Below are positions 1-64,000 of a stretch of DNA of 64,000 bases, piece after piece. Origin of the DNA: Leptolyngbyaceae cyanobacterium. Lineage in GTDB: Bacteria; Cyanobacteriota; Cyanobacteriia; Cyanobacteriales; Aerosakkonemataceae. The notes beneath the pieces were generated by a model. The model was not told the origin of the DNA. It made no database searches and saw only the letters and a list, made by a program, of their open reading frames with translations. Where the stretch lies: NCBI GenBank assembly GCA_036703985.1, contig DATNQN010000057.1, forward strand, positions 62,001 through 126,000, in the 5' to 3' direction. A program made the position numbers and the translations under genes. Positions within the stretch are counted from its first letter, which is position 1. Every line of letters starts with the position of its first letter.

Positions 1-687
1 TCGCCGCTCCATAAATTTTTTATCCAAAATTATATTGAGGTTTTTTTAGGTTGTGAAAAGCCAGATGAGACTACGAGCAAAACTGTCGGTAATTCTTAAG
101 AAATAGCTTTGCAAAAATTTAATCATTCAACCGTTAATATAAGTACAAAAACAGCTTTGCATCGCATTTTTGCGGCTAGAATAGAGTTTGTTAAATAAAC
201 CCGCCCAAACATAGGATACTTTTTTTGTTTTGGCAGTTACTAAATAACTTGCATTGCTAGTAATGTGGTTGGTACTGGCAATAGTTAATCGTTAGTAGGT
301 AATATAAATTATTTTACTATCATACGCTTACTAATAACTGGTAAACTTACCGATCGCTACTAACTACCAGCAGCTAGAGTTAAGTAGTAACTTACCCTGA
401 AATAGTTATAAGTTGAAAGAAAATTTTTAATCAGATACCGTATTTGGTTACAATCCGATCCCTGGCTGGTAAATATTTTGTATTCTCCAGCTACTATTTG
501 GCATGAATACCCAGATTCCTGTAGACACCAGCTGAATCTTATGCCATATCCCCTGAAAGTCGATCGATTAGCCTATACTTTGGTAAAAAATACCTAGTTA
601 AAGCGGGAGAGCATTGAGGAAAACTCAAGAGTGACTATTATACACTTATCTGGCGTTATTTGTTGATTACTTCGCCCCAAATCAATT
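1..687. other. Gene-free leader region upstream of yvcK
   Basis: No convincing open reading frame, tRNA or repeat array is seen in this AT-rich stretch. The last part must carry the promoter and leader of the gluconeogenesis-factor gene. A TATACT hexamer near 573 could be a -10 element, but no good -35 partner is obvious. The left edge may hold the downstream end of a gene outside the window. Confidence 0.5.
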
Positions 688-2055
688 ATGTCAATCAGTT
701 TATTTAAACACGCTTTTCTGGTTTTGTCTCATGAGTCACGTAGTAGAACTCCCGATCGGGTCAATAGATGGTTTAAGTGGTTGGCTCCTGGCTTATTAGT
801 CAAACGCTGGCTGCTGATCAGCGCTGGTGGCGTTTTGCTGACCAGTTTGGGATTAGCAATTTGGACTAAGCTGACGCCAGTGAATCGATTGATTCAGTTA
901 ACCATTGATATTTTAGAAAAGATCACCACTTATATTCCCAGCTACATCAGCGGGCCATTGGTAGTATTTGTTGGCGTACTGTTGATTCTCTTGGGACATA
1001 CCCGCAGCCTGAACGCGATTACCGAAGTACTTAAGCCAGCTGGGGATGAAGAACTGATCGATATGCTGCTGGCCCACCGCCGATTGAATCGCGGCCCGAA
1101 AGTAGTAGCCATTGGTGGCGGTACTGGTCTTTCTACATTACTGAGGGGTTTGAAGGCTTATAGCGCGAATATTACGGCGATCGTTACCGTCGCGGATGAT
1201 GGGGGTTCTTCCGGACGTTTGCGACGAGAAATCGGCGTATTGCCACCAGGAGACATCCGCAATTGTTTGGCAGCGCTGGCAGATGAAGAAAAGTTATTGA
1301 CGGAGTTGTTTCAGTATCGCTTTCGCGCCGGGGATGGCTTGATGGGTCACAGTTTCGGTAATCTGTTCCTGACGGCGATGAGCGATATCACTGGAGATTT
1401 GGAAAGAGCGATCGCAGCTAGTTCAAAAGTTTTGGCCGTGCGGGGACGAGTCCTACCAGCAACCTTAACAGATGTTCGTCTGTGGGCAGAACTAGATGAC
1501 GGACGCTGCATAGAAGGAGAATCTAACATCACGGAAGCCAAAGGAAATATCGTCAAAATTGGCTGTATTCCCGAAAATCCTCCAGCTTTACCGAAAGCTT
1601 TGCAAGCGATCGAAGAAGCGGATTACATTATTATCGGCCCTGGCAGCTTGTACACCAGCGTCATTCCCAATTTATTAGTACCGGAAATTGCCGATGCGAT
1701 CGCCAAACGAGATGTCCCCCGCATCTACGTCTGCAATATAATGACCCAACCGGGAGAAACTCAAGGATATACCGTAGCAGATCATATCCGCGCCATTGAC
1801 AAAGCCTGCGGTGGTAAACAACTATTTAATGCGGTCTTAATTCAACGAAAAGTACCGTCAGCAAACTCTCTAATTCGTTACGCTCAAGAAGATTCCCATC
1901 CAGTTTTCTTAGATCGCGAAGCAGTCGGACAATTAGGGCGTCGTATCGTATTAGCAAACGTCATGGATGAAGATTTAAATACAGCTTTAGTACGCCATAA
2001 TCCCAAACGATTAGCGCGAGTTCTTCTGCGGTGGTACAGTCGCGCTCAAGGATAG
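688..2055 (+). CDS. yvcK: YvcK/CofD-like gluconeogenesis factor, membrane-anchored form
   Basis: Member of the YvcK (CofD-like, UPF0052) family. In Bacillus these proteins bind UDP-sugars and are needed for growth on gluconeogenic carbon and for normal cell-wall synthesis. The core begins near residue 136 with the nucleotide-binding glycine loop [14 protein letters not shown], followed by [12 protein letters not shown] and [12 protein letters not shown], which are family signatures. Unlike the ~320-residue Bacillus protein, this one has about 130 extra N-terminal residues with two hydrophobic segments (about 40-62 and 87-103), so it is probably anchored in the inner membrane; this layout is common in cyanobacteria. 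The ATG start gives the whole extension. The next gene, tsaE, follows after 20 bases on the same strand and is probably cotranscribed. Confidence 0.9.
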
Positions 2056-2075
2056 TCAAACATTCCTCTTCAAAA

Positions 2076-2537
2076 ATGAAAGAATCGAAAATAATTTCTC
2101 TTCCAGATGCAGAAGCTACCAAATCCCTTGGCCGAACATTAGGTCAATCTCTCCTACCAGGTAGCGTAATTTTATTAGAAGGAGATTTAGGTGCTGGCAA
2201 AACTACTTTAGTCCAAGGAATTGGGGAAGGACTAGGTATTATAGAATCAATTGTTAGCCCGACTTTTACTTTAATTAACGAGTATGTAGAAGGAAGAATT
2301 CCACTTTATCATTTCGATTTGTACCGTTTATCACCAGAAGAAACAACCAGTTTGCATCCAGAAGATTATTGGGAAGGAATAGAATTTCCTTTGGGAATCG
2401 TCGCTATTGAATGGGCAGAAAGATTATCCTATAAACCAACAAGTTTTTTACAAATGCAATTAATATATTCACCTGATGAAGGACGGCAAGCCAACCTAAT
2501 TCCTACAGGTAACTTTCACCTAGAATTAACAATCTAG
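2076..2537 (+). CDS. tsaE: tRNA threonylcarbamoyladenosine biosynthesis ATPase TsaE
   Basis: TsaE (YjeE) is the small ATPase that works with TsaB-TsaD to place threonylcarbamoyl on A37 of ANN-decoding tRNAs. The Walker A loop is GDLGAGKTT, followed by the family motifs PTFTLINEY and HFDLYRL. At 153 residues it has the usual size. An in-frame GTG at 2031 would overlap yvcK; the ATG at 2076 is preferred because the extra residues do not resemble the family. It lies 20 bases after yvcK, so translation of the two is probably linked. TsaB and TsaD are not in the window. Confidence 0.93.
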   Translation: MKESKIISLPDAEATKSLGRTLGQSLLPGSVILLEGDLGAGKTTLVQGIGEGLGIIESIVSPTFTLINEYVEGRIPLYHFDLYRLSPEETTSLHPEDYWEGIEFPLGIVAIEWAERLSYKPTSFLQMQLIYSPDEGRQANLIPTGNFHLELTI

Positions 2538-2600
2538 GAAAAGAGAGAGCGGTAAGATATTTATTATTTTTTCTCCCTCTCCCTTTGCCTTTCTCTTTAT

Positions 2601-3932
2601 CTAATCATCAAAACTAAGAGCTTTTCCTCGTACATCAGTATGTAATTTACCTCTTTCATAAACAATTTTACCGCCTACCACAGTCACCACGGGCCATCCA
2701 GTTAAATTCCATCCCTCAAAAGGACTCCAACCGCATTTAGTTAATAATTCTTCTCGCAAAACCGGACGATAAGTATTTAAATCTACTAATACTAAATCCG
2801 CATCATAACCAGGTGCGATCGCGCCTTTTCTAGGAATCTTATAAGCTTTTGCCACAGCGGTAGACATCCAATTGGCAACTCGAGCAACCGAACACTTTCC
2901 TTGCATGGCTTGGGTTAACATAATTGGCAAAGATGTTTCTACTCCCGGCATTCCCGAAGGAGTATTCGGATAACCTTTGGCCTTTTCTTCTAAAGTGTGA
3001 GGTGCGTGATCGGTAGCGATAAAATCAATTACTCCATCTAATAGCGCTTGCCACAAAATTTCATTATCGCGATGCGATCGTAAAGGCGGATTCATTTGCG
3101 CTAAAGTGCCAATTTTTGCATAAGCATCCGTATTTAAAACTAAATGTTGCGGAGTCACTTCTGCCGTTACCCAACTAGGTTTATCCTGACGCAACAATTC
3201 TGCTTCTTCACCAGTAGACATATGCAAAATATGCAAGCGGCGCTGATATTTTTTAGACAACCGCAGCGCTAATTGAGTAGCATTTAAAGCCGCTTGATTA
3301 TCTTGAATTTGAGAATGAATAGCCGGATCTTCGATTCCGGCAAATTCTTGCCGCCGTTGATTAATCCTGTCCTGATCTTCTGCATGAACTGCGATTAATC
3401 TATCTCCCTTAGCAAATATAGCTTCCAACACATCTTCTCGATCGACTAACAACGACCCGTGCATCGATCCCATGAAAATTTTAATCCCAGGAGTAGGTTT
3501 AGCCTCTAGCAAGTCAGGCAGGTTTTCTGGCGTAGCGCCGATAAAAAAGCCATAATTAACTAAGGACTTATCAGCCGCTCGTCTCAACTTATCATCGAGA
3601 TTTGCTTGAGTTGTAGTCAGCGGACGAGTGTTGGGCATTTCCAAAAAGGAAGTCACCCCACCTTTAGCACAAGCACAACTGGCGGTAAATAAGTCTTCTT
3701 TGTATTCTAGTCCCGGTTCCCGAAAGTGTACCTGCGGGTCAATTACTCCGGGCAACAAAGTCAAACCAACTCCGTCAATTTCTCTATCTTCTGCGCGAAT
3801 CGGAGTATCTGATATGTTGGGCGCGACTTCCACAATTTCGCCACCGCAGATTTTGACATCTCCCAACAAGAATTCACCATTCGGTAAGAGAATGTTTGCA
3901 CGCCGGATAAACAGACAAGGAATAGAAGACAT
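2601..3932 (-). CDS. pyrC: Dihydroorotase (probable catalytic copy)
   Basis: Dihydroorotase interconverts carbamoyl-aspartate and dihydroorotate in de novo pyrimidine synthesis. The amidohydrolase signature is GVIDPQVHFREPGLEYKE, so the first His of the usual HxH metal pair is Gln; this Q variant is, from memory, also common in Bacteroidetes dihydroorotases. The other ligands look intact: Lys in GIKIFMGS (candidate carbamylated lysine), His in AVHAEDQ, His in HILHMST and Asp in FIATDHAPHTLEEK. The ATG at 3932 (443 residues) is chosen over an in-frame TTG three codons upstream. It is transcribed towards tsaE. A second family member lacking these ligands lies 1 kb away beyond lepB. Confidence 0.88.
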   Translation of the reverse strand: MSSIPCLFIRRANILLPNGEFLLGDVKICGGEIVEVAPNISDTPIRAEDREIDGVGLTLLPGVIDPQVHFREPGLEYKEDLFTASCACAKGGVTSFLEMPNTRPLTTTQANLDDKLRRAADKSLVNYGFFIGATPENLPDLLEAKPTPGIKIFMGSMHGSLLVDREDVLEAIFAKGDRLIAVHAEDQDRINQRRQEFAGIEDPAIHSQIQDNQAALNATQLALRLSKKYQRRLHILHMSTGEEAELLRQDKPSWVTAEVTPQHLVLNTDAYAKIGTLAQMNPPLRSHRDNEILWQALLDGVIDFIATDHAPHTLEEKAKGYPNTPSGMPGVETSLPIMLTQAMQGKCSVARVANWMSTAVAKAYKIPRKGAIAPGYDADLVLVDLNTYRPVLREELLTKCGWSPFEGWNLTGWPVVTVVGGKIVYERGKLHTDVRGKALSFDD

Positions 3933-4169
3933 GGTAATCAAAAAGAGTTGTGCTTAGTACTATTGTCTATCTTGACAATTTTAGAGATATATCTGTAATA
4001 AAGAATAATTCCTAAAACAATGTTAATTATTGCCAAGCCGATCGATCGCATAATCGATTCTAAAAGCTAGACATTAATTCTTATTGATAGAGTTTATGTC
4101 AATTTTTTTACTGTGTGTCAAACCAATCATTGACAAATTTGGTAATCTGTATTAAAGGTCAATTTCCGA

Positions 4170-4766
4170 ATGCCTATGACTCGCTTGCAGGATCAACCAC
4201 CTAATAAAAATCAGCAAAACGCATCTGAAAATTCCTGGTTAGAAGGACTGAAAACCATTGGTTTAAGTGTCGTTTTGGCGTTAGGGATTCGCACTTTTGT
4301 AGCGGAAGCTCGTTATATACCGTCCGGTTCTATGCTTCCCACCCTCCAGATTAACGATCGCTTAATCGTTGACAAGATCAGCTATCATTTCCAATCCCCT
4401 GGCAGAGGAGACATCGTAGTATTTTCACCTACCGATACTCTCAAGCAGCAAAACTTCAAAGACGCCTTCATCAAGCGGATCATCGGGATACCCGGGGACA
4501 AGGTAGAAGTAAAAGACGGAAAAGTTTACGTCAATAATCAACCCTTACCAGAAAATTATATAGAAGAAGCTCCAGATTATCAGTATGGGCCAGTAACCGT
4601 ACCGTCCGACTCGTATTTAGTATTAGGTGATAACCGCAATAATAGCTACGATAGCCATTACTGGGGCTTCGTGCCGCGCGATCGCATTATCGGTAAAGCG
4701 GTAGTTCGCTTCTGGCCCATCAACCGGATGGGAGAAATTACTCCCGAACCCGCTTATTCTAAGTGA
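4170..4766 (+). CDS. lepB: Signal peptidase I
   Basis: Type I signal peptidase removes Sec and Tat signal peptides on the outer face of the cytoplasmic or thylakoid membrane. A single N-terminal membrane segment (about 28-42) precedes the catalytic Ser54 in [11 protein letters not shown]; the general base is Lys102 in [11 protein letters not shown]; box E is [12 protein letters not shown]. The 198-residue length is normal for cyanobacteria. The start may be the ATG at 4170 or another two codons later (4176). It lies alone between two divergent or convergent dihydroorotase-family genes on the other strand, so it is probably monocistronic. Confidence 0.95.
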
Positions 4767-4896
4767 AGGGAAATAAAGGATGAAGTATGAAGGATGAAGG
4801 GTAAAGTCTAGAAGGATAAAGGATAAAAATTAATTTTATTTATTTCCCCTGCCCCTGAAGCTCCCCTGCTCCCCATCCTCCCATCACCCCATCCCT
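4767..4896. repeat. Degenerate GGATGAAG-type short repeat spacer
   Basis: The spacer between convergent lepB and the dihydroorotase-like gene consists of purine-rich repeats (GGATGAAG, AAGGATGAAGG, GGATAAAGG) on one side and C-rich repeats (CCCCTGCC, CTCCCC, CATCACCCC) on the other, around an AT core near 4826-4845. The spacers near 10790-10890 and 22400-22465 have similar wording. It may act as a weak bidirectional terminator. Confidence 0.5.
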
Positions 4897-6183
4897 TCAC
4901 ATCACAACCCTACCAGTGATTTGTTGCCCCAACCAAGGAGTATTTACAGAAAGAGATTTCAAATTTTGCTTTTGTACCGTCCAGGTTAACTGGGGATCGA
5001 ACAGAGTAAATTCAGCAGGTTGACCAGGTGTTAGTGCGGCGGGAGTCTGTTTCAAACAAATAGCAGGTTGAGTACTTAACACTCGCCATAATTCCAAAGC
5101 AGACCATTCGCCAGTTGCCACTAAATTTTGCCATAGCAAAGGTAATGCTAGTTCTAAACCGATCGCACCTGGGGGAGTTTCTCCAAAAGCAACGGTTTTT
5201 TCTTCGTAACTGTAGGGAGTGTGGTCGATCGCGATCGCATCGAGTATCCCCTGCTGTACTCCCCGTTTCAACGCTTCTCGATCGGCAGGAGTCCCCAGAG
5301 GCGGAGACAAACGCAAACTGGGATCGTAACTGCTTACTGCTTCCGTATCCAGCAACAAGTGCATCCAAGTCGTACTGGCAGTAATCGGTAATCCCCGCAC
5401 CTTCGCTTCCCAAATTAATTGCACGCTGCGGGCAGTAGAAACTTTTAAAATATGAACGGGAGTGCCGATCGCTTCCACCACCTCTAACAAAGCAGCCAGA
5501 GCAGAAGTTTCCGCGATAGTAGGAATTCCCGGCAATCCAAACCGAATCGAATCAACGCCTTCTCGCACGAGCCCGTTACCAGCCAGATCGCTACGCTCTG
5601 GCCAAAGGGCCACGGGTTTTTCCAAAGGCTTCAGATATTCCAACGAACGGCGCAGCAAAGCCATATTTTGCAAAGGTTGACCGTCGGCAAAACCTACTAC
5701 TCCCGCTGCCGCTAATTCTGCCAACTCAGTCATTTGTTCCCCTTTTACCCCCTGAGTCAAAGCACCCCAAAAATAAAGGCGAGGTAATGGGGAAGCAAGC
5801 GATCGCTTATCCTTGACATCAGGAACTAAATTACCTGCCAACCCCTGCAACTGCGCCAAACCTGCGGAATTATCTACAGAAGGTTTAGTATCCGGTAAAA
5901 TCGCCACGCGGGTAAAGCCACCCGCCTGCGCTGCTTCCATCAAAGACGCTAAGGTTTCCCGTTCTTCAAAACCCGGTTCTCCGGAATGGCTGTATAAATC
6001 TACCAATCCAGGGCCTAAAATCAGCCCTCGGCAATCTCGCACCAATGTTTTAGCCGGATAATCAGATATTTCCGTTTCGATTGCTTTTATATAACCGTCT
6101 GCGATCGACACATCCGCAATCCGATCGGTTCCCGAAACCGGGTCAATTATTCTTACTTGTTGTAGCAGTTCGCTATTAGTCAT
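4897..6183 (-). CDS. Dihydroorotase-like protein, probably non-catalytic (PyrC' type)
   Basis: A 428-residue amidohydrolase-fold protein of the dihydroorotase family. The metal-site motif reads GLVDLYSHSGEPGFEE, so the first His is Tyr. The region that should carry the carbamylated Lys reads AAGVVGFADGQP and has none, and the second-metal His position reads VALWPERS. Late motifs survive (HILKVST, AIAIDHTPYSYEEK). Loss of three ligands implies it cannot bind the binuclear metal centre. Inactive dihydroorotase homologues of this kind are known to be structural partners of aspartate transcarbamoylase in other bacteria (PyrC'/PyrX); that role here is inference. Heptamer repeats begin directly at its start codon. 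Confidence 0.82.
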   Translation of the reverse strand: MTNSELLQQVRIIDPVSGTDRIADVSIADGYIKAIETEISDYPAKTLVRDCRGLILGPGLVDLYSHSGEPGFEERETLASLMEAAQAGGFTRVAILPDTKPSVDNSAGLAQLQGLAGNLVPDVKDKRSLASPLPRLYFWGALTQGVKGEQMTELAELAAAGVVGFADGQPLQNMALLRRSLEYLKPLEKPVALWPERSDLAGNGLVREGVDSIRFGLPGIPTIAETSALAALLEVVEAIGTPVHILKVSTARSVQLIWEAKVRGLPITASTTWMHLLLDTEAVSSYDPSLRLSPPLGTPADREALKRGVQQGILDAIAIDHTPYSYEEKTVAFGETPPGAIGLELALPLLWQNLVATGEWSALELWRVLSTQPAICLKQTPAALTPGQPAEFTLFDPQLTWTVQKQNLKSLSVNTPWLGQQITGRVVM

Positions 6184-6337
6184 TGGTTATTAGTCATTGG
6201 TCATTAGTCATCAGTCATTAGTCATCAGCCATTGGTCAAGATATCATCAGTTGCTGTTTATACAACTTAAAAATGACAAGTAACAAATGACAAATCATAA
6301 ATGACAAATGACAAATGACAAATGACAAATAACAAAT
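6184..6337. repeat. Heptamer-repeat inverted element, copy 1
   Basis: Left arm: about eight units of GTCATTA/GGTCATT and variants (6184-6238). Right arm: units of AATGACA (6271-6335), the reverse complement of the left. The centre contains a 24-base non-heptamer core (6245-6268) that recurs with two mismatches in the spacer after ndhH (53564-53587). This is a short tandem repeat type known in cyanobacteria. It fills the whole space between two minus-strand genes and abuts the start codon of the dihydroorotase-like gene, so it probably forms part of its untranslated leader. Confidence 0.85.
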
Positions 6338-7705
6338 TTACAACGCTCCTGCTGCGGTTTTATCCAAAACTCCGCCACCCAAGTGCGTTGTAACGTTCAT
6401 TGTTTGCAGCACTGGGTAGCCCTCTGCACCTTTAGGATAATCAATAACGGTAACGGCACAATTACCTTGTTTGAAATTCCAGAAATGGGCCGGCCCCAAA
6501 TTGAATAAATGGCAGAGAATCGCTTTATTGATCGCGTCGTGCGCTACCACCAACACGGTTTTCGGCTGTTTGCTATATTTAGCGACGATCGATCGCCAAG
6601 CCGGAATTGCTCGATCCCACACTTGCTGCAAATTTTCCCCTTCCGGCATTTGCACCATTTCCGGCGATTCTTGCCACAATTTGAGCAAACCGGGATAATC
6701 TTGTTCGATTTCCGGTTCAAACTTTCCTTCCCAAAGTCCGTGACTGATTTCCGCCAAATCCGGCAGCAATTCTAACTCAACGTCAGAATGCGGCTCCAGA
6801 ATAATTTGGGCAGTTTCTTTCGGACGCAACATCGGACTGGTCACTGCAGAATCAATTGCCACATCTTTGAGAAACTCAGACGCCGCTCTAGATTGTGCTT
6901 TTCCATTTTCATTCAAAGGTACGTCAATTTGCCCTTGAAACTTTTTCTGACGGTTCCACTCAGTTTCCCCGTGACGCACCAACAAGAAACGCGGGCCCTG
7001 ATGACCGGGACGAGGTTTCGGCAACGGCTCTCCCAAATGAGATATTAAATTCATCGACTCCATTTGGACAGATGCCTCTCCCATTTTCCCTTCCGAAAGA
7101 GGCGCATCCAGAGTCGGAAAGTTCAGTACGCTCACCCCGCAATTCGATTGTTGAATCGAGTGGTAAAAAGCAGGCGGAATTCCCAACGCCGTACAAATCA
7201 AAGCACGACCGATCCCGTTATGACCGACTACTAGAATCGTTTTTCCATCGTGGTGGGGTAAAACTTCCTGCCAAAACTGCTTCGCTTGCTCGAACAGCGA
7301 TAACACCGGAAAAAATTCCTTAGTTCCCTCCGCAGTTTCCACCGGCATTTTCAGTTCGTGGGGACGTTCCTTCCACAACTTATAATCTTCCGGAAATTTC
7401 TCTTTTACCTCATCTTTGTGCAATCTTTGCCACAAAGGTAAATCAATTTCCATCAAATTAGGCGCTAATCCTAATTTGGGAGGATTGGCTAAACAAGATT
7501 GAATGATTTCGGCAGTTTCTTTCGCTCTTTGCAGAGGACTGCTGTAAATAGCATCAAATGTAAGACCAGAAATCGCAGCAGCCACTTGTCTAGCGCTAGC
7601 ACGACCTGCTTCGGTTAAAACAGACTCGTCAATACGACCTTGGATGCGCTGCTGTTGATTGAAAGTACTTTGTCCGTGACGGACAACGATCGCGCGGATT
7701 GACAG
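6338..7705 (-). CDS. Tandem-domain histidine phosphatase (phosphoglycerate-mutase-like)
   Basis: Two complete histidine-phosphatase domains in one chain. The second has LVRHGETEWNRQKKFQGQ with VVAHDAINKAIL; the first has VVRHGQSTFNQQQRIQGR with VVGHNGIGRALI. The first RHG motif lies upstream of the first GTG (7585) in the same open frame, so the gene must start earlier. A GGAGG sits eight bases before a CTG at 7705 that opens LSIRAIVVRHGQ, and no ATG, GTG or TTG in frame was found near it; CTG, or another rare start slightly upstream, is inferred. The product would be about 455 residues. Double-domain enzymes of this class occur in cyanobacteria; the substrate is unknown (sugar phosphates or phosphoserine are possible). 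Confidence 0.8.
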   Translation of the reverse strand: MSIRAIVVRHGQSTFNQQQRIQGRIDESVLTEAGRASARQVAAAISGLTFDAIYSSPLQRAKETAEIIQSCLANPPKLGLAPNLMEIDLPLWQRLHKDEVKEKFPEDYKLWKERPHELKMPVETAEGTKEFFPVLSLFEQAKQFWQEVLPHHDGKTILVVGHNGIGRALICTALGIPPAFYHSIQQSNCGVSVLNFPTLDAPLSEGKMGEASVQMESMNLISHLGEPLPKPRPGHQGPRFLLVRHGETEWNRQKKFQGQIDVPLNENGKAQSRAASEFLKDVAIDSAVTSPMLRPKETAQIILEPHSDVELELLPDLAEISHGLWEGKFEPEIEQDYPGLLKLWQESPEMVQMPEGENLQQVWDRAIPAWRSIVAKYSKQPKTVLVVAHDAINKAILCHLFNLGPAHFWNFKQGNCAVTVIDYPKGAEGYPVLQTMNVTTHLGGGVLDKTAAGAL

Positions 7706-7946
7706 GGGTTTATCCTCCAGAAATTTAGGGGCTGGATTAAAAATAAGCTTAAGAAAAATTTTAACTCGTTATGGGACTATGAATCGATTTTAAATTTTAG
7801 ATTTTATATTTTAAATTGGTAAGTTAGCAAAAAGCCGTTTTGATAACTCAATAATTTCCTCTCATAAATTCATCAATAAAAAAATTTCACTCGTTAATTC
7901 CTTATTTTTAATCCCTGAATCCTGAATTCTGAATTCAGAATTCAGG

Positions 7947-8978
7947 TTACCACAAACCCTGCTTATATCGCTTTTCCGTTTCTTCAACAAATGTTTTGAA
8001 AGTTTCTCCCGTCGTCATTTCCTTTCTGAGAGATTCATAAAAACGTACAGCCGTATCGCCGATTCGATAAACTAAAAACGCATCAATTCCTACATTGACG
8101 AAAGTTCCGGCTAGGGGTATCATTTGGGAAAAACTGGCTGCAATTATGCCTTGTCTGCTGGCTCTCAAAACGCGATCGAGAATCGCAAAAGCTTCTTTTT
8201 TTCGCTCCGGCATCCATAAATCGAATTCATAAGCTCCAGCAATCTGAAAAACTATTTGGCTTTGCCTTAAGGCAATCGAAACATAATCAATTCCTACCGT
8301 TTCGGCTATTTTTCCGGGAACCACGCTAAATACTGCCGAAGCTTTACTTACCTCCATCACTTGTTGCCGAATAAAACGTTGGGCAATTTGGTGAGAGGAT
8401 TCATGGGGAAATTTATCCCATATTTCATCTAAATAATCTTCTATTTCTTCGATATTGATTTGGTTAATGTGAGCTTTAGCAGTCGCTTCCTTTGCTCCTT
8501 GATTTTCTTCTAATTTCTTCCCGATATTCTGTTGTTTTTTTTCTATATTTTTACCGATAAATCCAATTGCTTCCTGCTGGGCTGCTTTCCCCTGCTCTAA
8601 TGCTGATTTCGTGACTCCCTGAGTTAATTCTGTGGCTGATTTGGCAACTTCTTTACTGCGTTTGACCATTTCTTGACCGAGTTCTGCGGCTGAATCAGCC
8701 ATTTTTTGGCTTAACTTGGCCATTTCGCTGGTTACTTCTCCACCGAGCGGCAAACGTACTTTAGGTAGGTTACCGCCTAACCCTGGAATTCCTTTAAATA
8801 AAGACTTTTTACGATTTTTAGGACTTTTAGGCTGGAAATTGTAGTTTTCCTCATTTTCTAAGAAATTATCGCTTAAAATCTCATCCTCATTTACTAAATC
8901 GTCATTTACTAAACTACTACGCTCGATTTCTCGTTTAGTTTTGCGATCGCCATTTCTTTTCCGATCGAAGTTACTCAT
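7947..8978 (-). CDS. Uncharacterised coiled-coil protein with C-terminal hydrophobic domain
   Basis: I do not recognise a named family. The N-terminal third is very charged (many Lys, Arg, Asn, Glu). Residues about 85-165 are an Ala/Lys/Gln-rich region with repeated phrases of the type MAxxSxxLxxxM and KSAxELxQ, likely a long amphipathic helix or coiled coil. Residues about 170-330 form a more globular part with hydrophobic stretches (ASAVFSVVPGKIAETVGIDY and GIIAASFSQMIPLAGTFVNV) resembling EcsC-like or membrane-associated domains, but this likeness is weak. It stands alone on the minus strand, divergent from the CPBP protease. Confidence 0.7.
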   Translation of the reverse strand: MSNFDRKRNGDRKTKREIERSSLVNDDLVNEDEILSDNFLENEENYNFQPKSPKNRKKSLFKGIPGLGGNLPKVRLPLGGEVTSEMAKLSQKMADSAAELGQEMVKRSKEVAKSATELTQGVTKSALEQGKAAQQEAIGFIGKNIEKKQQNIGKKLEENQGAKEATAKAHINQINIEEIEDYLDEIWDKFPHESSHQIAQRFIRQQVMEVSKASAVFSVVPGKIAETVGIDYVSIALRQSQIVFQIAGAYEFDLWMPERKKEAFAILDRVLRASRQGIIAASFSQMIPLAGTFVNVGIDAFLVYRIGDTAVRFYESLRKEMTTGETFKTFVEETEKRYKQGLW

Positions 8979-9194
8979 AATTAAAATTTATTTTATTTAA
9001 TTGTGATTATTCTTAAGTTACTTGATTAGTTTAATATTTGTAAGGTTGCTTATAGTATTTTTTATAGGCATAAATTATAAACTAAAATCTTTAAAATGTC
9101 AATATAATTTTCCTCAACGGTAGTGCTAACTTCCGATCGACCCCATTGCTCCCCGAATGCGCTTCAATAGGTAGGGGTATTGCCGGAGAGGAAG

Positions 9195-10784
9195 ATGAGC
9201 ATTAAGCGGTTGATTTTATCTTTGTTGACGTTTTTGCTGGTAGTTCTATTTGGTCTTCGCTTGCTAGATAGCTGGCGTCAGCCTCAAATTCAAAGTCGCC
9301 TGGAACTATATCAAACCAACCTGCTGCTACACGCCGCTGAATGGCAGGAGAAAACAGAAAAAGATTCGGGCGTAAAATCGGCTCGTGAAGCTCTAATCGG
9401 GCGAGAACCGCTCGAAGCTGCCCAAAAGCAGTATCAGCAAACCAGGAAATCTGTCCTGGCTAATCTAGAAAAAGCTACTAAACAACTTGAACTACTTAAA
9501 TCTAATGTTCCCGTCCCAGCGCCAGCAAATATCAAACCACCCCAGGAAATCGATTTGAGTGCCGAAACATACCGTTCTGCTCAGGTAGGACAGTTGCAGG
9601 ATTCTATCAATGAGTTAGAAAAATTAATTAAAGAATTAGACGTAAAAATAGGACTTTTACAAGCCAAACAAGGAAAAATCGATCGAGCGCTTCAAACTTG
9701 GCAGTCAGCGAGCCAGGAAAATACGCGCTCTACAGCAAAGACTGCGGATATTTTAATCGGTTTATGGAATCAGCCAGCACGCATTCTACCCAACGCTCAA
9801 CAAATCATTCAAAAATCATTAGATGGATGGTTTAGGTATCAAGCACTAACTCAACTTTATCAATTACAGCAACGTGAAGAAGCCCTAGCAAAACTGCAAG
9901 CGCAAGAAGCAGAAATTGCCGAACAAGCAGTTGTTAAATTGGCATTTGTGGGTGGCTTGCCGACTTTTGGATTTTTGATTGGGGTGGGATTGCTGATTTT
10001 TACGATCGCGCAATGGCTGCTCAAAAAAGACCTCTCCCTCTTATCCCAAAATAGCAACCTTCCTTGGGCAACACCTTGGGATGCCGAGACGGTTTGGCAA
10101 GTGTTCGTGGTTGGTTTTTTTGCCATGCAGTTGTTAGTATCTATCTTTTTACTACCTGTATTGGTTAGCTTGCTCAACCTCGATCCAGCTAGTTTCGATT
10201 TAAGAACGAAAGCTTTTTCTGTTTTTGCCACTTACGCGATAGTGGCAGTGGGAGGAATTTTAGTACTTTATTTTTCCATTAAATCTTTTTTACCTCTGCC
10301 ATCAGAATGGTTTCGATTTAATTTGGGTGGTAATTGGTTTTGGTGGGGATTGGGTGGTTATTTTACAGCCCTACCTTTGGTAATTGTCGTTTCTTTGATT
10401 AACCAAAAAATTTGGCAGGGACAAGGTGGTAGTAATCCTCTGTTATCGTTGGCACTACAAGCAAACGATCGCGTAGCCTTAGGAATTTTCTTTGTCACGG
10501 CAGCCATTGCCGCACCTTTGTTTGAGGAGTTTCTATTTCGAGGTTTTCTCCTCCCGTCTTTAACTCGTTATATGCCTGTTTGGGGTGCTATTTTGCTGAG
10601 TAGCTTTTTCTTTGCTTTGGCGCACTTGAGCCTTTCGGAAGTATTACCGTTGACTACTTTGGGGGTAGTGTTGGGCATAGTTTATACTCGATCGCGCAAT
10701 CTATTAGCACCTATGTTCCTTCACGGTCTTTGGAATAGCGGTACTTTACTGAGCTTGTTTATTTTAGGCAGCGGCGCAAATTAA
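9195..10784 (+). CDS. CPBP-family intramembrane glutamic protease with N-terminal coiled coil
   Basis: The C-terminal half is a CPBP (CAAX protease / Abi) domain with several membrane spans. Its catalytic motif is FEEFLFRG (Glu444-Glu445, Arg449), followed by a His motif in ALAHLSLSE and a final LHGLWNSG. The N-terminal part has one membrane helix (about 5-22), then a long soluble region (about 25-195) of Gln/Lys/Glu-rich helices, and another helix before the protease spans. The ATG at 9195, nine bases after GGAGAGG, is chosen over an in-frame TTG at 9180. Plant and cyanobacterial relatives act in thylakoid or envelope membranes; the substrate is unknown. Confidence 0.85.
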   Translation: MSIKRLILSLLTFLLVVLFGLRLLDSWRQPQIQSRLELYQTNLLLHAAEWQEKTEKDSGVKSAREALIGREPLEAAQKQYQQTRKSVLANLEKATKQLELLKSNVPVPAPANIKPPQEIDLSAETYRSAQVGQLQDSINELEKLIKELDVKIGLLQAKQGKIDRALQTWQSASQENTRSTAKTADILIGLWNQPARILPNAQQIIQKSLDGWFRYQALTQLYQLQQREEALAKLQAQEAEIAEQAVVKLAFVGGLPTFGFLIGVGLLIFTIAQWLLKKDLSLLSQNSNLPWATPWDAETVWQVFVVGFFAMQLLVSIFLLPVLVSLLNLDPASFDLRTKAFSVFATYAIVAVGGILVLYFSIKSFLPLPSEWFRFNLGGNWFWWGLGGYFTALPLVIVVSLINQKIWQGQGGSNPLLSLALQANDRVALGIFFVTAAIAAPLFEEFLFRGFLLPSLTRYMPVWGAILLSSFFFALAHLSLSEVLPLTTLGVVLGIVYTRSRNLLAPMFLHGLWNSGTLLSLFILGSGAN

Positions 10785-10962
10785 GGCTATCCCCTGAAGG
10801 ATGAAGTAAAAAGTTAAAAGAAAATTAATTTTAACGTTTGGCTTTTCACTTGTGTCCTTCACCGCCTCACCCACTCACCCCTCAATTAAAGATGATGCCA
10901 ATTTCTCATACTTCGCCTACGCTCTAAGGAGAAACGTGGTTATTGCTTAGGAATAGAAAGCA
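10785..10962. repeat. Spacer with GGATGAAG-type repeat arms
   Basis: Contains GGATGAAG and AAAGTTAAAAG phrases, an ATTAATTTT core and a C-rich right part (CACCGCCTCACCCACTCACCCC). The order is the same as in the lepB spacer. The GTG start of the metal ATPase follows an AAGGAG at 10926, which is too far away to be its ribosome site. Confidence 0.4.
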
Positions 10963-13509
10963 GTGCAATCAGTTGACAAATCCTCTGTTGGAGTATCTCC
11001 CCAAACAGCGATCGCAGAATCGAACGGCACTGGCCATACCCCAAGTTACGAAGTAGAAAAAATCACCATAGATGTGGGGGGTATGAAATGTGCTGGATGC
11101 GTAAAAGCTGTGGAAAATCAGCTTAACGAATATCCAGGCGTTATTTCTGCCTGCGTTAATTTAGTAACAGAAGTAGCGGTATGTGAAGTAAAGTCCGGCG
11201 AAGTCGATCCCGGTGCTTTAGCTACCAAATTAACGGAAGCTGGTTTTCCCTCTCAACCCCGCTCTTCTCAAAACCAAGGCAGAGGGAAATATTTACTTTC
11301 TCCCGCCGAACGACATCGCCAGGAAATACAATCTTCGATTTGGCGAATCGCGATCGCTACTTTACTGATCGTTTTATCAGGACTCGGCCATTTCGCTCAA
11401 CATTCATCGTTTTTGGCAGATCGTCCCTTTATTCTCACCTCGTTTTGGTTTCATTGGGGATTAGCAACCGCTACCTTATTAGGGCCGGGACGTTCTATTT
11501 TAATAGATGGATTTCGGGGATTACGACGCAATACTCCCAATATGAATACTCTGGTAGGGTTGGGAGCGGTCAGTGCTTACACTGCTAGCGTGGTAGCCCT
11601 GCTATTTCCCCAACTCGGTTGGGAATGTTTCTTTGACGAACCAGTGATGCTGTTGGGCTTTATCCTACTGGGGAGAACCCTCGAACAGCAAGCCAGAGGT
11701 AAAGCAGCCGCAGCATTTGAAGCGTTGCTGTCCCTGCAACCTCGGATGGCGCGATTAATTAAAGATGAAGCAATCCAATCTTCGATCGAAATTCCGGCTG
11801 ACCAAGTAAGAGTAGGAGAATGCTTGCAGGTTTTACCTGGCGAAAAAGTGCCAGTTGACGGTGTGATTATCAGCGGTCGGACAACGATAGACGAATCGAT
11901 GCTAACTGGCGAGTCCGTACCCGTAATTAAAAGGGAAGGAGACTCGGTACACGCCGGCACGATCGATCGATCGGGCGCGATCGCGATCCGCGCTACCCGC
12001 ACTGGCCAAGATACCACTTTATCTCAGATCGTCGCCCTCGTAGAAGCTGCCCAAACCCGCAAAGCACCAGTACAACATCTAGCAGATACGGTAGCGGGTT
12101 ATTTTGCTTATGGAGTAATAGCAACTGCCGCCGTTACATTTATATTTTGGTATTTCCTGGGTACTCACCTTTGGCCTCACGTACTATTGGGACATGGGGC
12201 GATGGGTCATGGGTTAATGGTAACGAGTACTCATCAATCCTTAGTCGCCAGTCCTTACTCATCTCTTTTATTAAGCTTAAAATTAGTGATTTCAGTCTTA
12301 GTCGTAGCGTGTCCCTGCGCTTTGGGACTAGCTACCCCAACCGCCATCCTGGTTGGTACTGGGATTGGGGCAGAATCGGGGCTGTTAATTAAAGGCGGCG
12401 ATGTTTTAGAACGGGTATGCACTCTCGACACGGTGATATTTGACAAAACAGGTACTTTTACCACTGGTCAACCCGTAGTGACTGATTGCCTGACAGTTTC
12501 AGATTTAGGAACAGGTGGAGAAGATTATTTAAAAGTGTTGGAGAATTCGGAAAACCTCACCCCCCTGCCCCCCTTAAAAATGGGGGAAGGGAAGGGAGAT
12601 CTCACGCCAAATATTCTTCTCCAACTAGCAGCGGCGGCAGAAAGCGGCACTTGTCATCCTTTAGCGATCGCCATTCAAGCCGAAATCAAGCGGCTGGGGT
12701 TATCGATCCCGCAAGGGAAAGATTTTCAAACCAACCCTGGTTTAGGGGTGAGTGCGATAGTGGCAGGTGAGTTGGTGGTGGTGGGTAACCAAGAGTGGCT
12801 GAATCAGTGGAAAATTCCCATTAGCGATTCCCTTCAGGCAAAAGCTGAAGCTTTAAACCAGGCGGGTAAAACGGTTGTCTACGTGGCTTCTGGCGGGATT
12901 AGCATCGGCATCATCGCGATTACAGATGCGATCAGAACAGATGCTAAGGTGGCTGTAGAAGGTCTGCGACGTTTGGGATTGAGAGTGATGATGCTAACTG
13001 GGGACAGACAAGAGATCGCACTGTCAGTTGGGCGATCGCTAGGGCTAGATCCCGATGATATCGTGGCCGAAGTTCGCCCGGATGGTAAAGCACTAGCGAT
13101 CGCCGAGTTGCAGGCGCAAGGGCAGCGAGTAGCTATGATCGGAGATGGGATTAACGATGCTCCCGCACTGGCACAAGCAGATGTGGGAATTGCCCTACAC
13201 GCCGGTACCGATATCGCGATCGAAAGCGCTCAGATTATTTTGATGCGAGATGCCATAATTGACATCTTGGAGGCAATTCAGCTTTCCCGTGCCACTTTCA
13301 ATAAAATTCGCCAGAATTTATTTTGGGCATTTGCTTACAACACCTTGGGGATTCCAATTGCCGCTGGGGTCTTATTGCCTAGTTTAGGCATTGTTCTCAG
13401 CCCGGTTGCCGCTGGTGCAATGATGGCTTTTAGCTCTGTTAGTGTCGTGACCAACTCTTTGCTGTTGCGTCGCCTGCCTTGGCGTCGTAAAAATAACGTT
13501 TACTCTTGA
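10963..13509 (+). CDS. CPx-type heavy-metal (copper) translocating P-type ATPase
   Basis: P1B-type ATPase of the CtaA/PacS/CopA group. An N-terminal heavy-metal-associated domain carries GMKCAGCVK (about 44-52). Membrane spans follow, then the actuator TGES motif, the intramembrane metal site C450-P-C452, phosphorylation Asp494 in DKTGT, and the hinge GDGINDAPALAQADVGIA. The CPC site and GMxCxxC domain point to Cu(I). The 848-residue length is somewhat over the usual ~750, partly because of an extra segment after the DKTGT region that is encoded by a C/G-rich palindromic repeat (residues about 530-546). The GTG start is inferred because upstream codons run into a stop. CtaA versus PacS (plasma versus thylakoid membrane) cannot be decided here. 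Confidence 0.9.
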   Translation: MQSVDKSSVGVSPQTAIAESNGTGHTPSYEVEKITIDVGGMKCAGCVKAVENQLNEYPGVISACVNLVTEVAVCEVKSGEVDPGALATKLTEAGFPSQPRSSQNQGRGKYLLSPAERHRQEIQSSIWRIAIATLLIVLSGLGHFAQHSSFLADRPFILTSFWFHWGLATATLLGPGRSILIDGFRGLRRNTPNMNTLVGLGAVSAYTASVVALLFPQLGWECFFDEPVMLLGFILLGRTLEQQARGKAAAAFEALLSLQPRMARLIKDEAIQSSIEIPADQVRVGECLQVLPGEKVPVDGVIISGRTTIDESMLTGESVPVIKREGDSVHAGTIDRSGAIAIRATRTGQDTTLSQIVALVEAAQTRKAPVQHLADTVAGYFAYGVIATAAVTFIFWYFLGTHLWPHVLLGHGAMGHGLMVTSTHQSLVASPYSSLLLSLKLVISVLVVACPCALGLATPTAILVGTGIGAESGLLIKGGDVLERVCTLDTVIFDKTGTFTTGQPVVTDCLTVSDLGTGGEDYLKVLENSENLTPLPPLKMGEGKGDLTPNILLQLAAAAESGTCHPLAIAIQAEIKRLGLSIPQGKDFQTNPGLGVSAIVAGELVVVGNQEWLNQWKIPISDSLQAKAEALNQAGKTVVYVASGGISIGIIAITDAIRTDAKVAVEGLRRLGLRVMMLTGDRQEIALSVGRSLGLDPDDIVAEVRPDGKALAIAELQAQGQRVAMIGDGINDAPALAQADVGIALHAGTDIAIESAQIILMRDAIIDILEAIQLSRATFNKIRQNLFWAFAYNTLGIPIAAGVLLPSLGIVLSPVAAGAMMAFSSVSVVTNSLLLRRLPWRRKNNVYS
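12551..12598. repeat. C/G-rich palindromic repeat inside the copper ATPase gene
   Basis: An in-frame insertion with two C-runs, then TTAAAAAT, then G-runs; the inner stem is CCCCC (12569-12573) pairing with GGGGG (12582-12586). It encodes LTPLPPLKMGEGKG, a phrase characteristic of a dispersed cyanobacterial intergenic repeat rather than of P-type ATPases. The reading frame is kept on both sides. Confidence 0.75.
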
Positions 13510-13719
13510 GTTGAAATCCCTCTCATCCGTACTGGATTGTTTCGATCGACTTGAGATTTTAGATGGCTGATTTTAGCTCGTTTATTTAAGGTCGATCGAT
13601 ATCCACTGATAGACAATTTCAATCTATAATCATCCAACTTTGTTCTATTGAGGACAGAAGAAATCTATTGATACGGGAGCGTATTTGCCGTTATTCAGTT
13701 ATTGCAGGACAGGTTTTCA

Positions 13720-14151
13720 ATGGCTTTACCACAAGATCAAAATCATTTATTAATCGTTGAGGATGACAAGGGACGTAAGGAGTATATACTCACTAAGCCA
13801 GTTTACTCAATTGGTCGCGATCCGGCTTGTAATATCCGATTATCTTCTCAGTTTGTTTCTCGCCGCCATGCCACGTTGTTACAGCTTCCCAAAGAGGATG
13901 GTACATATTATTACCGCATTGTGGATGGAAACGGTCAAGGTAAGTCTAGTGCTAACGGGCTGATTATTAATGGTCGCAAAAGTCCAGCCCATGACTTGAA
14001 AAATGAAGACGAAGTAGTTTTTGGGCCTCAGGTGAGAGCTATTTACTATCAGCTAAAACGGGATGCAGTACCTTCTGGCCCTCTGGATGAGTTTGATATC
14101 ACCCTGATAAATCCTGGCAGTATGTTTGATGATGATGAGCCAGAAGATTAA
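13720..14151 (+). CDS. FHA-domain protein
   Basis: A 143-residue protein made almost entirely of one forkhead-associated domain, which binds phosphothreonine peptides. The core signature is YSIGRDPACNIRLSSQFVSR followed by RHATLL, with the conserved Gly-Arg, Ser-Arg-x-His and later NGLIINGRK (NG motif). The C-terminal tail is acidic (DDDEPED). The ATG at 13720, preceded by CAGGACAGG, is preferred to a TTG six codons upstream. It converges on the next minus-strand gene with only 18 bases between the stops. Such stand-alone FHA proteins usually read Ser/Thr kinase signals; no kinase is nearby. Confidence 0.88.
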   Translation: MALPQDQNHLLIVEDDKGRKEYILTKPVYSIGRDPACNIRLSSQFVSRRHATLLQLPKEDGTYYYRIVDGNGQGKSSANGLIINGRKSPAHDLKNEDEVVFGPQVRAIYYQLKRDAVPSGPLDEFDITLINPGSMFDDDEPED

Positions 14152-14169
14152 CTCTGGCAATTTCATCAA

Positions 14170-14559
14170 CTACTCCCAGGCAGGTCTGACCACAGATGTG
14201 GGTAAATCGCTTGCTGCATTTTCAACTAGTTGCCACTGGCGGTTGCTCAGGATCGCCTGATTTACCAGGTCGAACATCTGACGGCAATGGTTGTCAATTT
14301 GCAGGGGTAATTCTTCGTTTTTCATCACCAAACTCATGCGAGTTTCGGTTTCAGTTGCGGTTGTACGATCGATTAGTACTTCTACAGTGACTAATTTGGC
14401 AAAGGAGACCTGGCCAGGGGTCTCACGCGCCATGATATAGTCTCCACTTCCACTTTCGTAAACGAGATCTAACGGGCAAGATTTGAGAACTTCTATCAGC
14501 ACTTGCCGAAGACGATCGATGGGAAGGGCAACAGTGTACGAACTGGTATAGCGAGCCAT
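14170..14559 (-). CDS. Conserved-type hypothetical protein, 129 residues
   Basis: I do not recognise a named family. The product begins MARYTSSYTVALPIDRLRQV and looks like a small alpha/beta protein with no signal peptide or membrane span. A strong GGAGG sits about six bases before the ATG, supporting a real gene. The sequence pattern (alternating hydrophobic strands such as SFAKLVTVEVLIDRT, then a helical C-terminus) is reminiscent of SRPBCC or START-like folds, but that is speculation. It is divergent from holB and convergent with the FHA gene. Confidence 0.75.
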   Translation of the reverse strand: MARYTSSYTVALPIDRLRQVLIEVLKSCPLDLVYESGSGDYIMARETPGQVSFAKLVTVEVLIDRTTATETETRMSLVMKNEELPLQIDNHCRQMFDLVNQAILSNRQWQLVENAASDLPTSVVRPAWE

Positions 14560-14681
14560 AGAAAACCTCCGGCTGGCAACTTCAAGACCCTCTTATAATA
14601 TCCGAACCTCAGTAGCGAGGTTTGATAGATTTTACAGTTGATACCTAAATGCTCTTTTTTCAAGGAAAATGACGATATTTG

Positions 14682-15677
14682 ATGAATGTTTTTGAGGATC
14701 TGGTAGGCCAAAATCAGGCGGTAGAGTTACTGACTCAGGCGATCGCTCAAAATCGCATCGCCCCAGCTTATCTGTTTGCTGGCCCTGACGGTGTGGGGCG
14801 TAGTTTAGCCGCTCAATACTTTACAGAATTACTTTTTCATAGTAATCAATTAATCTCCGATCGAAACAACGAATTTCCTTCTCTCTCTTCTGCTAAGGGT
14901 GTCGGAAATCGGGTACGCCAGCGAAATCACCCAGATTTACTATGGGTAGAGCCGACCTATTTACACAACGGTATCAGATTATCGGCAGCAGAAGCCGCAG
15001 AAAAAGGTTTGAAACGAAAGGCACCTCCCCAAATTCGTTTAGAACAGGTGCGAGAAATTGCCCAGTTTTTGAGCCGTCCGCCTTTAGAAGCACCTCGATC
15101 GATAATTGCGATCGAACAAGCAGAAACGATGGCAGAAGCAGCGGCAAATGGTTTGCTGAAGACGCTGGAGGAACCGGGACAAGCCACGATCGTTTTAATC
15201 GCACCTTCAGCTGAGTCTTTGTTACCCACTCTGGTATCGCGATGCCAGAAAATACCGTTTTATCGTTTAGATTCCGCAGCAATGGAAACAGTGCTGCGGC
15301 GACACGGATATGAAGAGATTTTGCAGCATCCAGAGATATTGAGGTTAGCGGCGGGAAGTCCGGGAGATGCGATCCAATCTTGGCAACAATTACAAGCCAT
15401 TCCCCCTGAATTGTTGGCAGCAGTTAAGCAAATTCCTAACTCCCTAAGAAAATCTTTAGAACTAGCTAGGGAAATTGATAAAGCTTTGGATACGGAAGCA
15501 CAATTGTGGTTGATTGATTATTTACAACAATGTTATTGGCAAGATTTTTTAGTCGGCAAAATTCAGCATTTACCCTTAGAAAAATTGGAAAAAGCCCGAA
15601 AGTGGTTGTTGAATTACGGACAGCCGCGATTAGTTTGGGAAGTGACTTTGATGCGAATGTGTCAGAACGTTAGTTAG
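14682..15677 (+). CDS. holB: DNA polymerase III, delta-prime subunit
   Basis: Clamp-loader delta' subunit, a AAA+ relative that lacks ATP hydrolysis in many bacteria. Features seen are FEDLVGQNQAVELLTQAI, a degenerate P-loop GPDGVGRSLAA (Arg in place of the Walker Lys), the helix NGLLKTLEEPGQAT and the SRC sensor region TLVSRCQKIPF. The 331-residue length is normal. The ATG at 14682 is used; a TTG one codon earlier is also in frame. The stop codon overlaps the first of two 14-base direct repeats that precede the ParA-like island. Confidence 0.9.
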   Translation: MNVFEDLVGQNQAVELLTQAIAQNRIAPAYLFAGPDGVGRSLAAQYFTELLFHSNQLISDRNNEFPSLSSAKGVGNRVRQRNHPDLLWVEPTYLHNGIRLSAAEAAEKGLKRKAPPQIRLEQVREIAQFLSRPPLEAPRSIIAIEQAETMAEAAANGLLKTLEEPGQATIVLIAPSAESLLPTLVSRCQKIPFYRLDSAAMETVLRRHGYEEILQHPEILRLAAGSPGDAIQSWQQLQAIPPELLAAVKQIPNSLRKSLELAREIDKALDTEAQLWLIDYLQQCYWQDFLVGKIQHLPLEKLEKARKWLLNYGQPRLVWEVTLMRMCQNVS

Positions 15678-15794
15678 TCAAAGAATCACCAACTAAAAAA
15701 TAGTTCTACCTAATAAATTAAGAATTAATAAGTTTTTATTTGTTTCATAACATAATATTGCATTTACTCAACTAAAGGTGGTTAGTTAGTCAAA
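15669..15794. repeat. Two 14-base direct repeats upstream of the ParA-like gene
   Basis: GTTAGTTAGTCAAA occurs at 15669-15682, overlapping the holB stop, and again at 15781-15794, 112 bases apart and just ahead of the ParA-fusion gene. Between them lies CACCAACTAA, a near reverse complement of TTAGTTGGTG-like sequence. They could be operator or centromere-like sites for the ParB-like partner, or remnants of insertion. No function is shown by the sequence alone. Confidence 0.6.
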
Positions 15795-15847
15795 TATTGA
15801 TTACTTTATACAATGTAAATTAATCATCTAATTTCAGGTTGCCTGCT

Positions 15848-17215
15848 ATGCAACAAATAAATTGGAATAGTGTTTTAGAAAATATTCCAAGTAATGCTAA
15901 TCAAAGTGATGTAAATAATAAATTTGTAAAATTCGCGATCGATGCTCTTGGATTTAACGATGATGAATGGGTGCAAGAGTTTGCGACAGGAAATGGAGAT
16001 GTTGTAGATTTTGCAATCCGTAAAAACGATGGAGATGATAAATTTTCATTATCTAAAACAAATCCGTACTTAATTGTTGAAGTCAAAGGCAGAGCATCTG
16101 GAAATGGGTTTGTTAATTTATCAGAAAACAGCCCTACATATATTAAAACTAAAGACCAGCTTAAAAGATACTTACTTGCGCCCAATTGCCAAACTGCTAA
16201 ATGGGGTATCATGACTAATTCTACCCATATTCAGATATTTAGGAAACATGGTAAAGTCGTGATTCCCGCCAGCCAAAATTTTTTAATTAAAAAAGAAAAA
16301 ATTGATGAGATAGTGAATCATATTAAACAATTAATTAACAATCCACCAAAAGCTTTAACTGTTTGTATATACAATGATAAAGGCGGCGTTGGCAAAACAA
16401 CGACAGCAATTAATTTAGCAGCCACTTTAGCTACCCAAAAAAAGAAAGTTTTATTAATTGATTTCGATCCCCAGCAAGGTGATTTAACTGAATGCTTGGG
16501 ATTAAAAGAGGGAAAGGTAAAATTATCTGATTGCCTTACTACTAGAGAATTGAACATTAAAAATACAATTCAACCTTTCATGTTACAAGTTAAACCTGGA
16601 AAAGAAGTAAAAGTTTTTGATGTGATTCCTTCTGATTCTGGGTTGGCCAAATTTATGGCTTATGAATATGAAGCGCAAGTTCAAAAGGGAACGGGTAGAT
16701 TAAGAGACTTAATTCTCAAGCTAACTAATGAATACGATTATATTTTGCTTGATTCTCCAACTAATTGGACATTCTTTAGTAAAAGTTGCGTTAGCGCTTC
16801 GGATGTGATTCTTATACCCACCAAGCATAACAATTTTCCATCTTTAAAGAATGCTGCGAAAGTTATTCAAGAATTTATTCCAGAAGTCAGAAAAATTAGA
16901 AATGATGGAAGACCAATAGCATTACCAATCTTTTTTAATGAACATAAACCGACAGAATCTACAATTAAAAGAGCAATGGCTGCTATTAAGTCAATTGTAA
17001 CCATTAAAGCTGGAGAGCAATCTAAATGGAATCCAGATTTGTTACCATATTATTGGCCTAAATCTGCTAAAGGAGCAATTGATACAACTATCTTCAGCAT
17101 CCCTGAGTACGAAGTTGTTTCAAGTGCTGCATTTGGTGGCGTTCCAGCAGTTTTAAAACACAAAATTGCTGCTAAATATTATTTAGAACTAGCTCGGGAA
17201 TATTTTTTGTTATGA
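15848..17215 (+). CDS. ParA-type ATPase fused to an HsdR-N-like nuclease domain
   Basis: Two domains in one 455-residue chain. Residues about 1-160 match the pattern of the type I restriction R-subunit N-terminal (HSDR_N_2, PD-(D/E)xK fold) domain: VVDFAI (Asp54), YLIVEVKG (Glu78, Lys80), then QLKRYLL and AKWGIMTNSTHIQIF. Residues about 170-455 are a ParA/Soj ATPase with the deviant Walker A KGGVGKTT (178-185), LLIDFDPQQGDL and YDYILLDSP. The ATG at 15848 is chosen over a TTG three codons earlier. The downstream gene overlaps by four bases (ATGA), so the two are translationally coupled. The island is AT-richer by eye than its flanks, suggesting transfer. Role unknown: partition, regulation or defence are all possible. 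Confidence 0.85.
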   Translation: MQQINWNSVLENIPSNANQSDVNNKFVKFAIDALGFNDDEWVQEFATGNGDVVDFAIRKNDGDDKFSLSKTNPYLIVEVKGRASGNGFVNLSENSPTYIKTKDQLKRYLLAPNCQTAKWGIMTNSTHIQIFRKHGKVVIPASQNFLIKKEKIDEIVNHIKQLINNPPKALTVCIYNDKGGVGKTTTAINLAATLATQKKKVLLIDFDPQQGDLTECLGLKEGKVKLSDCLTTRELNIKNTIQPFMLQVKPGKEVKVFDVIPSDSGLAKFMAYEYEAQVQKGTGRLRDLILKLTNEYDYILLDSPTNWTFFSKSCVSASDVILIPTKHNNFPSLKNAAKVIQEFIPEVRKIRNDGRPIALPIFFNEHKPTESTIKRAMAAIKSIVTIKAGEQSKWNPDLLPYYWPKSAKGAIDTTIFSIPEYEVVSSAAFGGVPAVLKHKIAAKYYLELAREYFLL

Positions 17216-18015
17216 GTGGATTTAATAATGTTGGTAAATTGATGCACTTGCCGTTAGCCGATATCGATTACGAGAAATCAATCTCTGAAACAAATTTTAT
17301 TGTTTCAGCCGCAGCCGAGATTTTATCGGAAACAGGAGGACGGAATTGGATACCTCTTATTGTTAAAGAGATAAGCGATTACCAATACCAAGTAGTTTGT
17401 AATCATTTTGTTTATGCAGTTGCTCAAAAAGCTGCTTTAGAAAGAGTATGGTGTATTGTAATCGAAGCAAATGAAAAAAATATTGAACAAGCAAAAATTT
17501 TAGCAAGAGAAATTGTTCCAAAAGTCAACCTTTCTACTGCGTCAAGAGCAGCGATTTTGGCTGCATTGCAATATTTAATTACTGAACCTGGTAGTCCTTT
17601 GAAGGGAATCGATGCAGAAGTTTTTGCAAATAAAATTGCAAATTCAGATCGGGAAAAGTGGCTTGACTTTAATCCTATTACAACATTAAAATGTGGGATT
17701 ACTAAGGGTAAAAAGTTAGATGCTCTTAGTCAAGTTTTTTTTCTGCAACCACCAAAACCCTCTGTTCCAATTCCAACAGCACCAGAAACTATTAATATTA
17801 AGCGGGCTTCCAGAGACGAAATATTAGCTCGCCTAAGTTACTTATCTAATTACAATATTGATGGTTTTGAGAAAGTGAATGTAGATATGGCAACAGATGT
17901 TATTTTTACAGCTAGTAAAGGTAAGTGGAAAAGTTTAAATCCGATCGCCAAATTAGATTGCGGAATTGACTCTACCAAAGTTAAAACGCTAAAGAAGGTA
18001 TTTTCATTATCATAA
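17212..18015 (+). CDS. ParB-like partner with duplicated C-terminal domain
   Basis: The N-terminal ~100 residues resemble a ParB/Spo0J core (LPLADIDYEKS, WIPLIVKE, YQYQVVCNHFVYAVAQKAAL, VWCIVIEAN), though the usual GxRRxxA box is not intact. The rest consists of two homologous ~70-residue units, about 108-178 and 197-266, which share TASRAAILAAL / RASRDEILARL, KWLDFNPI / KWKSLNPI and CGI-KLDALSQVFFL / CGI-KVKTLKKVFSL. They are joined by a Pro-rich linker (QPPKPSVPIPTAPET). The start ATG overlaps the stop of the ParA-fusion gene. A terminator follows. The repeated unit is not one I can name; a DNA-binding or recruitment role is inference. Confidence 0.8.
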   Translation: MSGFNNVGKLMHLPLADIDYEKSISETNFIVSAAAEILSETGGRNWIPLIVKEISDYQYQVVCNHFVYAVAQKAALERVWCIVIEANEKNIEQAKILAREIVPKVNLSTASRAAILAALQYLITEPGSPLKGIDAEVFANKIANSDREKWLDFNPITTLKCGITKGKKLDALSQVFFLQPPKPSVPIPTAPETINIKRASRDEILARLSYLSNYNIDGFEKVNVDMATDVIFTASKGKWKSLNPIAKLDCGIDSTKVKTLKKVFSLS

Positions 18016-18049
18016 AAGGAATGTAATTTCACTTAATTAATGGCAAGGG

Positions 18050-18075
18050 AACCCGCCTATGCGGGTTTAATTTTT
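18050..18075 (+). terminator. Rho-independent terminator closing the ParA/ParB-like pair
   Basis: Perfect seven-base stem AACCCGC / GCGGGTT with a four-base loop, followed by TAATTTTT. It lies 35 bases after the ParB-like stop codon. Confidence 0.85.
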
Positions 18076-18122
18076 GATTAACGAATTTTCTAAGGGGAAA
18101 GACATTAGGTGTCTATAATCTC

Positions 18123-19271
18123 CTATTCCTGTAAACCAACTGCCTCAGAAATATGAGACAAACCCCTTTCCTCCAACTTATTCAACAAACCTTGTAAAAT
18201 TCGTTTCACCATCCAAGGCCCTTCGTAAATCCAACCGGTGTAAGTTTGAATCAAACTAGCACCAGCCGTAATTTTTTCCCAAGCATCGTCGGCGGTAAAG
18301 ATACCTCCCACGCCGATAATCGGTAATTGACCTTTAGTTTCTCGCCAAATTACCCGGATAATTTCTGTAGAACGTTCCCGCAGAGGTGCGCCGCTGATAC
18401 CGCCTGCTTCTTCCGTAATTAATTTTCCAGTAGCAGAAACTCGCTTAGTTCTCAGATTTTCCCGACTGATGGTAGTGTTAGTAGCAATGATGCCAGCTAA
18501 CTTATGGGTGGTTGCCACTTCTATCACGTCGCCGATCGCTTCCCATTCCAGATCCGGTGAAATCTTGACTAGAATTGGCTTAAGACCTTGGTTCTCTTCT
18601 TGTAAAGCAGACAAGATAGCGCTCAATTGGGGGGCTTCTTGGAGCGATCGCAAACCCGGGGTGTTGGGTGAAGAAACGTTGACCACAAAGTAATCGCCCC
18701 AATCTTTCAGCAGGCGAAAACTACCAACATAGTCAGACGGCGCATCAGATAATGGTGTTACCTTAGATTTACCCAGGTTAATCCCGATCGGAATCGGTCT
18801 AAGACGATGCTGCCAAGTCAGGAAAAGCTGAGTAGCCATTACCTCAGCGCCATCGTTATTAAAACCCATGCGGTTCAAACCCGCTTTGTCCAAGGGCAGT
18901 CGAAATAACCGAGGGCGGGGGTTCCCTGGTTGAGACCACAAGGTCACCGTACCTAGTTCGGCAAAACCAAAACCAAAACTCGACCAAGCACTCGAAGCCG
19001 TACCGTTCTTATCAAACCCAGCCGCTAATCCCATTGGGTTTTTAAAGAGTAGGGCTGTCCCGTTGCCATCAGTTAGCAGCTTTTGTTCGAGGCGTGCATC
19101 TGTAAGACAACAAGAGAGCTCTATTTGGTTTTGCATCCATTTAGCTGGAATGCTAGAGCCTTTGGCGGCTAACCAGTTGAGAAATTGAATGGTTTGTTCG
19201 TGCAACCATTCCGGATCGCTTTTCAAGACATTAAACAACAGGGGACGTAAACCTGCTCGATATATATCCAA
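18123..19271 (-). CDS. pyrD: Dihydroorotate dehydrogenase (quinone), class 2
   Basis: FMN enzyme oxidising dihydroorotate to orotate with quinone as acceptor, bound peripherally to the membrane. Diagnostic parts are the N-terminal amphipathic stretch [13 protein letters not shown], the FMN site [44 protein letters not shown] with the class-2 catalytic Ser, and IGVGGIF. No ATG lies upstream of the conserved N-terminus. The TTG at 19271, opening [10 protein letters not shown], gives the usual 382 residues and is the best start. It follows the ParA/ParB-like island in convergent orientation, and it serves the same pathway as the pyrC copy at 2.6 kb. Confidence 0.9.
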
Positions 19272-19513
19272 GGCTCTTAAGTGGTAGTAGGTAGTAGAAG
19301 ACAAATAGGTAATTGGCCATAGAGGAATAGGGACTCGGGATTGGGAATAATTTATTAGGGAAACTCTCAGAAGTAACAAGAGCAGGAGAGCAATTTTGAT
19401 GCTTTATCCTCGATCGTTTATCCTTCCTTTTTCCCAGATCTAGTTTCCAATTCCCTTTGTAAGTAGATTTTACCCATTACCCTCTACCCATTACCCAACG
19501 GGGGTGACAACAG

Positions 19514-22399
19514 ATGGGCCAGCAACAACAACCGATTACTGAAGATAAAAAACTCGTTACTTTAGGGCGTGTCCTCCAAACCTTGCGGGAAGAGGATAAC
19601 GTCGATGTTTTACTGGAAACAACCGTAAATTACCTCCAAACTGAGTTTAATTACAGCTTAGTGTGGATTGGCTTTTACGATCGCTTAGACCATCGCATTT
19701 TAGGAAAGGGAGGAATTACCCCGACAGGAGACGTGAGTTTCCTCAAAACCAGGATTTTCCTCAATCCAGGCGACCTCTTAGAACAAGTGGTAATTCAGCT
19801 GCGACCTATAGGCGTTCCCGATTTACAAAAGGAAACCCGGGCTGGGGAATGGCGCAAAGCCGCAGCCAATTTTAATATACGGGGGACTCTAATTTTTCCG
19901 ATCCGATATCGCGATCGCTGTTTCGGCGTAGTTTTAATGGGAACCGCAGGATGGGGCGTCTCTCCCCGTCCGGAAGAAAAAGCCCGCCTTTCCATGCTGT
20001 TAGGGACTCTGGGAGCTTCCCTCAATCAAATCGAAGCAGACTGGAACCGTCAGCGAACCAAACGCCCCGACGAACCGATGTTTCGCATTTTGGAGCAATT
20101 GCGGGAACGCGCTTCGAGTTGGCAGCGTATGGAAGCGATCGTCAGCGAAACCCATCAATTTATTACCCCTACTCGTACTAATATCTACTGGTTCGAGCAA
20201 GAACGGCGCTATTTTTGGCGGCGAGTCAGCAACCGACAGGTAGGGATCGGAGATGGGTCGGCAGTAGCTTCCGGAATCACCGTTCAAGAATCTGGCGGTT
20301 TTTATAATGCCCTAATCGGGGATCAGATAGTTTCGATCGGAGAAGCTCATAGTTCTTTAAAAGCCGACATTACCAGCCGATTATTACAACGATTAGGGGT
20401 CAGAAGTCTTTTAGCCGCTCCTATTCGTTTGGGTGACGAACTGTTGGGTTTTTTATCTGTAGAAGGTAGCGAACCTCGGATTTGGAAGGAAGAAGAAAAA
20501 AATTTCGTGCGCGGTGCTGCTCAATTAATTGCTTTGATTTCTCCTATAGAACAAATGGAAGCTACGATCGAGCAAACCAAGCAAGACCAATTGTTGACAT
20601 CGGAAATCACCTCTGCAATTACCAGCGAAGAGGATTGGCAAAAAACATTAAAAGTTTGTACCGAACAATTAACCGGTCGCTTGCAAATCGATCGCTTATT
20701 AGTGCTGCTATTCGATCCCGACCAAAAACAATTTGAAGTTTGTTATCAACACCATCCAGTTAACCGAAGACCGCTCTCTCAATCAGTCATTAAAGATGGT
20801 TCCGGACATCCGGCAACTCACGTTTTACCCAATTTAACTCAAGTGGATTGGCTATTGCTGGAACGTAGCAAAGAACCAGTGGGAATCGAAGATTTATCTA
20901 ACGATTTAAAACTGCTAGTTTGGCGTAATCTCTTCTTAGAAGCGGGAGTAAGGAGCGTGCTAACCTGCAATACCACGCTGGGAAGACCGTTGACGGGATT
21001 GTTATTAGTCAGTTGTGAAAATGCTCGAACGTGGACGGCTACCGAACGAGAAATTTTTCGGATCGTCAGCCAACAAATTGGTTTGATTCTGAATCAATGG
21101 CGACTCAATAAAGAATGCGCTAAGCAACAAAAGAATTACCAATCTTTGCAATGGGCTTTTTCCACCATGCAGCAGGCGCAAACCGTAAGCCAGATCGAGG
21201 CAGCTGCTCTGGGGGCGATCGCTTCTATGGTACAAGCTCCGATGGCTGCTTTGGTTACTTGGTCGCCTGGGAGTAAGGAGGGTCAAATTTTAACTACTCC
21301 GATTACTAATCCTAAATTTGCGATCGATGCGGAATTTACCGTTCCGGTACATACAGATGAACTGATTCAAGAAATTCTCTTTACTGATGGTTTATTGATT
21401 AAAAATGCGGAAACTTTACCTACAGCTACCCGCCGTTGGCTTTGCGGCGAGGGAATAGGGGAAGTTTTGGCGATTGCTTTAAGAACGACTCCCGATCATG
21501 CTCCTACAGGGATAGCTCTGTTTGTGAAGGGTGCGGGAGAACCTTGGCAAGAAAGCATTCTACCGATGTTTGGCTTGTTAATTTCTCAATTTGCTTGGTC
21601 GCGTCGGTTTATGATGCTGATTGCTTCTTTGCAACAGGAACGACAAGAATTACAATGTTTAAATTGGTACAAACATCGCCTAATAGAAGATTTTTACTTG
21701 AAAAATAAAGGAATATCTAAGGATTTAGGTAATGGTCAGTCTTCATCTACGTTAAATGGACTATCTTCAATTTCTCAAATGCTAGCGAGGGAACAATGGA
21801 AAACGAAAATAAAAGGTTCTGAAAAACTAGCTATCCAAGAAAAAGAAGTAACTGTTAAAACAGAAGATTCCGTTAGGTTAGCTAGTTTATTGAGGCGAAG
21901 TCTAGAGCGTATAGATGGTTTAATTAAACAGCGCCGGATTTGGACTCAATTGCATGATGCTGGCGGCGAGAACGCGCTGACTAGCAGTTTGTGTAAAAGT
22001 TTGGATGTAGTAAAAATTGAACTGGTGCTTTACGAGGTGCTTTTGAGCGCTTGCGATCGATGTGCCAATGGAGGCAGAATCGATATTTGGTATCGACCTT
22101 TTAAAAAGGATAATGCCATCATTAGCGGGAATTTAACCAATCTTTCACCAGTAGACTTTTATCCCTCATCATTTATCGAGCTTTCGATTACTGACAACGG
22201 CACTATCGACCCCCAACTAATTACCGATCTCCAACAAGTTCCCCTAGATGAATTGGCTCCGTCTACTCTAGATAAACCACCAGGATTGCATTTGCGAATC
22301 TGCCAACTTTTGCTCAGACCGATGGGATGCGAACTGAGTTTATATCAAATGGATGATGGCAGAATAGTCAGCCGTTTGATCGTCCCACTCGATAATTAG
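19514..22399 (+). CDS. Multi-GAF protein with a kinase-like ATPase tail
   Basis: A 961-residue cytoplasmic sensor-type protein. Three to four GAF domains can be seen: about 20-170 (DVLLETTVNYLQTEFNYSLVW), about 200-350 (QRLGVRSLLAAPIRLGDELL), about 370-545 (AGVRSVLTCNTTL) and possibly 570-720. Residues about 830-960 look like a HATPase_c domain (LVLYEVLLSACDRCANGG as N-box, LSITDNGTIDP as the D-box, PPGLHLRICQLLLRPMG as the G-box region), but no HisKA phospho-acceptor motif SHELRxP was found. It may therefore be a non-histidine ATPase or a degenerate kinase. No bilin-binding Cys could be assigned with confidence. It is divergent from pyrD; the promoter lies in a 240-base spacer containing CCCATTACC repeats. 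Confidence 0.8.
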   Translation: MGQQQQPITEDKKLVTLGRVLQTLREEDNVDVLLETTVNYLQTEFNYSLVWIGFYDRLDHRILGKGGITPTGDVSFLKTRIFLNPGDLLEQVVIQLRPIGVPDLQKETRAGEWRKAAANFNIRGTLIFPIRYRDRCFGVVLMGTAGWGVSPRPEEKARLSMLLGTLGASLNQIEADWNRQRTKRPDEPMFRILEQLRERASSWQRMEAIVSETHQFITPTRTNIYWFEQERRYFWRRVSNRQVGIGDGSAVASGITVQESGGFYNALIGDQIVSIGEAHSSLKADITSRLLQRLGVRSLLAAPIRLGDELLGFLSVEGSEPRIWKEEEKNFVRGAAQLIALISPIEQMEATIEQTKQDQLLTSEITSAITSEEDWQKTLKVCTEQLTGRLQIDRLLVLLFDPDQKQFEVCYQHHPVNRRPLSQSVIKDGSGHPATHVLPNLTQVDWLLLERSKEPVGIEDLSNDLKLLVWRNLFLEAGVRSVLTCNTTLGRPLTGLLLVSCENARTWTATEREIFRIVSQQIGLILNQWRLNKECAKQQKNYQSLQWAFSTMQQAQTVSQIEAAALGAIASMVQAPMAALVTWSPGSKEGQILTTPITNPKFAIDAEFTVPVHTDELIQEILFTDGLLIKNAETLPTATRRWLCGEGIGEVLAIALRTTPDHAPTGIALFVKGAGEPWQESILPMFGLLISQFAWSRRFMMLIASLQQERQELQCLNWYKHRLIEDFYLKNKGISKDLGNGQSSSTLNGLSSISQMLAREQWKTKIKGSEKLAIQEKEVTVKTEDSVRLASLLRRSLERIDGLIKQRRIWTQLHDAGGENALTSSLCKSLDVVKIELVLYEVLLSACDRCANGGRIDIWYRPFKKDNAIISGNLTNLSPVDFYPSSFIELSITDNGTIDPQLITDLQQVPLDELAPSTLDKPPGLHLRICQLLLRPMGCELSLYQMDDGRIVSRLIVPLDN

Positions 22400-22405
22400 A
22401 AAATA

Positions 22406-22463
22406 GGGTGAAGGAATAAGTGAATAAATGATTTAATTTATCACCTTCACCCTTCATCCTTTT
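22406..22463. terminator. Inverted repeat between convergent GAF gene and secA
   Basis: GGGTGAAGG (22406-22414) pairs with CCTTCACCC (22444-22452), followed on the plus strand by TTCATCCTTTTCTTT. It separates two genes converging from opposite strands, so it probably terminates the plus-strand transcript. It also resembles the GGATGAAG repeat family of other spacers here. Confidence 0.6.
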
Positions 22464-22465
22464 CT

Positions 22466-25249
22466 TTATTGCATTTGCGGCTGAAATTGGAACAAAGAAT
22501 AGACCACATTCCGACGAATGGCTGTCATCATTTCCAAGAAAGTTTCGTAACCTTCACTCTTATACTCGACCAACGGGTCTTTTTGGCCGTAACCGCGAAG
22601 TCCCACGCTTTCCCGCAAAGCATCCATTGCTTGCAAGTGCTCTCGCCAGAGAGTATCGATTTGCTGCAAGATAAAGAAGCGTTCGGCTTGTCGCATCAAT
22701 CCGGGCTGTAATTGCTCGATTTGTGCTTCTTTCAAGTCATAAGCAATGCGTACTTGCTCGTGGAGGAATGCCTTAATCTCTCCAACTGACAAATCTTCTA
22801 ACTGATTTGGTTCCATATCGGAAAGCAGATAAACAAATTCCTTCACTTTACTGACCAATTTGCCTAACTCCCACTCTTCGGAAGGCAATTCGGGGTTAAT
22901 GTAAGCATCCACGATGTCATCCATCGTTTTTTCGCCATACTTGATCACTTGTTCCTTTAAGTCTTGACCTTCCAAAACGCGGCGACGTTCGGCGTAGATA
23001 GCACGACGCTGATTATTCATCACTTCGTCGTACTCGAATACCTGTTTGCGGATGTCGTAATAGTAGGTTTCGACTTTTTTCTGAGCGCCTTCTAGAGAGC
23101 GGGTGAGCATTCCCGATTCTATAGGCATATCTTCTTCTACTCGGAAAGCATTCATCAAGCCGGCTACCCTGTCCCCGCCGAAAATCCGCAGCAAGTTATC
23201 TTCCAAACTGAGGAAAAACTTGGTTGAACCCGGGTCACCTTGGCGAGCGGCGCGTCCCCGTAATTGGTTATCAATACGACGAGATTCGTGACGTTCGGTA
23301 CCGATGACGTGCAAGCCACCAACACTTACTACTTCTTCGTGTTCGCGGCTGGTGTATTGTTCGTAAGTTTTGCGAATGACATTATAAACTTCCCGCAGTT
23401 TTTGGATTACTGGGTCTTCAGTTGGCGCTTTTTCAGCCGCTACCGCTACTTTATCTTCTGCTTCTAATTCCGATAAGCTATTTTCTCCGTATTCTCGCAC
23501 GGCAAATTCCACTGCTTCTTTGAGCATCTTTTCGGTTTCCCGCGATAGTTCGACTGGGAAAATTTGCGGTGATGCTTTCCAAGTTTTCATTTTTTTGCCT
23601 GGGGCAAAACCAACACCGCCACCGCGATCGGCTTCTGCACCGGGTACTCGCACGGGAGAAAGTTGCTCCTCTTCTTCTGGTTGTACGACGCGAGGCATAA
23701 AATATTCCCGCAATTTTAGCCGCGCCATGTAGTCGGCGTTACCACCCAAGATGATGTCTGTACCTCTACCCGCCATGTTAGTGGCAATGGTAACGGCTCC
23801 TTTGCGACCTGCTTGAGCGATAATTTCCGACTCTCTTTCCACGTTTTCTGGTTTCGCGTTGAGAAGATTGTGAGGAACTCGCTTTTCTTGCAATAAAGCA
23901 CTCAGTACTTCTGATTTTTCTACGCTGGTAGTTCCTACCAATATAGGGCGACCGAGTTCGTGCATTTGGGCGCATTCTTCAGCTACTGCTCGCCATTTAG
24001 CTGTTTCTGTTTTGTATACTACATCTGATACGTCTCGCCGGATGTTTTTACGATTAGTGGGGATAATCGTCACTTCCAGCTTGTAAATCTTTTCAAATTC
24101 TGCTTCTTCTGTTTTGGCGGTACCGGTCATGCCGCCTAGTTTGGGATACAGCAAAAACAGGTTTTGATAAGTAATGGTAGCGAGTGTTTGGGTTTCCGCT
24201 TGAATTTCGACGCTTTCTTTAGCTTCTATAGCTTGGTGCAACCCATCGCTCCAGCGTCTGCCCTGCATGACTCTACCGGTAAATTCATCAACGATTACTA
24301 CTTCTCCGTTGCGGACGATGTAGTTAACGTCTTTGATAAATAGTTCTTTGGCTTTAATGGCGTTGAAAACATAGTGCGCCCAAGGGTCGTTGGGGTCGTA
24401 GAGATCCGTGACTTCCAGTAGTTTTTCGGCTTGGGCAAATCCTTCGTCGGAAAGGATGACGTTACGAGCTTTTTCGTCTACTTCGTAATGCTCGTCTTTA
24501 TTCAGACCTGCTGCTACTAAGGAAGCTCGAATGTATTTCTCGCTGGGACGTTCCACCTGACCGGAGATAATCAAGGGGGTGCGTGCTTCGTCGATCAAGA
24601 TCGAGTCTACTTCGTCGATAATGCAGTAGTTGAAGGGACGCTGCACTACTTCGGCCATTGAAGAGGCCATGTTGTCCCGCAAGTAATCGAATCCGATTTC
24701 GCTATTGGTGGCGTAGGTGATATCGCAATGATAATTTTTCTGGCGTTCGCTTGGGTTCATACCTTGCTGGATCAGCCCGACGCTCAATCCGAGAAAGCGA
24801 TGAATTTGCCCCATCCATTCGGCGTCGCGCTTGGCCAAGTAATCGTTCACGGTAATGACGTGTACGCCTTTACCGGTGAGGGCGTTTAGATAGGCGGGTA
24901 GGGTCGCGACTAAGGTTTTGCCTTCCCCGGTTTTCATTTCAGCTATTTGTCCGGTATGGAGGATGATGCCACCTAATAGTTGTACGTCAAAGTGGCGCAT
25001 CCCTAAAACGCGGCTACCTGCTTCGCGGACTACGGCGAATGCTTCTGGCAGGATTTCATCCAGCAATTCTTTCTCCTCGTTAGGAGTTTTGGCTTTGGCC
25101 AATCGCTGTTTGAATTCGGCTGTTTTACCTATAAGCTCTCGATCGGATAGAGCTTGAATTTCTTCTTCGAGGACGTTTATATCGGCAACGTAAGGCTGGT
25201 ATTTTTTGAGCTTACGAGCGTTTGGATCGCCCAGCAAACTTTTTAACAT
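22466..25249 (-). CDS. secA: Preprotein translocase ATPase SecA
   Basis: SecA drives protein export through SecYEG at the plasma and thylakoid membranes. The 927-residue chain is complete. The Walker A region reads [18 protein letters not shown], the DEAD-type box is [17 protein letters not shown], and nucleotide-fold 2 carries [14 protein letters not shown] and [16 protein letters not shown] preprotein cross-linking region and the helical scaffold follow. An extra segment about 515-625 with [14 protein letters not shown] and a Gly-rich stretch is typical of cyanobacterial SecA. The C-terminus lacks the zinc-binding CxCxSGxxxxxC tail of E. coli SecA. A hairpin with a T-run lies about 60 bases upstream. 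Confidence 0.97.
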
Positions 25250-25677
25250 GGCAGGAGAAGGAACGCTCAGGTTTTGTAGTTGTTTGTTTTTAGTTTTTAT
25301 TTGTCAAAAATCATCGGTCAGTTGTGGTTGACCGTGATTGTTGACCTATGAATCTTGACCACTGGAGAATGTTATCTTTTTTTGTGTCTACCTTCTAAAT
25401 AATTAGAAATATCTAGTTGGTAAGGAAGACTCCCCAACTTGTCTGGGATGACCGCTCGTGCAGATTGCACGGTATCTTCATCGTATCATCCTCAATTTAG
25501 GGGTTGTTTGTGGGGAAATTGCCCAAATTGGGTGGTAATTTCTACCTACATTTAGATTGAGAATGCGATCGCCATAAAATGAAAAGTGAAGTATGAATAT
25601 TAAATAGTTCTTTTCTTCGGCTTTTCATTCGATCGCATTCTCACCGTGCTTTTCTCCTCCAGGGTCAAAAAATTTTT
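25250..25677. other. Spacer upstream of secA
   Basis: No gene is seen. The secA-proximal part holds a hairpin with a T-run on the minus strand (25309-25339). The rest is AT-rich with a GCGATCGC-related octamer near 25566 and GCATTC-type repeats (GAATGCGATCG near 25562; CGATCGCATTC near 25631) that form a loose inverted pair. Confidence 0.5.
25309..25339 (-). terminator. Hairpin with T-run in the secA leader
   Basis: Eleven paired bases with one bulge: left arm 25309-25320, right arm 25329-25339, loop of eight. On the minus strand the stem is directly followed by TTTTTG, so it reads as an intrinsic terminator pointing at secA about 60 bases before its ATG. It could end the cytochrome transcript or act as an attenuator of secA. 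Confidence 0.6.
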
Positions 25678-26253
25678 TTACGGGGCATTTTGCCATTCAG
25701 AGGAGAGGGTGCGGAAGTCGTATTCCGTCACTCTAGGGTGACAGGAGACGCAGCTACCTAATGCAAGGGATGGAGATAATTTTACTTGTGGATGAAGCGC
25801 TCGAAAGTAACGAGACTGAATTACTCGATAAGGAGTTCTTTCTTCCTCTGGCGATCGGGCGCGGGAGAAGGTTCGCAAATATTCCCACACCAATAAGCGT
25901 TCCGGATCTACCAGCGGTTTTAATTCTTTTCCGTAGTGTTGCGAATCTTGAATAATATCTAACCAGGTTTCGGTGGGAAGTGTTGCTGGCGGTACTCCAA
26001 TATGACAACTAGCGCAGTTTTTCAGGTATAGCTCTTGTCCCAATTGATATCTTTGGGGCACTATGTCAACCGTACCCGTCCGAGATACCGAAATTACTGG
26101 TTGACTTTGGGCTGGCAATTCGGTGACCAGCGTTAAACACCAGCTGACGATCGCGCTCCCCAAACAGAGCAACAGCAATAAACCGATTAGCTTCTGCCGT
26201 TTTCGGAGGAGATAAGTATTTGGTCTTACTTGCTGTTGTCTTTCACCGAACAT
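25678..26253 (-). CDS. Dihaem c-type cytochrome, membrane-anchored
   Basis: A 191-residue exported haem protein. An N-terminal membrane segment (about 22-43) precedes the periplasmic or lumenal part. Two CxxCH haem sites are present: CASCH (about 80) and CVSCH (about 168), the second near the C-terminus. Between them is a charged linker with RSPEEERTPYRV. It resembles the cytochrome c proteins of unknown role found near photosynthetic genes in cyanobacteria, but I cannot name a family member. It is on the same strand as secA, 428 bases upstream. Confidence 0.82.
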   Translation of the reverse strand: MFGERQQQVRPNTYLLRKRQKLIGLLLLLCLGSAIVSWCLTLVTELPAQSQPVISVSRTGTVDIVPQRYQLGQELYLKNCASCHIGVPPATLPTETWLDIIQDSQHYGKELKPLVDPERLLVWEYLRTFSRARSPEEERTPYRVIQSRYFRALHPQVKLSPSLALGSCVSCHPRVTEYDFRTLSSEWQNAP

Positions 26254-26585
26254 AATTTTCAGGATTTATCAATATCAACCTAGTGGTTGAGTCATTTATT
26301 CTAATAAATTTGATTACTTGTCAAGGGTGGAATGTTTAGATAGGCTGCTTCTAGTATAGGCTTCCCAGGGCGATCGACAAGTGCGACTATAAAGACAAAA
26401 AAGACGGCTATCAGTTTGACGCCGGTACAGTATACTTTTTTCGAGAAATGGGCAAAAGTAAACGGAAAAAAGGATAAACATTTAATTATACAATGATTTT
26501 CCGGCTTTTTTTCTCTCAATACCATTGCCAAAGCGTGCCGTCTTCAATCGGTAGCTAAAAATACTTTCAAAAAGATACCAGATAT
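26254..26585. other. Spacer between MoxR and cytochrome genes
   Basis: No supported gene. A 76-codon minus-strand frame with a short hydrophobic stretch exists, but it has no clear ribosome site or family likeness. TGCCGTCTTC and GACGGCTATC segments are present without clear structure. Confidence 0.45.
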
Positions 26586-27494
26586 TTAGGGAATCGGTAT
26601 AGAGCGAAGCAATCGTTCTACGATCGTTTTCGATCGTCGTCCGCCAGCCGAAATGATCCGATGGGAAAGCACGTAAGGAGCTAAAAACTTCACGTCATCA
26701 GGAATCACGTAATCTCTGCTATCGAGAAAAGCCAGTGCTTGGCTAGCCTTGTGTAAGGCAACCGTACCGCGAGGACTCACTCCCAAGTTAATTTCTTCAT
26801 CTTCTCTAGTCGCCCTAACCAAGTTAAGGATGTACTTTTGTAAGGAAGCCTCTACTTTGACTTGCCCGCACAGACGCCGTAATTCTAAAACCTCATCTAA
26901 AGAAATACAAGGTTTTAATTCATCGACATTCATCCCATCTTGGAGCCTTTGGAGCATTTGAAGTTCTTCTTCTGCTGTCGGATAACCCAAACTGAAGCAT
27001 AAGGTGAAGCGATCCATCTGAGCTTCTGGCAGAGGGAATGTTCCTTGATACTCGATCGGATTTTGAGTTGCGATCGCGAAAAACGGATTGGGTACCGGAC
27101 GGGAAACTCCATCTACAGTTACCTGCCGTTCTTCCATGACTTCCAGCAAAGCAGACTGAGTACGGGGCGTAGCGCGGTTAATTTCATCTGCTAATAGAAC
27201 GTTAGCAAATACCGGGCCGGCTAGAAATTCAAATTCGCTAGTGCTTTGATTCCAGATATTCGTTCCAGTGACATCGGTGGGGAGTAAGTCAGGAGTGCAT
27301 TGAATTCGTTGAAAGCGCCCGTCGATCGATCGAGCCAAGGATTTAGCCAGCAAAGTTTTGCCTACTCCGGGAACGTCCTCTAGTAGCGCATGACCCCCAG
27401 AGAGCAAAGCAACTAATACTAAGCGAATCGCATCTGCTTTGCCGACGATGGTACGGCCCAAGTTTTCGGTGAGAATTGCAATCTGTTCTCTCAT
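26586..27494 (-). CDS. MoxR-family AAA+ ATPase
   Basis: MoxR ATPases are chaperone-like AAA+ proteins, often paired with a DUF58/VWA-domain protein. The 302-residue chain has Walker A in ALLEDVPGVGKTLLA, Walker B LLADEINRATPRTQSALLE (with the MoxR DEINR), sensor 1 ATQNPIEYQGTFPLPEAQ and a C-terminal lid with GVSPRGTVALHKASQA. The expected DUF58 partner is not next to it: the downstream neighbour is the dihaem cytochrome and the upstream gene is ribF. The substrate complex is therefore unknown. Confidence 0.93.
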   Translation of the reverse strand: MREQIAILTENLGRTIVGKADAIRLVLVALLSGGHALLEDVPGVGKTLLAKSLARSIDGRFQRIQCTPDLLPTDVTGTNIWNQSTSEFEFLAGPVFANVLLADEINRATPRTQSALLEVMEERQVTVDGVSRPVPNPFFAIATQNPIEYQGTFPLPEAQMDRFTLCFSLGYPTAEEELQMLQRLQDGMNVDELKPCISLDEVLELRRLCGQVKVEASLQKYILNLVRATREDEEINLGVSPRGTVALHKASQALAFLDSRDYVIPDDVKFLAPYVLSHRIISAGGRRSKTIVERLLRSIPIP

Positions 27495-27575
27495 AAAGTG
27501 GGAAATCGGGAATTAAAAACTGGGATTTGCGGTTTAGATAAGTTATTCCGTTAAAATTATGATTCCCTATTTAAC

Positions 27576-28685
27576 TTATGTTCTGTCGTTTATTCCCAGT
27601 TCTGAATTTGTGATTTCTCTATCAAAACTGATGCGAGCAGCTATACAGTCGTTCTGAATCTGCTGTTTGAGGTCTTCTATGGAAGAAAATTTTTGCTCCG
27701 GACGGAGAAACTTTTCCAGGCTGAGAGTTAAAGCTTTGCCATATAAATCCCCAGACCAGTCTAACAAGTGAACTTCCACGGTCAGGCAGGTTCCATTAAT
27801 AGTGGGGCGGTATCCGATATTCATTACCCCTGCTTGCCACTCTTGTGCTGCCTTTGGGCATCCCGATTCTCCCATCGCTGGCTGTTGTTCGAGCAAAACT
27901 CTCACGGCATAAACTCCCAGACGGGGTAGTAATTTATCGCTAGGGATTTCCAAATTAGCTGTGGGAAATCCTAGAGTTCTACCTAGTTGCTGACCTTTTA
28001 CTACCAACCCTTTGAGCGTGTAAGATCTGCCCAGCATTCGATTGGCAGCTTCTATATTTCCTGATGCCAAGGCTTCTCGGATCGCAGAACTACTAATTCT
28101 TTCCCCTTGAGAGTTGTGGATGGGCACGATAATTACTTCTACATTGTATTGGGCGGCGATCGCCTGTAAATCAGTTGAAGTTCCCGATCGGCGATGTCCG
28201 AAACAAAAATCTTGTCCTATACTGACTCGCTTGGCTTTCAAGTGTCCCACGACGATCTGCTCGACAAACTCATGGGGGCTTAAATCAGCCAACGAACGAT
28301 TAAATGGTAACATTACCAATTGCTCAACCCCTAATAAATGCAATTGGTTTACTTTTTCTTCTATAGGTGTTAACAAACTACGAGTTTGCCCGGTAAAAAA
28401 CTCGCGAGGATGGGGATTAAAAGTGACAACGGTTGAGTAAGGGCGTTCGCTGACCGTTATTTTGTCAGTGTATTCGCCATAGCTTACTACAGACGAATCC
28501 AGGAACTTTTTATCTTCTGTCGAGCGAATTTTTTCCGGGTGAAATATCGCTAGACTGCTTTTTACTTCTAGTTCTGGCAATATCGGTTGTATAACCTGTT
28601 GATGCCCTCGATGTATCCCGTCAAAGTTTCCCAGGGCAACAGCGGTTGGAGTTAGAACGGTTGTTAGCGATGAGGTAAGCCACAC
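27576..28685 (-). CDS. ribF: Bifunctional riboflavin kinase / FAD synthetase
   Basis: RibF phosphorylates riboflavin to FMN (C-terminal domain) and adenylylates FMN to FAD (N-terminal domain). The N-terminal nucleotidyltransferase shows VALGNFDGIHRGHQ and TFNPHPREFF; the kinase domain shows LGFPTANLEIPSDKLLP and MNIGYRPTIN. Between the GNFDGIHRGH loop and TFNPHP lie about 50 residues where most bacterial RibF proteins have about 25, so there is an insertion of some 25 residues (rich in Glu, Lys, Ser). The GTG start is the only credible one. It is 81 bases upstream of moxR on the same strand and is possibly cotranscribed. Confidence 0.93.
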   Translation of the reverse strand: MWLTSSLTTVLTPTAVALGNFDGIHRGHQQVIQPILPELEVKSSLAIFHPEKIRSTEDKKFLDSSVVSYGEYTDKITVSERPYSTVVTFNPHPREFFTGQTRSLLTPIEEKVNQLHLLGVEQLVMLPFNRSLADLSPHEFVEQIVVGHLKAKRVSIGQDFCFGHRRSGTSTDLQAIAAQYNVEVIIVPIHNSQGERISSSAIREALASGNIEAANRMLGRSYTLKGLVVKGQQLGRTLGFPTANLEIPSDKLLPRLGVYAVRVLLEQQPAMGESGCPKAAQEWQAGVMNIGYRPTINGTCLTVEVHLLDWSGDLYGKALTLSLEKFLRPEQKFSSIEDLKQQIQNDCIAARISFDREITNSELGINDRT

Positions 28686-28787
28686 GCTTTACATTTTTAC
28701 ACAAATTCGCCAGTTGGCAAGAGGTAATTACGATCGATCTTCAGCCATTTATGAATTATCAATCGCTAATGACTTAAGAAATAATTT

Positions 28788-29687
28788 TTAAGCAGATACT
28801 TTTGCTTCTTGAAAGTCTTCTGTTTGAGGAACCGATGGCGCAATTAATTCGATCGTCATGCCTTCCCTAGCCAAGATCGTATTGGGGAACAACTGAACCG
28901 CTCGATCTCCCACTAAATCTAAGAAATCATCGTCATGCAGGGGGTCGTGATGGAAGATTACCAGTTGTTTGACATTAGCTGTTTTAGCTAATTTGACTGC
29001 TTCTTGCCAGGTTGAATGTCCCCAACCCACCTTACTGGATTTCGGAGAATGGTATTCTTCATCCGTATAGGTGGCATCGTAAATCATCACGTCAGCATTG
29101 TTAGCTAACCGCAACACGTTTTCATCCAAACGATCTGGATAATGTTCCGTATCGGAGATATAAGCTGCCGAACAGCCTTGCCAGTTTATTCGATAACCGA
29201 TCGCTTCTCCTGGATGATTTAGCAAGCCAGTCTCGATTTTGACATCCCCTAATTCAACGGTGTCACCCATCTCAAGGTTATAAAACTTCAGTTGGGCACC
29301 CATAATCTGTAGCGGTACTGGAAAATTTGGATGCAGCATTTGGTCGTTTAACCGTTGCTGAACGGTAGCACCATTGGGAGAGACCGCTCCATAGATGTGA
29401 AAGCAATTCCCTTTAATAAATGCTGGTGTAAAGAAAGGAAATCCCTGAATGTGATCCCAATGGGAGTGGGTGAAAAACATATAAGCTTCTAAGGGCATAT
29501 GGGACAACAAAGATTGCCCCAACACTCGCAAGCCAGTGCCTCCATCAAATATCAGGCGTTTATTACCCACCCGCATTTCTATACAAGGGGTATTGCCGCC
29601 ATAGCGTACAGTGTGTGGCCCTGGACATGGAATACTACCTCTGACGCCCCAGAAGTGAATTGTAAATTGGTTTTGCATACTAGACAT
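28788..29687 (-). CDS. MBL-fold metallo-hydrolase
   Basis: A 299-residue metallo-beta-lactamase-fold protein of the RNase Z / cyclic phosphodiesterase-like superfamily. The metal motif is FFTHSHWDHIQGFPFF (HxHxDH). Other ligand regions are LLNHPGEAIGY, AAYISDTEHYPDR and YDATYTDEEYH. The start IHFWGVRGSIPCPGPHTVRY is a common opening of this bacterial subgroup. It lacks the exosite of RNase Z, so tRNA processing is unlikely. The true substrate (possibly a cyclic nucleotide or phosphodiester) is not evident. Confidence 0.88.
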   Translation of the reverse strand: MSSMQNQFTIHFWGVRGSIPCPGPHTVRYGGNTPCIEMRVGNKRLIFDGGTGLRVLGQSLLSHMPLEAYMFFTHSHWDHIQGFPFFTPAFIKGNCFHIYGAVSPNGATVQQRLNDQMLHPNFPVPLQIMGAQLKFYNLEMGDTVELGDVKIETGLLNHPGEAIGYRINWQGCSAAYISDTEHYPDRLDENVLRLANNADVMIYDATYTDEEYHSPKSSKVGWGHSTWQEAVKLAKTANVKQLVIFHHDPLHDDDFLDLVGDRAVQLFPNTILAREGMTIELIAPSVPQTEDFQEAKVSA

Positions 29688-30897
29688 GGGTGTCGCTCGC
29701 TTTCCTTCCTCAAGCAGTCCCGTAGTTCGGTTTTACATCTTCTACCGTTTTTAATCAGCACCCAGCAATGCCTTTCGAGCATTTTGCCCTAACTAACTTT
29801 ACCATCACTCTAACTTTAAGCCAGCTTACCTAGCAATAGGTATCCACTGGCTGATAAATGGTGATGCACGCACTAGATTAACTATGTCTGTTATGGCTAG
29901 TATGCCTCTAAATTTTCGATGCCATTGGATAATTTCGATTAGCAAGCATAGGGCATAGAAGCTAGCACAAGCAATGGGTATTTTTAAGCTGGGAGCGGAT
30001 AAAAGGGCGTTTTCCACAGGCAATGCGGTAAATTTTAGCGTTGTCTGGGTGTTATACACACTTACTACCAGCTTACCTGAATAGCATCAGCAACGATTCC
30101 GATCGGACAATCTTATTAGTTGTCCCTAAAGAAGCAATCGCTACGCCGAGGTTTTGCCACAAGCATTTTTTTGGGCTTCTTTGGCAGAAGAGGCTCAAGG
30201 TATTGACTTCATATGGTATCAGCCAACCCGAACGCGAAACAGTGATCTCAAACACTTGTCTTTCGTTATTTGCAACAATGTCAACTTTTGATTTTTTCTC
30301 CACAGCAGATTTCAGCTTTCGCGAGTAGGACGATCGGATCGGTATGAGATAGCTGCTTTACTCACCATAAAAGAACATCTAGCTTTTAAAGTAACTGCCA
30401 AGCAAGCGCTAAATAGTTGGTTGAGGTTGATTTAATTATCACCTAATTATATTTTGCCAGCATTCTTCACAATATGATTTAGCTATTTCGGAAGTCTATC
30501 AGTTAGTTTTTTTATTGTTAGTCAAGATGACTATAGCATTTCCTAATGTTGCGCTGGGGATTATCTCTTCTTTGGGTGAAGTTAGCTAGCTGGTGTTTAA
30601 AAATATTTACTAATTAATATAAAATTTATTTTATATTAATCCATTATGTTTTTAAAATTAACTTTCTATTTTTATTTTTTTTACTGCCGAAATATTAAAT
30701 TTAACAAGGAGTAAGTGAATTGTATAGCTTTTTCATTTTGGCAGCAAGTAAAATTTATGATTTTCATGGGTTTTACTATAAGGCGGAGATTGTTAGTTGA
30801 GAATGAACCCAATTTCTCCAGGGAAAAGTTTCGATTTACTTAAACTAAGTTAACTTTCAAAATTATCGCCAACTTATGATATATAATCTTTTTTTAT
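29688..30897. other. 1.2-kb gene-free region
   Basis: No frame in this stretch has family likeness, a good ribosome site and sensible composition. Three short frames (77, 95 and 76 codons) were looked at and not accepted. CCAGCTTACCT occurs twice (near 29821 and 30067). The right half (30420-30890) is very AT-rich. It may hold a decayed gene or an unrecognised RNA; I see no tRNA. Confidence 0.5.
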
Positions 30898-31548
30898 TTA
30901 ACTAATTTTATTTTGCCAAGTAGTAATTATTGAAATTAACTCATTTGGTTGGTTTGCTAAAAAATCCGGTTTCTGTTTTAATAATACCTCTTTAGAATTA
31001 AAGCCCCATGCCACTGCAATTACTTTGATATGACTTTTTTTCGCAGCGTCTATATCCCTAGTTTCATCGCCAATGTAAATAATCTCTTCTCTTTTCAATT
31101 TATGCTGCTTTAGAAACTTATTGATGACTTTGCTTTTACCAAACAGGCTTGTACCGGAATAAATAAAGTCAAACAAATTAGGGAAATCATTATTTTGAAG
31201 AAATTTTACTACATTTTCTCGGTCGTTAGAAGTAATAATACCTAACCTATACCCCAAACGAGCGAGATCTATTAAAGCCTCTTTCATACCTGGAATAGGA
31301 GTTAGTAAGTGAATTTTATTATTTAGCCCTATTTTAACTTTTTTCAATAAAAAAGGTAATTGAAAAAGGGGAACGCCAGATTGTTTAATAATTTCTCTAG
31401 AAGTCATTTTCCGAATTTGGATTAGTTCTTCTTGGGTGGTTTGCTTATAGCCAAATTCAGGTGCTAACTGATTAATAATATCGACGATTGCATCAAAGGT
31501 ATCAGCTACAGTACCGTCAAAGTCAAAAATAATAAATCTTACAGTCAT
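30898..31548 (-). CDS. HAD-superfamily phosphatase, phosphoglycolate-phosphatase-like
   Basis: A 216-residue HAD subfamily IA hydrolase. Motif I is FIIFDFDGTVADTF (nucleophile and acid/base Asp), motif II is GIITSNDRENV, motif III Lys lies in FGKSKVINKF, and motif IV is IYIGDETRDIDAAKKS. The small cap with TSREIIKQSGVP is typical of Gph/PGPase relatives. Substrates in this group include phosphoglycolate and other small phosphates; the sequence does not decide. It lies next to a long gene-free region and 53 bases downstream of queG on the same strand. Confidence 0.88.
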   Translation of the reverse strand: MTVRFIIFDFDGTVADTFDAIVDIINQLAPEFGYKQTTQEELIQIRKMTSREIIKQSGVPLFQLPFLLKKVKIGLNNKIHLLTPIPGMKEALIDLARLGYRLGIITSNDRENVVKFLQNNDFPNLFDFIYSGTSLFGKSKVINKFLKQHKLKREEIIYIGDETRDIDAAKKSHIKVIAVAWGFNSKEVLLKQKPDFLANQPNELISIITTWQNKIS

Positions 31549-31601
31549 AATATTCCCAATATTTAGTAAATTTTATCATTCCTTCGTTAATCTCTAAATT
31601 T

Positions 31602-32552
31602 TTATTGAGAGGCTTCGAGGTTAGCGCGAGCGTTTCGACGTAACATTTCAGGCTTAATTCGCCGCAGGGCTGATGCTGGAAAACGTTGTTGCCAATCTTC
31701 TTCTGAGATTTCTGCTAACTCACTTAATTTAGGAGCTATATTTCTAGGATAAGGCTGAAACTCAGCAATATTAGTTTCTCGAGCAAACCGCTGGTTCCAA
31801 GGGCAGACATCTTGACAAATATCGCAACCAGCTACCCAACCATTTAAATTTTTGGCGATCGCATCTGGCAATTCAGGGGCGCGATTTTCGATCGTGTGGT
31901 ATGCAATACAACGGTTGGCATCGACTACGAACGGTTGGACGATCGCATTCGTAGGACAAGCTTCCATACAACGAGTACAAGTACCGCAGTGTTCTGTATG
32001 GGGTCGATCTGGCGATAATTCCAAATTGGTGAGGATTTCCCCTAAAAATAGCCAAGAACCGTACTCTCGCACGATTAAATTCCCGTTTTTAGCAATCCAT
32101 CCCAGACCTGCACGCTGCGCCCACACTTTATCCTGAACTGGGCCTGTATCGGCATAATAACGAGCTTCTATTCCTTCTCCTCGTGTTTGCAGCCAGTTAG
32201 CCAGTGCTTTTAACTTTTTATGCAACACTTTATGATAATCCCTCCCCCACCCATAACGAGATATTTTGGCATTTTCCTTACTCTCCGGGCGTTGGTGAGC
32301 AGTGTAGTAATTGAGGGCTACAGCAATTAGCGACTTTACCCGTGGCATAACTAAACGAATATCCTGACGCTTAGGATTAGCCATCCATTCCATATCAGCT
32401 TGGTAACCTAGCGCTAACCATGCCTGTAATTTTTGTACTGCTAGATTTTCCAATTCATCTGGTGCGTCCACCACTACAATCCCAACCTTGTGGAATCCCA
32501 ACTCTAAGGCTTTTTCTTTAACTTGCGTACTGTTGAGGGGAAGTGACGGCAT
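31602..32552 (-). CDS. queG: Epoxyqueuosine reductase QueG
   Basis: Cobalamin-dependent iron-sulfur enzyme converting epoxyqueuosine to queuosine at the wobble base of tRNAs for Asp, Asn, His and Tyr. The two [4Fe-4S] motifs are CGTCTRCMEACPT and CDICQDVCPWNQ, preceded by AQRAGLGWIAKNG and the YADTGPVQDK substrate region. The 316-residue length is close to the family's short form without the HEAT tail. The ATG start follows a plausible spacer. No other queuosine genes are in the window. Confidence 0.95.
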   Translation of the reverse strand: MPSLPLNSTQVKEKALELGFHKVGIVVVDAPDELENLAVQKLQAWLALGYQADMEWMANPKRQDIRLVMPRVKSLIAVALNYYTAHQRPESKENAKISRYGWGRDYHKVLHKKLKALANWLQTRGEGIEARYYADTGPVQDKVWAQRAGLGWIAKNGNLIVREYGSWLFLGEILTNLELSPDRPHTEHCGTCTRCMEACPTNAIVQPFVVDANRCIAYHTIENRAPELPDAIAKNLNGWVAGCDICQDVCPWNQRFARETNIAEFQPYPRNIAPKLSELAEISEEDWQQRFPASALRRIKPEMLRRNARANLEASQ

Positions 32553-32744
32553 TGATTTGTTGATGAATTATTAACTCAATTAAAGCAAACTTTCAAGGGA
32601 TACAAATCACATTTGTGACAAACTTACTATTATAATTTTTTAATATCATCATTTATAAATTTAACTGGTAATTTGTAAATAAATGTAGCAATACGTAATT
32701 AGTTACAAAAAATATTTACAAAGCTCGATCGCTTTTTAGTGGCT

Positions 32745-32917
32745 TTTGCAGGTGCTTAAAGGATTGCCAACGCTGGGTTGACTCAGTTCTCCACGGAAAC
32801 TCATCGGCAAAATGAGTACAGCCTTTCCTCTCAAACAAAATTTCCTTAGGCAGGTTTCCGAGCTTGTTACTCAGAATACCTCTCTAGAAGCAGGTTTTGG
32901 CCTGCTTTTATGTTTAA
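32745..32917 (+). ncRNA. Candidate structured RNA or 5' leader
   Basis: A structured stretch: CTGGG / CTCAG (with one G-U pair) around 32775-32788, a perfect ACTCAT / ATGAGT six-base hairpin near 32801-32819, and a final AAGCAGG / CCTGCTT hairpin followed by a T-rich tail. It is unlike tmRNA, SRP RNA or RNase P RNA that I can recognise. It may be a small RNA or an attenuator leader of the downstream carotenoid-protein homologue. Boundaries are approximate. Confidence 0.35.
32888..32917 (+). terminator. Terminator-like hairpin before the carotenoid-protein homologue
   Basis: AAGCAGG (32888-32894) pairs perfectly with CCTGCTT (32901-32907) over a six-base loop, then TTATGTTTAATTT. It ends about 90 bases before the next gene's start, as expected for an sRNA end or an attenuator. 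Confidence 0.6.
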
Positions 32918-33001
32918 TTTGGTTGATGTTTTTACGCTTCGCGATCGATATTATCGACTAATTAGCTGGCATAACATTAAATTTTCTGAGGAGGAACGGC
33001 G

Positions 33002-33436
33002 ATGCAAACTGCTGAGAGTATACTAGAGAATTTACAGCCCGATGGTAAGGTAAGTGCAGAAATAAAAGGTGTGAGAGAGCCTGTTATTTTAAAGTATTTT
33101 GAAACTTTTAATGCCGAAGACTTTCAGGCAACAGCTGCTTTATTTGCTAATGATGGAGCGATGCGGCCTCCTTTTGAATCGCCAGTGGTTGGCCCAGATG
33201 CGATCGCTATTTATTTAGAACAAGAAGCAAAAGGAATGCAGCTTTATCCTCGTGAAGGCATTGACGAGATATTAGAAGATGGGTATCTTCATTATCAAGT
33301 CACTGGAAAGGTACAAACACCGTTTTTTGGTGTAAACGTGAGTTGGATATTCGTACTTAATCCCGATCAAGAAATATTTTCAGCTACTATTAAGCTTTTA
33401 GCTTCTCCTCAAGAGTTATTAAATTTACGTCGATAG
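33002..33436 (+). CDS. OCP C-terminal-domain homologue (CTDH), carotenoid carrier
   Basis: An NTF2-fold protein matching the C-terminal domain of the orange carotenoid protein. Such stand-alone homologues (CTDH) bind ketocarotenoids as dimers and pass them to helical carotenoid proteins. Strong likeness is seen in RPPFESPVVGPDAIAIYLE, VTGKVQTPFFG and LLASPQELLNL. By my alignment to Synechocystis OCP, the carotenoid-contacting Tyr201 and Trp288 correspond to Tyr32 and Trp115, while OCP Trp277 is Phe108. There is an excellent Shine-Dalgarno (GAGGAGG). No helical-domain gene or ketolase lies in the window. The long structured leader suggests post-transcriptional control. Confidence 0.88.
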   Translation: MQTAESILENLQPDGKVSAEIKGVREPVILKYFETFNAEDFQATAALFANDGAMRPPFESPVVGPDAIAIYLEQEAKGMQLYPREGIDEILEDGYLHYQVTGKVQTPFFGVNVSWIFVLNPDQEIFSATIKLLASPQELLNLRR

Positions 33437-33496
33437 TTAAAAGATTTGCTTTACCAATCTAATTAAATGAAATCGCTCGGATTGGTTCGCTGAGCG

Positions 33497-33943
33497 CTAG
33501 CCAATTGTGGAGATAGCTGCTGAATTTTTCAATACGCGCATGAGCATTTGACGCCCCAGATCGATATCTTTGGGCGAGCATTGCCAGTCTGGGTGACTCG
33601 TTCTGAGAAGGCTTTCTAAAGTTTCTCGATCGAATAAGTGCCAAACGGGGGCATCTTGGATTTCTGATGCGATCGCGTAACAATTTTCGCTAATACAGTG
33701 AATTTGACAACTACTAGCCGCTCGTACTAAATCTATCTGCCCCCCCGGCATCAGCAAATGAAATTGGCGAATCTTCTGCTTCCACTCGCTTAAACAAGAT
33801 ACTGTTAATCCGGGAATTGCCACGGATAAATCGGTTTCGCCATTAACAGATATCCAGTAATTACGCGCCGGATCGATTCCTAGAAGCCAAAGAGACTCAT
33901 CATCTAATCGATAGCGGGGAGATAGGACAAACAGCTGGCTCAT
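33497..33943 (-). CDS. Hypothetical protein, 148 residues
   Basis: I do not recognise a family. The sequence begins MSQLFVLSPRYRLDDESLWL and has no signal peptide, membrane span or metal motif. It contains four Cys residues in the middle (SCLSEW, SSCQIHC, ENCYA). The ATG at 33943 is preferred to a TTG two codons upstream. It converges on the carotenoid-protein homologue with about 60 bases between stops. Its codon use looks like its neighbours, so it is probably a real, possibly cyanobacteria-restricted, gene. Confidence 0.7.
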   Translation of the reverse strand: MSQLFVLSPRYRLDDESLWLLGIDPARNYWISVNGETDLSVAIPGLTVSCLSEWKQKIRQFHLLMPGGQIDLVRAASSCQIHCISENCYAIASEIQDAPVWHLFDRETLESLLRTSHPDWQCSPKDIDLGRQMLMRVLKNSAAISTIG

Positions 33944-34424
33944 AGTCAAAAAGTAGCTTTGTCTGATTAGATTTACAAAAGTTAAGTTTTAGTTTTAGCA
34001 AGCAGCCTTCTCCCCGGAAATCGTCTCATTGCTTTTTAGGGGATATAGGTATTTACTTTTGCGTTACTGTCAAAATGTTAAAAGTCTTTTATAGAAGAAT
34101 GAACTTCATTTAATAAAAGTTAATTTAAATTGAGATTAATGTTAATATATATTTCCAATTATTTAACTTTTGTAAAGTTTATTTCATCCTCGCTTAGCTT
34201 AGTATCTAGAAATTGATTGATGAAGCCGCTCTTCCATTTAGAGCAGAGTAGGCTAGCGAATAGGTAAGCAGATACAGACAAAGAGAATCCCGCTAGAAGT
34301 TCCCTTAGCTGCTGATTACGGCCACTGCTGATTTCGCCAGAGATTAGCACCCTGATGGCACTGTGGCAGATTCATTCCCAAAAATCCTACTCCGATCTCG
34401 ACAGGCAACAGACTGTGGTTTTTC
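33944..34424. other. Spacer without recognised gene
   Basis: AT-rich; contains no supported gene. A 63-codon minus-strand frame was not accepted. The region near 34080-34170 has many TTTAATT/AATTTAA words but no perfect palindrome. Confidence 0.4.
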
Positions 34425-34856
34425 TTACTTATCACTTAATTTAGGTATACTTGCTTCCAACTTCAGACAGTTGCGGCCATTTACCTGAAGGCGATACTCT
34501 ACCCGATCCATCAATCTATTCATAATCAGCCAGCCATAGCCGCTTTCTTGCTTATCTTCTGGACTAGGGGGCAAATAAGTAGATAAATCATAACCCTTCC
34601 CGTGATCCCAAATTTCTAGGGCTAAATCGCGCTCTTTTAGTTCTAAGCGAATCAAAATTGGTAAATTTGGCTGATCTCTGTGAGCGTGACGTACCACGTT
34701 CGAGTAAGCTTCAACCAGAGCCAGTCGCAGGCGATTAGACATTCGAGGCCAATCGATCGCAGAGTCGCCTAACTCTGCTTCCAAACAGCCCAGCAACCAA
34801 CTTTCTACTATTGCTAAAAACTTCAGGTCGCTAGGAATATGTAGCTCAGTTCTCAT
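34425..34856 (-). CDS. RsbW-like anti-sigma factor serine kinase
   Basis: A 143-residue GHKL ATPase of the RsbW/SpoIIAB type, the kinase partner in bacterial partner-switching. The N-box is LALVEAYSNVVRHAHRD, the G1 box LEIWDHGKGYDL and the G2 region SGYGWLIMNRLMDRVEY. It lies three bases downstream of an RsbU-like phosphatase on the same strand, so the pair is surely one operon. The missing members (an RsbV/SpoIIAA-like STAS antagonist and a target sigma factor) are not nearby and must be encoded elsewhere. Confidence 0.9.
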   Translation of the reverse strand: MRTELHIPSDLKFLAIVESWLLGCLEAELGDSAIDWPRMSNRLRLALVEAYSNVVRHAHRDQPNLPILIRLELKERDLALEIWDHGKGYDLSTYLPPSPEDKQESGYGWLIMNRLMDRVEYRLQVNGRNCLKLEASIPKLSDK

Positions 34857-34859
34857 TGA

Positions 34860-36530
34860 CTACAGAACCTCCAGAGAGAGTATTGTTTGGTCGTCTTCCT
34901 GAACTTGGTTGTGTCCTCTGATGCGTGCTAATAAATGGGTCAAGTCTAGAGGACTTTGCTCTTCTAGCAACAACTGCCACAAACCATCTTGTTTCAGCAT
35001 AACTGGGTTGTACCCATTAGCACCAACATCATCAGAGCTTACTACCTCTTGGCTGACGCTTGCTTCAGTTATTCCATCACTTGCCAGTAAAAGCGCTTCT
35101 CCTGGATTTAAAGACAAGTTACCAGACATCGCTTTCCAGATCGGTAAAATCCCCAATGGAACACCCCGCACTTTCAGGAAATTGGGTTCGATTTTTGGCG
35201 CTTTTTTAGCTACGGCTTCGTAAGACCAGACCAAAGGATAGATGTGGCCTGCATTAGCATAAACCAACTGACCGGTCGCCGGAGTATAACGAGCCAGAAC
35301 CATCGTAATAAAACAATTGTTCCCGATCAGATCGTCTGAAAGACTACTGTTGAGATTCTGCATTACTATATGAGGTTCTGGCGGATTTTCTTGGGACAGT
35401 TCTCGTCGCATCACGGAAATCGCACTGGCCATAAATAAAGCAGCGGGAACGCCTTTACCAGAAACATCTCCCACGGCTAGCCAGATATCTCCTTTAGGAT
35501 GGATGAACACTTCAAAGAAATCACCACCAACTTCTCTGGCTGGAAAACAGCAGGCTTGAACTCTTAACCCTTCTACTTCTGGCCAACTTTGGCGTAGCAG
35601 GTTGTTTTGAATTTGACGGGCTACTTCTAATTCTGCTCGCATCTGTTGGGCTTGCAATTGAGTCCGCTGATAAAGTTTAGCTTGCGAGACAGCTAGAGCG
35701 GCTTGTTCTGCTACGTTTTCCAGCAGTTGAATATCTTCGGCAGACCAGCTAGCACGACTACCGTTTTGATTGAGGTAGAGAACTGCTAGGAGGTCTTGTT
35801 GGCAAATCAGCGGTACTACTAGTTCGTAGGACGTGCCGTTATTGCTATTGTTCTGGGCAATTTCTGTCTGCCGATTTTCCAAGGCTAATTTAAGCAGGGC
35901 ATCCGGGGTCGTAGCATCGTCAAAGTCAGCAGCTTGGTAGGAAAAAATTTCTGGCAGCAGTCGATTGCCTTCTACTGGTCGCAGGAGGCAGCAACTAGCG
36001 CCAAATGTTTGGCCGATCGTTTCGACGATTTTTTGCAGCATACTGCCATAGTCAAGGGATTCCCTGATCGCGTTGGTGACGGCGTTAAATAGGGTTTCTC
36101 GCTGCAAAGCGCGGCGTAGTTCGTCAGTTCTTCGTTTTAAAACGCGGTACGTTTCGGAAGCTTGCTGAACGACTGCTTTTAATTCAGCCGGATTCCACGG
36201 CTTGGTGATGTACTTGAAAACCTGCCCTGAGTTAATTGCTTCTACTAGATCTTCTACATCGGTGTAGCCGGTTAGAAGGATGCGAATCGTATCTGGAAAA
36301 CGTTCGACTGTCCGACCCAAAAATTCTGTCCCGTTCATTTGGGGCATCCTTTGGTCGGAAATAATTACGGCCATTTCCCCTTCTTTGTCTAGTACGTCTA
36401 AGGCGCTAGGCCCACTTTCAGCTTTAAATACGGAAAAGTCTCGCCGAAAAGTTCGGTAGAGCAGATCGAGGTTATCAGGTTCGTCATCCACCACCATGAG
36501 TTTGAGTTTGCTGCCATCTCCCCGACTCAT
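34860..36530 (-). CDS. RsbU-like PP2C phosphatase with REC and GAF domains
   Basis: A 556-residue regulator with three parts. A receiver domain (about 8-125) carries the phospho-acceptor Asp59 in VIISDQRMP and Lys in YITKPW. A GAF domain (about 145-290) is followed by a SpoIIE/PP2C phosphatase domain (about 315-556) with PAREVGGDFFEV, LAVGDVSGKGVPAALFMA and LLLASDGITEA. It should dephosphorylate an anti-anti-sigma protein in response to phosphorylation of its REC domain or a GAF ligand. Cyanobacterial relatives include IcfG-type proteins in carbon and stress signalling. It is coupled to the RsbW-like gene. Confidence 0.9.
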   Translation of the reverse strand: MSRGDGSKLKLMVVDDEPDNLDLLYRTFRRDFSVFKAESGPSALDVLDKEGEMAVIISDQRMPQMNGTEFLGRTVERFPDTIRILLTGYTDVEDLVEAINSGQVFKYITKPWNPAELKAVVQQASETYRVLKRRTDELRRALQRETLFNAVTNAIRESLDYGSMLQKIVETIGQTFGASCCLLRPVEGNRLLPEIFSYQAADFDDATTPDALLKLALENRQTEIAQNNSNNGTSYELVVPLICQQDLLAVLYLNQNGSRASWSAEDIQLLENVAEQAALAVSQAKLYQRTQLQAQQMRAELEVARQIQNNLLRQSWPEVEGLRVQACCFPAREVGGDFFEVFIHPKGDIWLAVGDVSGKGVPAALFMASAISVMRRELSQENPPEPHIVMQNLNSSLSDDLIGNNCFITMVLARYTPATGQLVYANAGHIYPLVWSYEAVAKKAPKIEPNFLKVRGVPLGILPIWKAMSGNLSLNPGEALLLASDGITEASVSQEVVSSDDVGANGYNPVMLKQDGLWQLLLEEQSPLDLTHLLARIRGHNQVQEDDQTILSLEVL

Positions 36531-36898
36531 GTGCTACTCCACTTGCAATTTGTTCATCGGTGAATGCCTCAAGCACTCCTATATAGCAACTGACTTACGG
36601 CAGATCGCTTACGCTTTCCGAGTTTGGCAACTCAGCCGCTTTAGCAGGGTGGCTTGAAAGTCATCCCTGTGGTCTAATTTGACACAAATGGAAGACTTCC
36701 CATCAAGCTTAACCCCAAAATAGAAAGCCAAAGTTTATGAAAGCGCAGCCATTAATAATTTGGCATTAATGGCGGATGCTGCCAAGGTGGTATGGTCAGA
36801 GAAAGATCGAACTGTCGATCTTTATCTTTATCGATTACCCACTTTTGATGCTAGTTGCTAACATTACTGGTATTTAAGGTTACGGTTATGCCAGTTTA
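36531..36898. other. Structured spacer between two minus-strand regulators
   Basis: No gene. It contains GAGTT / AACTC (36619-36632) and a longer bulged hairpin near 36644-36668 (CAGGG with CCCTG, extended by three or four pairs). These may be terminator or leader structures; there is no clear T-run. Confidence 0.45.
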
Positions 36899-37648
36899 TT
36901 ATCCCACTAATCCGGATCTCAAGGCACGCACGGCAGCTTGGGTACGGTCATCGGCACATAGTTTGTTTAAAATATTGCGAACGTGGGTTTTAACCGTGCC
37001 GACTGTAATGTAGAGCTTATCAGCTATTGCGGCGTTGCTATATCCTTCTACGATCAGTTGGAGAACTTCTAATTCTCGATCGGTTAAAGGATAAGCTTCT
37101 AGCATTTGGCTGTATTCTGGTTCGGTGGCTGTGATGGCCACGGTTTTAGAACTGATAGATGGTTCGGGGGTGCTAGATGGTGCGTGGGTGGTGGTTTGAC
37201 GTGTTTGTTGCAAGACTATTCTGGCGATCGCCGGATCGATCCATGAGTTGCCTTCCTGCGTTACGCGCAAGGCTTCCAGCAAATTATCAAAACTGATATC
37301 TTTCATACAGTAAGAATCAGCGCCAGCGGCAAAAGCTGCTAGTACGGCGTCTTGATTGTCTTGCAGCGTCAAAATCAACACTTTTGGTGCTTTTTCGTCA
37401 TCTTCGATCGATGCTTTTAGCTGCCTGGTTAATTCTATTCCATCAATGTCAGGCAAACCAATGTCAACTATTGCAATGTCTGGTTGTGCTGTTTGAATCA
37501 GCTTCAGTCCCTCATAGCCGTTAGCTGCTTCTCCTACAACGGAAATTTCTTCTCGCTGTTGTAGTGCCGTTCTAATCCCCACGCGGGTGAGGTCGTGATC
37601 TTCTATGAGGGCAACGCGAATTTCTTTCATTGTCGGCAACGTTCCCAT
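36899..37648 (-). CDS. NarL/FixJ-family response regulator
   Basis: Two-component transcription factor with an N-terminal receiver (phospho-Asp62 in IAIVDIGLPDIDG, Lys in YCMKD, with Cys-Met where Lys is usual) and a C-terminal LuxR-type helix-turn-helix (LTDRELEVLQLIVEGYSN, VKTHVRNIL). A Ser/Thr-rich linker of about 45 residues (TTTHAPSSTPEPSISSKTV) joins them. The start is uncertain: ATG at 37648 is used, ATG at 37630 begins the receiver directly, and a TTG at 37672 is also in frame. It resembles the cyanobacterial/plastid Ycf29-like group. No kinase is adjacent on this strand. Confidence 0.88.
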   Translation of the reverse strand: MGTLPTMKEIRVALIEDHDLTRVGIRTALQQREEISVVGEAANGYEGLKLIQTAQPDIAIVDIGLPDIDGIELTRQLKASIEDDEKAPKVLILTLQDNQDAVLAAFAAGADSYCMKDISFDNLLEALRVTQEGNSWIDPAIARIVLQQTRQTTTHAPSSTPEPSISSKTVAITATEPEYSQMLEAYPLTDRELEVLQLIVEGYSNAAIADKLYITVGTVKTHVRNILNKLCADDRTQAAVRALRSGLVG

Positions 37649-38442
37649 TTCTAAATTTTTAGCTTTTGCCAAACTAGGTTACTAATGTTTCGACGGTTTT
37701 GAGTAAAGTACGCCCATTGGTAGGGGAAGGGATTTTCAACATCTCGATAGATTCAAACTAAAAGAGTTTTTCTTCCCATCTTCGTGCAAATGCCTAATCT
37801 GCAATTGCTTGGTTTCCCAAGTCGATTATGGTTTTGGTGATGCGCGATCGTACTTTTGATGTTTTGACAGTATGATTTAATACCTTTCCATCCCAGGCAC
37901 AATCCCATCAGTTACCCTCCTTTACTGGAAGCTGTCAATCGGTAAGTTACAGGCTTACCGCTGAAAAAGCCAGCTAGCATTTACACGCTCTTTTCATCCT
38001 GCCAAGGAAGAACTTTCGATTAAAACCTAATGAAAGGAACGCTCCTGGTCTGGATTGCTCAAACCCTGTTATTCCACCTAACTCGACTAATACTGGTACG
38101 AGTATAGCGATTTTCTTGCCAGCAAAATAACTGCTGTAGGGGGTGCAAGCAGGATAACTTGAGAATCAACAATATCTGAGCTAATGGCCAGATTCTTGGC
38201 AGAAACACCTTTGGCTTTATTTTATGCAAAATAAGCCAATCAAAGGCTCGTTCTTCCAGAGTTAGTAACAGACCGCTCATCTACTCAGACAGTTGTATTC
38301 TCCTTGTTGATTGTTTGTTGGTTAATCATCTACCTTCGCCAAAATAGTAACACTTTTCTGGCTGGGGTTAGTTTATCTGGTAGGGTACTAGGTAAAAAAA
38401 TAGTTTTTAGTTTTATTGTCAACATCCAAGAGGTATCAGAAC
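37649..38442. other. Divergent promoter region, no gene seen
   Basis: About 800 bases between the NarL-type regulator (minus) and the tandem kinase operon (plus). A 73-codon minus frame near its right end was not accepted. It presumably holds both promoters; no clear -35/-10 pair stands out. Confidence 0.45.
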
Positions 38443-41112
38443 GTGAATGAATCCAGATTAGATGAATTGAAAAGAGCTACCTTGGGACAGCTAAGTTACG
38501 ATGCCTTAACAAAGGGTAACTTTTCCAGTCTGCTTGAGAAAGCAGTTAATCTAATTACCCAAACTCTTGAAATTGAATATGCAGTTGTTTGGGAGATCGT
38601 CATAATGGAAGAAAATGCGTGTTTTGTCAAGGCGGCTGAGGGTTGGCACTCAGCACTAGGAAAACCAGCGAGAGTGGAAAATCCACAAGTAGGTAACGGA
38701 TTGTTTTCTAGTGTACCTACTATTGTTGAAGATTTGAATTACGATTCATTATTGGAGCGAGCAGGTATTCCGAGTTCTTACCTACAAAAAACCAATTTTT
38801 TGTCATCCATCTTTATAGGTAGAAAAACTGATAACGAACATCGAATAGAGTTTTTATCTTTTTTAAGAAATCATCAGATTGAAAGTGGGTTCGATGTGGC
38901 GATCGAAGTTCAAGAACAGCCCTTCGGCTTTTTGGGTGCTTACACTACTCGCAAACGGGAATTCGATCGAGAGGAGGTAGATTTCGTAAAAGCGATCGCT
39001 AACTTGCTATCTATCGTAATCAAACGCCAACACCAAGAGAGGGCTTTGTGCCAAAAAGAACAGCGGTATCGAAAACTAGCCGATGCCATACCGCTGATCG
39101 TTTGGACGGCACAGCCTAATGGAATGGTGGATTACTTCAATCAGTGGTGGTTTGAATATACGGGAAAAAGCTTTGAGCAAACGAAAGGCCGGGGTTGGCA
39201 GTCGGTTATACATCCAGACGATCGCCTGCGTGCTTTAGAGGATTGGCAAAGAGTCTTTCAAACTGGTGAAAGCTGTGGATTCGAGTATCGTTTACAACAA
39301 GCAGACGGTTGTTACCGATGGCACGTCGGTAGAGCGGTACCGATGCGAAACGAAGAAGGGCAAATAATTTGGTGGATCGGTACTGCTACGGATATCGATA
39401 CCCAAAAGCAATTTCAACAAACAGAGCATTTTTTAGCGGCGGCTAGCCAAGAATTAGCGAGTTCTTTAGATTACCAAACTCTTCTGCAAAGAGTAGCGGC
39501 TTTAGCAGTACCCGAAATTGCTGATTGGTGCGCGGTGGATATTTGGGCAGAAGATGGGGTAAGGGAGCGAAGGGCAACAGATGGAGAAGGCTCGCTCCAA
39601 AGGTTGGCCGTAGCTCATGTAGACCCTGGTAAAGTAGAGTGGGCCAAAGAATTACAAAAGCGCTATCCCCATGATATGAATGCCAAACATGGTGTAGCGA
39701 ACGTGCTGCGAACCGGGCAGTCTGAATTGTACGAAGAAATTCCCGATGCTTTACTAGTAGAGGCCGCTTGCGATCGAGAGCATTTAGAAATATTGCGAAA
39801 CATCGGTTTTTCATCGGCGATGGTGGTACCGATGAGCGTGCGCGGACGGACTTTGGGGGCGATTACATTTGTTTATTCCGAATCAGGGCGAAGATATAGC
39901 AAATCCGACTTGGGATTGGCGGAAGATTTAGCGCGTCGCGGTGCTTTAGCGATCGAAAACGCCCGCCTTTATCGAGAATCTCAGCAGAAAGAGGCTGCTC
40001 TGCGCGAAAGCGAAGAAAGATTCCGCACGATGGCAGATAGTGCGCCGGTTTTATTATGGGTATCGGGGATTGATGGACTGTATACGTTTTTCAATCAAGT
40101 TTGGTTGAATTTTACGGGCAGAAGTTTAGAGGAAGAAACGGGCAGGGGATGGATGCAAGGGATTCACCCAGATGATTTTCAAGGTTACTTAGATACTTAC
40201 ATGAGTGCTTTTACTACCCGCGAAGATTTTCAGATGGAATATCGTTTGAGGCGTGCGGATGGTGAGTATCGGTGGATTTTAGACCGAGGAATGCCCAGAT
40301 TTATGCCTAATGGTAGTTTTGCTGGTTACATTGGCTCTTGTATTGATATTACCGATCGAAAATTGATGGAAGAAATTTTCCGATCGCGTGCGACTGAATT
40401 GGCTAGATTAACTTCGGTTTTAACTAAAACCAATACTGTCTTAGAAAAACGCAATCAAGAGTTAGACCAGTTTGCTTATATTGTCTCCCACGATTTAAAA
40501 GCTCCTCTAAGAGCGATCGCCAATCTTTCCCAATGGATCGAAGAAGATTTACAAGAGCATTTAACCGGAGATACCAAACACCAAATGGACCTGCTGCGAG
40601 GCAGAGTTCACCGTATGGAAGCCTTAATTCAAGGGATTTTAGAATATTCTCGCGTCGGAAGGGTAAAAACAGCCAAAGAGTTAGTAGATGTAGGAGTTAT
40701 GTTGGAAAATGCGATCGCTTCGTTAGCACCGCCACCAACATTTACCATTACAGTGGAATCAGAAATGCCCGTTTTTACTACAGAGCGGTTACTTTTAGAA
40801 CAAGTGTTTACCAATCTAATTAGCAATGCCATCAAACACCACAATCGCCCAGATGGAACGGTAACGATCTCTTGCCAAAATAAAGGAGAATTTTACGAGT
40901 TTGTCGTCCGCGATGATGGTCCGGGGATCGCGCCTCAGTATCATGAGAAAGTATTTGTGATTTTTCAAACTTTGCTAGCCAGGGATCGCGTGGAAAATAC
41001 TGGCATAGGCTTATCTTTAGTCAAAAAAATAGTAGAAGATAAAGGAGGAAACATTTGTTTGGAATCGGAAGTAGATCGGGGTGCTACTTTTCGTTTTACT
41101 TGGCCGAAGTAA
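38443..41112 (+). CDS. Multi-sensor histidine kinase (GAF-PAS-GAF-PAS)
   Basis: An 889-residue cytoplasmic sensor kinase. Domains in order: GAF (about 15-185), PAS (about 205-335), GAF (about 340-530), PAS (about 525-650, ending in RWILDRGMPRFMPNGSFA), HisKA with phospho-acceptor His683 in YIVSHDLKAPLRA, and HATPase_c with NLISNAIKHHN, DDGPGIAP and GIGLSLVKKIV. The GTG at 38443 with AGAGG nine bases upstream is preferred to a TTG nine codons earlier. It is the first gene of a three-gene set with an Rcp1-like regulator and a hybrid kinase; the HisKA SHDLKAPLRA form is typical of kinases paired with Rcp1-like regulators. Ligands are unknown. Confidence 0.9.
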   Translation: MNESRLDELKRATLGQLSYDALTKGNFSSLLEKAVNLITQTLEIEYAVVWEIVIMEENACFVKAAEGWHSALGKPARVENPQVGNGLFSSVPTIVEDLNYDSLLERAGIPSSYLQKTNFLSSIFIGRKTDNEHRIEFLSFLRNHQIESGFDVAIEVQEQPFGFLGAYTTRKREFDREEVDFVKAIANLLSIVIKRQHQERALCQKEQRYRKLADAIPLIVWTAQPNGMVDYFNQWWFEYTGKSFEQTKGRGWQSVIHPDDRLRALEDWQRVFQTGESCGFEYRLQQADGCYRWHVGRAVPMRNEEGQIIWWIGTATDIDTQKQFQQTEHFLAAASQELASSLDYQTLLQRVAALAVPEIADWCAVDIWAEDGVRERRATDGEGSLQRLAVAHVDPGKVEWAKELQKRYPHDMNAKHGVANVLRTGQSELYEEIPDALLVEAACDREHLEILRNIGFSSAMVVPMSVRGRTLGAITFVYSESGRRYSKSDLGLAEDLARRGALAIENARLYRESQQKEAALRESEERFRTMADSAPVLLWVSGIDGLYTFFNQVWLNFTGRSLEEETGRGWMQGIHPDDFQGYLDTYMSAFTTREDFQMEYRLRRADGEYRWILDRGMPRFMPNGSFAGYIGSCIDITDRKLMEEIFRSRATELARLTSVLTKTNTVLEKRNQELDQFAYIVSHDLKAPLRAIANLSQWIEEDLQEHLTGDTKHQMDLLRGRVHRMEALIQGILEYSRVGRVKTAKELVDVGVMLENAIASLAPPPTFTITVESEMPVFTTERLLLEQVFTNLISNAIKHHNRPDGTVTISCQNKGEFYEFVVRDDGPGIAPQYHEKVFVIFQTLLARDRVENTGIGLSLVKKIVEDKGGNICLESEVDRGATFRFTWPK

Positions 41113-41186
41113 TTGCCGATAGTGCATTTGATGACAAACTTCTTGCTACTTTATCCAAACAGGCAGGAAGAGGAAAAAAACTCTGC

Positions 41187-41290
41187 CATTAGTCATTCGT
41201 CATTTGCGATCGCCGATCGATGATTAATGATTGATGAATTACAAATGACCGATGACAAAGGAAAAATGATAATGGTCGCCAATGACAAAA
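41187..41290. repeat. Heptamer-type repeats overlapping a response-regulator start
   Basis: GTCATTCGTCATTT on the left and ATGATTAATGATTGATGAAT, AAATGACCGATGACAAAGG and CCAATGACAAA on the right form a degenerate version of the heptamer inverted array. It runs through the 5' end of the Rcp1-like gene, and an upstream ATG at 41227 would translate it. Confidence 0.6.
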
Positions 41291-41706
41291 AGCTGAATAT
41301 TTTACTAGTTGATGACGATGATGTAGATGTAATGACGGTGCGAAGAGCGTTCCAAAAAAACAATATTACTAATCACCTATACATCGCTGCTAATGGGTTA
41401 GAAGCATTGTCCGTATTACGAGAACAAGATAATTCCTTGCGGATTCCCTGGTTACGCCGATTGATATTACTCGATTTGAATATGCCTAAAATGGGAGGCA
41501 TCGAGTTTTTAAGAGAACTGAGGGCAGACCCCCAACTGCGTTACATACCTGTCATTGTACTGACGACTTCTAGTGCGGAGAAAGATAAAGTAGATGCTTA
41601 TAACCTGAATGTAGCAGGTTATATTGTGAAGCCAGTTACTTTTTCAAAATTTGTGGAAGTGATGGCAACACTTAATAAATACTGGACGCTCAGCGAAATG
41701 CCTTAA
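41266..41706 (+). CDS. Rcp1-like single-domain response regulator
   Basis: A stand-alone receiver of the cyanobacterial Rcp1/CheY-like group, usually the target of phytochrome-type kinases. Acidic pocket LLVDDDDVDV, phospho-Asp70 in RLILLDLNMPKMGG, Thr in VLTTSS and Lys in YIVKPV are all present. The ATG at 41266, preceded by AAGGAAAA, gives 147 residues, the normal size; the ATG at 41227 would add 13 residues encoded by repeat DNA. It follows the multi-sensor kinase by about 150 bases and is followed by a hybrid kinase, so the three likely form one signalling unit. Confidence 0.9.
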   Translation: MIMVANDKKLNILLVDDDDVDVMTVRRAFQKNNITNHLYIAANGLEALSVLREQDNSLRIPWLRRLILLDLNMPKMGGIEFLRELRADPQLRYIPVIVLTTSSAEKDKVDAYNLNVAGYIVKPVTFSKFVEVMATLNKYWTLSEMP

Positions 41707-41739
41707 GGAGCGTTCAAAAGTCAGAGTTGAAAGATCGAG

Positions 41740-41769
41740 CATCAAAATTCTATTTTTTGAATTTTGATG
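41740..41769. terminator. Perfect hairpin between Rcp1-like and hybrid kinase genes
   Basis: Eleven-base perfect arms CATCAAAATTC / GAATTTTGATG with an eight-base loop (TATTTTTT). It lies 33 bases after the regulator's stop. There is no T-run, so it may be an RNA-stabilising or processing hairpin rather than a full terminator. Confidence 0.55.
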
Positions 41770-41845
41770 TTTGAGTTATCAAAATGTTTTAAAACCGAAA
41801 AAATTTAAAATTCGTGATAAACAAATCAAGGGATGTGAAATACGG

Positions 41846-44800
41846 ATGGAAGAGAGACTGAAAATTCTGGTAGTTGATGATGATGTGGTGGATCGAATGG
41901 CGATTCGCCGAGCGCTCAAGGCTACCGAGGAATCAGTGGAACTGTCAGAAGTAGAAAACTATGAAGAAGCGATCGCGGCATTAAATCAGCAAACTTTTGA
42001 TGCGATTTTTTTAGATTATCGCTTACCGGATGCCGACGGGCTGGTTTTGCTCCAACAATGGCGGACTGCTGGTTTTAAGATGCCTATTATAGTGCTGACC
42101 GGACAGGGTGACGAGCAGATTGCCGTAGAAATGATGAAGGCGGGAGCATCCGACTATCTGCCGAAAGGAAAATTGTCTGCTCAGTCTTTAGTCAGGAGTT
42201 TACGAAATGCGATCCGGATTTATCGAGCGGAAACGGAAGCGGTAAAGGCGCAAGCACGACTGAAAGTTAGCGAAGAACGCTATCGTTTGGTTTTGGAAGG
42301 ATCGAACGATGCGATCTGGGATTGGGATATTTTAAATAATGAAATTTATTGGAACGATCGTTTAATCGAAATTATTGGATTGTCGGCGGCGGAATTTGGG
42401 GTGGAAGGTTCTTGTGTAGCTCGCACTTGGGATGTATTTTCCCAATTGTTACATCCAGACGATCGGCAAAAAATAAAAAATGCAATTTTAGAACACCTTT
42501 ATCAAAATATTGAATTTAATTTAGAAGTTCGCTTGCGGCATAAATCGGGGGAATATCGCCACTGCATGACGCGGGGAAAAGTGCAAAGGGATAGTCAAGG
42601 CAGACCGGTGCGGATGGCAGGGATTATCAGCGATATCACGATCGCGAAAGCTGCCCAAGAAGAATTGCATCGTAGCTTCGACCAGTTGCAGATTATTTAT
42701 CAAATTACTAATGCGGTCAGTCGGGCGGCTAAGTTAGAGGAAATTTATCAAATTGCTTTAAATGGTTTGCAACGGGCGCTGAAAGCCGATCGTACTTCTG
42801 TTTTACTGTTCGACTCCGATGGAGTAATGCGCTTTAAGGCTTGGTACAAGCTTTCCGAACAGTATCGACAAGCCCTGGAAGGACATAGCCCTTGGTCGTC
42901 GGATACCCAGAATGCCCGACCGATCTGCATTTCCGATCTAGAAACGGATTCTTCTTTAGAGCCTTGGCGAAATACGATTTTGGCAGAGGGGATTCGGGCT
43001 TTGGCGTTTATTCCCTTAAAAACGGGAGGTTTTGGCAATCTGCCCTTACAAGAAAAACTGTTGGGCAAATTCATGCTTTATTACGATCGGCCCCACCAGT
43101 TTACGGAAGAAGAAATTCAATTAGCCCAAACTATTGCTAGCAACGTCGCTTTTGCCGCCGAACGAAAACTAGCCGAGGAAGCGTTGCATCGTCGGGAGCA
43201 AGAATTTAAGGCATTGGTGGAAAACGCGCCGGATATTATTGCCCGTTATAACAAACAGTTGGAGATTATCTACATTAATCCGGCGATTGAAAAAGCAACC
43301 GGTTTAACGGCACAATCGTTGATCGGCCAAAATATGTTGGAATTAACGACAGCGGAGAATCTCACCTCTTGGCAATCGAGCCTCCAGCAGGTTTTTGCCA
43401 CTGGTGAAGAACAAGCGATCGAATTAAGTTACACAACTCCAGATGGCACGATGCGATATTATCAAGCTCGTTTAGTGCCGGAATTGTCCCGAGAAGGGTT
43501 GCCGGAATACGTATTAAGCGTGGCTCGCGATATTACCGATCGCAAACAAGCAGAAGATTATCAAAAGTTTTTAGCGGATGCCAGCACGATTCTTTCTGTT
43601 TCTCTCGATTATGAAATTACTTGGTCGAATTTAGCTAATTTGGCAGTGCCGCAAATTGCTGACTGGTGTACGATCGACGTGCTGGATGGAGAAGGTAACG
43701 GTGAAAATACATTCTCATCAGAAGTGGCTTCTTCTCTACAGCGGGTAGCTTTTTGCCATGCCGATCCCATGAAAATGGCTTTGTTACAACAGTGGCAGCA
43801 GGTTTATTCCGATTATCCAAGTACTTTGTTCGGAGTAACAAAAGTTTTGCAGACGGGTAAATCTCAGTTTTATCCGGATGTTGAAAGGGAAATCATCCAA
43901 AAAGAGCGGCCAGAAACTGACCAATTAGCGCTGTTACGGGAACTAGCACCTAAATCGGTGATGTGCGTGCCGCTAGTGGCTCGCGGTCGGACGCTAGGAG
44001 CGATTACCTTAGGGATATCTGACTCTCAACGTCAATATACTCGAGCGGATTTAGAGCTAGTTGAAGATTTAGCTCGTCGTGCGGCGCTGGCGGTTGATAA
44101 TGCGCGGCTTTATCAAGAATCTCAAGAAGCGAGCGATAATCTTCGCAGGGCGATCGTGATTTTGGGAGAACAGCAACAGCAATTGCGAACTCTCCAACGG
44201 ATGACGAATTTGCTCAATCAACGGTTGGCAAATTTGCCGGATTTGTTGCAGGTAATGGTTCAGTCTGTTTGCGATGCGATTTTTGGAGCGCAGTTTTGCT
44301 TGATCGTGCTGCACAATCCCCAATGCGATCGCTTGGTGCTGACGGTAACTGCTGGGGTAGGGACGGAAAAACTTTGCTTGGAAGATGCTTTGGCTGATGG
44401 AGAAGGTTGGCTGAGTCAAGTGGTTGCGACCGGTGAGTATCAATTTATCCAACCCGTTGATTCGGATCGACAATCAGAAGAAGAAATTGCCAGCGAACCT
44501 TCTTTATTTACTCGGAGCGATTCTTCTCTACCCGCTTCCGTATACGCGGTGCCGATCGAGTCAGCCCAAGCGGGACGGCTAGGGGTGTTGGCGGTAGGGA
44601 ATTGGGACGATCCTCAAGCCTTCGATCCGGAAGATCGGCATTTGCTGATGGCGGTGGGAGAACAAGCTGCGATCGCGATTAATAATGCCCGATTAATTAA
44701 AACTTTAGAAGAAAGAGAAGAACGTTTAGCCATCCAAAATGAAATGCTGGCTAGTCAAAATCGGGAATTAGATAATCAGCGTCATCAAATTCAATTACAA

Positions 44801-45574
44801 AATTTACAATTACTAGAAGCTGCTCGTTTGAAATCTCAGTTTCTCGCTACGGTGTCTCACGAATTGCGTACACCTATGAATGCCATTATCGGCTTTTCCC
44901 AATTGTTACTACGCCAATTGAGAACGAACTCAGAAGCGAAAGTTCAACCGGAACAAGAAAATATGGTGGAACGCATTCTCAATAATGGCAAACATTTGTT
45001 AACTCTGATCAATGATATACTCGACCTCTCAAAAATTGAAGCTGGTCGCATGGAGCTAGAGCGGGAAGAAATAAATTTAGTAAGTTTCGTGACGAACACG
45101 ACTGAAGAATTACGCCCCTTAGCTGAAGAAAAAAGTTTGGATTTGCAAGTTTGTAACGATCTGAGCGATCCGATCGTTATTAACGATAGCGCTCGTTTAC
45201 GGCAAATTTTGATTAACTTATTATCAAACGCAATTAAATTTACCAATGTTGGCGGTATACGAGTAGAAGTATGCGAAATGCCAGATAATCGAGTAGCTTT
45301 CATGGTAGTAGATACGGGTATTGGAATTTCGGAAGCTCATCTCGAACATATATTTGAAGAATTTAGGCAAGTCGATCAAACTACTACCAAGTTTCATTAC
45401 GGTACGGGTTTGGGTTTAGCGATTATCAAATCGTTAGTTCATTTAATGAAAGGAAAAATTACAGTTAGCAGTAAAGTGGGCAACGGTTCTAGTTTTCGGG
45501 TGGAAATACCTCGCGTATTACCTTCATCAAATATCCCTAATTCCCCTAAAAAAGCGAGAAGAATTCTTAAATAG
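41846..45574 (+). CDS. Large hybrid sensor histidine kinase (REC-PAS-GAF-PAS-GAF-GAF)
   Basis: About 1242 residues. An N-terminal receiver (LVVDDDVVDRMAIRRAL, AIFLDYRLPDADG, LTGQGDE) is followed by PAS (about 130-265), GAF (about 275-450), PAS (about 445-570), two further GAF domains (about 575-760 and 780-960), a coiled coil, HisKA with His1005 in ATVSHELRTPMNAIIGFSQL, and HATPase_c (LINLLSNAIKFTN, DTGIGI, GTGLGLAIIKSLV). Unlike the usual hybrid kinases, the receiver is at the N-terminus. Start: ATG at 41846 (after AAGGGATG) fits the receiver; a TTG at 41771 lies inside a hairpin. No membrane span was found, so the signal is cytoplasmic. Confidence 0.9.
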   Translation: MEERLKILVVDDDVVDRMAIRRALKATEESVELSEVENYEEAIAALNQQTFDAIFLDYRLPDADGLVLLQQWRTAGFKMPIIVLTGQGDEQIAVEMMKAGASDYLPKGKLSAQSLVRSLRNAIRIYRAETEAVKAQARLKVSEERYRLVLEGSNDAIWDWDILNNEIYWNDRLIEIIGLSAAEFGVEGSCVARTWDVFSQLLHPDDRQKIKNAILEHLYQNIEFNLEVRLRHKSGEYRHCMTRGKVQRDSQGRPVRMAGIISDITIAKAAQEELHRSFDQLQIIYQITNAVSRAAKLEEIYQIALNGLQRALKADRTSVLLFDSDGVMRFKAWYKLSEQYRQALEGHSPWSSDTQNARPICISDLETDSSLEPWRNTILAEGIRALAFIPLKTGGFGNLPLQEKLLGKFMLYYDRPHQFTEEEIQLAQTIASNVAFAAERKLAEEALHRREQEFKALVENAPDIIARYNKQLEIIYINPAIEKATGLTAQSLIGQNMLELTTAENLTSWQSSLQQVFATGEEQAIELSYTTPDGTMRYYQARLVPELSREGLPEYVLSVARDITDRKQAEDYQKFLADASTILSVSLDYEITWSNLANLAVPQIADWCTIDVLDGEGNGENTFSSEVASSLQRVAFCHADPMKMALLQQWQQVYSDYPSTLFGVTKVLQTGKSQFYPDVEREIIQKERPETDQLALLRELAPKSVMCVPLVARGRTLGAITLGISDSQRQYTRADLELVEDLARRAALAVDNARLYQESQEASDNLRRAIVILGEQQQQLRTLQRMTNLLNQRLANLPDLLQVMVQSVCDAIFGAQFCLIVLHNPQCDRLVLTVTAGVGTEKLCLEDALADGEGWLSQVVATGEYQFIQPVDSDRQSEEEIASEPSLFTRSDSSLPASVYAVPIESAQAGRLGVLAVGNWDDPQAFDPEDRHLLMAVGEQAAIAINNARLIKTLEEREERLAIQNEMLASQNRELDNQRHQIQLQNLQLLEAARLKSQFLATVSHELRTPMNAIIGFSQLLLRQLRTNSEAKVQPEQENMVERILNNGKHLLTLINDILDLSKIEAGRMELEREEINLVSFVTNTTEELRPLAEEKSLDLQVCNDLSDPIVINDSARLRQILINLLSNAIKFTNVGGIRVEVCEMPDNRVAFMVVDTGIGISEAHLEHIFEEFRQVDQTTTKFHYGTGLGLAIIKSLVHLMKGKITVSSKVGNGSSFRVEIPRVLPSSNIPNSPKKARRILK

Positions 45575-45920
45575 AGAAGAATGAAGTTAAGGGTAGGGGC
45601 GTAGCATTTGGGCGACAATCGATCTTCTCAAATCCTAAATTTTCTGTCCAAATGCTACGCCCCTCCATGTCAAAAAATGCAAAACCCGAGCAGTATTGGA
45701 ATGGAGTATTCATAATTTAGAATCAATTATAACTGAAAAATTACTCAGTCGAATTGTAGTTGAAAGCAGGAAAAAATGAACTTTGGCTTGCCTGTATTCT
45801 AGAACACTGATTCAGTATTGCCGTCGGAGATGAGAAACTTGGTTTCTTTAGCTTGGCGTAACTAAATATCGACTGCGATCGCGAAATAAACCCGGTTTCT
45901 GGGATTACTGAATTGGTGTT
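45575..45920. other. Intergenic region between convergent kinases, repeat-bearing
   Basis: No gene. Holds the GGGGCGTAGCAT inverted repeat (next entry) and two copies of a loose AACTTGGTTTCTTTAG / AACCCGGTTTCTGGG motif near 45838 and 45889, related to the AACCCGGTTT repeat seen after the NdhH-linked methyltransferase gene. Confidence 0.5.
45595..45664. repeat. Long inverted repeat (GGGGCGTAGCATTTGG type)
   Basis: Seventeen-base perfect arms at 45595-45611 and 45648-45664 (AGGGGCGTAGCATTTGG and its reverse complement) around a 36-base AT-rich centre. The GTAGGGGCGTAGCAT phrase recurs in many cyanobacterial genomes from general knowledge. No coding frame lies inside. Possibly a miniature mobile element or terminator. 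Confidence 0.8.
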
Positions 45921-47096
45921 CTAGCTATATTTCTTAATAGTAAAATAAAATATAGAACCTTTTCCATATTCTGATTCTACCCAAATACTCCCACCATGAT
46001 ACTCGACAATTTTTTGGCAAATTGCTAAGCCAATACCGGTACCTGGATATTTTTTTGTGGAATGCAAGCGTTTGAAAAGCTGAAAAATCTGGTTGGTATA
46101 TTGGGATTCAATGCCAATTCCGTTATCCCGAACAGAAAATAAATAACTATCTTCTTTCAGTAAGGCGCTAATGTGAATAATTGGCGGTTCTTCGCGACGA
46201 TATTTAATAGCATTACTCAGTAGATTTTGAAATAGTTGTAATAGTTGAAAACCATCGGCTTTTAAAATTGGTAAATCACTGCGGGTAACCACAGCTTGAT
46301 TATTTCGGATTGCTGCTTGTAGATTGGTACAAGCTTCTTCAAAAATTAGATTGCACTCTGTTAGTTCTAAAGAATTTTCTTGATTCCCCAGTCGCGAATA
46401 TTCTAACAAATCGTTAATTAGGGTTTGCATTCGATGGCAACCCTTAACAATTTTGATAATAAAGTTTTTACCTTGTTCATCAAGTTTTTCTTGATAACGT
46501 CCTTCTAAAAGTTGAGCATAAATAGTAATACTAGCAAGGGGAGCTAGCAAATCGTGGGAAGCAATATAGGCAAACTGTTCTAGTTCTTCATTAGAGCGAG
46601 ATAATTCTTGATTTGATTTTGACAATGCTGCTTCTATAAGCATCCGATTTCTGACTTCTTTTTCGAGTAGCCAGTTTTTCTCTTGCAATTGCTTTTGTAA
46701 CCTATATAAAGTTAAATGATTTTCAATACGAGCAATTAATTCTTCCACTTCAAAGGGCTTAGTTATATAATCTACTCCCCCAACAGAAAATGCTTTGATT
46801 TTGTCAAATGTTTCACCTTTAGCGCTAATAAAAATTACGGGGATTTCGCGAGTATTTTCATCTTCTTTTAAGCAACGGCAAACTTCATAACCATCCATTC
46901 CGGGCATCATAATATCTAGTAAAATTAAGTCGGGAGGATTTATTTTAGCCGAGCTTAATGCCATTTGTCCGCTCACTACGCCACGAGGTTGATAACCTTG
47001 CTTTTTGAGTATGGTGTATAAAACGCGCAAGTTTTCCGGGCGATCGTCAACTAGTAATATATTGGCTATTGAAAATCGATCTTGACTACTATTCAT
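45921..47096 (-). CDS. REC-HisKA-HATPase hybrid kinase
   Basis: A compact 391-residue response regulator fused to a histidine kinase. The receiver (about 10-130) has the phospho-Asp61 in LILLDIMMPGMDG and Lys in YITKPF. A short coiled coil leads to HisKA with His181 in YIASHDLLAPLASI and HATPase_c (NLLSNAIKYRR, DNGIGI, GTGIGLAICQKIV). This arrangement is typical of cyanobacterial hybrid proteins acting downstream of other sensors. It converges with the large kinase operon and is preceded by a 35-base perfect palindrome. Confidence 0.9.
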   Translation of the reverse strand: MNSSQDRFSIANILLVDDRPENLRVLYTILKKQGYQPRGVVSGQMALSSAKINPPDLILLDIMMPGMDGYEVCRCLKEDENTREIPVIFISAKGETFDKIKAFSVGGVDYITKPFEVEELIARIENHLTLYRLQKQLQEKNWLLEKEVRNRMLIEAALSKSNQELSRSNEELEQFAYIASHDLLAPLASITIYAQLLEGRYQEKLDEQGKNFIIKIVKGCHRMQTLINDLLEYSRLGNQENSLELTECNLIFEEACTNLQAAIRNNQAVVTRSDLPILKADGFQLLQLFQNLLSNAIKYRREEPPIIHISALLKEDSYLFSVRDNGIGIESQYTNQIFQLFKRLHSTKKYPGTGIGLAICQKIVEYHGGSIWVESEYGKGSIFYFTIKKYS

Positions 47097-47457
47097 TTGA
47101 TAGGTTTATTTTCCATCAGAAGCAAAAAATCAACTTTAATCTTATTATATTAAGTAGAAAAACTTATTAGCGATCGCTCAATAAGAAATTAATAATTAAT
47201 TTCTTATTGAGCAGAGAAAATTTATTATTTTTCTACGCGGTTCGATTGATTTAAGCTGCTATCTGTTTAAGCTGATAGGACAATGTAAAGTTATAGGGAT
47301 AATAAAAGTATTAGAAATATATAAATTAAATACAAAGCAAATTAACAGTTAATTTAAATGTTGAAGAACCCGATTTAATTATGTGTACTTTGAAGTAAAC
47401 ATTAGTAACTAGACTATAAATTTTGACAATTGAACTAAATATCGAAATAGCTAGCTA
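47097..47457. other. Spacer between hybrid kinase and rsmH, no gene
   Basis: AT-rich, with one long palindrome (47177-47211). Otherwise nothing recognisable; a GGTTCGATT near 47238 is not part of a tRNA. Confidence 0.5.
47177..47211. repeat. Perfect 35-base palindrome
   Basis: Two 17-base arms (CTCAATAAGAAATTAAT and its reverse complement) around a single A, adjoining a GCGATCGC octamer. It lies 250 bases beyond the stop codon of rsmH and 80 bases upstream of the hybrid-kinase start. It can act as a hairpin, a regulator-binding site or a replication hot spot; the sequence does not tell. Confidence 0.8.
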
Positions 47458-48345
47458 CTAACAATTGCGTTCTGCTATTCGCAATTTAGCCGATCGCGAT
47501 CGCGGATTATACTCTAATTCATCGGGTTGCGGAATAATTGGTTTTTTAGTTAAAACACGCAATATTGGTGAATTTCGCAAGCTATGCTTAACCAAACGGT
47601 CTTCTAAACTATGAAAGCTGATAATAACTATTCTGCCACCGATTTTAAGCCAGTTAGGTGCTCGATCGAGGAAAATTTCCAGAGAATTTAACTCTTGATT
47701 AACCACTATTCGGAGTGCTTGAAAAACGCGGGTAGCTGGGTGAATTCTGCCGTAGCGATATTGGCTGGGGACGCAACGAGCGATCGCATCTGCTAATTCG
47801 GTAGTAGTTTTAAACGGGCGTTTTTCTACGATTGCTCTAGCAATCCGGCGAGATAGGCGTTCTTCTCCATATTTGTAGAAAATATCCGCTAGTTCGGCAT
47901 CTTCCCAATGGTTGATTATTTCCGCTGCGGTGAGAGATTGACGCCTGTCCATTCGCATATCTAGTTCGGCTTCTTGACGAAAACTAAAGCCTCGCGAAGC
48001 AGTATCGACATGGAACGAACTGATACCTAGATCTGCAATTATACCGTCGAATTGAAGTTCTTTTGGTTGATATTCTGCAAAATTACCGTGGCAAAATTGG
48101 ATGCGATCGCCATATTGAGCTAAATTAGTTTTGGCGGCGGCGAGAGCGTCTTCATCGCGATCGATCGCGGTAACGCGAGTATCGGGAAATGCTTCTAAAA
48201 TTAAACGGCTGTGTCCCCCACCTCCGACTGTGGCATCCAGATAATGTCCCCCAGAACGAACTGCCAATCCTTCGATCGATTCTGATGCCAATACTGAAAT
48301 GTGGTGGAAAGGTGTTGTTTCTAGGTTTAAATCATTTTTTTGCAT
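47458..48345 (-). CDS. rsmH: 16S rRNA (cytosine-1402-N4)-methyltransferase
   Basis: RsmH (MraW) methylates C1402 of 16S rRNA in the ribosomal decoding centre. The Rossmann start is [16 protein letters not shown], followed by [12 protein letters not shown], the family motif [39 protein letters not shown] and [15 protein letters not shown]. The 295-residue length is standard. It stands away from the division and cell-wall cluster (mraZ, ftsL, pbp) common in other bacteria, as in most cyanobacteria. The start ATG follows a weak ribosome site. Confidence 0.96.
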
Positions 48346-48385
48346 CGAAATTTTAGGAAATATACCTAAATTATTATTTCTATAA

Positions 48386-50233
48386 TTAGCTTCTGAAAAT
48401 AGATGCGTTTTCTACTTTACGGATAGCTTGCCCTAATTTTGTATTATATCCGTTGAGGACAATTCCGAATACATCGCCAGAAAAATTTAGTCCATCCAGT
48501 AGGAGATCGATTAATTGGTCATCGTTTATATAGTTATTAGCTTCTAAGCGAATATAACGCTGCATTATTGCTAAAATATAACAAGGTTTTTCTGGAAAGT
48601 GAACGATAACTTTTCTAACTAGATAAGCTTGTTTAATTTGAGGATAGTGAGAAATTTGCTCGCTAATTTCCGCCAATTGCACCAACGATAAATTGTGGGG
48701 TTCAAATCGATCGCGATCGCTAACTCCTTTTCTTTCCGCAGCCGCTTTTTCCCAGATGTGGTAATGTTTGGTTGCGCGTTCGTGGTAACCTTGGGCTGCT
48801 GCTAATTTCCCTTGTTGCTTTAAAAAAGCATAGAGCGATTGGCAGCCGGGAATTACTAGAGACGAGTCTTGTTCGATCGCAATTTCGATGTGAGAGATGC
48901 CAGCAGAATCGTCTTTTTCCAGTAATATTTGCCCTAATTCGTAGTTAGCTAAAGCATGGTGAGGATTTTGGGCGAGTAATTCTCGATAAAGAGGAATAGC
49001 ATTTGCTTCACCTTTAAATTCAGCCGTGAGTTGGGCGCGTTTCCAAGCTGAATCAGTTGTCAGAGAATTAATTTGAGCTTTGGTTTCTAGAAGTGCGAGA
49101 TTTTGCGATCGCTGCCTTGCTTTTAAGTGTATCTGTTTCCAAACAGGTGCGATCGCTTTTTTCCATTCTTCATCTAAATCGGCGGTAAAACGATTCCACT
49201 TTTCTCCTAAAAAACGTTCTGCTGCTGTTTCCATCAAGGGTACAGGTATGGGTACGTCGTATCCTACCGGAAGATATCCAAAAGCGGAAAGTCGATCGGC
49301 TAAACAGGGATGGGTATCTTCATGATTAGTTTTTTCCACCAGCGCCAAATTGAGGGAAATGGCTGCTTGCTGCGCTGGTACTTCTTTTCGCATTTCTTGT
49401 AATACTTTTGCGATCGTACCATCCGGCGGTTGTTCAAAATCGAGAGCTTGTTTGAAAATCGGTTTCCACACTGATTTATGGAAAAAATTGCCCTTAATTT
49501 CCAGATTAATTAAAGCTTCGGCGGCGTGATGAGAACCTGCCAATTCTGCGGCGCAACGATCCGCTTCGTATTCGTTAGCACGCGCTAGTACAAACGAGTA
49601 AGCGCGAAAAAAAGGTGCATACCATTTAAAAAAGCCACTAAATAATATAGATCCGCCTTGTCCGCTTCTTTCTAATCCCTCGCCAAACTGATACCAAATA
49701 TTGCGAAGACGATATATCCAACCAGCGAAACGACTGTGATTGCCAGATAAATGTCCTAATTCGTGGGCGACAACAGCGCGGAATTGTTCCGGCGAAAGGG
49801 ATTGCATCAATGGCAATCCTAAAAATAAATAATTTTGATACCAACCTAAAAAACCGAAACGGGGTACTTGTATAACGCCAGCATTGTGTTGGTTATCTAA
49901 AATAATATGATGAAAAGTCGGAGCCTGTAGCGCTATTGTCAGTTCGTCAATGAGGGCAAATAGTTCTGGCAATTCGCTACGGCTAATTTCTATACCGTTG
50001 GGTTTTGGGAAACTCAGCCAAAGCGATCGCAAAATACCCAATCCAATCAAAATACTAAACACGAAAGTTCGTGTCGCAATCCAAAATATTCCACATAGCA
50101 GAATCAGTACAAATAAAACATAAGCATAACCAAGCGCAGCCAACAAACCGATCCGAAATTTGTATTTAGCTGGGTTTTGGCGAGCATATTTTGTCAATTT
50201 TTGGATTAAGGCGTCGAATTGTTCTTCATTCAT
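48386..50233 (-). CDS. M48-family zinc metallopeptidase with TPR-like tail (copy 1)
   Basis: A 615-residue membrane peptidase. Two hydrophobic segments lie at about 27-52 and 54-72. The M48 active site is [19 protein letters not shown] (HExxH) with the third ligand in [15 protein letters not shown]. The C-terminal half (about 400-510) holds helical TPR-like repeats ([40 protein letters not shown]). It is clearly a paralogue of the next gene: the two share the active-site region almost word for word. Adjacent rsmH is 40 bases downstream on the same strand. Role probably quality control or maturation of membrane proteins, as in HtpX/Oma1 relatives. Confidence 0.9.
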
Positions 50234-50281
50234 AGGAATTAAAATAACTATTATTCCTATTCTACAGCATCCTAATTTTGC

Positions 50282-52183
50282 CTATTTGTAGATAATCGAA
50301 CCTTTGATTTTACGTAGTTTATTTTTCAAGGAATTCCCATTTTCATTCAGAACAATGATATAAGCATGGTCAGGAAATCGCACTTCGTTCGATAGTCGAT
50401 CGGCAAGTTCGTTGTCGAGCTTATCCCCATCCGTCTCCCAAAAACCGCGACGCCTTAGCACAACCAGCACGTAGAAAGGATCTTCGGGATAGTATTTCAC
50501 TACCTTTCTTACAAAATAAACCTCTTGCAGTTGAGCGCTGTAAACCGACAACTGCCGGGATAGATTTTCTATATCGTGACTTTCTAAATCGTGAAATTGA
50601 AATTCGTCACTAGGCGTAACGCTAGAACGCTCTTGCTTCGCCAACATCAGTAAATTGTAGTGTTCGTCAGCCCGTTTCCGATAAACTTTTGCTTCCTCTA
50701 CTTTTTCCTGTTGCATGAGGAAATAGTAAATCAAATCGCAGCCTTGAACAACAGAACCCGGATCTGTCTTCATTGCCTTTTCAATATAATCAATGCCAGA
50801 CTCATCATTCTTTTGTAGTAACAGTTGACCGAGATTATAATTAGCAGCAGCGTGTTCCGGCTGTTCCTTAAGTATTTCTTTAAATAGGGGAATCGCAACT
50901 TCATCTCCCTTGAGTTCTAACGTCCAGCAAGCGCGATTCCAAGCTTCTTCATCTGTTAGAGATTGTTTTTCTGCCTTCTCCTCTAGGGATTGTAATTGCT
51001 TTAGCGATTCTTGAGCGTAAGCATATCTTTGCCGCCAACCTGTAGAAATTTCTTGTTTCCAATTACTACTAAAATAATCAATTAAATTATTTAATAAATT
51101 TCCTAACAATTGGTCTGCCGCGCTTAGTTTTACCGGAGGAGGTACGGATAACTTTTGCTGTTTATCGGGAAGATAGCCCAAAGCAACGAGGCGATCCGAT
51201 AAGCAAGGATGGGTATCGGCATTATTAGTTTTTTGCTTGAGAGCTTGGTCAAACCATTTAGTCACATTTTCGGTAGGCAAACTACTTACCAAAGCACTCG
51301 ACATATTTGCATAAACTGCTGCTGGTGGTTCTATTTGATGAGTTACCTGTTTATAAACCTTAGGCCAAAAATCGCTATCCAAAAATCTCGCTTTTACTTC
51401 TACATTGATGAGAGCTTCTGCTGCGTTTTTTGCTCCAGCTAATTCTGCCGCACAGCGATCGGCTTCGTATTCATCCATTCTAGCTAAGACAAAAGAATAA
51501 GCATTAAAAAATGGAAAGTACCACTTAAAAAACCACTCGAAAATAATAGAAGAACCTTGTACTCCGCCTTGATGCAGCCTTTCCCAAATCTGAGTATGGG
51601 TTTTGCGAACTCGGTAAATCCAGCCAGCAAAACGACTGTGATTACCAGATAAATGTCCTAATTCGTGGGCGAGGACGGCGCGAAATTGGCTTTGCGATAA
51701 GGCTTGCATTAAAGGTAGCCCTATTATCAGATAGTTTTGCTGCCATCCGAACAACCCCAAACGCGGTATTTGCACTACACCAGCGTTGAATTCATTGGTG
51801 AGCAAGATATGGTGAAATCCGGGAGTTTTTAGTTTAGATGTGAGTTCGTCAATTAAGGCAAATAGGCGCGGTGCTTCCTGGCGGTTGAGGGGTAAACCGA
51901 TGGGGGGAGGAAAAGTTACCCAGAGCGATCGCAAAATAATAAATGCCGGCACCAACAACAGAACAACTAACTTAATCATGTTGATGTTAAATCTACGATT
52001 GACCAGCATTATCATTACCAACAGCGCTAAAAGGCCAATCAATCCCGCTAAAACCAAAAAAATGTAAGCATAACCAAGAACAGCCAGAAGACCCACCCGC
52101 AGTTTATAATTTCCCGGTTTTTGACGGGCAAAACTCTCCAAACGCTTTACCAGCCCATCAAACTGTTCCTGAGTCATCGCCAT
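50282..52183 (-). CDS. M48-family zinc metallopeptidase with TPR-like tail (copy 2)
   Basis: A 633-residue paralogue of the neighbouring downstream gene, with an extra ~12 residues in the membrane region. Active site [19 protein letters not shown] and third ligand [14 protein letters not shown] are intact. TPR-like units follow (AIPLFKEILKEQPEHAAANY). The ATG at 52183 is preferred over an in-frame TTG 13 codons earlier. The 48-base spacing makes an operon of the two peptidases likely; the divergent neighbour is ndhH, with 150 bases for both promoters. Two intact active sites suggest recent duplication with retained function. Confidence 0.9.
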   Translation of the reverse strand: MAMTQEQFDGLVKRLESFARQKPGNYKLRVGLLAVLGYAYIFLVLAGLIGLLALLVMIMLVNRRFNINMIKLVVLLLVPAFIILRSLWVTFPPPIGLPLNRQEAPRLFALIDELTSKLKTPGFHHILLTNEFNAGVVQIPRLGLFGWQQNYLIIGLPLMQALSQSQFRAVLAHELGHLSGNHSRFAGWIYRVRKTHTQIWERLHQGGVQGSSIIFEWFFKWYFPFFNAYSFVLARMDEYEADRCAAELAGAKNAAEALINVEVKARFLDSDFWPKVYKQVTHQIEPPAAVYANMSSALVSSLPTENVTKWFDQALKQKTNNADTHPCLSDRLVALGYLPDKQQKLSVPPPVKLSAADQLLGNLLNNLIDYFSSNWKQEISTGWRQRYAYAQESLKQLQSLEEKAEKQSLTDEEAWNRACWTLELKGDEVAIPLFKEILKEQPEHAAANYNLGQLLLQKNDESGIDYIEKAMKTDPGSVVQGCDLIYYFLMQQEKVEEAKVYRKRADEHYNLLMLAKQERSSVTPSDEFQFHDLESHDIENLSRQLSVYSAQLQEVYFVRKVVKYYPEDPFYVLVVLRRRGFWETDGDKLDNELADRLSNEVRFPDHAYIIVLNENGNSLKNKLRKIKGSIIYK

Positions 52184-52335
52184 GTTAGAGCACCTCAACG
52201 ACAAATCCTCAACGATAGCCAATCTTTACCCAAAAATCTTGCTATCGTAATCAGGTCATTTTTAACTCAACGGCAAAGCCTCAAGCCAATATAATTATTA
52301 GGAGCGCAACAAAAATTAATTAAAATTGCTGTTCT

Positions 52336-53520
52336 ATGGCAAGAATTGAAACCAGAACCGAACCCATGATCCTCAACATGGGGCCGCACCATCCCTCAAT
52401 GCACGGGGTATTGCGGTTAATTGTCACTCTGGATGGCGAGGATGTGATCGATTGTGAGCCAGTAATTGGCTACCTGCATCGCGGCATGGAAAAAATTGCC
52501 GAGAACCGCACCAATATCATGTATGTCCCTTACGTTAGCCGTTGGGACTATGCGGCAGGGATGTTTAACGAAGCCGTGACGGTAAATGCACCGGAAAAGC
52601 TAGCGGATATCGCCGTTCCCAAACGGGCCAGCTATATCCGCGTGATTATGCTGGAACTGAACCGGATTGCCAACCATCTACTCTGGCTTGGCCCATTTTT
52701 GGCTGACGTGGGTGCTCAAACTCCTTTTTTCTACATTTTCCGGGAACGGGAGATGATTTACGATTTGTGGGAAGCAGCTTCCGGCTATCGCTTGGTGAAC
52801 AACAACTACTTCCGCATCGGAGGAGTAGCTGCCGATTTACCCTACGGCTGGGTAGATAAGTGCGAAGACTTTTGCGATTATTTCATACCGAAAGTAGACG
52901 AATATGAAAGGTTGATTACCGATAACCCGATTTTCCGGCGACGGACGGAAGGCGTTGGCACTATCACTCGCGAAGAAGCGCTGAATTGGGCATTATCTGG
53001 CCCGATGCTGCGGGCTTCCGGGGTGAAGTGGGACTTGCGGAAAGTTGACCACTACGAGTGTTACGACGATTTCGACTGGGAAGTGCAATGGGAAACGGCG
53101 GGAGACTGCTTCGCCCGTTACTTGGTGCGTATTCGGGAAATGCGGGAGTCGGTGAAGATTCTTCGCCAAGCGCTGAAGGGATTGCCCGGTGGCCCTTACG
53201 AGAATTTGGAAGCCAAGCGGATGGCAGAAGGGCCGAAATCCGAGTGGAATGGTTTTGACTACCAGTATATCGGTAAGAAAGTTGCCCCCACTTTCAAGAT
53301 TCCCAAAGGTGAAGTTTATGCCCGCGTAGAAAGCGGTAAAGGTGAACTAGGCATATACTTAATTGGAGATGATAATGTCTTTCCTTGGCGATGGAAAATT
53401 CGGGCAGCGGATTTCAACAACCTGCAAATTTTCCCTCATATCCTGAAAGGTGCAAAAGTTGCCGATATTGTGGCAATCTTGGGAAGTATTGACATCATCA
53501 TGGGTTCTGTAGACCGATAA
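52336..53520 (+). CDS. ndhH: NAD(P)H-quinone oxidoreductase subunit H
   Basis: The 49-kDa-type subunit of the cyanobacterial NDH-1 complex, which serves respiration and cyclic electron flow around photosystem I. Clear motifs are [44 protein letters not shown] and, near the C-terminus, [17 protein letters not shown] with [12 protein letters not shown]-type ending. The 394-residue length is standard. It forms the quinone site with NdhK. The other ndh genes are not in the window. The next gene on this strand encodes a MidA/NDUFAF7-type methyltransferase, whose mitochondrial relative modifies the NdhH homologue. Confidence 0.97.
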
Positions 53521-53646
53521 ATTTGTCATTGGTCATCGGTCATTAGCTATTGGTCGAAATTTACATCAGCTGCTGTTGATACAACTTGCAAATGACACAT
53601 GACCAATGACAAGTGACCAATGACCAATGACTAATGATTAATCACA
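53521..53646. repeat. Heptamer-repeat inverted element, copy 2
   Basis: Left arm GTCATTGGTCATCGGTCATT (53525-53544), right arm built of AATGACC/AATGACA units (53590-53634), around a core (53564-53587) that matches the core of the element at 6184-6337 except at two bases. It fills the whole spacer between ndhH and the methyltransferase gene. Confidence 0.85.
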
Positions 53647-54825
53647 ATGGATGATTCTAATCTAGCGCTACGAAATGCGATCGCAAATCGAATTGCTGAA
53701 AGCCCTCTGGCAAGCATCACCTTTGCCGAATACATGAATTTGGCGCTGTATCACCCACAGCACGGTTACTATGCTGCCCAGCGAAATAAGATTGGCCCAA
53801 AAGGTGATTTCTTTACCTCGCCCCATCTCGGTGCTGACTTCGGCGAATTACTGGCAGAACAGTTCGTTGAAATGTGGCAGATTATGGGTTCTCCCAGACC
53901 TTTTACCGTAGTAGAAATGGGTGCGGGGCAAGGAATTTTAGCAGGAGATATTTTACATTATATAGAAAGCAAGCACTCAGATTTTTTTGACGTTTTAAAA
54001 TATATAGTTATTGAAAAATCACCTGCTTTAAAAAAAGAACAGCAACAGCGCTTAGAACAATTCCCTATCTATTGGTGTGAATTGAATGACATACCAACAG
54101 CTTCATTAATTGGTTGCGTTTTTTCTAATGAATTGTTGGATGCTTTTCCCGTACATCAATTTACCTTAGAAGGCAAACACCTGCGGGAAATCTACGTTAA
54201 CACTCAGGATGGTATTAATTTTAGCGAAATAACGAGCGAGCCTTCTACAAGAGAGCTAACTAAATATTTGAATTTTAATGGAATCGACATCAGTAAAGAC
54301 ATTTATCTAAACGGGTATCGCAGTGAGATTAATTTAGCTGCAATCGACTGGCTGAGTAAGGTTGCTGACAAGTTACAGCGCGGATTTCTTTTAACTGTTG
54401 ATTACGGATATTCAGCGGAAAAATATTATCATCCATCTCGAAATCAAGGAACTTTACAATGTTACTACCAGCACCGACATCACGACGATCCTTACATTAA
54501 TATCGGACATCAAGATATAACCGCTCATGTCAATTTTACCGCATTAGAACGTTGGGGTGAATTGTGCGGTTTGGCAAAAGTGGGTTTTACTCAACAAGGC
54601 TTATTTTTGATGGCTTTAGGTTTGGGAGAACGAATTGCTGCTTTGTCTTCTAGTAATGCTACTGAGAGTAAGGATATTTTAGAAGTATTGCAGCGTCGTG
54701 ATGCTTTACACCAACTGATTAATCCAATGGGTTTGGGTAATTTTGGAGTATTAATTCAAAGTAAGGGATTAAATGCGAAGGAAGTAGCGCATTCCCTCAA
54801 AGGTTTGCGGGAACCTAGTTTTTAA
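53647..54825 (+). CDS. MidA/NDUFAF7-type SAM-dependent methyltransferase
   Basis: A 392-residue class I methyltransferase of the DUF185/MidA family. Motifs are GDFFTSPHLGADFGELLAEQ, the SAM loop VVEMGAGQGILAGDIL, EKSPALKKEQ, FSNELLDAFPVHQF and TVDYGYSAEKYY. Human NDUFAF7 dimethylates an arginine of NDUFS2, the NdhH homologue, during complex I assembly; the position directly after ndhH suggests the same job for the cyanobacterial NDH-1. The spacer carries a heptamer-repeat element, so the genes may still be one unit. A palindromic terminator lies just after the stop codon. Confidence 0.9.
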   Translation: MDDSNLALRNAIANRIAESPLASITFAEYMNLALYHPQHGYYAAQRNKIGPKGDFFTSPHLGADFGELLAEQFVEMWQIMGSPRPFTVVEMGAGQGILAGDILHYIESKHSDFFDVLKYIVIEKSPALKKEQQQRLEQFPIYWCELNDIPTASLIGCVFSNELLDAFPVHQFTLEGKHLREIYVNTQDGINFSEITSEPSTRELTKYLNFNGIDISKDIYLNGYRSEINLAAIDWLSKVADKLQRGFLLTVDYGYSAEKYYHPSRNQGTLQCYYQHRHHDDPYINIGHQDITAHVNFTALERWGELCGLAKVGFTQQGLFLMALGLGERIAALSSSNATESKDILEVLQRRDALHQLINPMGLGNFGVLIQSKGLNAKEVAHSLKGLREPSF

Positions 54826-54848
54826 CTTTAGCATTTGTAGAGCGTTTC

Positions 54849-54881
54849 AGAAACCCGGTTTTTCTAAAAAACCGGGTTTCT
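54849..54881. terminator. Perfect palindromic terminator (AGAAACCCGGTTTTT type)
   Basis: Fifteen-base perfect arms AGAAACCCGGTTTTT / AAAAACCGGGTTTCT around a CTA loop, T-rich on both ends. It stands between convergent genes and would stop transcription from both sides. The AACCCGGTTT core is found in other spacers here (near 45889). Confidence 0.85.
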
Positions 54882-54889
54882 TTCCCCTT

Positions 54890-55438
54890 CTAGTTGCTAG
54901 CTAACGCTACCTTATTTCCACCGAGTCGTTTGGCTTTTTCGTACATCGCGTTATCTGCTGCTGCTAACAGAGTATTTAATTCATCACCGTTATCTGGATA
55001 AAAAGCAATTCCACAGCTTATCGTGAAAGATGATGTAGATGTTGGCAAAACAAAAGTTTTTTCAGATATTGTATAAAAAGAAATAAGTTCCACAACAATT
55101 TGCGAAAATTGATTTTCTGTTAACTTCCGAATTGTTTCGGCAACGGAAGTAGCTTCTGTGGCATTCGCTTCAACTAAAAGAATAACAAATTCGTCTCCAC
55201 CGATCCGAAACGCTTTACCATTTTCAGGTATTTGTTGGGAAATCAAATGTGCAAGCTGCTTGATAAATTCATCAGCTTGAAGATGTCCGTATTTGTCGTT
55301 GTAATGAATTAAACGATCGATATCTATAAGTACGAGCGCAAATCGATTACTTCCCTCCTCAACTAGCTGTAAAAACATTTCTTCGAGTACGTTCTTTCTC
55401 AATAAACCAGTTAACCCATCGTGCTTTTTATTATTCAT
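54890..55438 (-). CDS. Stand-alone GGDEF-domain diguanylate cyclase
   Basis: A 182-residue protein consisting almost only of a GGDEF domain, which makes cyclic di-GMP from two GTP. The active loop is AFRIGGDEFVILLVEANATE, and the metal/substrate region is VLIDIDRLIHYNDKYGH. No RxxD inhibitory site is found just upstream of GGDEF, so product inhibition may be absent. It has no sensor domain, membrane span or linker; it could act as a constitutive enzyme or be recruited by a partner. It is 20 bases downstream of an aspartoacylase-family gene on the same strand. Confidence 0.9.
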   Translation of the reverse strand: MNNKKHDGLTGLLRKNVLEEMFLQLVEEGSNRFALVLIDIDRLIHYNDKYGHLQADEFIKQLAHLISQQIPENGKAFRIGGDEFVILLVEANATEATSVAETIRKLTENQFSQIVVELISFYTISEKTFVLPTSTSSFTISCGIAFYPDNGDELNTLLAAADNAMYEKAKRLGGNKVALASN

Positions 55439-55458
55439 AATTATGATAATTTATCAAG

Positions 55459-56598
55459 TTAATTTTCGGTTTCAAGTAGAGTTAATACGTAGTCTGATTC
55501 GTTAACTGAGTGATTGGTAGACAAGTCAAAAATTAACCCGTCTTTTTCAGCCTTCACTTCAACTAAACTTGGTAATTCGCCTTTCTTGTTAAAGCAGATT
55601 ATTTGATAAAGCATTTCATTTGCTTTCACATGAGTACCCATAACAACTCTATTTTGAATCATACCACCTGTAGGGGAGTAGTATTTTTTTAGCTGGGTTT
55701 TGCGAACAAAATTTACTTGATGATTGGCAGTTTCAGGTAAAGGAAAACCAGGAATTGATAATATCCCTTTTTGCGCTAAGTAATTTTTAATTCCTAAGAC
55801 ACCTTTGGCAACTGATTCGGGATTCATTTGCATACCAGAACCCAGTTCCATCGTCCAAGATTCCATGTCAAACTTAATCGATCTACCTTGTTTTTCAAAA
55901 CCATCTTCTAAAGCTAACCAAGGTTTAATAAAAGCTTCGTCAAAAGCATCGCCATCATATTCATTAAGCCAAATTTCATAATCTAATAGAAAGGCTTTAG
56001 CACTTTCCTCTCTGCCGCGAAAACCATAAATATAGTCAATTGCTTGATTGCTAGAACTATGAATATCTATTACGTAGTCTGCATTTAAGCATAAAGATTG
56101 TAAATGATATCGATATAGTTCATTAAAAGGTACTCGACTAGGAGAATTAATTTTTTCTGATAAACTTTCAAAACTTTTTTTAATTTTTTGTAAGTAATTA
56201 TTCCTAATTATAGATAGTTCTAGTTCGAGTTGAGATTTAACAAATGTTTCTAAATCTTGACATTCTTTCTCATAGTCCCAAAATATCCGGTTCCAGTCTT
56301 TACCATCGTAAATATTAAATCTACCTGTAGAAAAGAAATGAGTCCGTTGGTTCGTGCTAAAAGGGTTACATACGGGAACTAGCCAAATTTCACCGGACAC
56401 ATCTTTATAATCCAAAGTATGCAGGAATTCTATTAGTTGATGAATGACAGCATTACCAACTATTTCCGCACCATGTAAGTTGGCTTGTAAGTAAACTTTT
56501 TTACCGTCACTTGCACCAATAAATTTATAAACTTGTAAGTAGAGGCGATCGCCTGAAGCTAGTTGGACAAGGGGAATGGTTGAGATAGTTGGTATCAT
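55459..56598 (-). CDS. Succinylglutamate desuccinylase / aspartoacylase-family protein
   Basis: A 379-residue member of the M14 zinc carboxypeptidase superfamily, AstE/AspA branch. The zinc motif starts with YLQANLHGAEIVGNAVIHQL (H..E), and the third ligand is probably in DYVIDIHSSSNQA. Later strands such as FDMESWTMELGSG fit the catalytic Glu region. The C-terminal part (about 280-379) is a small beta domain typical of the family. The acyl-amino acid substrate cannot be read from the sequence. It shares an operon with the GGDEF gene (20-base gap). Confidence 0.82.
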   Translation of the reverse strand: MIPTISTIPLVQLASGDRLYLQVYKFIGASDGKKVYLQANLHGAEIVGNAVIHQLIEFLHTLDYKDVSGEIWLVPVCNPFSTNQRTHFFSTGRFNIYDGKDWNRIFWDYEKECQDLETFVKSQLELELSIIRNNYLQKIKKSFESLSEKINSPSRVPFNELYRYHLQSLCLNADYVIDIHSSSNQAIDYIYGFRGREESAKAFLLDYEIWLNEYDGDAFDEAFIKPWLALEDGFEKQGRSIKFDMESWTMELGSGMQMNPESVAKGVLGIKNYLAQKGILSIPGFPLPETANHQVNFVRKTQLKKYYSPTGGMIQNRVVMGTHVKANEMLYQIICFNKKGELPSLVEVKAEKDGLIFDLSTNHSVNESDYVLTLLETEN

Positions 56599-56724
56599 AA
56601 AACACTACTTGTAGGAACTGGAACGTGATACGGATAAAATTATTAAGAGCTAGCCATTTCAGTATAGTTAACTGGTTAAATTAATGAACAGATCGCCAAT
56701 AAAGATCGCATCTGAAAAGGTAAT

Positions 56725-57810
56725 ATGGGAGAACAAAAACGTATTGGCATATTGACTAGTGGAGGAGATTGTGCTGGCTTAAATGCCGTAATCCGATCGG
56801 TAGTTTGCCGTGCTGTAGGTACTTATGATTGGGAAGTCCTCGGCATCCGTCAAGCAACGATGGGATTGTTGACTTCTCCACCAAATGTGGTACCGCTTAC
56901 ACCTGAGACAGTAGAAGAATTATTAATCATTGGTGGTACATTTTTAGGCACGACAAATAAAGGCGATCCTTTTGCTTTCCCAATGCCAGATGGAAGTTTG
57001 TTAGATCGATCGCAAGAGATAGCAGAAAATTACCATCGATTGGGTTTAGAAGCCTTAATCGTAATTGGTGGTGATGGCAGCATGGCCATTTTGAGGAAGC
57101 TTGCTATCCAAGGAGGAATGAATTTAGTTGCCATTCCCAAAACTATTGATAATGATGTGGGAAGTACCGAGAGATCGATCGGTTTTGATACGGCAGTTAA
57201 TATTGCGACAGAAGCGTTAGACCGATTGCATTTTACGGCAGCTAGCCACAACCGAGTGATGATTCTCGAAGTAATGGGACGCGATGCCGGACATATTGCG
57301 ATTAGCGCCGGAATTGCTGGTGGCGCTCACGTTATTTTGATTCCGGAAATCCCTTATACGATCGCTAATGTTTGCAAGAAAATTCACGAACGTCAAGAAC
57401 AGGGTAAAAATTATTCTTTGGTAATTGCTTCGGAAGCAGTTCGGACAGAAAATGACGAACCAGTAACTACTACCAATTCGTTGGGTCAATGCCGATATGG
57501 TGGCATCGGTCATTACCTATCTGAAAAAATTTGTCTTTGCAGCGGTGCCGAAACGCGAGTCACGGTTTTAGGACATATTCAACGGGGAGGAACTCCTTCG
57601 CCATTAGACCGATTAACAGGTTCTATCTTTGGGGTAGCAGCAGTGGATTTGATTGCCGAAGGAAAGTACGATCGCATGGTGAGTTGGCAAAACCGCCAAG
57701 TAACAAGCGTACCAATTCCAGAAGCAATTGGTAAATATAGCGCTGTCGATCCCAACGGTACTTTAGTGAAAACTGCACGAGGATTGGGTATCTGCTTGGG
57801 AGATATCTAA
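56725..57810 (+). CDS. pfkA: 6-phosphofructokinase
   Basis: Glycolytic PFK of the bacterial/plant type, 361 residues. Conserved parts are GILTSGGDCAGLNAVIRSVV, VIGGDGSMAI, the catalytic IPKTIDNDV, EVMGRDAGHIA and LGHIQRGGTPSPLDR. The Gly after GGD marks an ATP-type enzyme, whereas the Lys in PKTIDND is the residue seen in pyrophosphate-dependent and plant enzymes; the two marks together resemble the plant-like ATP-PFK group. AAAAGG lies eight bases before the ATG. A terminator follows the stop. Divergent from the aspartoacylase-family gene. Confidence 0.95.
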   Translation: MGEQKRIGILTSGGDCAGLNAVIRSVVCRAVGTYDWEVLGIRQATMGLLTSPPNVVPLTPETVEELLIIGGTFLGTTNKGDPFAFPMPDGSLLDRSQEIAENYHRLGLEALIVIGGDGSMAILRKLAIQGGMNLVAIPKTIDNDVGSTERSIGFDTAVNIATEALDRLHFTAASHNRVMILEVMGRDAGHIAISAGIAGGAHVILIPEIPYTIANVCKKIHERQEQGKNYSLVIASEAVRTENDEPVTTTNSLGQCRYGGIGHYLSEKICLCSGAETRVTVLGHIQRGGTPSPLDRLTGSIFGVAAVDLIAEGKYDRMVSWQNRQVTSVPIPEAIGKYSAVDPNGTLVKTARGLGICLGDI

Positions 57811-57822
57811 TTAGTTTCAAAT

Positions 57823-57866
57823 AAAAGGCAAAAGTTAAAGAGATTTGACTCTTGCCTTTTACCTTT
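57823..57866 (+). terminator. Terminator after pfkA
   Basis: AAAAGGCAA (57823-57831) pairs with TTGCCTTTT (57852-57860) and runs on into ACCTTTTACT. It lies 13 bases after the pfkA stop. Confidence 0.7.
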
Positions 57867-58047
57867 TACTAGTTAATTTTTAATGGTTTAAACTACGAAA
57901 TTTATAAAATTTATTTGGCTAAATTTTATAAATCAATTCATGATTATTTGGACAAAAAATGCTTTTTGATAAGCTTTTGAATAATTAAAACAGGCCAGTA
58001 AATTTGATAAAAATTTGACAATTAGAAAAAAGTAAAATAAAATCTTA

Positions 58048-58425
58048 ATGTTCTTTAGTAAACTAACTAAAAACATGAAGATACAACGCACTTTGCAGGC
58101 TTTTTTAGTAGGTGCTGGGTTAGCTGTATTCTCAGGAGCGATGTTACCAAATCCCGCTGCTGCTGAAAGCTACTTTAGAATTAACGGCGAAAAATATTGG
58201 ATCGTGGATAGTATGGCTTTGATGGTGAATCCTAGAATGGGAGGAACGCCGAAAATCACTTATCCTACTAAAAGCGCTGACGGAAGATATGAATTTATTT
58301 CTGAAGATACAGCGCCAACCGAATATATGTACACCGGAATGATGACAGCTTATAGACCGATTAAAGTTCGAGATACAAAAGAAGGAAAAGAAATGCGGGT
58401 TTACGTACCTGTTATTTTGGAATAA
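58048..58425 (+). CDS. Small exported hypothetical protein
   Basis: A 125-residue protein with a clear signal peptide: a hydrophobic core (LQAFLVGAGLAVFSGAML) ends in PNPAAAES, a good AxA cleavage site near residue 40. The mature ~85 residues contain no Cys and have a strand-rich look (YFRINGEKYWIVDSMALMVN). I do not recognise the family. The ATG at 58075 is an alternative start. It converges on the PEP-CTERM gene with a 13-base perfect inverted repeat between them. Confidence 0.8.
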   Translation: MFFSKLTKNMKIQRTLQAFLVGAGLAVFSGAMLPNPAAAESYFRINGEKYWIVDSMALMVNPRMGGTPKITYPTKSADGRYEFISEDTAPTEYMYTGMMTAYRPIKVRDTKEGKEMRVYVPVILE

Positions 58426-58444
58426 ACCATATTAATTTATTGAT

Positions 58445-58500
58445 TGTAAACTACCCACCCTTATACATTTATCTGTTTAGGTTAGTATGGGTAGTTTACA
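58445..58500. terminator. Inverted repeat between convergent exported-protein genes
   Basis: TGTAAACTACCCA (58445-58457) and TGGGTAGTTTACA (58488-58500) form a perfect 13-base stem with a 30-base loop. It sits exactly between two convergent genes, so it is probably a bidirectional terminator. Confidence 0.7.
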
Positions 58501-58511
58501 GCTAACAAATA

Positions 58512-59156
58512 CTATGCTGCTTTCATCTGTTTGCGCTTAGCTGCGAGGAAACTACCTACGCCAAGGAGAGCTAAGAAAGCAGACGGTTCGGGTACGGATT
58601 GAGAATTGGATGCCTCGGATAAGGGAGTTGCTGTTTGATCGATATTGAAATTGAATGCTCCTTCAACAGGAATGAAACCGGAAAAAACAGAGCCAGAAAA
58701 ATTCCCTTGACCTAAAAGATTGCACGTACTGCTCAAGCACGCTTTGATGTTATCGAAATTGTAATTGTTGATAGTAAAGACATCGCTAACTTTGTCATAA
58801 AAGAAATTAAAGCTAGAAAGAAAAACGTTGTCTTTAGAGATGGAACCGCCGCCTGTCAATGAATCGAGAGAACCGCCAAATGCTGTAAACAAACTGTTAA
58901 ATTCTTCCCCAAAAAAACTCAAAGGATTGTCGATCGTAAGTTCTCCATCTCCTTCATCGCTAAGCCTACCGCTGAGATTATCGACAACGAAGCTTCGATC
59001 GACACCAAACGGTAATTCTCCTAATCCGAATATCCCGATACTAGCAGTTCCAGAGTAGTCAAGTTTGGTCAAATTGGCTGCTTCGGCAGGTGCTATGGCA
59101 ACTGTTCCCAATGCAACAAATGCGGCTCCCAGAGTAGCGATCGATAACTTTTTCAC
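58512..59156 (-). CDS. PEP-CTERM sorting-domain exported protein
   Basis: A secreted or surface protein with both ends diagnostic: an N-terminal signal peptide (VKKLSIATLGAAFVALGTVA, cleavage after AEA) and a C-terminal PEP-CTERM tail SVPEPSAFLALLGVGSFLA followed by KRKQ. Exosortase removes this tail and moves the protein to the envelope; no exosortase gene is in the window. The middle part (about 30-185) is Gly/Ser/Asn-rich with two Cys residues (ACLSSTCNLL). The GTG at 59156, six bases after AAGGA, is better placed than the TTG at 59162. Confidence 0.85.
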   Translation of the reverse strand: MKKLSIATLGAAFVALGTVAIAPAEAANLTKLDYSGTASIGIFGLGELPFGVDRSFVVDNLSGRLSDEGDGELTIDNPLSFFGEEFNSLFTAFGGSLDSLTGGGSISKDNVFLSSFNFFYDKVSDVFTINNYNFDNIKACLSSTCNLLGQGNFSGSVFSGFIPVEGAFNFNIDQTATPLSEASNSQSVPEPSAFLALLGVGSFLAAKRKQMKAA

Positions 59157-59404
59157 AGACAATCCTTGTTGTAACGGTTGAATATACTCTTTTTGCCTTG
59201 CGAACCAGACGCCGTTCAGTTTGGCAAAAGAGCTTAATACAATTCAACTTTGGTAACTTTCATATTAGTGCGATCGATCGCACATCAGTCTGGTGATCGA
59301 CTCTTCAAGTATAAATACTTAGGACTGTCATTTTTTAATTGGTTTGAGCAATCGGGTTTCTCAAGAAAAAATCTGAGTATTCAGTATTACTTTTAAATCA
59401 AAAC

Positions 59405-59662
59405 TTACCACTTCAAAAACGCCGCTTCACTACCCTGCTCTCGTCTAATGTTCCCATCTTTTTCAAACCAAGCAATAATTTGGTCGGTTGTCAAATCTTC
59501 TATCTGAACGCCATACTCTTTGGCTATATGTTTCAATAACTTTAAAGAAGAAATAGTTAATCTAGTTAAAAATTTTTCATGGGAAGCGAGCAAAGCCGCA
59601 TCAACTTTAGCGGATTCTTCTAAGGTTAAAAATTGAGATCCTGGTTGTGGTGCTTCATTCAT
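59405..59662 (-). CDS. Small hypothetical protein downstream of sufR
   Basis: An 85-residue helical protein beginning MNEAPQPGSQFLTLEESAKV. It has no Cys, no signal peptide and no membrane span; a SLKLLKHIAKEYGV helix and an acidic ILTTDQIIAWFEKD-like segment are visible. It starts seven bases after the sufR stop on the same strand, so it is cotranscribed with the regulator. The function is unknown; a role in iron-sulfur homeostasis would be inference from position only. Confidence 0.72.
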   Translation of the reverse strand: MNEAPQPGSQFLTLEESAKVDAALLASHEKFLTRLTISSLKLLKHIAKEYGVQIEDLTTDQIIAWFEKDGNIRREQGSEAAFLKW

Positions 59663-59669
59663 AACTCTG

Positions 59670-60335
59670 TCACGTTCGAGACTTCTTCGTAATCATATAA
59701 CCGCAGCGATGTTCCCCATCGATCTGCCAGTGGGTGCGCTCTACCGTACAATCGGTAAACACGGCGGCGAACATCTCTAATTCGTGGCTGCAAACATTGG
59801 GGAAAGATTCGGCAACATCAGATATGGCGCAGTTATGTTCGGTCAACATGAATTGAGCGGTGTGACCGTTTCTCGCCCCATCAGTTTCTATAGGATAGCA
59901 CTCGGCCATATAGCCTTCCGATCGCCTCAATTCGACTAAGTTGAGGACTCGATCGTGCAGGGAACCAATACCGACGCTAGAGCGATATTCGATCGCTTTC
60001 CGTTCCCATTGCTTCCGTAAAATAATATCTACCTGTTCTTGTCCCAAAGTTTGGGCGATCGTATCTAGTAAGGACACGGCAAACTTACCATGACTGTTGG
60101 GAAAGCGATCGCGTCCCTTCCGGCTCAGGCGATAAGCGTGCTGGGGACGCCCCATACCCACCTGAACTGTTTGGTACTCAATCAGATCCTCTCCCTCCAA
60201 ATCTTTCATATGTCGCCGTACCGCTTGTGGGCTAATATTCAAACAGTCAGCCAGTTCTTGCGCTGTGGCTTGACCCCGCTCCAATAAGTGTTGCAGGATG
60301 TCTTGTTTAGTGGAAGGTTGCTGAGTGGTCGTCAT
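59670..60335 (-). CDS. sufR: Iron-sulfur cluster biogenesis repressor SufR
   Basis: SufR is a DeoR-type helix-turn-helix repressor that senses [4Fe-4S] status and represses sufBCDS and itself in cyanobacteria. The N-terminal winged helix (ATAQELADCLNISPQAVRRH) is followed by an effector region with four Cys in the CX12CX13CX14C spacing known for this family (NCAISD, VCSHEL, DCTVER, RCGYMI). The ATG at 60335 gives 221 residues; the earlier in-frame codons are part of the leader. It diverges from sufB, with two CAAC-N6-GTTG-type operators in between, so autoregulation is expected. Confidence 0.95.
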   Translation of the reverse strand: MTTTQQPSTKQDILQHLLERGQATAQELADCLNISPQAVRRHMKDLEGEDLIEYQTVQVGMGRPQHAYRLSRKGRDRFPNSHGKFAVSLLDTIAQTLGQEQVDIILRKQWERKAIEYRSSVGIGSLHDRVLNLVELRRSEGYMAECYPIETDGARNGHTAQFMLTEHNCAISDVAESFPNVCSHELEMFAAVFTDCTVERTHWQIDGEHRCGYMITKKSRT

Positions 60336-60373
60336 CGTCTTCCCAGGAGTCAGTGCCCAAAATTTCACTTTGA

Positions 60374-60387
60374 CAACTAAGTTGTTG
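60374..60387. promoter_or_regulatory. SufR operator, site 1
   Basis: Exact CAAC-N6-GTTG inverted repeat, the sequence reported as SufR recognition element in Synechocystis. It lies 39 bases upstream of the sufR start codon and is placed to repress sufR. Confidence 0.8.
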
Positions 60388-60416
60388 TTAATGTAGCTTA
60401 AAATAGACTAAGAAAA

Positions 60417-60430
60417 CAAAATTGTTGTTT
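60417..60430. promoter_or_regulatory. SufR operator, site 2
   Basis: CAAA-N6-GTTT, a one-base-per-arm variant of the recognised element, 43 bases from site 1. A TAAAAT (-10-like) lies between the two. Two sites, one strong and one weak, were described for the Synechocystis suf promoter from memory. Confidence 0.6.
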
Positions 60431-60584
60431 TAGTCATATACATCCTAACCCGTCTGAGGTTATGTTTGCCACAGACCGATGACTAAAGGCAAGCTTGATA
60501 CGCTGCTAGCAAAACTCTGAGATGCCGAACTCGCCTTCCATCCCAGAACAGAACACGAGAGAACACCTCCAGAACACAATAAAC

Positions 60585-62021
60585 ATGAGTGCCACAGTCA
60601 AAACCTTAGTCAATCAACCTTATAAATACGGCTTTGTTACCAACATCGAGGCAGACACCATCCCCAAAGGATTAAACGAAGATGTGATCCGCCTCATCTC
60701 CGCCAAAAAGAACGAGCCAGAATTCATGCTAGAGTTTCGCCTCAGAGCATATCGCCAATGGCTGAAAATGGCCGAACCAACTTGGCCGGAGGTACAATAT
60801 CCACCAATTAATTATCAAGACATTATCTATTACTCCGCACCCAAGCAAAAGGCCAAGAAAAAGAGCCTCGAAGAAGTAGACCCAGCATTACTGGAAACTT
60901 TCGAGAAATTGGGGATTCCCCTCTCCGAACAAAAACGCCTCAGCAACGTGGCAGTTGACGCCATTTTCGATAGCGTTTCCGTAGCTACCACCTTTAGAGA
61001 AAAGCTAGCCAAAGAAGGCGTAATCTTCTGCTCGATTTCCGAAGCTTTACAAGATTACCCAGAGTTAGTGCAGAAGTATATTGGTAGCGTTGTCCCTGTT
61101 GGCGATAACTACTACGCAGCGCTCAACTCAGCCGTATTCACCGATGGCTCCTTCGTCTACATTCCGAAGAATACTCACTGCCCAATGGAATTGTCTACCT
61201 ATTTCCGAATCAACACAGGGGATACTGGACAATTCGAGCGCACCTTAATTGTCGCCGAAGAAGGCAGTTATGTCAGCTATCTCGAAGGCTGTACCGCGCC
61301 GATGTTCGACACCAACCAATTACACGCCGCCGTAGTAGAATTGGTTGCTTTGGATAACGCCGAAATCAAATATTCCACCGTACAAAATTGGTACGCCGGA
61401 GACGAAAACGGCAAAGGTGGTATTTATAACTTCGTTACCAAGCGGGGAATTTGCCAAGGTGTGAATTCCAAGATTTCTTGGACGCAGGTAGAAACTGGTT
61501 CCGCTATCACTTGGAAATATCCCAGTTGCGTATTAGTTGGTGATAACTCGGTAGGCGAATTCTACTCAGTAGCACTAACCAATCACAAGCAACAAGCTGA
61601 CACTGGCACCAAGATGGTACATATCGGCAAAAACACTCGCAGCACGATTATTTCTAAGGGTATTTCTGCTGGAAATTCTGCTAATAGTTATCGCGGTTTG
61701 GTAAAAATCGGCCCGAAAGCAGAAGGCGCGAGAAATTATTCTCAGTGTGACTCGATGCTAATTGGAGATAACGCCCAAGCGAATACTTTCCCTTATATTC
61801 AAGTGCAGAATAATACGGGAAAAGTTGAACATGAAGCTTCTACTTCTAAGATTGGGGAAGACCAATTATTCTATTTTTCGCAACGAGGCATTTCCCAAGA
61901 AGATGCTGTTTCGATGATGATCAGCGGTTTCTGTAAGGATGTGTTCAATCAGTTGCCGATGGAATTTGCGGTGGAAGCCGACAGATTGTTGAGTTTGAAG
62001 TTGGAAGGTTCGGTTGGGTAA
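60585..62021 (+). CDS. sufB: Fe-S cluster assembly scaffold subunit SufB
   Basis: SufB forms the SufBC2D scaffold on which [Fe-S] clusters are built in the main cyanobacterial assembly route. Clear family stretches are [67 protein letters not shown] and [19 protein letters not shown]. The ATG at 60585 gives 478 residues, the normal length; the frame is open for 21 codons upstream but that part is not conserved in style. It is followed by sufC after 190 bases, a spacer that carries a palindromic repeat. Confidence 0.97.
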
Positions 62022-62067
62022 TGAAACCGCAGATTAATGCAGATATAGGCGATAGCCTTCCCGCAGG

Positions 62068-62112
62068 GTACGCAGATAAACGCAGATATTTTATCTATGT
62101 TTATCTGCGTAC
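62068..62112. repeat. Palindromic repeat between sufB and sufC
   Basis: Perfect 14-base arms GTACGCAGATAAAC / GTTTATCTGCGTAC with a 17-base centre, adjoined by other ACGCAGAT words (62031-62043, 62080-62088). This is a dispersed repeat phrase (ACGCAGATAAACGCAGAT) known in cyanobacterial genomes. In the operon it could form a hairpin that lowers downstream transcription or stabilises mRNA ends. Confidence 0.75.
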
Positions 62113-62210
62113 TTTATGAAAAATTTAAGTCTACATCTGTGGTTGTTCATTAAATATTTGAACTGGACTAAAAGCAGAGAACACGGAGTAAGAGGGAGAA
62201 GAGAGGAAAC

Positions 62211-62999
62211 ATGATTATCGAAAATAGTGAGGTGATTCTGTCAGTTCGCAATCTGACGGCGAATGTTGATGGGAATCAAATTTTGAAAGGTGTGAATTTG
62301 GAGATTAAAGCGGGAGAAATTCACGCCATTATGGGGCCAAACGGTTCTGGTAAAAGTACTTTTTCCAAGGTTTTGGCTGGACATCCTGCTTATGAAGTGA
62401 CTGGTGGAGAAGTACTTTTTAAAGGGCAAAATCTTTTGGATTTAGAACCAGAAGAAAGAGCGAAAACAGGAGTATTTTTGGCGTTCCAATATCCGTTAGA
62501 AATTCCCGGTGTAAGTAATTTGGATTTCTTGCGAGTTGCTTATAATTCTCGTCGCAAAGCTGATGGTTTGGAAGAATTAGATTCGTTCGATTTTAATGAT
62601 TTGATTGAAGAAAAGCTAGAAGTGGTAAAAATGAATCCGGCTTTTCTCAATCGTAGCGTAAATGAAGGGTTTTCTGGTGGTGAGAAAAAGCGGAATGAGA
62701 TTCTGCAAATGGCATTGCTGGAACCTACTTTAGCAATTTTGGATGAAACTGATTCTGGCTTGGATATCGACGCGCTAAAGATTGTGGCAAATGGCGTTAA
62801 TCAGTTGACTAAACCTGATAATGCGGTTTTGATGATTACTCACTATCAGCGGTTGCTTGATTACATCGTGCCTGATTACGTTCACGTCATGCAAGGTGGA
62901 CGAATTATCACTAGTGGTGGTAAAGAATTGGCGCTGGAATTGGAAAGTCGCGGTTATGATTGGTTGCTGGAAGAACAAGCATCTGAGGTGGCGGTGTAA
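62211..62999 (+). CDS. sufC: Fe-S assembly ABC-type ATPase SufC
   Basis: SufC is the soluble ATPase of the SufBC2D scaffold complex. ABC features are Walker [18 protein letters not shown], the Q-loop [17 protein letters not shown], signature [18 protein letters not shown], Walker [17 protein letters not shown] and H-loop [11 protein letters not shown]. The 262-residue length is typical. AGAGGAAAC lies just before the ATG. Its stop overlaps the sufD start (TAATG), so sufC and sufD are translationally coupled. Confidence 0.97.
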
Positions 63000-64000
63000 T
63001 GAGTACTCAAGTTTTATCTGCTTCTACCAATAGAGATGCTTATTTAGCGGCGTTGTTGGATGGAGTTTCTAGATCCCCCCTAACCCCCCTTAATAAGGGG
63101 GGAACAGAAGATGCAAATGAAGATTGGTTGCAGGAATTGCGCGATCGATCTTCTGCACTCCTTCTCGAACAAAGCTTCCCCACCGCTAAGGATGAGGCAT
63201 GGCGCTTTACCGATCTGTCACCTATGTTACAGGTGAGTTTTCAGCCAGCAGAAACTAGCAACATCGCTTCTCTTCCTGCCTCTGGAATCACCCCATTAAT
63301 TTTGTCAGAAGCAGCGGAAAGCCGTTTGGTATTTGTCAATGGTGTTTATGCACCTCAACTATCTTCAACTGCTAAGATACCAAGCCCTATTTTTGCTGGG
63401 AATTTAGCTCAATTACCAGAAAATTATCGTTCCCATCTATCACATTATTTGGGAAAACAGCCGGGTGCAACTGATGTATTTACCGCCCTCAACACAGCAG
63501 GATTTACTGATGTAGCGGTAGTTTGGATACCAAAGAATCAAGTTTTAGAAACTCCTATTCATCTGCTGTTTATCTCTACCTTAAATGATTACGCAAGTAT
63601 TTCTCAACCCCGTTGTTTAGTTGTAGCTGAAACCAACAGTAAAGTAACTTTAGTTGAAGATTACTTGACAATTGGTGAGTGGTGCGGCAGCAAGTCTAAT
63701 CCTTACTGTGTGAATACAGTAACAGAAATTTGGGCTGAAGAAAACGCGCAAATTACTCACCATCGAGTACAGCGAGATAGCAACGTTGCTTTTCACATTG
63801 GCAAAACGGCTGTTTCCCAAGCGCGTTACAGTCGCTACACCTGTAATGCGATTAGTTTGGGTGCCCAGATATCGCGCCACAATTTAGATATTTTCCAAAC
63901 AGGAGAACAAACCGAAACTATCCTGAATGGTTTGATGATGATTGCTGGCGAACAACTGTCAGATATCCACACTCAGATTATTCTTAATTATCCTCACAGT
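62999..64000 (+). CDS. sufD: Fe-S assembly subunit SufD (3' end outside window)
   Basis: SufD is the second beta-helix subunit of the SufBC2D complex. The first 334 codons are in the window and no stop is reached. The ATG overlaps the sufC stop by one base. Family stretches include FPTAKDEAWRFTDLSPML, ALNTAGFTDVAVVWIPKNQV and RYTCNAISLGAQISRHNLDI. Residues about 25-37 (SRSPLTPLNKGGTED region) are encoded by a C/G-rich palindromic repeat inserted in frame; the text on both sides is normal SufD. The insertion lies in a poorly conserved N-terminal part, so the protein is probably functional. Confidence 0.95.
   Translation, partial: MSTQVLSASTNRDAYLAALLDGVSRSPLTPLNKGGTEDANEDWLQELRDRSSALLLEQSFPTAKDEAWRFTDLSPMLQVSFQPAETSNIASLPASGITPLILSEAAESRLVFVNGVYAPQLSSTAKIPSPIFAGNLAQLPENYRSHLSHYLGKQPGATDVFTALNTAGFTDVAVVWIPKNQVLETPIHLLFISTLNDYASISQPRCLVVAETNSKVTLVEDYLTIGEWCGSKSNPYCVNTVTEIWAEENAQITHHRVQRDSNVAFHIGKTAVSQARYSRYTCNAISLGAQISRHNLDIFQTGEQTETILNGLMMIAGEQLSDIHTQIILNYPHS
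63072..63104. repeat. C/G-rich palindromic repeat inside sufD
   Basis: CCCCCC (63084-63089) pairs with GGGGGG (63097-63102) across TTAATAA, with an extra upstream CCCCCC. Same kind of repeat as in the copper ATPase gene (12551-12598). It encodes PLTPLNKGG in frame. Confidence 0.8.

Follow-up and report, generated by a model that had tools for sequence, protein, structure and literature searches.

A class-wide cyanobacterial family of probable pseudo-dihydroorotases resembling PyrC' and PyrX

The 64,000-nt window analyzed here, from a cyanobacterial genome of 7.68 Mb, encodes a dihydroorotase homologue (P0001, hereafter X) whose active site has been extensively replaced. By analogy with described proteins, X is probably a pseudoenzyme that belongs to a class-wide cyanobacterial family and works like PyrC' of Pseudomonas and PyrX of S. 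meliloti. The direct basis for this proposal is homology, residue loss, predicted fold, purifying selection, the presence of a catalytic-type enzyme in most genomes and loss of the gene in some small genomes; the absence of X activity, the order of events and PyrB (aspartate transcarbamoylase) as the partner are what we infer. Judging by its residues, X is very likely not a normal dihydroorotase, and the analogy leads us to favour, with some reserve, a role as structural partner of PyrB.

An intact gene with a replaced active site

X scores 662.6 bits against the NCBIfam equivalog family NF005614/PRK07369 'dihydroorotase' (cut-off 456) and is a full-score member of it, although the family name promises an activity for which the sequence gives no support. 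The closest named relative in our orthologue search, from which very near genomes may have been omitted, was that of Argonema antarcticum (80% identical). An AlphaFold2 model, predicted from a 74-row alignment that lacked Met1 of the window protein, is confident over its full length (pLDDT 96.5). With this model, Foldseek ranked first and second the Aquifex dihydroorotase chains 3d6n_A and 4bjh_A, both from the complex with aspartate transcarbamoylase (ATCase). VIA-align 2 left six type-I dihydroorotases (Thermus, Aquifex complex, Bacillus, Staphylococcus) tied at Z 53.5-54.6, with the Aquifex aeolicus chains at 54.3-54.4 (32% identity) level with those of Thermus and Bacillus, and the solved chains that aligned best by sequence were Bacillus and Aquifex dihydroorotases. 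The dN/dS values of X were 0.076, 0.069, 0.089 and 0.105 against loci L003, L004, L006 and L007, respectively, the four comparisons that were computable (dS was saturated for four other loci), and neighbouring genes gave similar values. The X gene is real, intact and under purifying selection. The gap between X and the upstream histidine phosphatase gene gpm (6184-6337) consists of short tandem repeats, variants of TTTGTCA and TGACTAA. As the ATG of X lies inside this array, its first residues, MTN, are repeat-derived and its true start is uncertain.

Table 1. Features of the window that bear on X, with residue counts among X orthologues.
Feature	Position	Strand	Remarks
PRK07575 catalytic-type dihydroorotase paralogue (P0002)	2601..3941	-	801 bits, cut-off 529
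lepB-like signal peptidase, between P0002 and X	4170..4766	+	Pfam Peptidase_S26; part of lepB-X-gpm block; present in 32/80 named loci and in two f26 genomes
X (P0001), predicted pseudo-dihydroorotase	4897..6183	-	428 aa open frame; NF005614/PRK07369
Asp320-His321, kept (Aquifex Asp305 and next His)	5221..5226	-	each 170/175
Lys247 at Aquifex His232 position (beta site)	5443..5445	-	Arg in 172/175
Trp194 at Aquifex His180 position (beta site)	5602..5604	-	Trp 120/175, His 0/175
Asp167, kept (Aquifex Asp153; Aquifex has no Lys here)	5683..5685	-	169/175
Gly68 at HxR arginine position	5980..5982	-	Gly in 157/175; Arg in 11/11 relatives
His66, kept (Aquifex His63)	5986..5988	-	His in 144/175
Tyr64 at Aquifex His61 position (alpha-site zinc ligand)	5992..5994	-	Tyr in 171/175
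gpm, two-domain histidine phosphatase, upstream of X	6338..7705	-	Pfam His_Phos_1, two stretches

The HxR Arg and MPNT Asn of type-I dihydroorotases, which we take to be substrate-binding residues, are replaced in X by Gly68 and Asp98. For the metal site, the Aquifex study names His61, His63 and Asp153 as zinc ligands with Asp305 next closest, assigns His180 and His232 to a second site whose mutation changes activity little (the H180A/H232A double mutant is active), and gives Asp rather than Lys as the bridging residue in both the Aquifex and S. aureus enzymes (PMC3880350). Alignment with the Aquifex enzyme, a check proposed with the original prediction, showed that three of these six positions are lost in X (H61, H180, H232) and three are kept (H63, D153, D305). 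At the alpha site, Tyr64 takes the place of His61 while the counterparts of His63, Asp153 and Asp305 are present; at the beta site, which is dispensable in Aquifex according to the same study, both His have given way to Trp194 and Lys247. In contrast to what is expected of X, the Aquifex enzyme is reported to be active in its complex, with His61, His63, Asp153 and a zinc.

The original prediction had described a protein without metal ligands, which was too strong since half of the ligand positions are kept. It had correctly read Tyr at the first HxH His and the loss of the HxED/HCED-type His (Trp194). Its reliance on a missing carbamylated Lys was misplaced: because Asp, not Lys, bridges in the Aquifex and S. 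aureus enzymes, the absence of Lys is uninformative for this subfamily, and the Asp is present as Asp167. It had overlooked Lys247 at the H232 position as well as Gly68 and Asp98.

These replacements were counted in 175 non-identical cyanobacterial X sequences outside a small-genome family (f26; see below), with the window copy included, identical sequences merged and one sequence shorter than 330 aa (C_L005) left out. The MPNT Asn position holds Asp in 126 of the 175, and the window copy is the only one with Lys at the H232 position. Merging at 99% identity gave similar proportions (Tyr64 in 170/174, Arg at the H232 position in 171/174). The 11 homologues that we compared from the phylum's other classes, as assigned by the kinship column of our genome table, have His61, His63, the HxR Arg, the MPNT Asn, His180, His232 and Asp305 in 11/11 each and Asp153 in 9/11. 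The pattern in f26 differs from that of other X sequences: among 30 sequences, the H61 position is His in 30, the H63 position is His in one and the D305 position is Asp in none. Ligand and substrate replacement in X is a family-wide trait and not a matter of chance.

Mean entropy over 11 ligand and substrate columns was 0.88 bits in X and 1.47 in f26 versus 0.08 in the ligand-complete relatives, while the means over all columns were 1.39, 1.52 and 0.94 bits, respectively (sets thinned at 85% identity: 116 of 175 X and 26 of 30 f26 sequences; 11 ligand-complete sequences). Constraint at these columns is relaxed in X relative to its ligand-complete relatives. At the same time, fixed changes in the sequences (Tyr64, Arg247, Trp273 and Gly297) suggest that the pocket has been rebuilt and not simply eroded.

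Distribution of X and of a separate catalytic-type enzyme

Across 386 sampled genomes of the phylum, X scored over the cut-off in 128. Outside f26, each of the 129 sampled genomes of the class carried it, the copy in G066 being truncated and below the cut-off. We infer, on kinship among other grounds, that f26 comprises Prochlorococcus and marine Synechococcus. X matches occur in 41 of its 57 genomes, every one below the cut-off, and the other 16 gave none, even with a profile built from 14 f26 sequences; this profile found X in G217 and G137, which are among its own rows and so make a weak positive control. Four of the 16 X-less sites were inspected. Only 50-70 bp separate lepB from gpm in G163, G358 and G261. 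In G366, a short remnant with matches to both ends of X sits between these two genes (L427:6355-6515), while G137, from the same genus, keeps the whole gene.

The absence of X from these 16 genomes, the remnant in G366 and the truncated match in G066 are what a decaying, functionless relic would leave, a reading that we consider hardly credible given the strong conservation outside f26 (129/129 genomes, 128 over the cut-off), dN/dS of 0.07-0.11 and a confident full-length fold.

The second family member that the original prediction had placed about 1 kb away is P0002, which lies 955 bp from X and carries the other dihydroorotase motifs. In its PRK07575 group, the first HxH His is Gln in 37 of 37 sequences (two of them more distant relatives), and 2gwn, a solved P. 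gingivalis protein, has Gln there too. A missing first His was consequently rejected as a sign of inactivity.

PRK07575 scored over its cut-off in 104 of the 128 genomes with X over the cut-off, and 22 of the remaining 24 have the E. coli-type enzyme TIGR00856, which is also present in 57 of 57 f26 genomes. A separate catalytic-type enzyme, intact by score, is found in 125 of the 128, a count in which PRK07575 matches with single-stop flags (G306, G111, G147 and G011) are included as intact. As X is retained with either catalytic enzyme, it is not the dedicated partner of one or the other. In G197, G251 and G185, PRK07575 is broken and X scores intact. G197 and G251 have TIGR00856, on a 58.9-kb contig, perhaps a plasmid, in the case of G251, and replacement of the catalytic enzyme looks to be under way in both. 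G185, whose PRK07575 copy is interrupted by three stops and a frame break, is without TIGR00856. Neither enzyme was found in G131 and G245, where a TIGR00857 search matched X only. The listed completeness of these two genomes is 99%, and G245 consists of two contigs. X in G131, G245 and G185 has the same altered site as the rest of the family. Unless they reflect assembly gaps, these three genomes without an intact catalytic enzyme speak against the simple story.

The pseudoenzyme with a non-catalytic task that had been predicted fits these results well, in view of the residue replacement, the entropy, the low dN/dS and the near-universal company of a catalytic-type enzyme.

Aspartate transcarbamoylase as a candidate partner

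Papers on Pseudomonas describe PyrC' of P. aeruginosa and P. putida (pDHO of the class A2 ATCase) as having, like X, lost catalytic residues and as having a catalytic dihydroorotase alongside (PMC7053772, PMC2770081); without pDHO, the P. aeruginosa ATCase chain is reported there to be monomeric and inactive (PMC7053772). In S. meliloti, disruption of the pyrB-adjacent pyrX is reported to cause pyrimidine auxotrophy, and the authors propose that PyrX is inactive (PMC5929573). X likewise is a type-I dihydroorotase homologue with lost catalytic residues, accompanied by a separate catalytic enzyme in the window and in most sampled genomes. Unlike Pseudomonas PyrC', it was not found near pyrB, a placement that is typical of these proteins though not defining. 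With S. meliloti PyrX (smc01361; PRK09059) X shares the replacement of the HxR Arg by Gly and of the MPNT Asn by Asp, and an FTDDG-type motif one residue shorter. The Ser in KLSPP of PyrX is also present in the window X, but in only 6 of 175 X sequences; moreover, PyrX lacks both HxH His whereas X keeps the second, and its gene overlaps pyrB, unlike that of X. The titles and abstract openings that we searched named no cyanobacterial pseudo-dihydroorotase, and we do not claim its absence from print.

Homology to PyrC' and PyrX and the pyrB linkage of relatives make the suggested link to aspartate transcarbamoylase plausible. pyrB was within about 1 kb upstream of homologous dihydroorotases in 10 of 10 outgroup records, hand-picked among 40 listed of 944 matches and including two that already showed pyrB when picked, and, in the phylum's other classes, directly upstream of a ligand-complete dihydroorotase in 4 of the 11 loci. 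Against the link, pyrB was found beside X in none of 214 scanned loci of the class (175 with at least 1.4 kb on both sides), the window genome's pyrB being on a different contig from X; PyrB is present in the 16 X-less f26 genomes; and rate covariation gave no support. With OTCase, hisS and pyrD as controls, the partial rho between X and PyrB was 0.18 (p 0.2; 29 genomes, 55 branches), not significant, and the correlations of PyrB with hisS (0.61) and pyrD (0.56) were higher; G019, which has a weak hisS match (383 bits), was for that reason left out of this test. A rate link seen with OTCase as sole control (partial rho 0.83; 37 genomes, 71 branches) was rejected, as it is gone with more controls. 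Without f26, the same single control gave 0.48 for X and PyrB, no higher than the 0.52 for X and OTCase.

Phylogenies (rows chosen partly by hand) grouped X with alphaproteobacterial PyrX and a long-branched, pyrB-linked Acinetobacter homologue at 98/92 (55 rows), and with alphaproteobacterial PyrX at 93/89 after the active-site windows, Acinetobacter and f26 were removed (31 rows). AU tests did not reject an alternative in which X arose next to the ligand-complete enzymes of its phylum (p 0.106 and 0.244), and the grouping and the common descent that it may reflect are suggestive only, not decisive. In a PyrB tree (45 rows, also partly hand-chosen) in which long branches meet, cyanobacterial PyrB stood apart from that of the phylum's other classes, with a joint grouping not rejected (p 0.261). 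The solved chains that matched PyrB best were 2at2 and 3r7d, presumably Bacillus chains, followed by 6pnz and, after it, by 4bjh_B and 3d6n_B from the Aquifex complex, an order that does not separate class A from class C ATCase.

Other readings and implications

X may instead be a pseudoenzyme with another partner or task, such as the upstream histidine phosphatase, or a metabolite sensor or scaffold outside pyrimidine synthesis, a reading that we consider unlikely. It draws on gpm being a more constant neighbour of X than pyrB: of 157 X loci with enough flanking sequence, 114 have gpm no more than 600 bp upstream in the same orientation, as do 30 of 30 f26 loci. The conserved replacements Tyr64, Arg247, Trp273 and Gly297, which suggest a rebuilt and kept pocket, and the lack of specific rate covariation between X and PyrB also favour it. 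On the other hand, gpm was not found in 32 of the 157 loci and was further away in 11. In addition, the window and two f26 genomes have the entire lepB-X-gpm-cpbp block in common, and gpm stays in all four X-less genomes examined. To our knowledge, moreover, the known bacterial pseudo-dihydroorotases all act with PyrB.

As to gpm itself, the frame from the listed GTG at 7585 is without the N-terminal RHG motif, which is found upstream in the same frame. The ORF listing offered no ATG, GTG or TTG for this upstream stretch. The reading frame suggests that the gene probably starts upstream of 7585, and a CTG near 7705, preceded by GGAGG, is a candidate start. L003, L004 and L006 have an apparent in-frame gpm GTG a few codons upstream of the position of this CTG.

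It is improbable, from the residues present, that X works as an amidohydrolase through a remodelled single-metal centre made of Tyr64, His66, Asp167 and Asp320, whether as a weak dihydroorotase or on some other substrate. In favour of activity, only one of the four alpha-site residues has changed, and Tyr is able to ligate metals. Activity is reported both for the Aquifex double mutant (PMC3880350) and for a PyrC paralogue of Pseudomonas that is regulated by Zur and is said to be without zinc residues (PMC2770081). The three genomes without another intact dihydroorotase also fit an active X, although draft assembly may explain the missing gene, the replacement in G251 being on its 58.9-kb contig. 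Against activity, His66 is replaced in 31 of 175 orthologues, f26 sequences have lost the counterparts of His63 (in 29 of 30) and Asp305 (in all 30) despite His at H61, Arg or Lys occupies a former beta-site His position, and the HxR Arg and MPNT Asn, presumed to bind substrate, are lost in most X. A repurposed catalyst, in which Tyr64-His66-Asp167-Asp320 and Arg/Lys247 would form a new single-metal or metal-free site and X would be the sole dihydroorotase-family protein for the step in G131, G245 and G185, seems very improbable.

We return to X as a structural partner of PyrB, for which a course of events can be proposed. Its ancestor was probably a pyrB-linked type-I dihydroorotase that assembled with aspartate transcarbamoylase. 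Another dihydroorotase, PRK07575 or, in other lineages, TIGR00856, would then have taken over catalysis, after which X could have lost its zinc and substrate residues with its fold retained. The most likely reason for keeping the fold is that dimers of X still bridge PyrB trimers and stabilise them.

As X is most likely a structural partner with a catalytic centre that is probably dead, the label 'dihydroorotase' is probably misleading. If this is true, a protein of nearly all sampled cyanobacteria is misnamed, and models that count two dihydroorotases are wrong. Cyanobacterial aspartate transcarbamoylase would then be an assembly of PyrB and a pseudoenzyme, and genomes that have PyrB and have shed X would be natural tests of how an enzyme gains independence from its pseudoenzyme partner.
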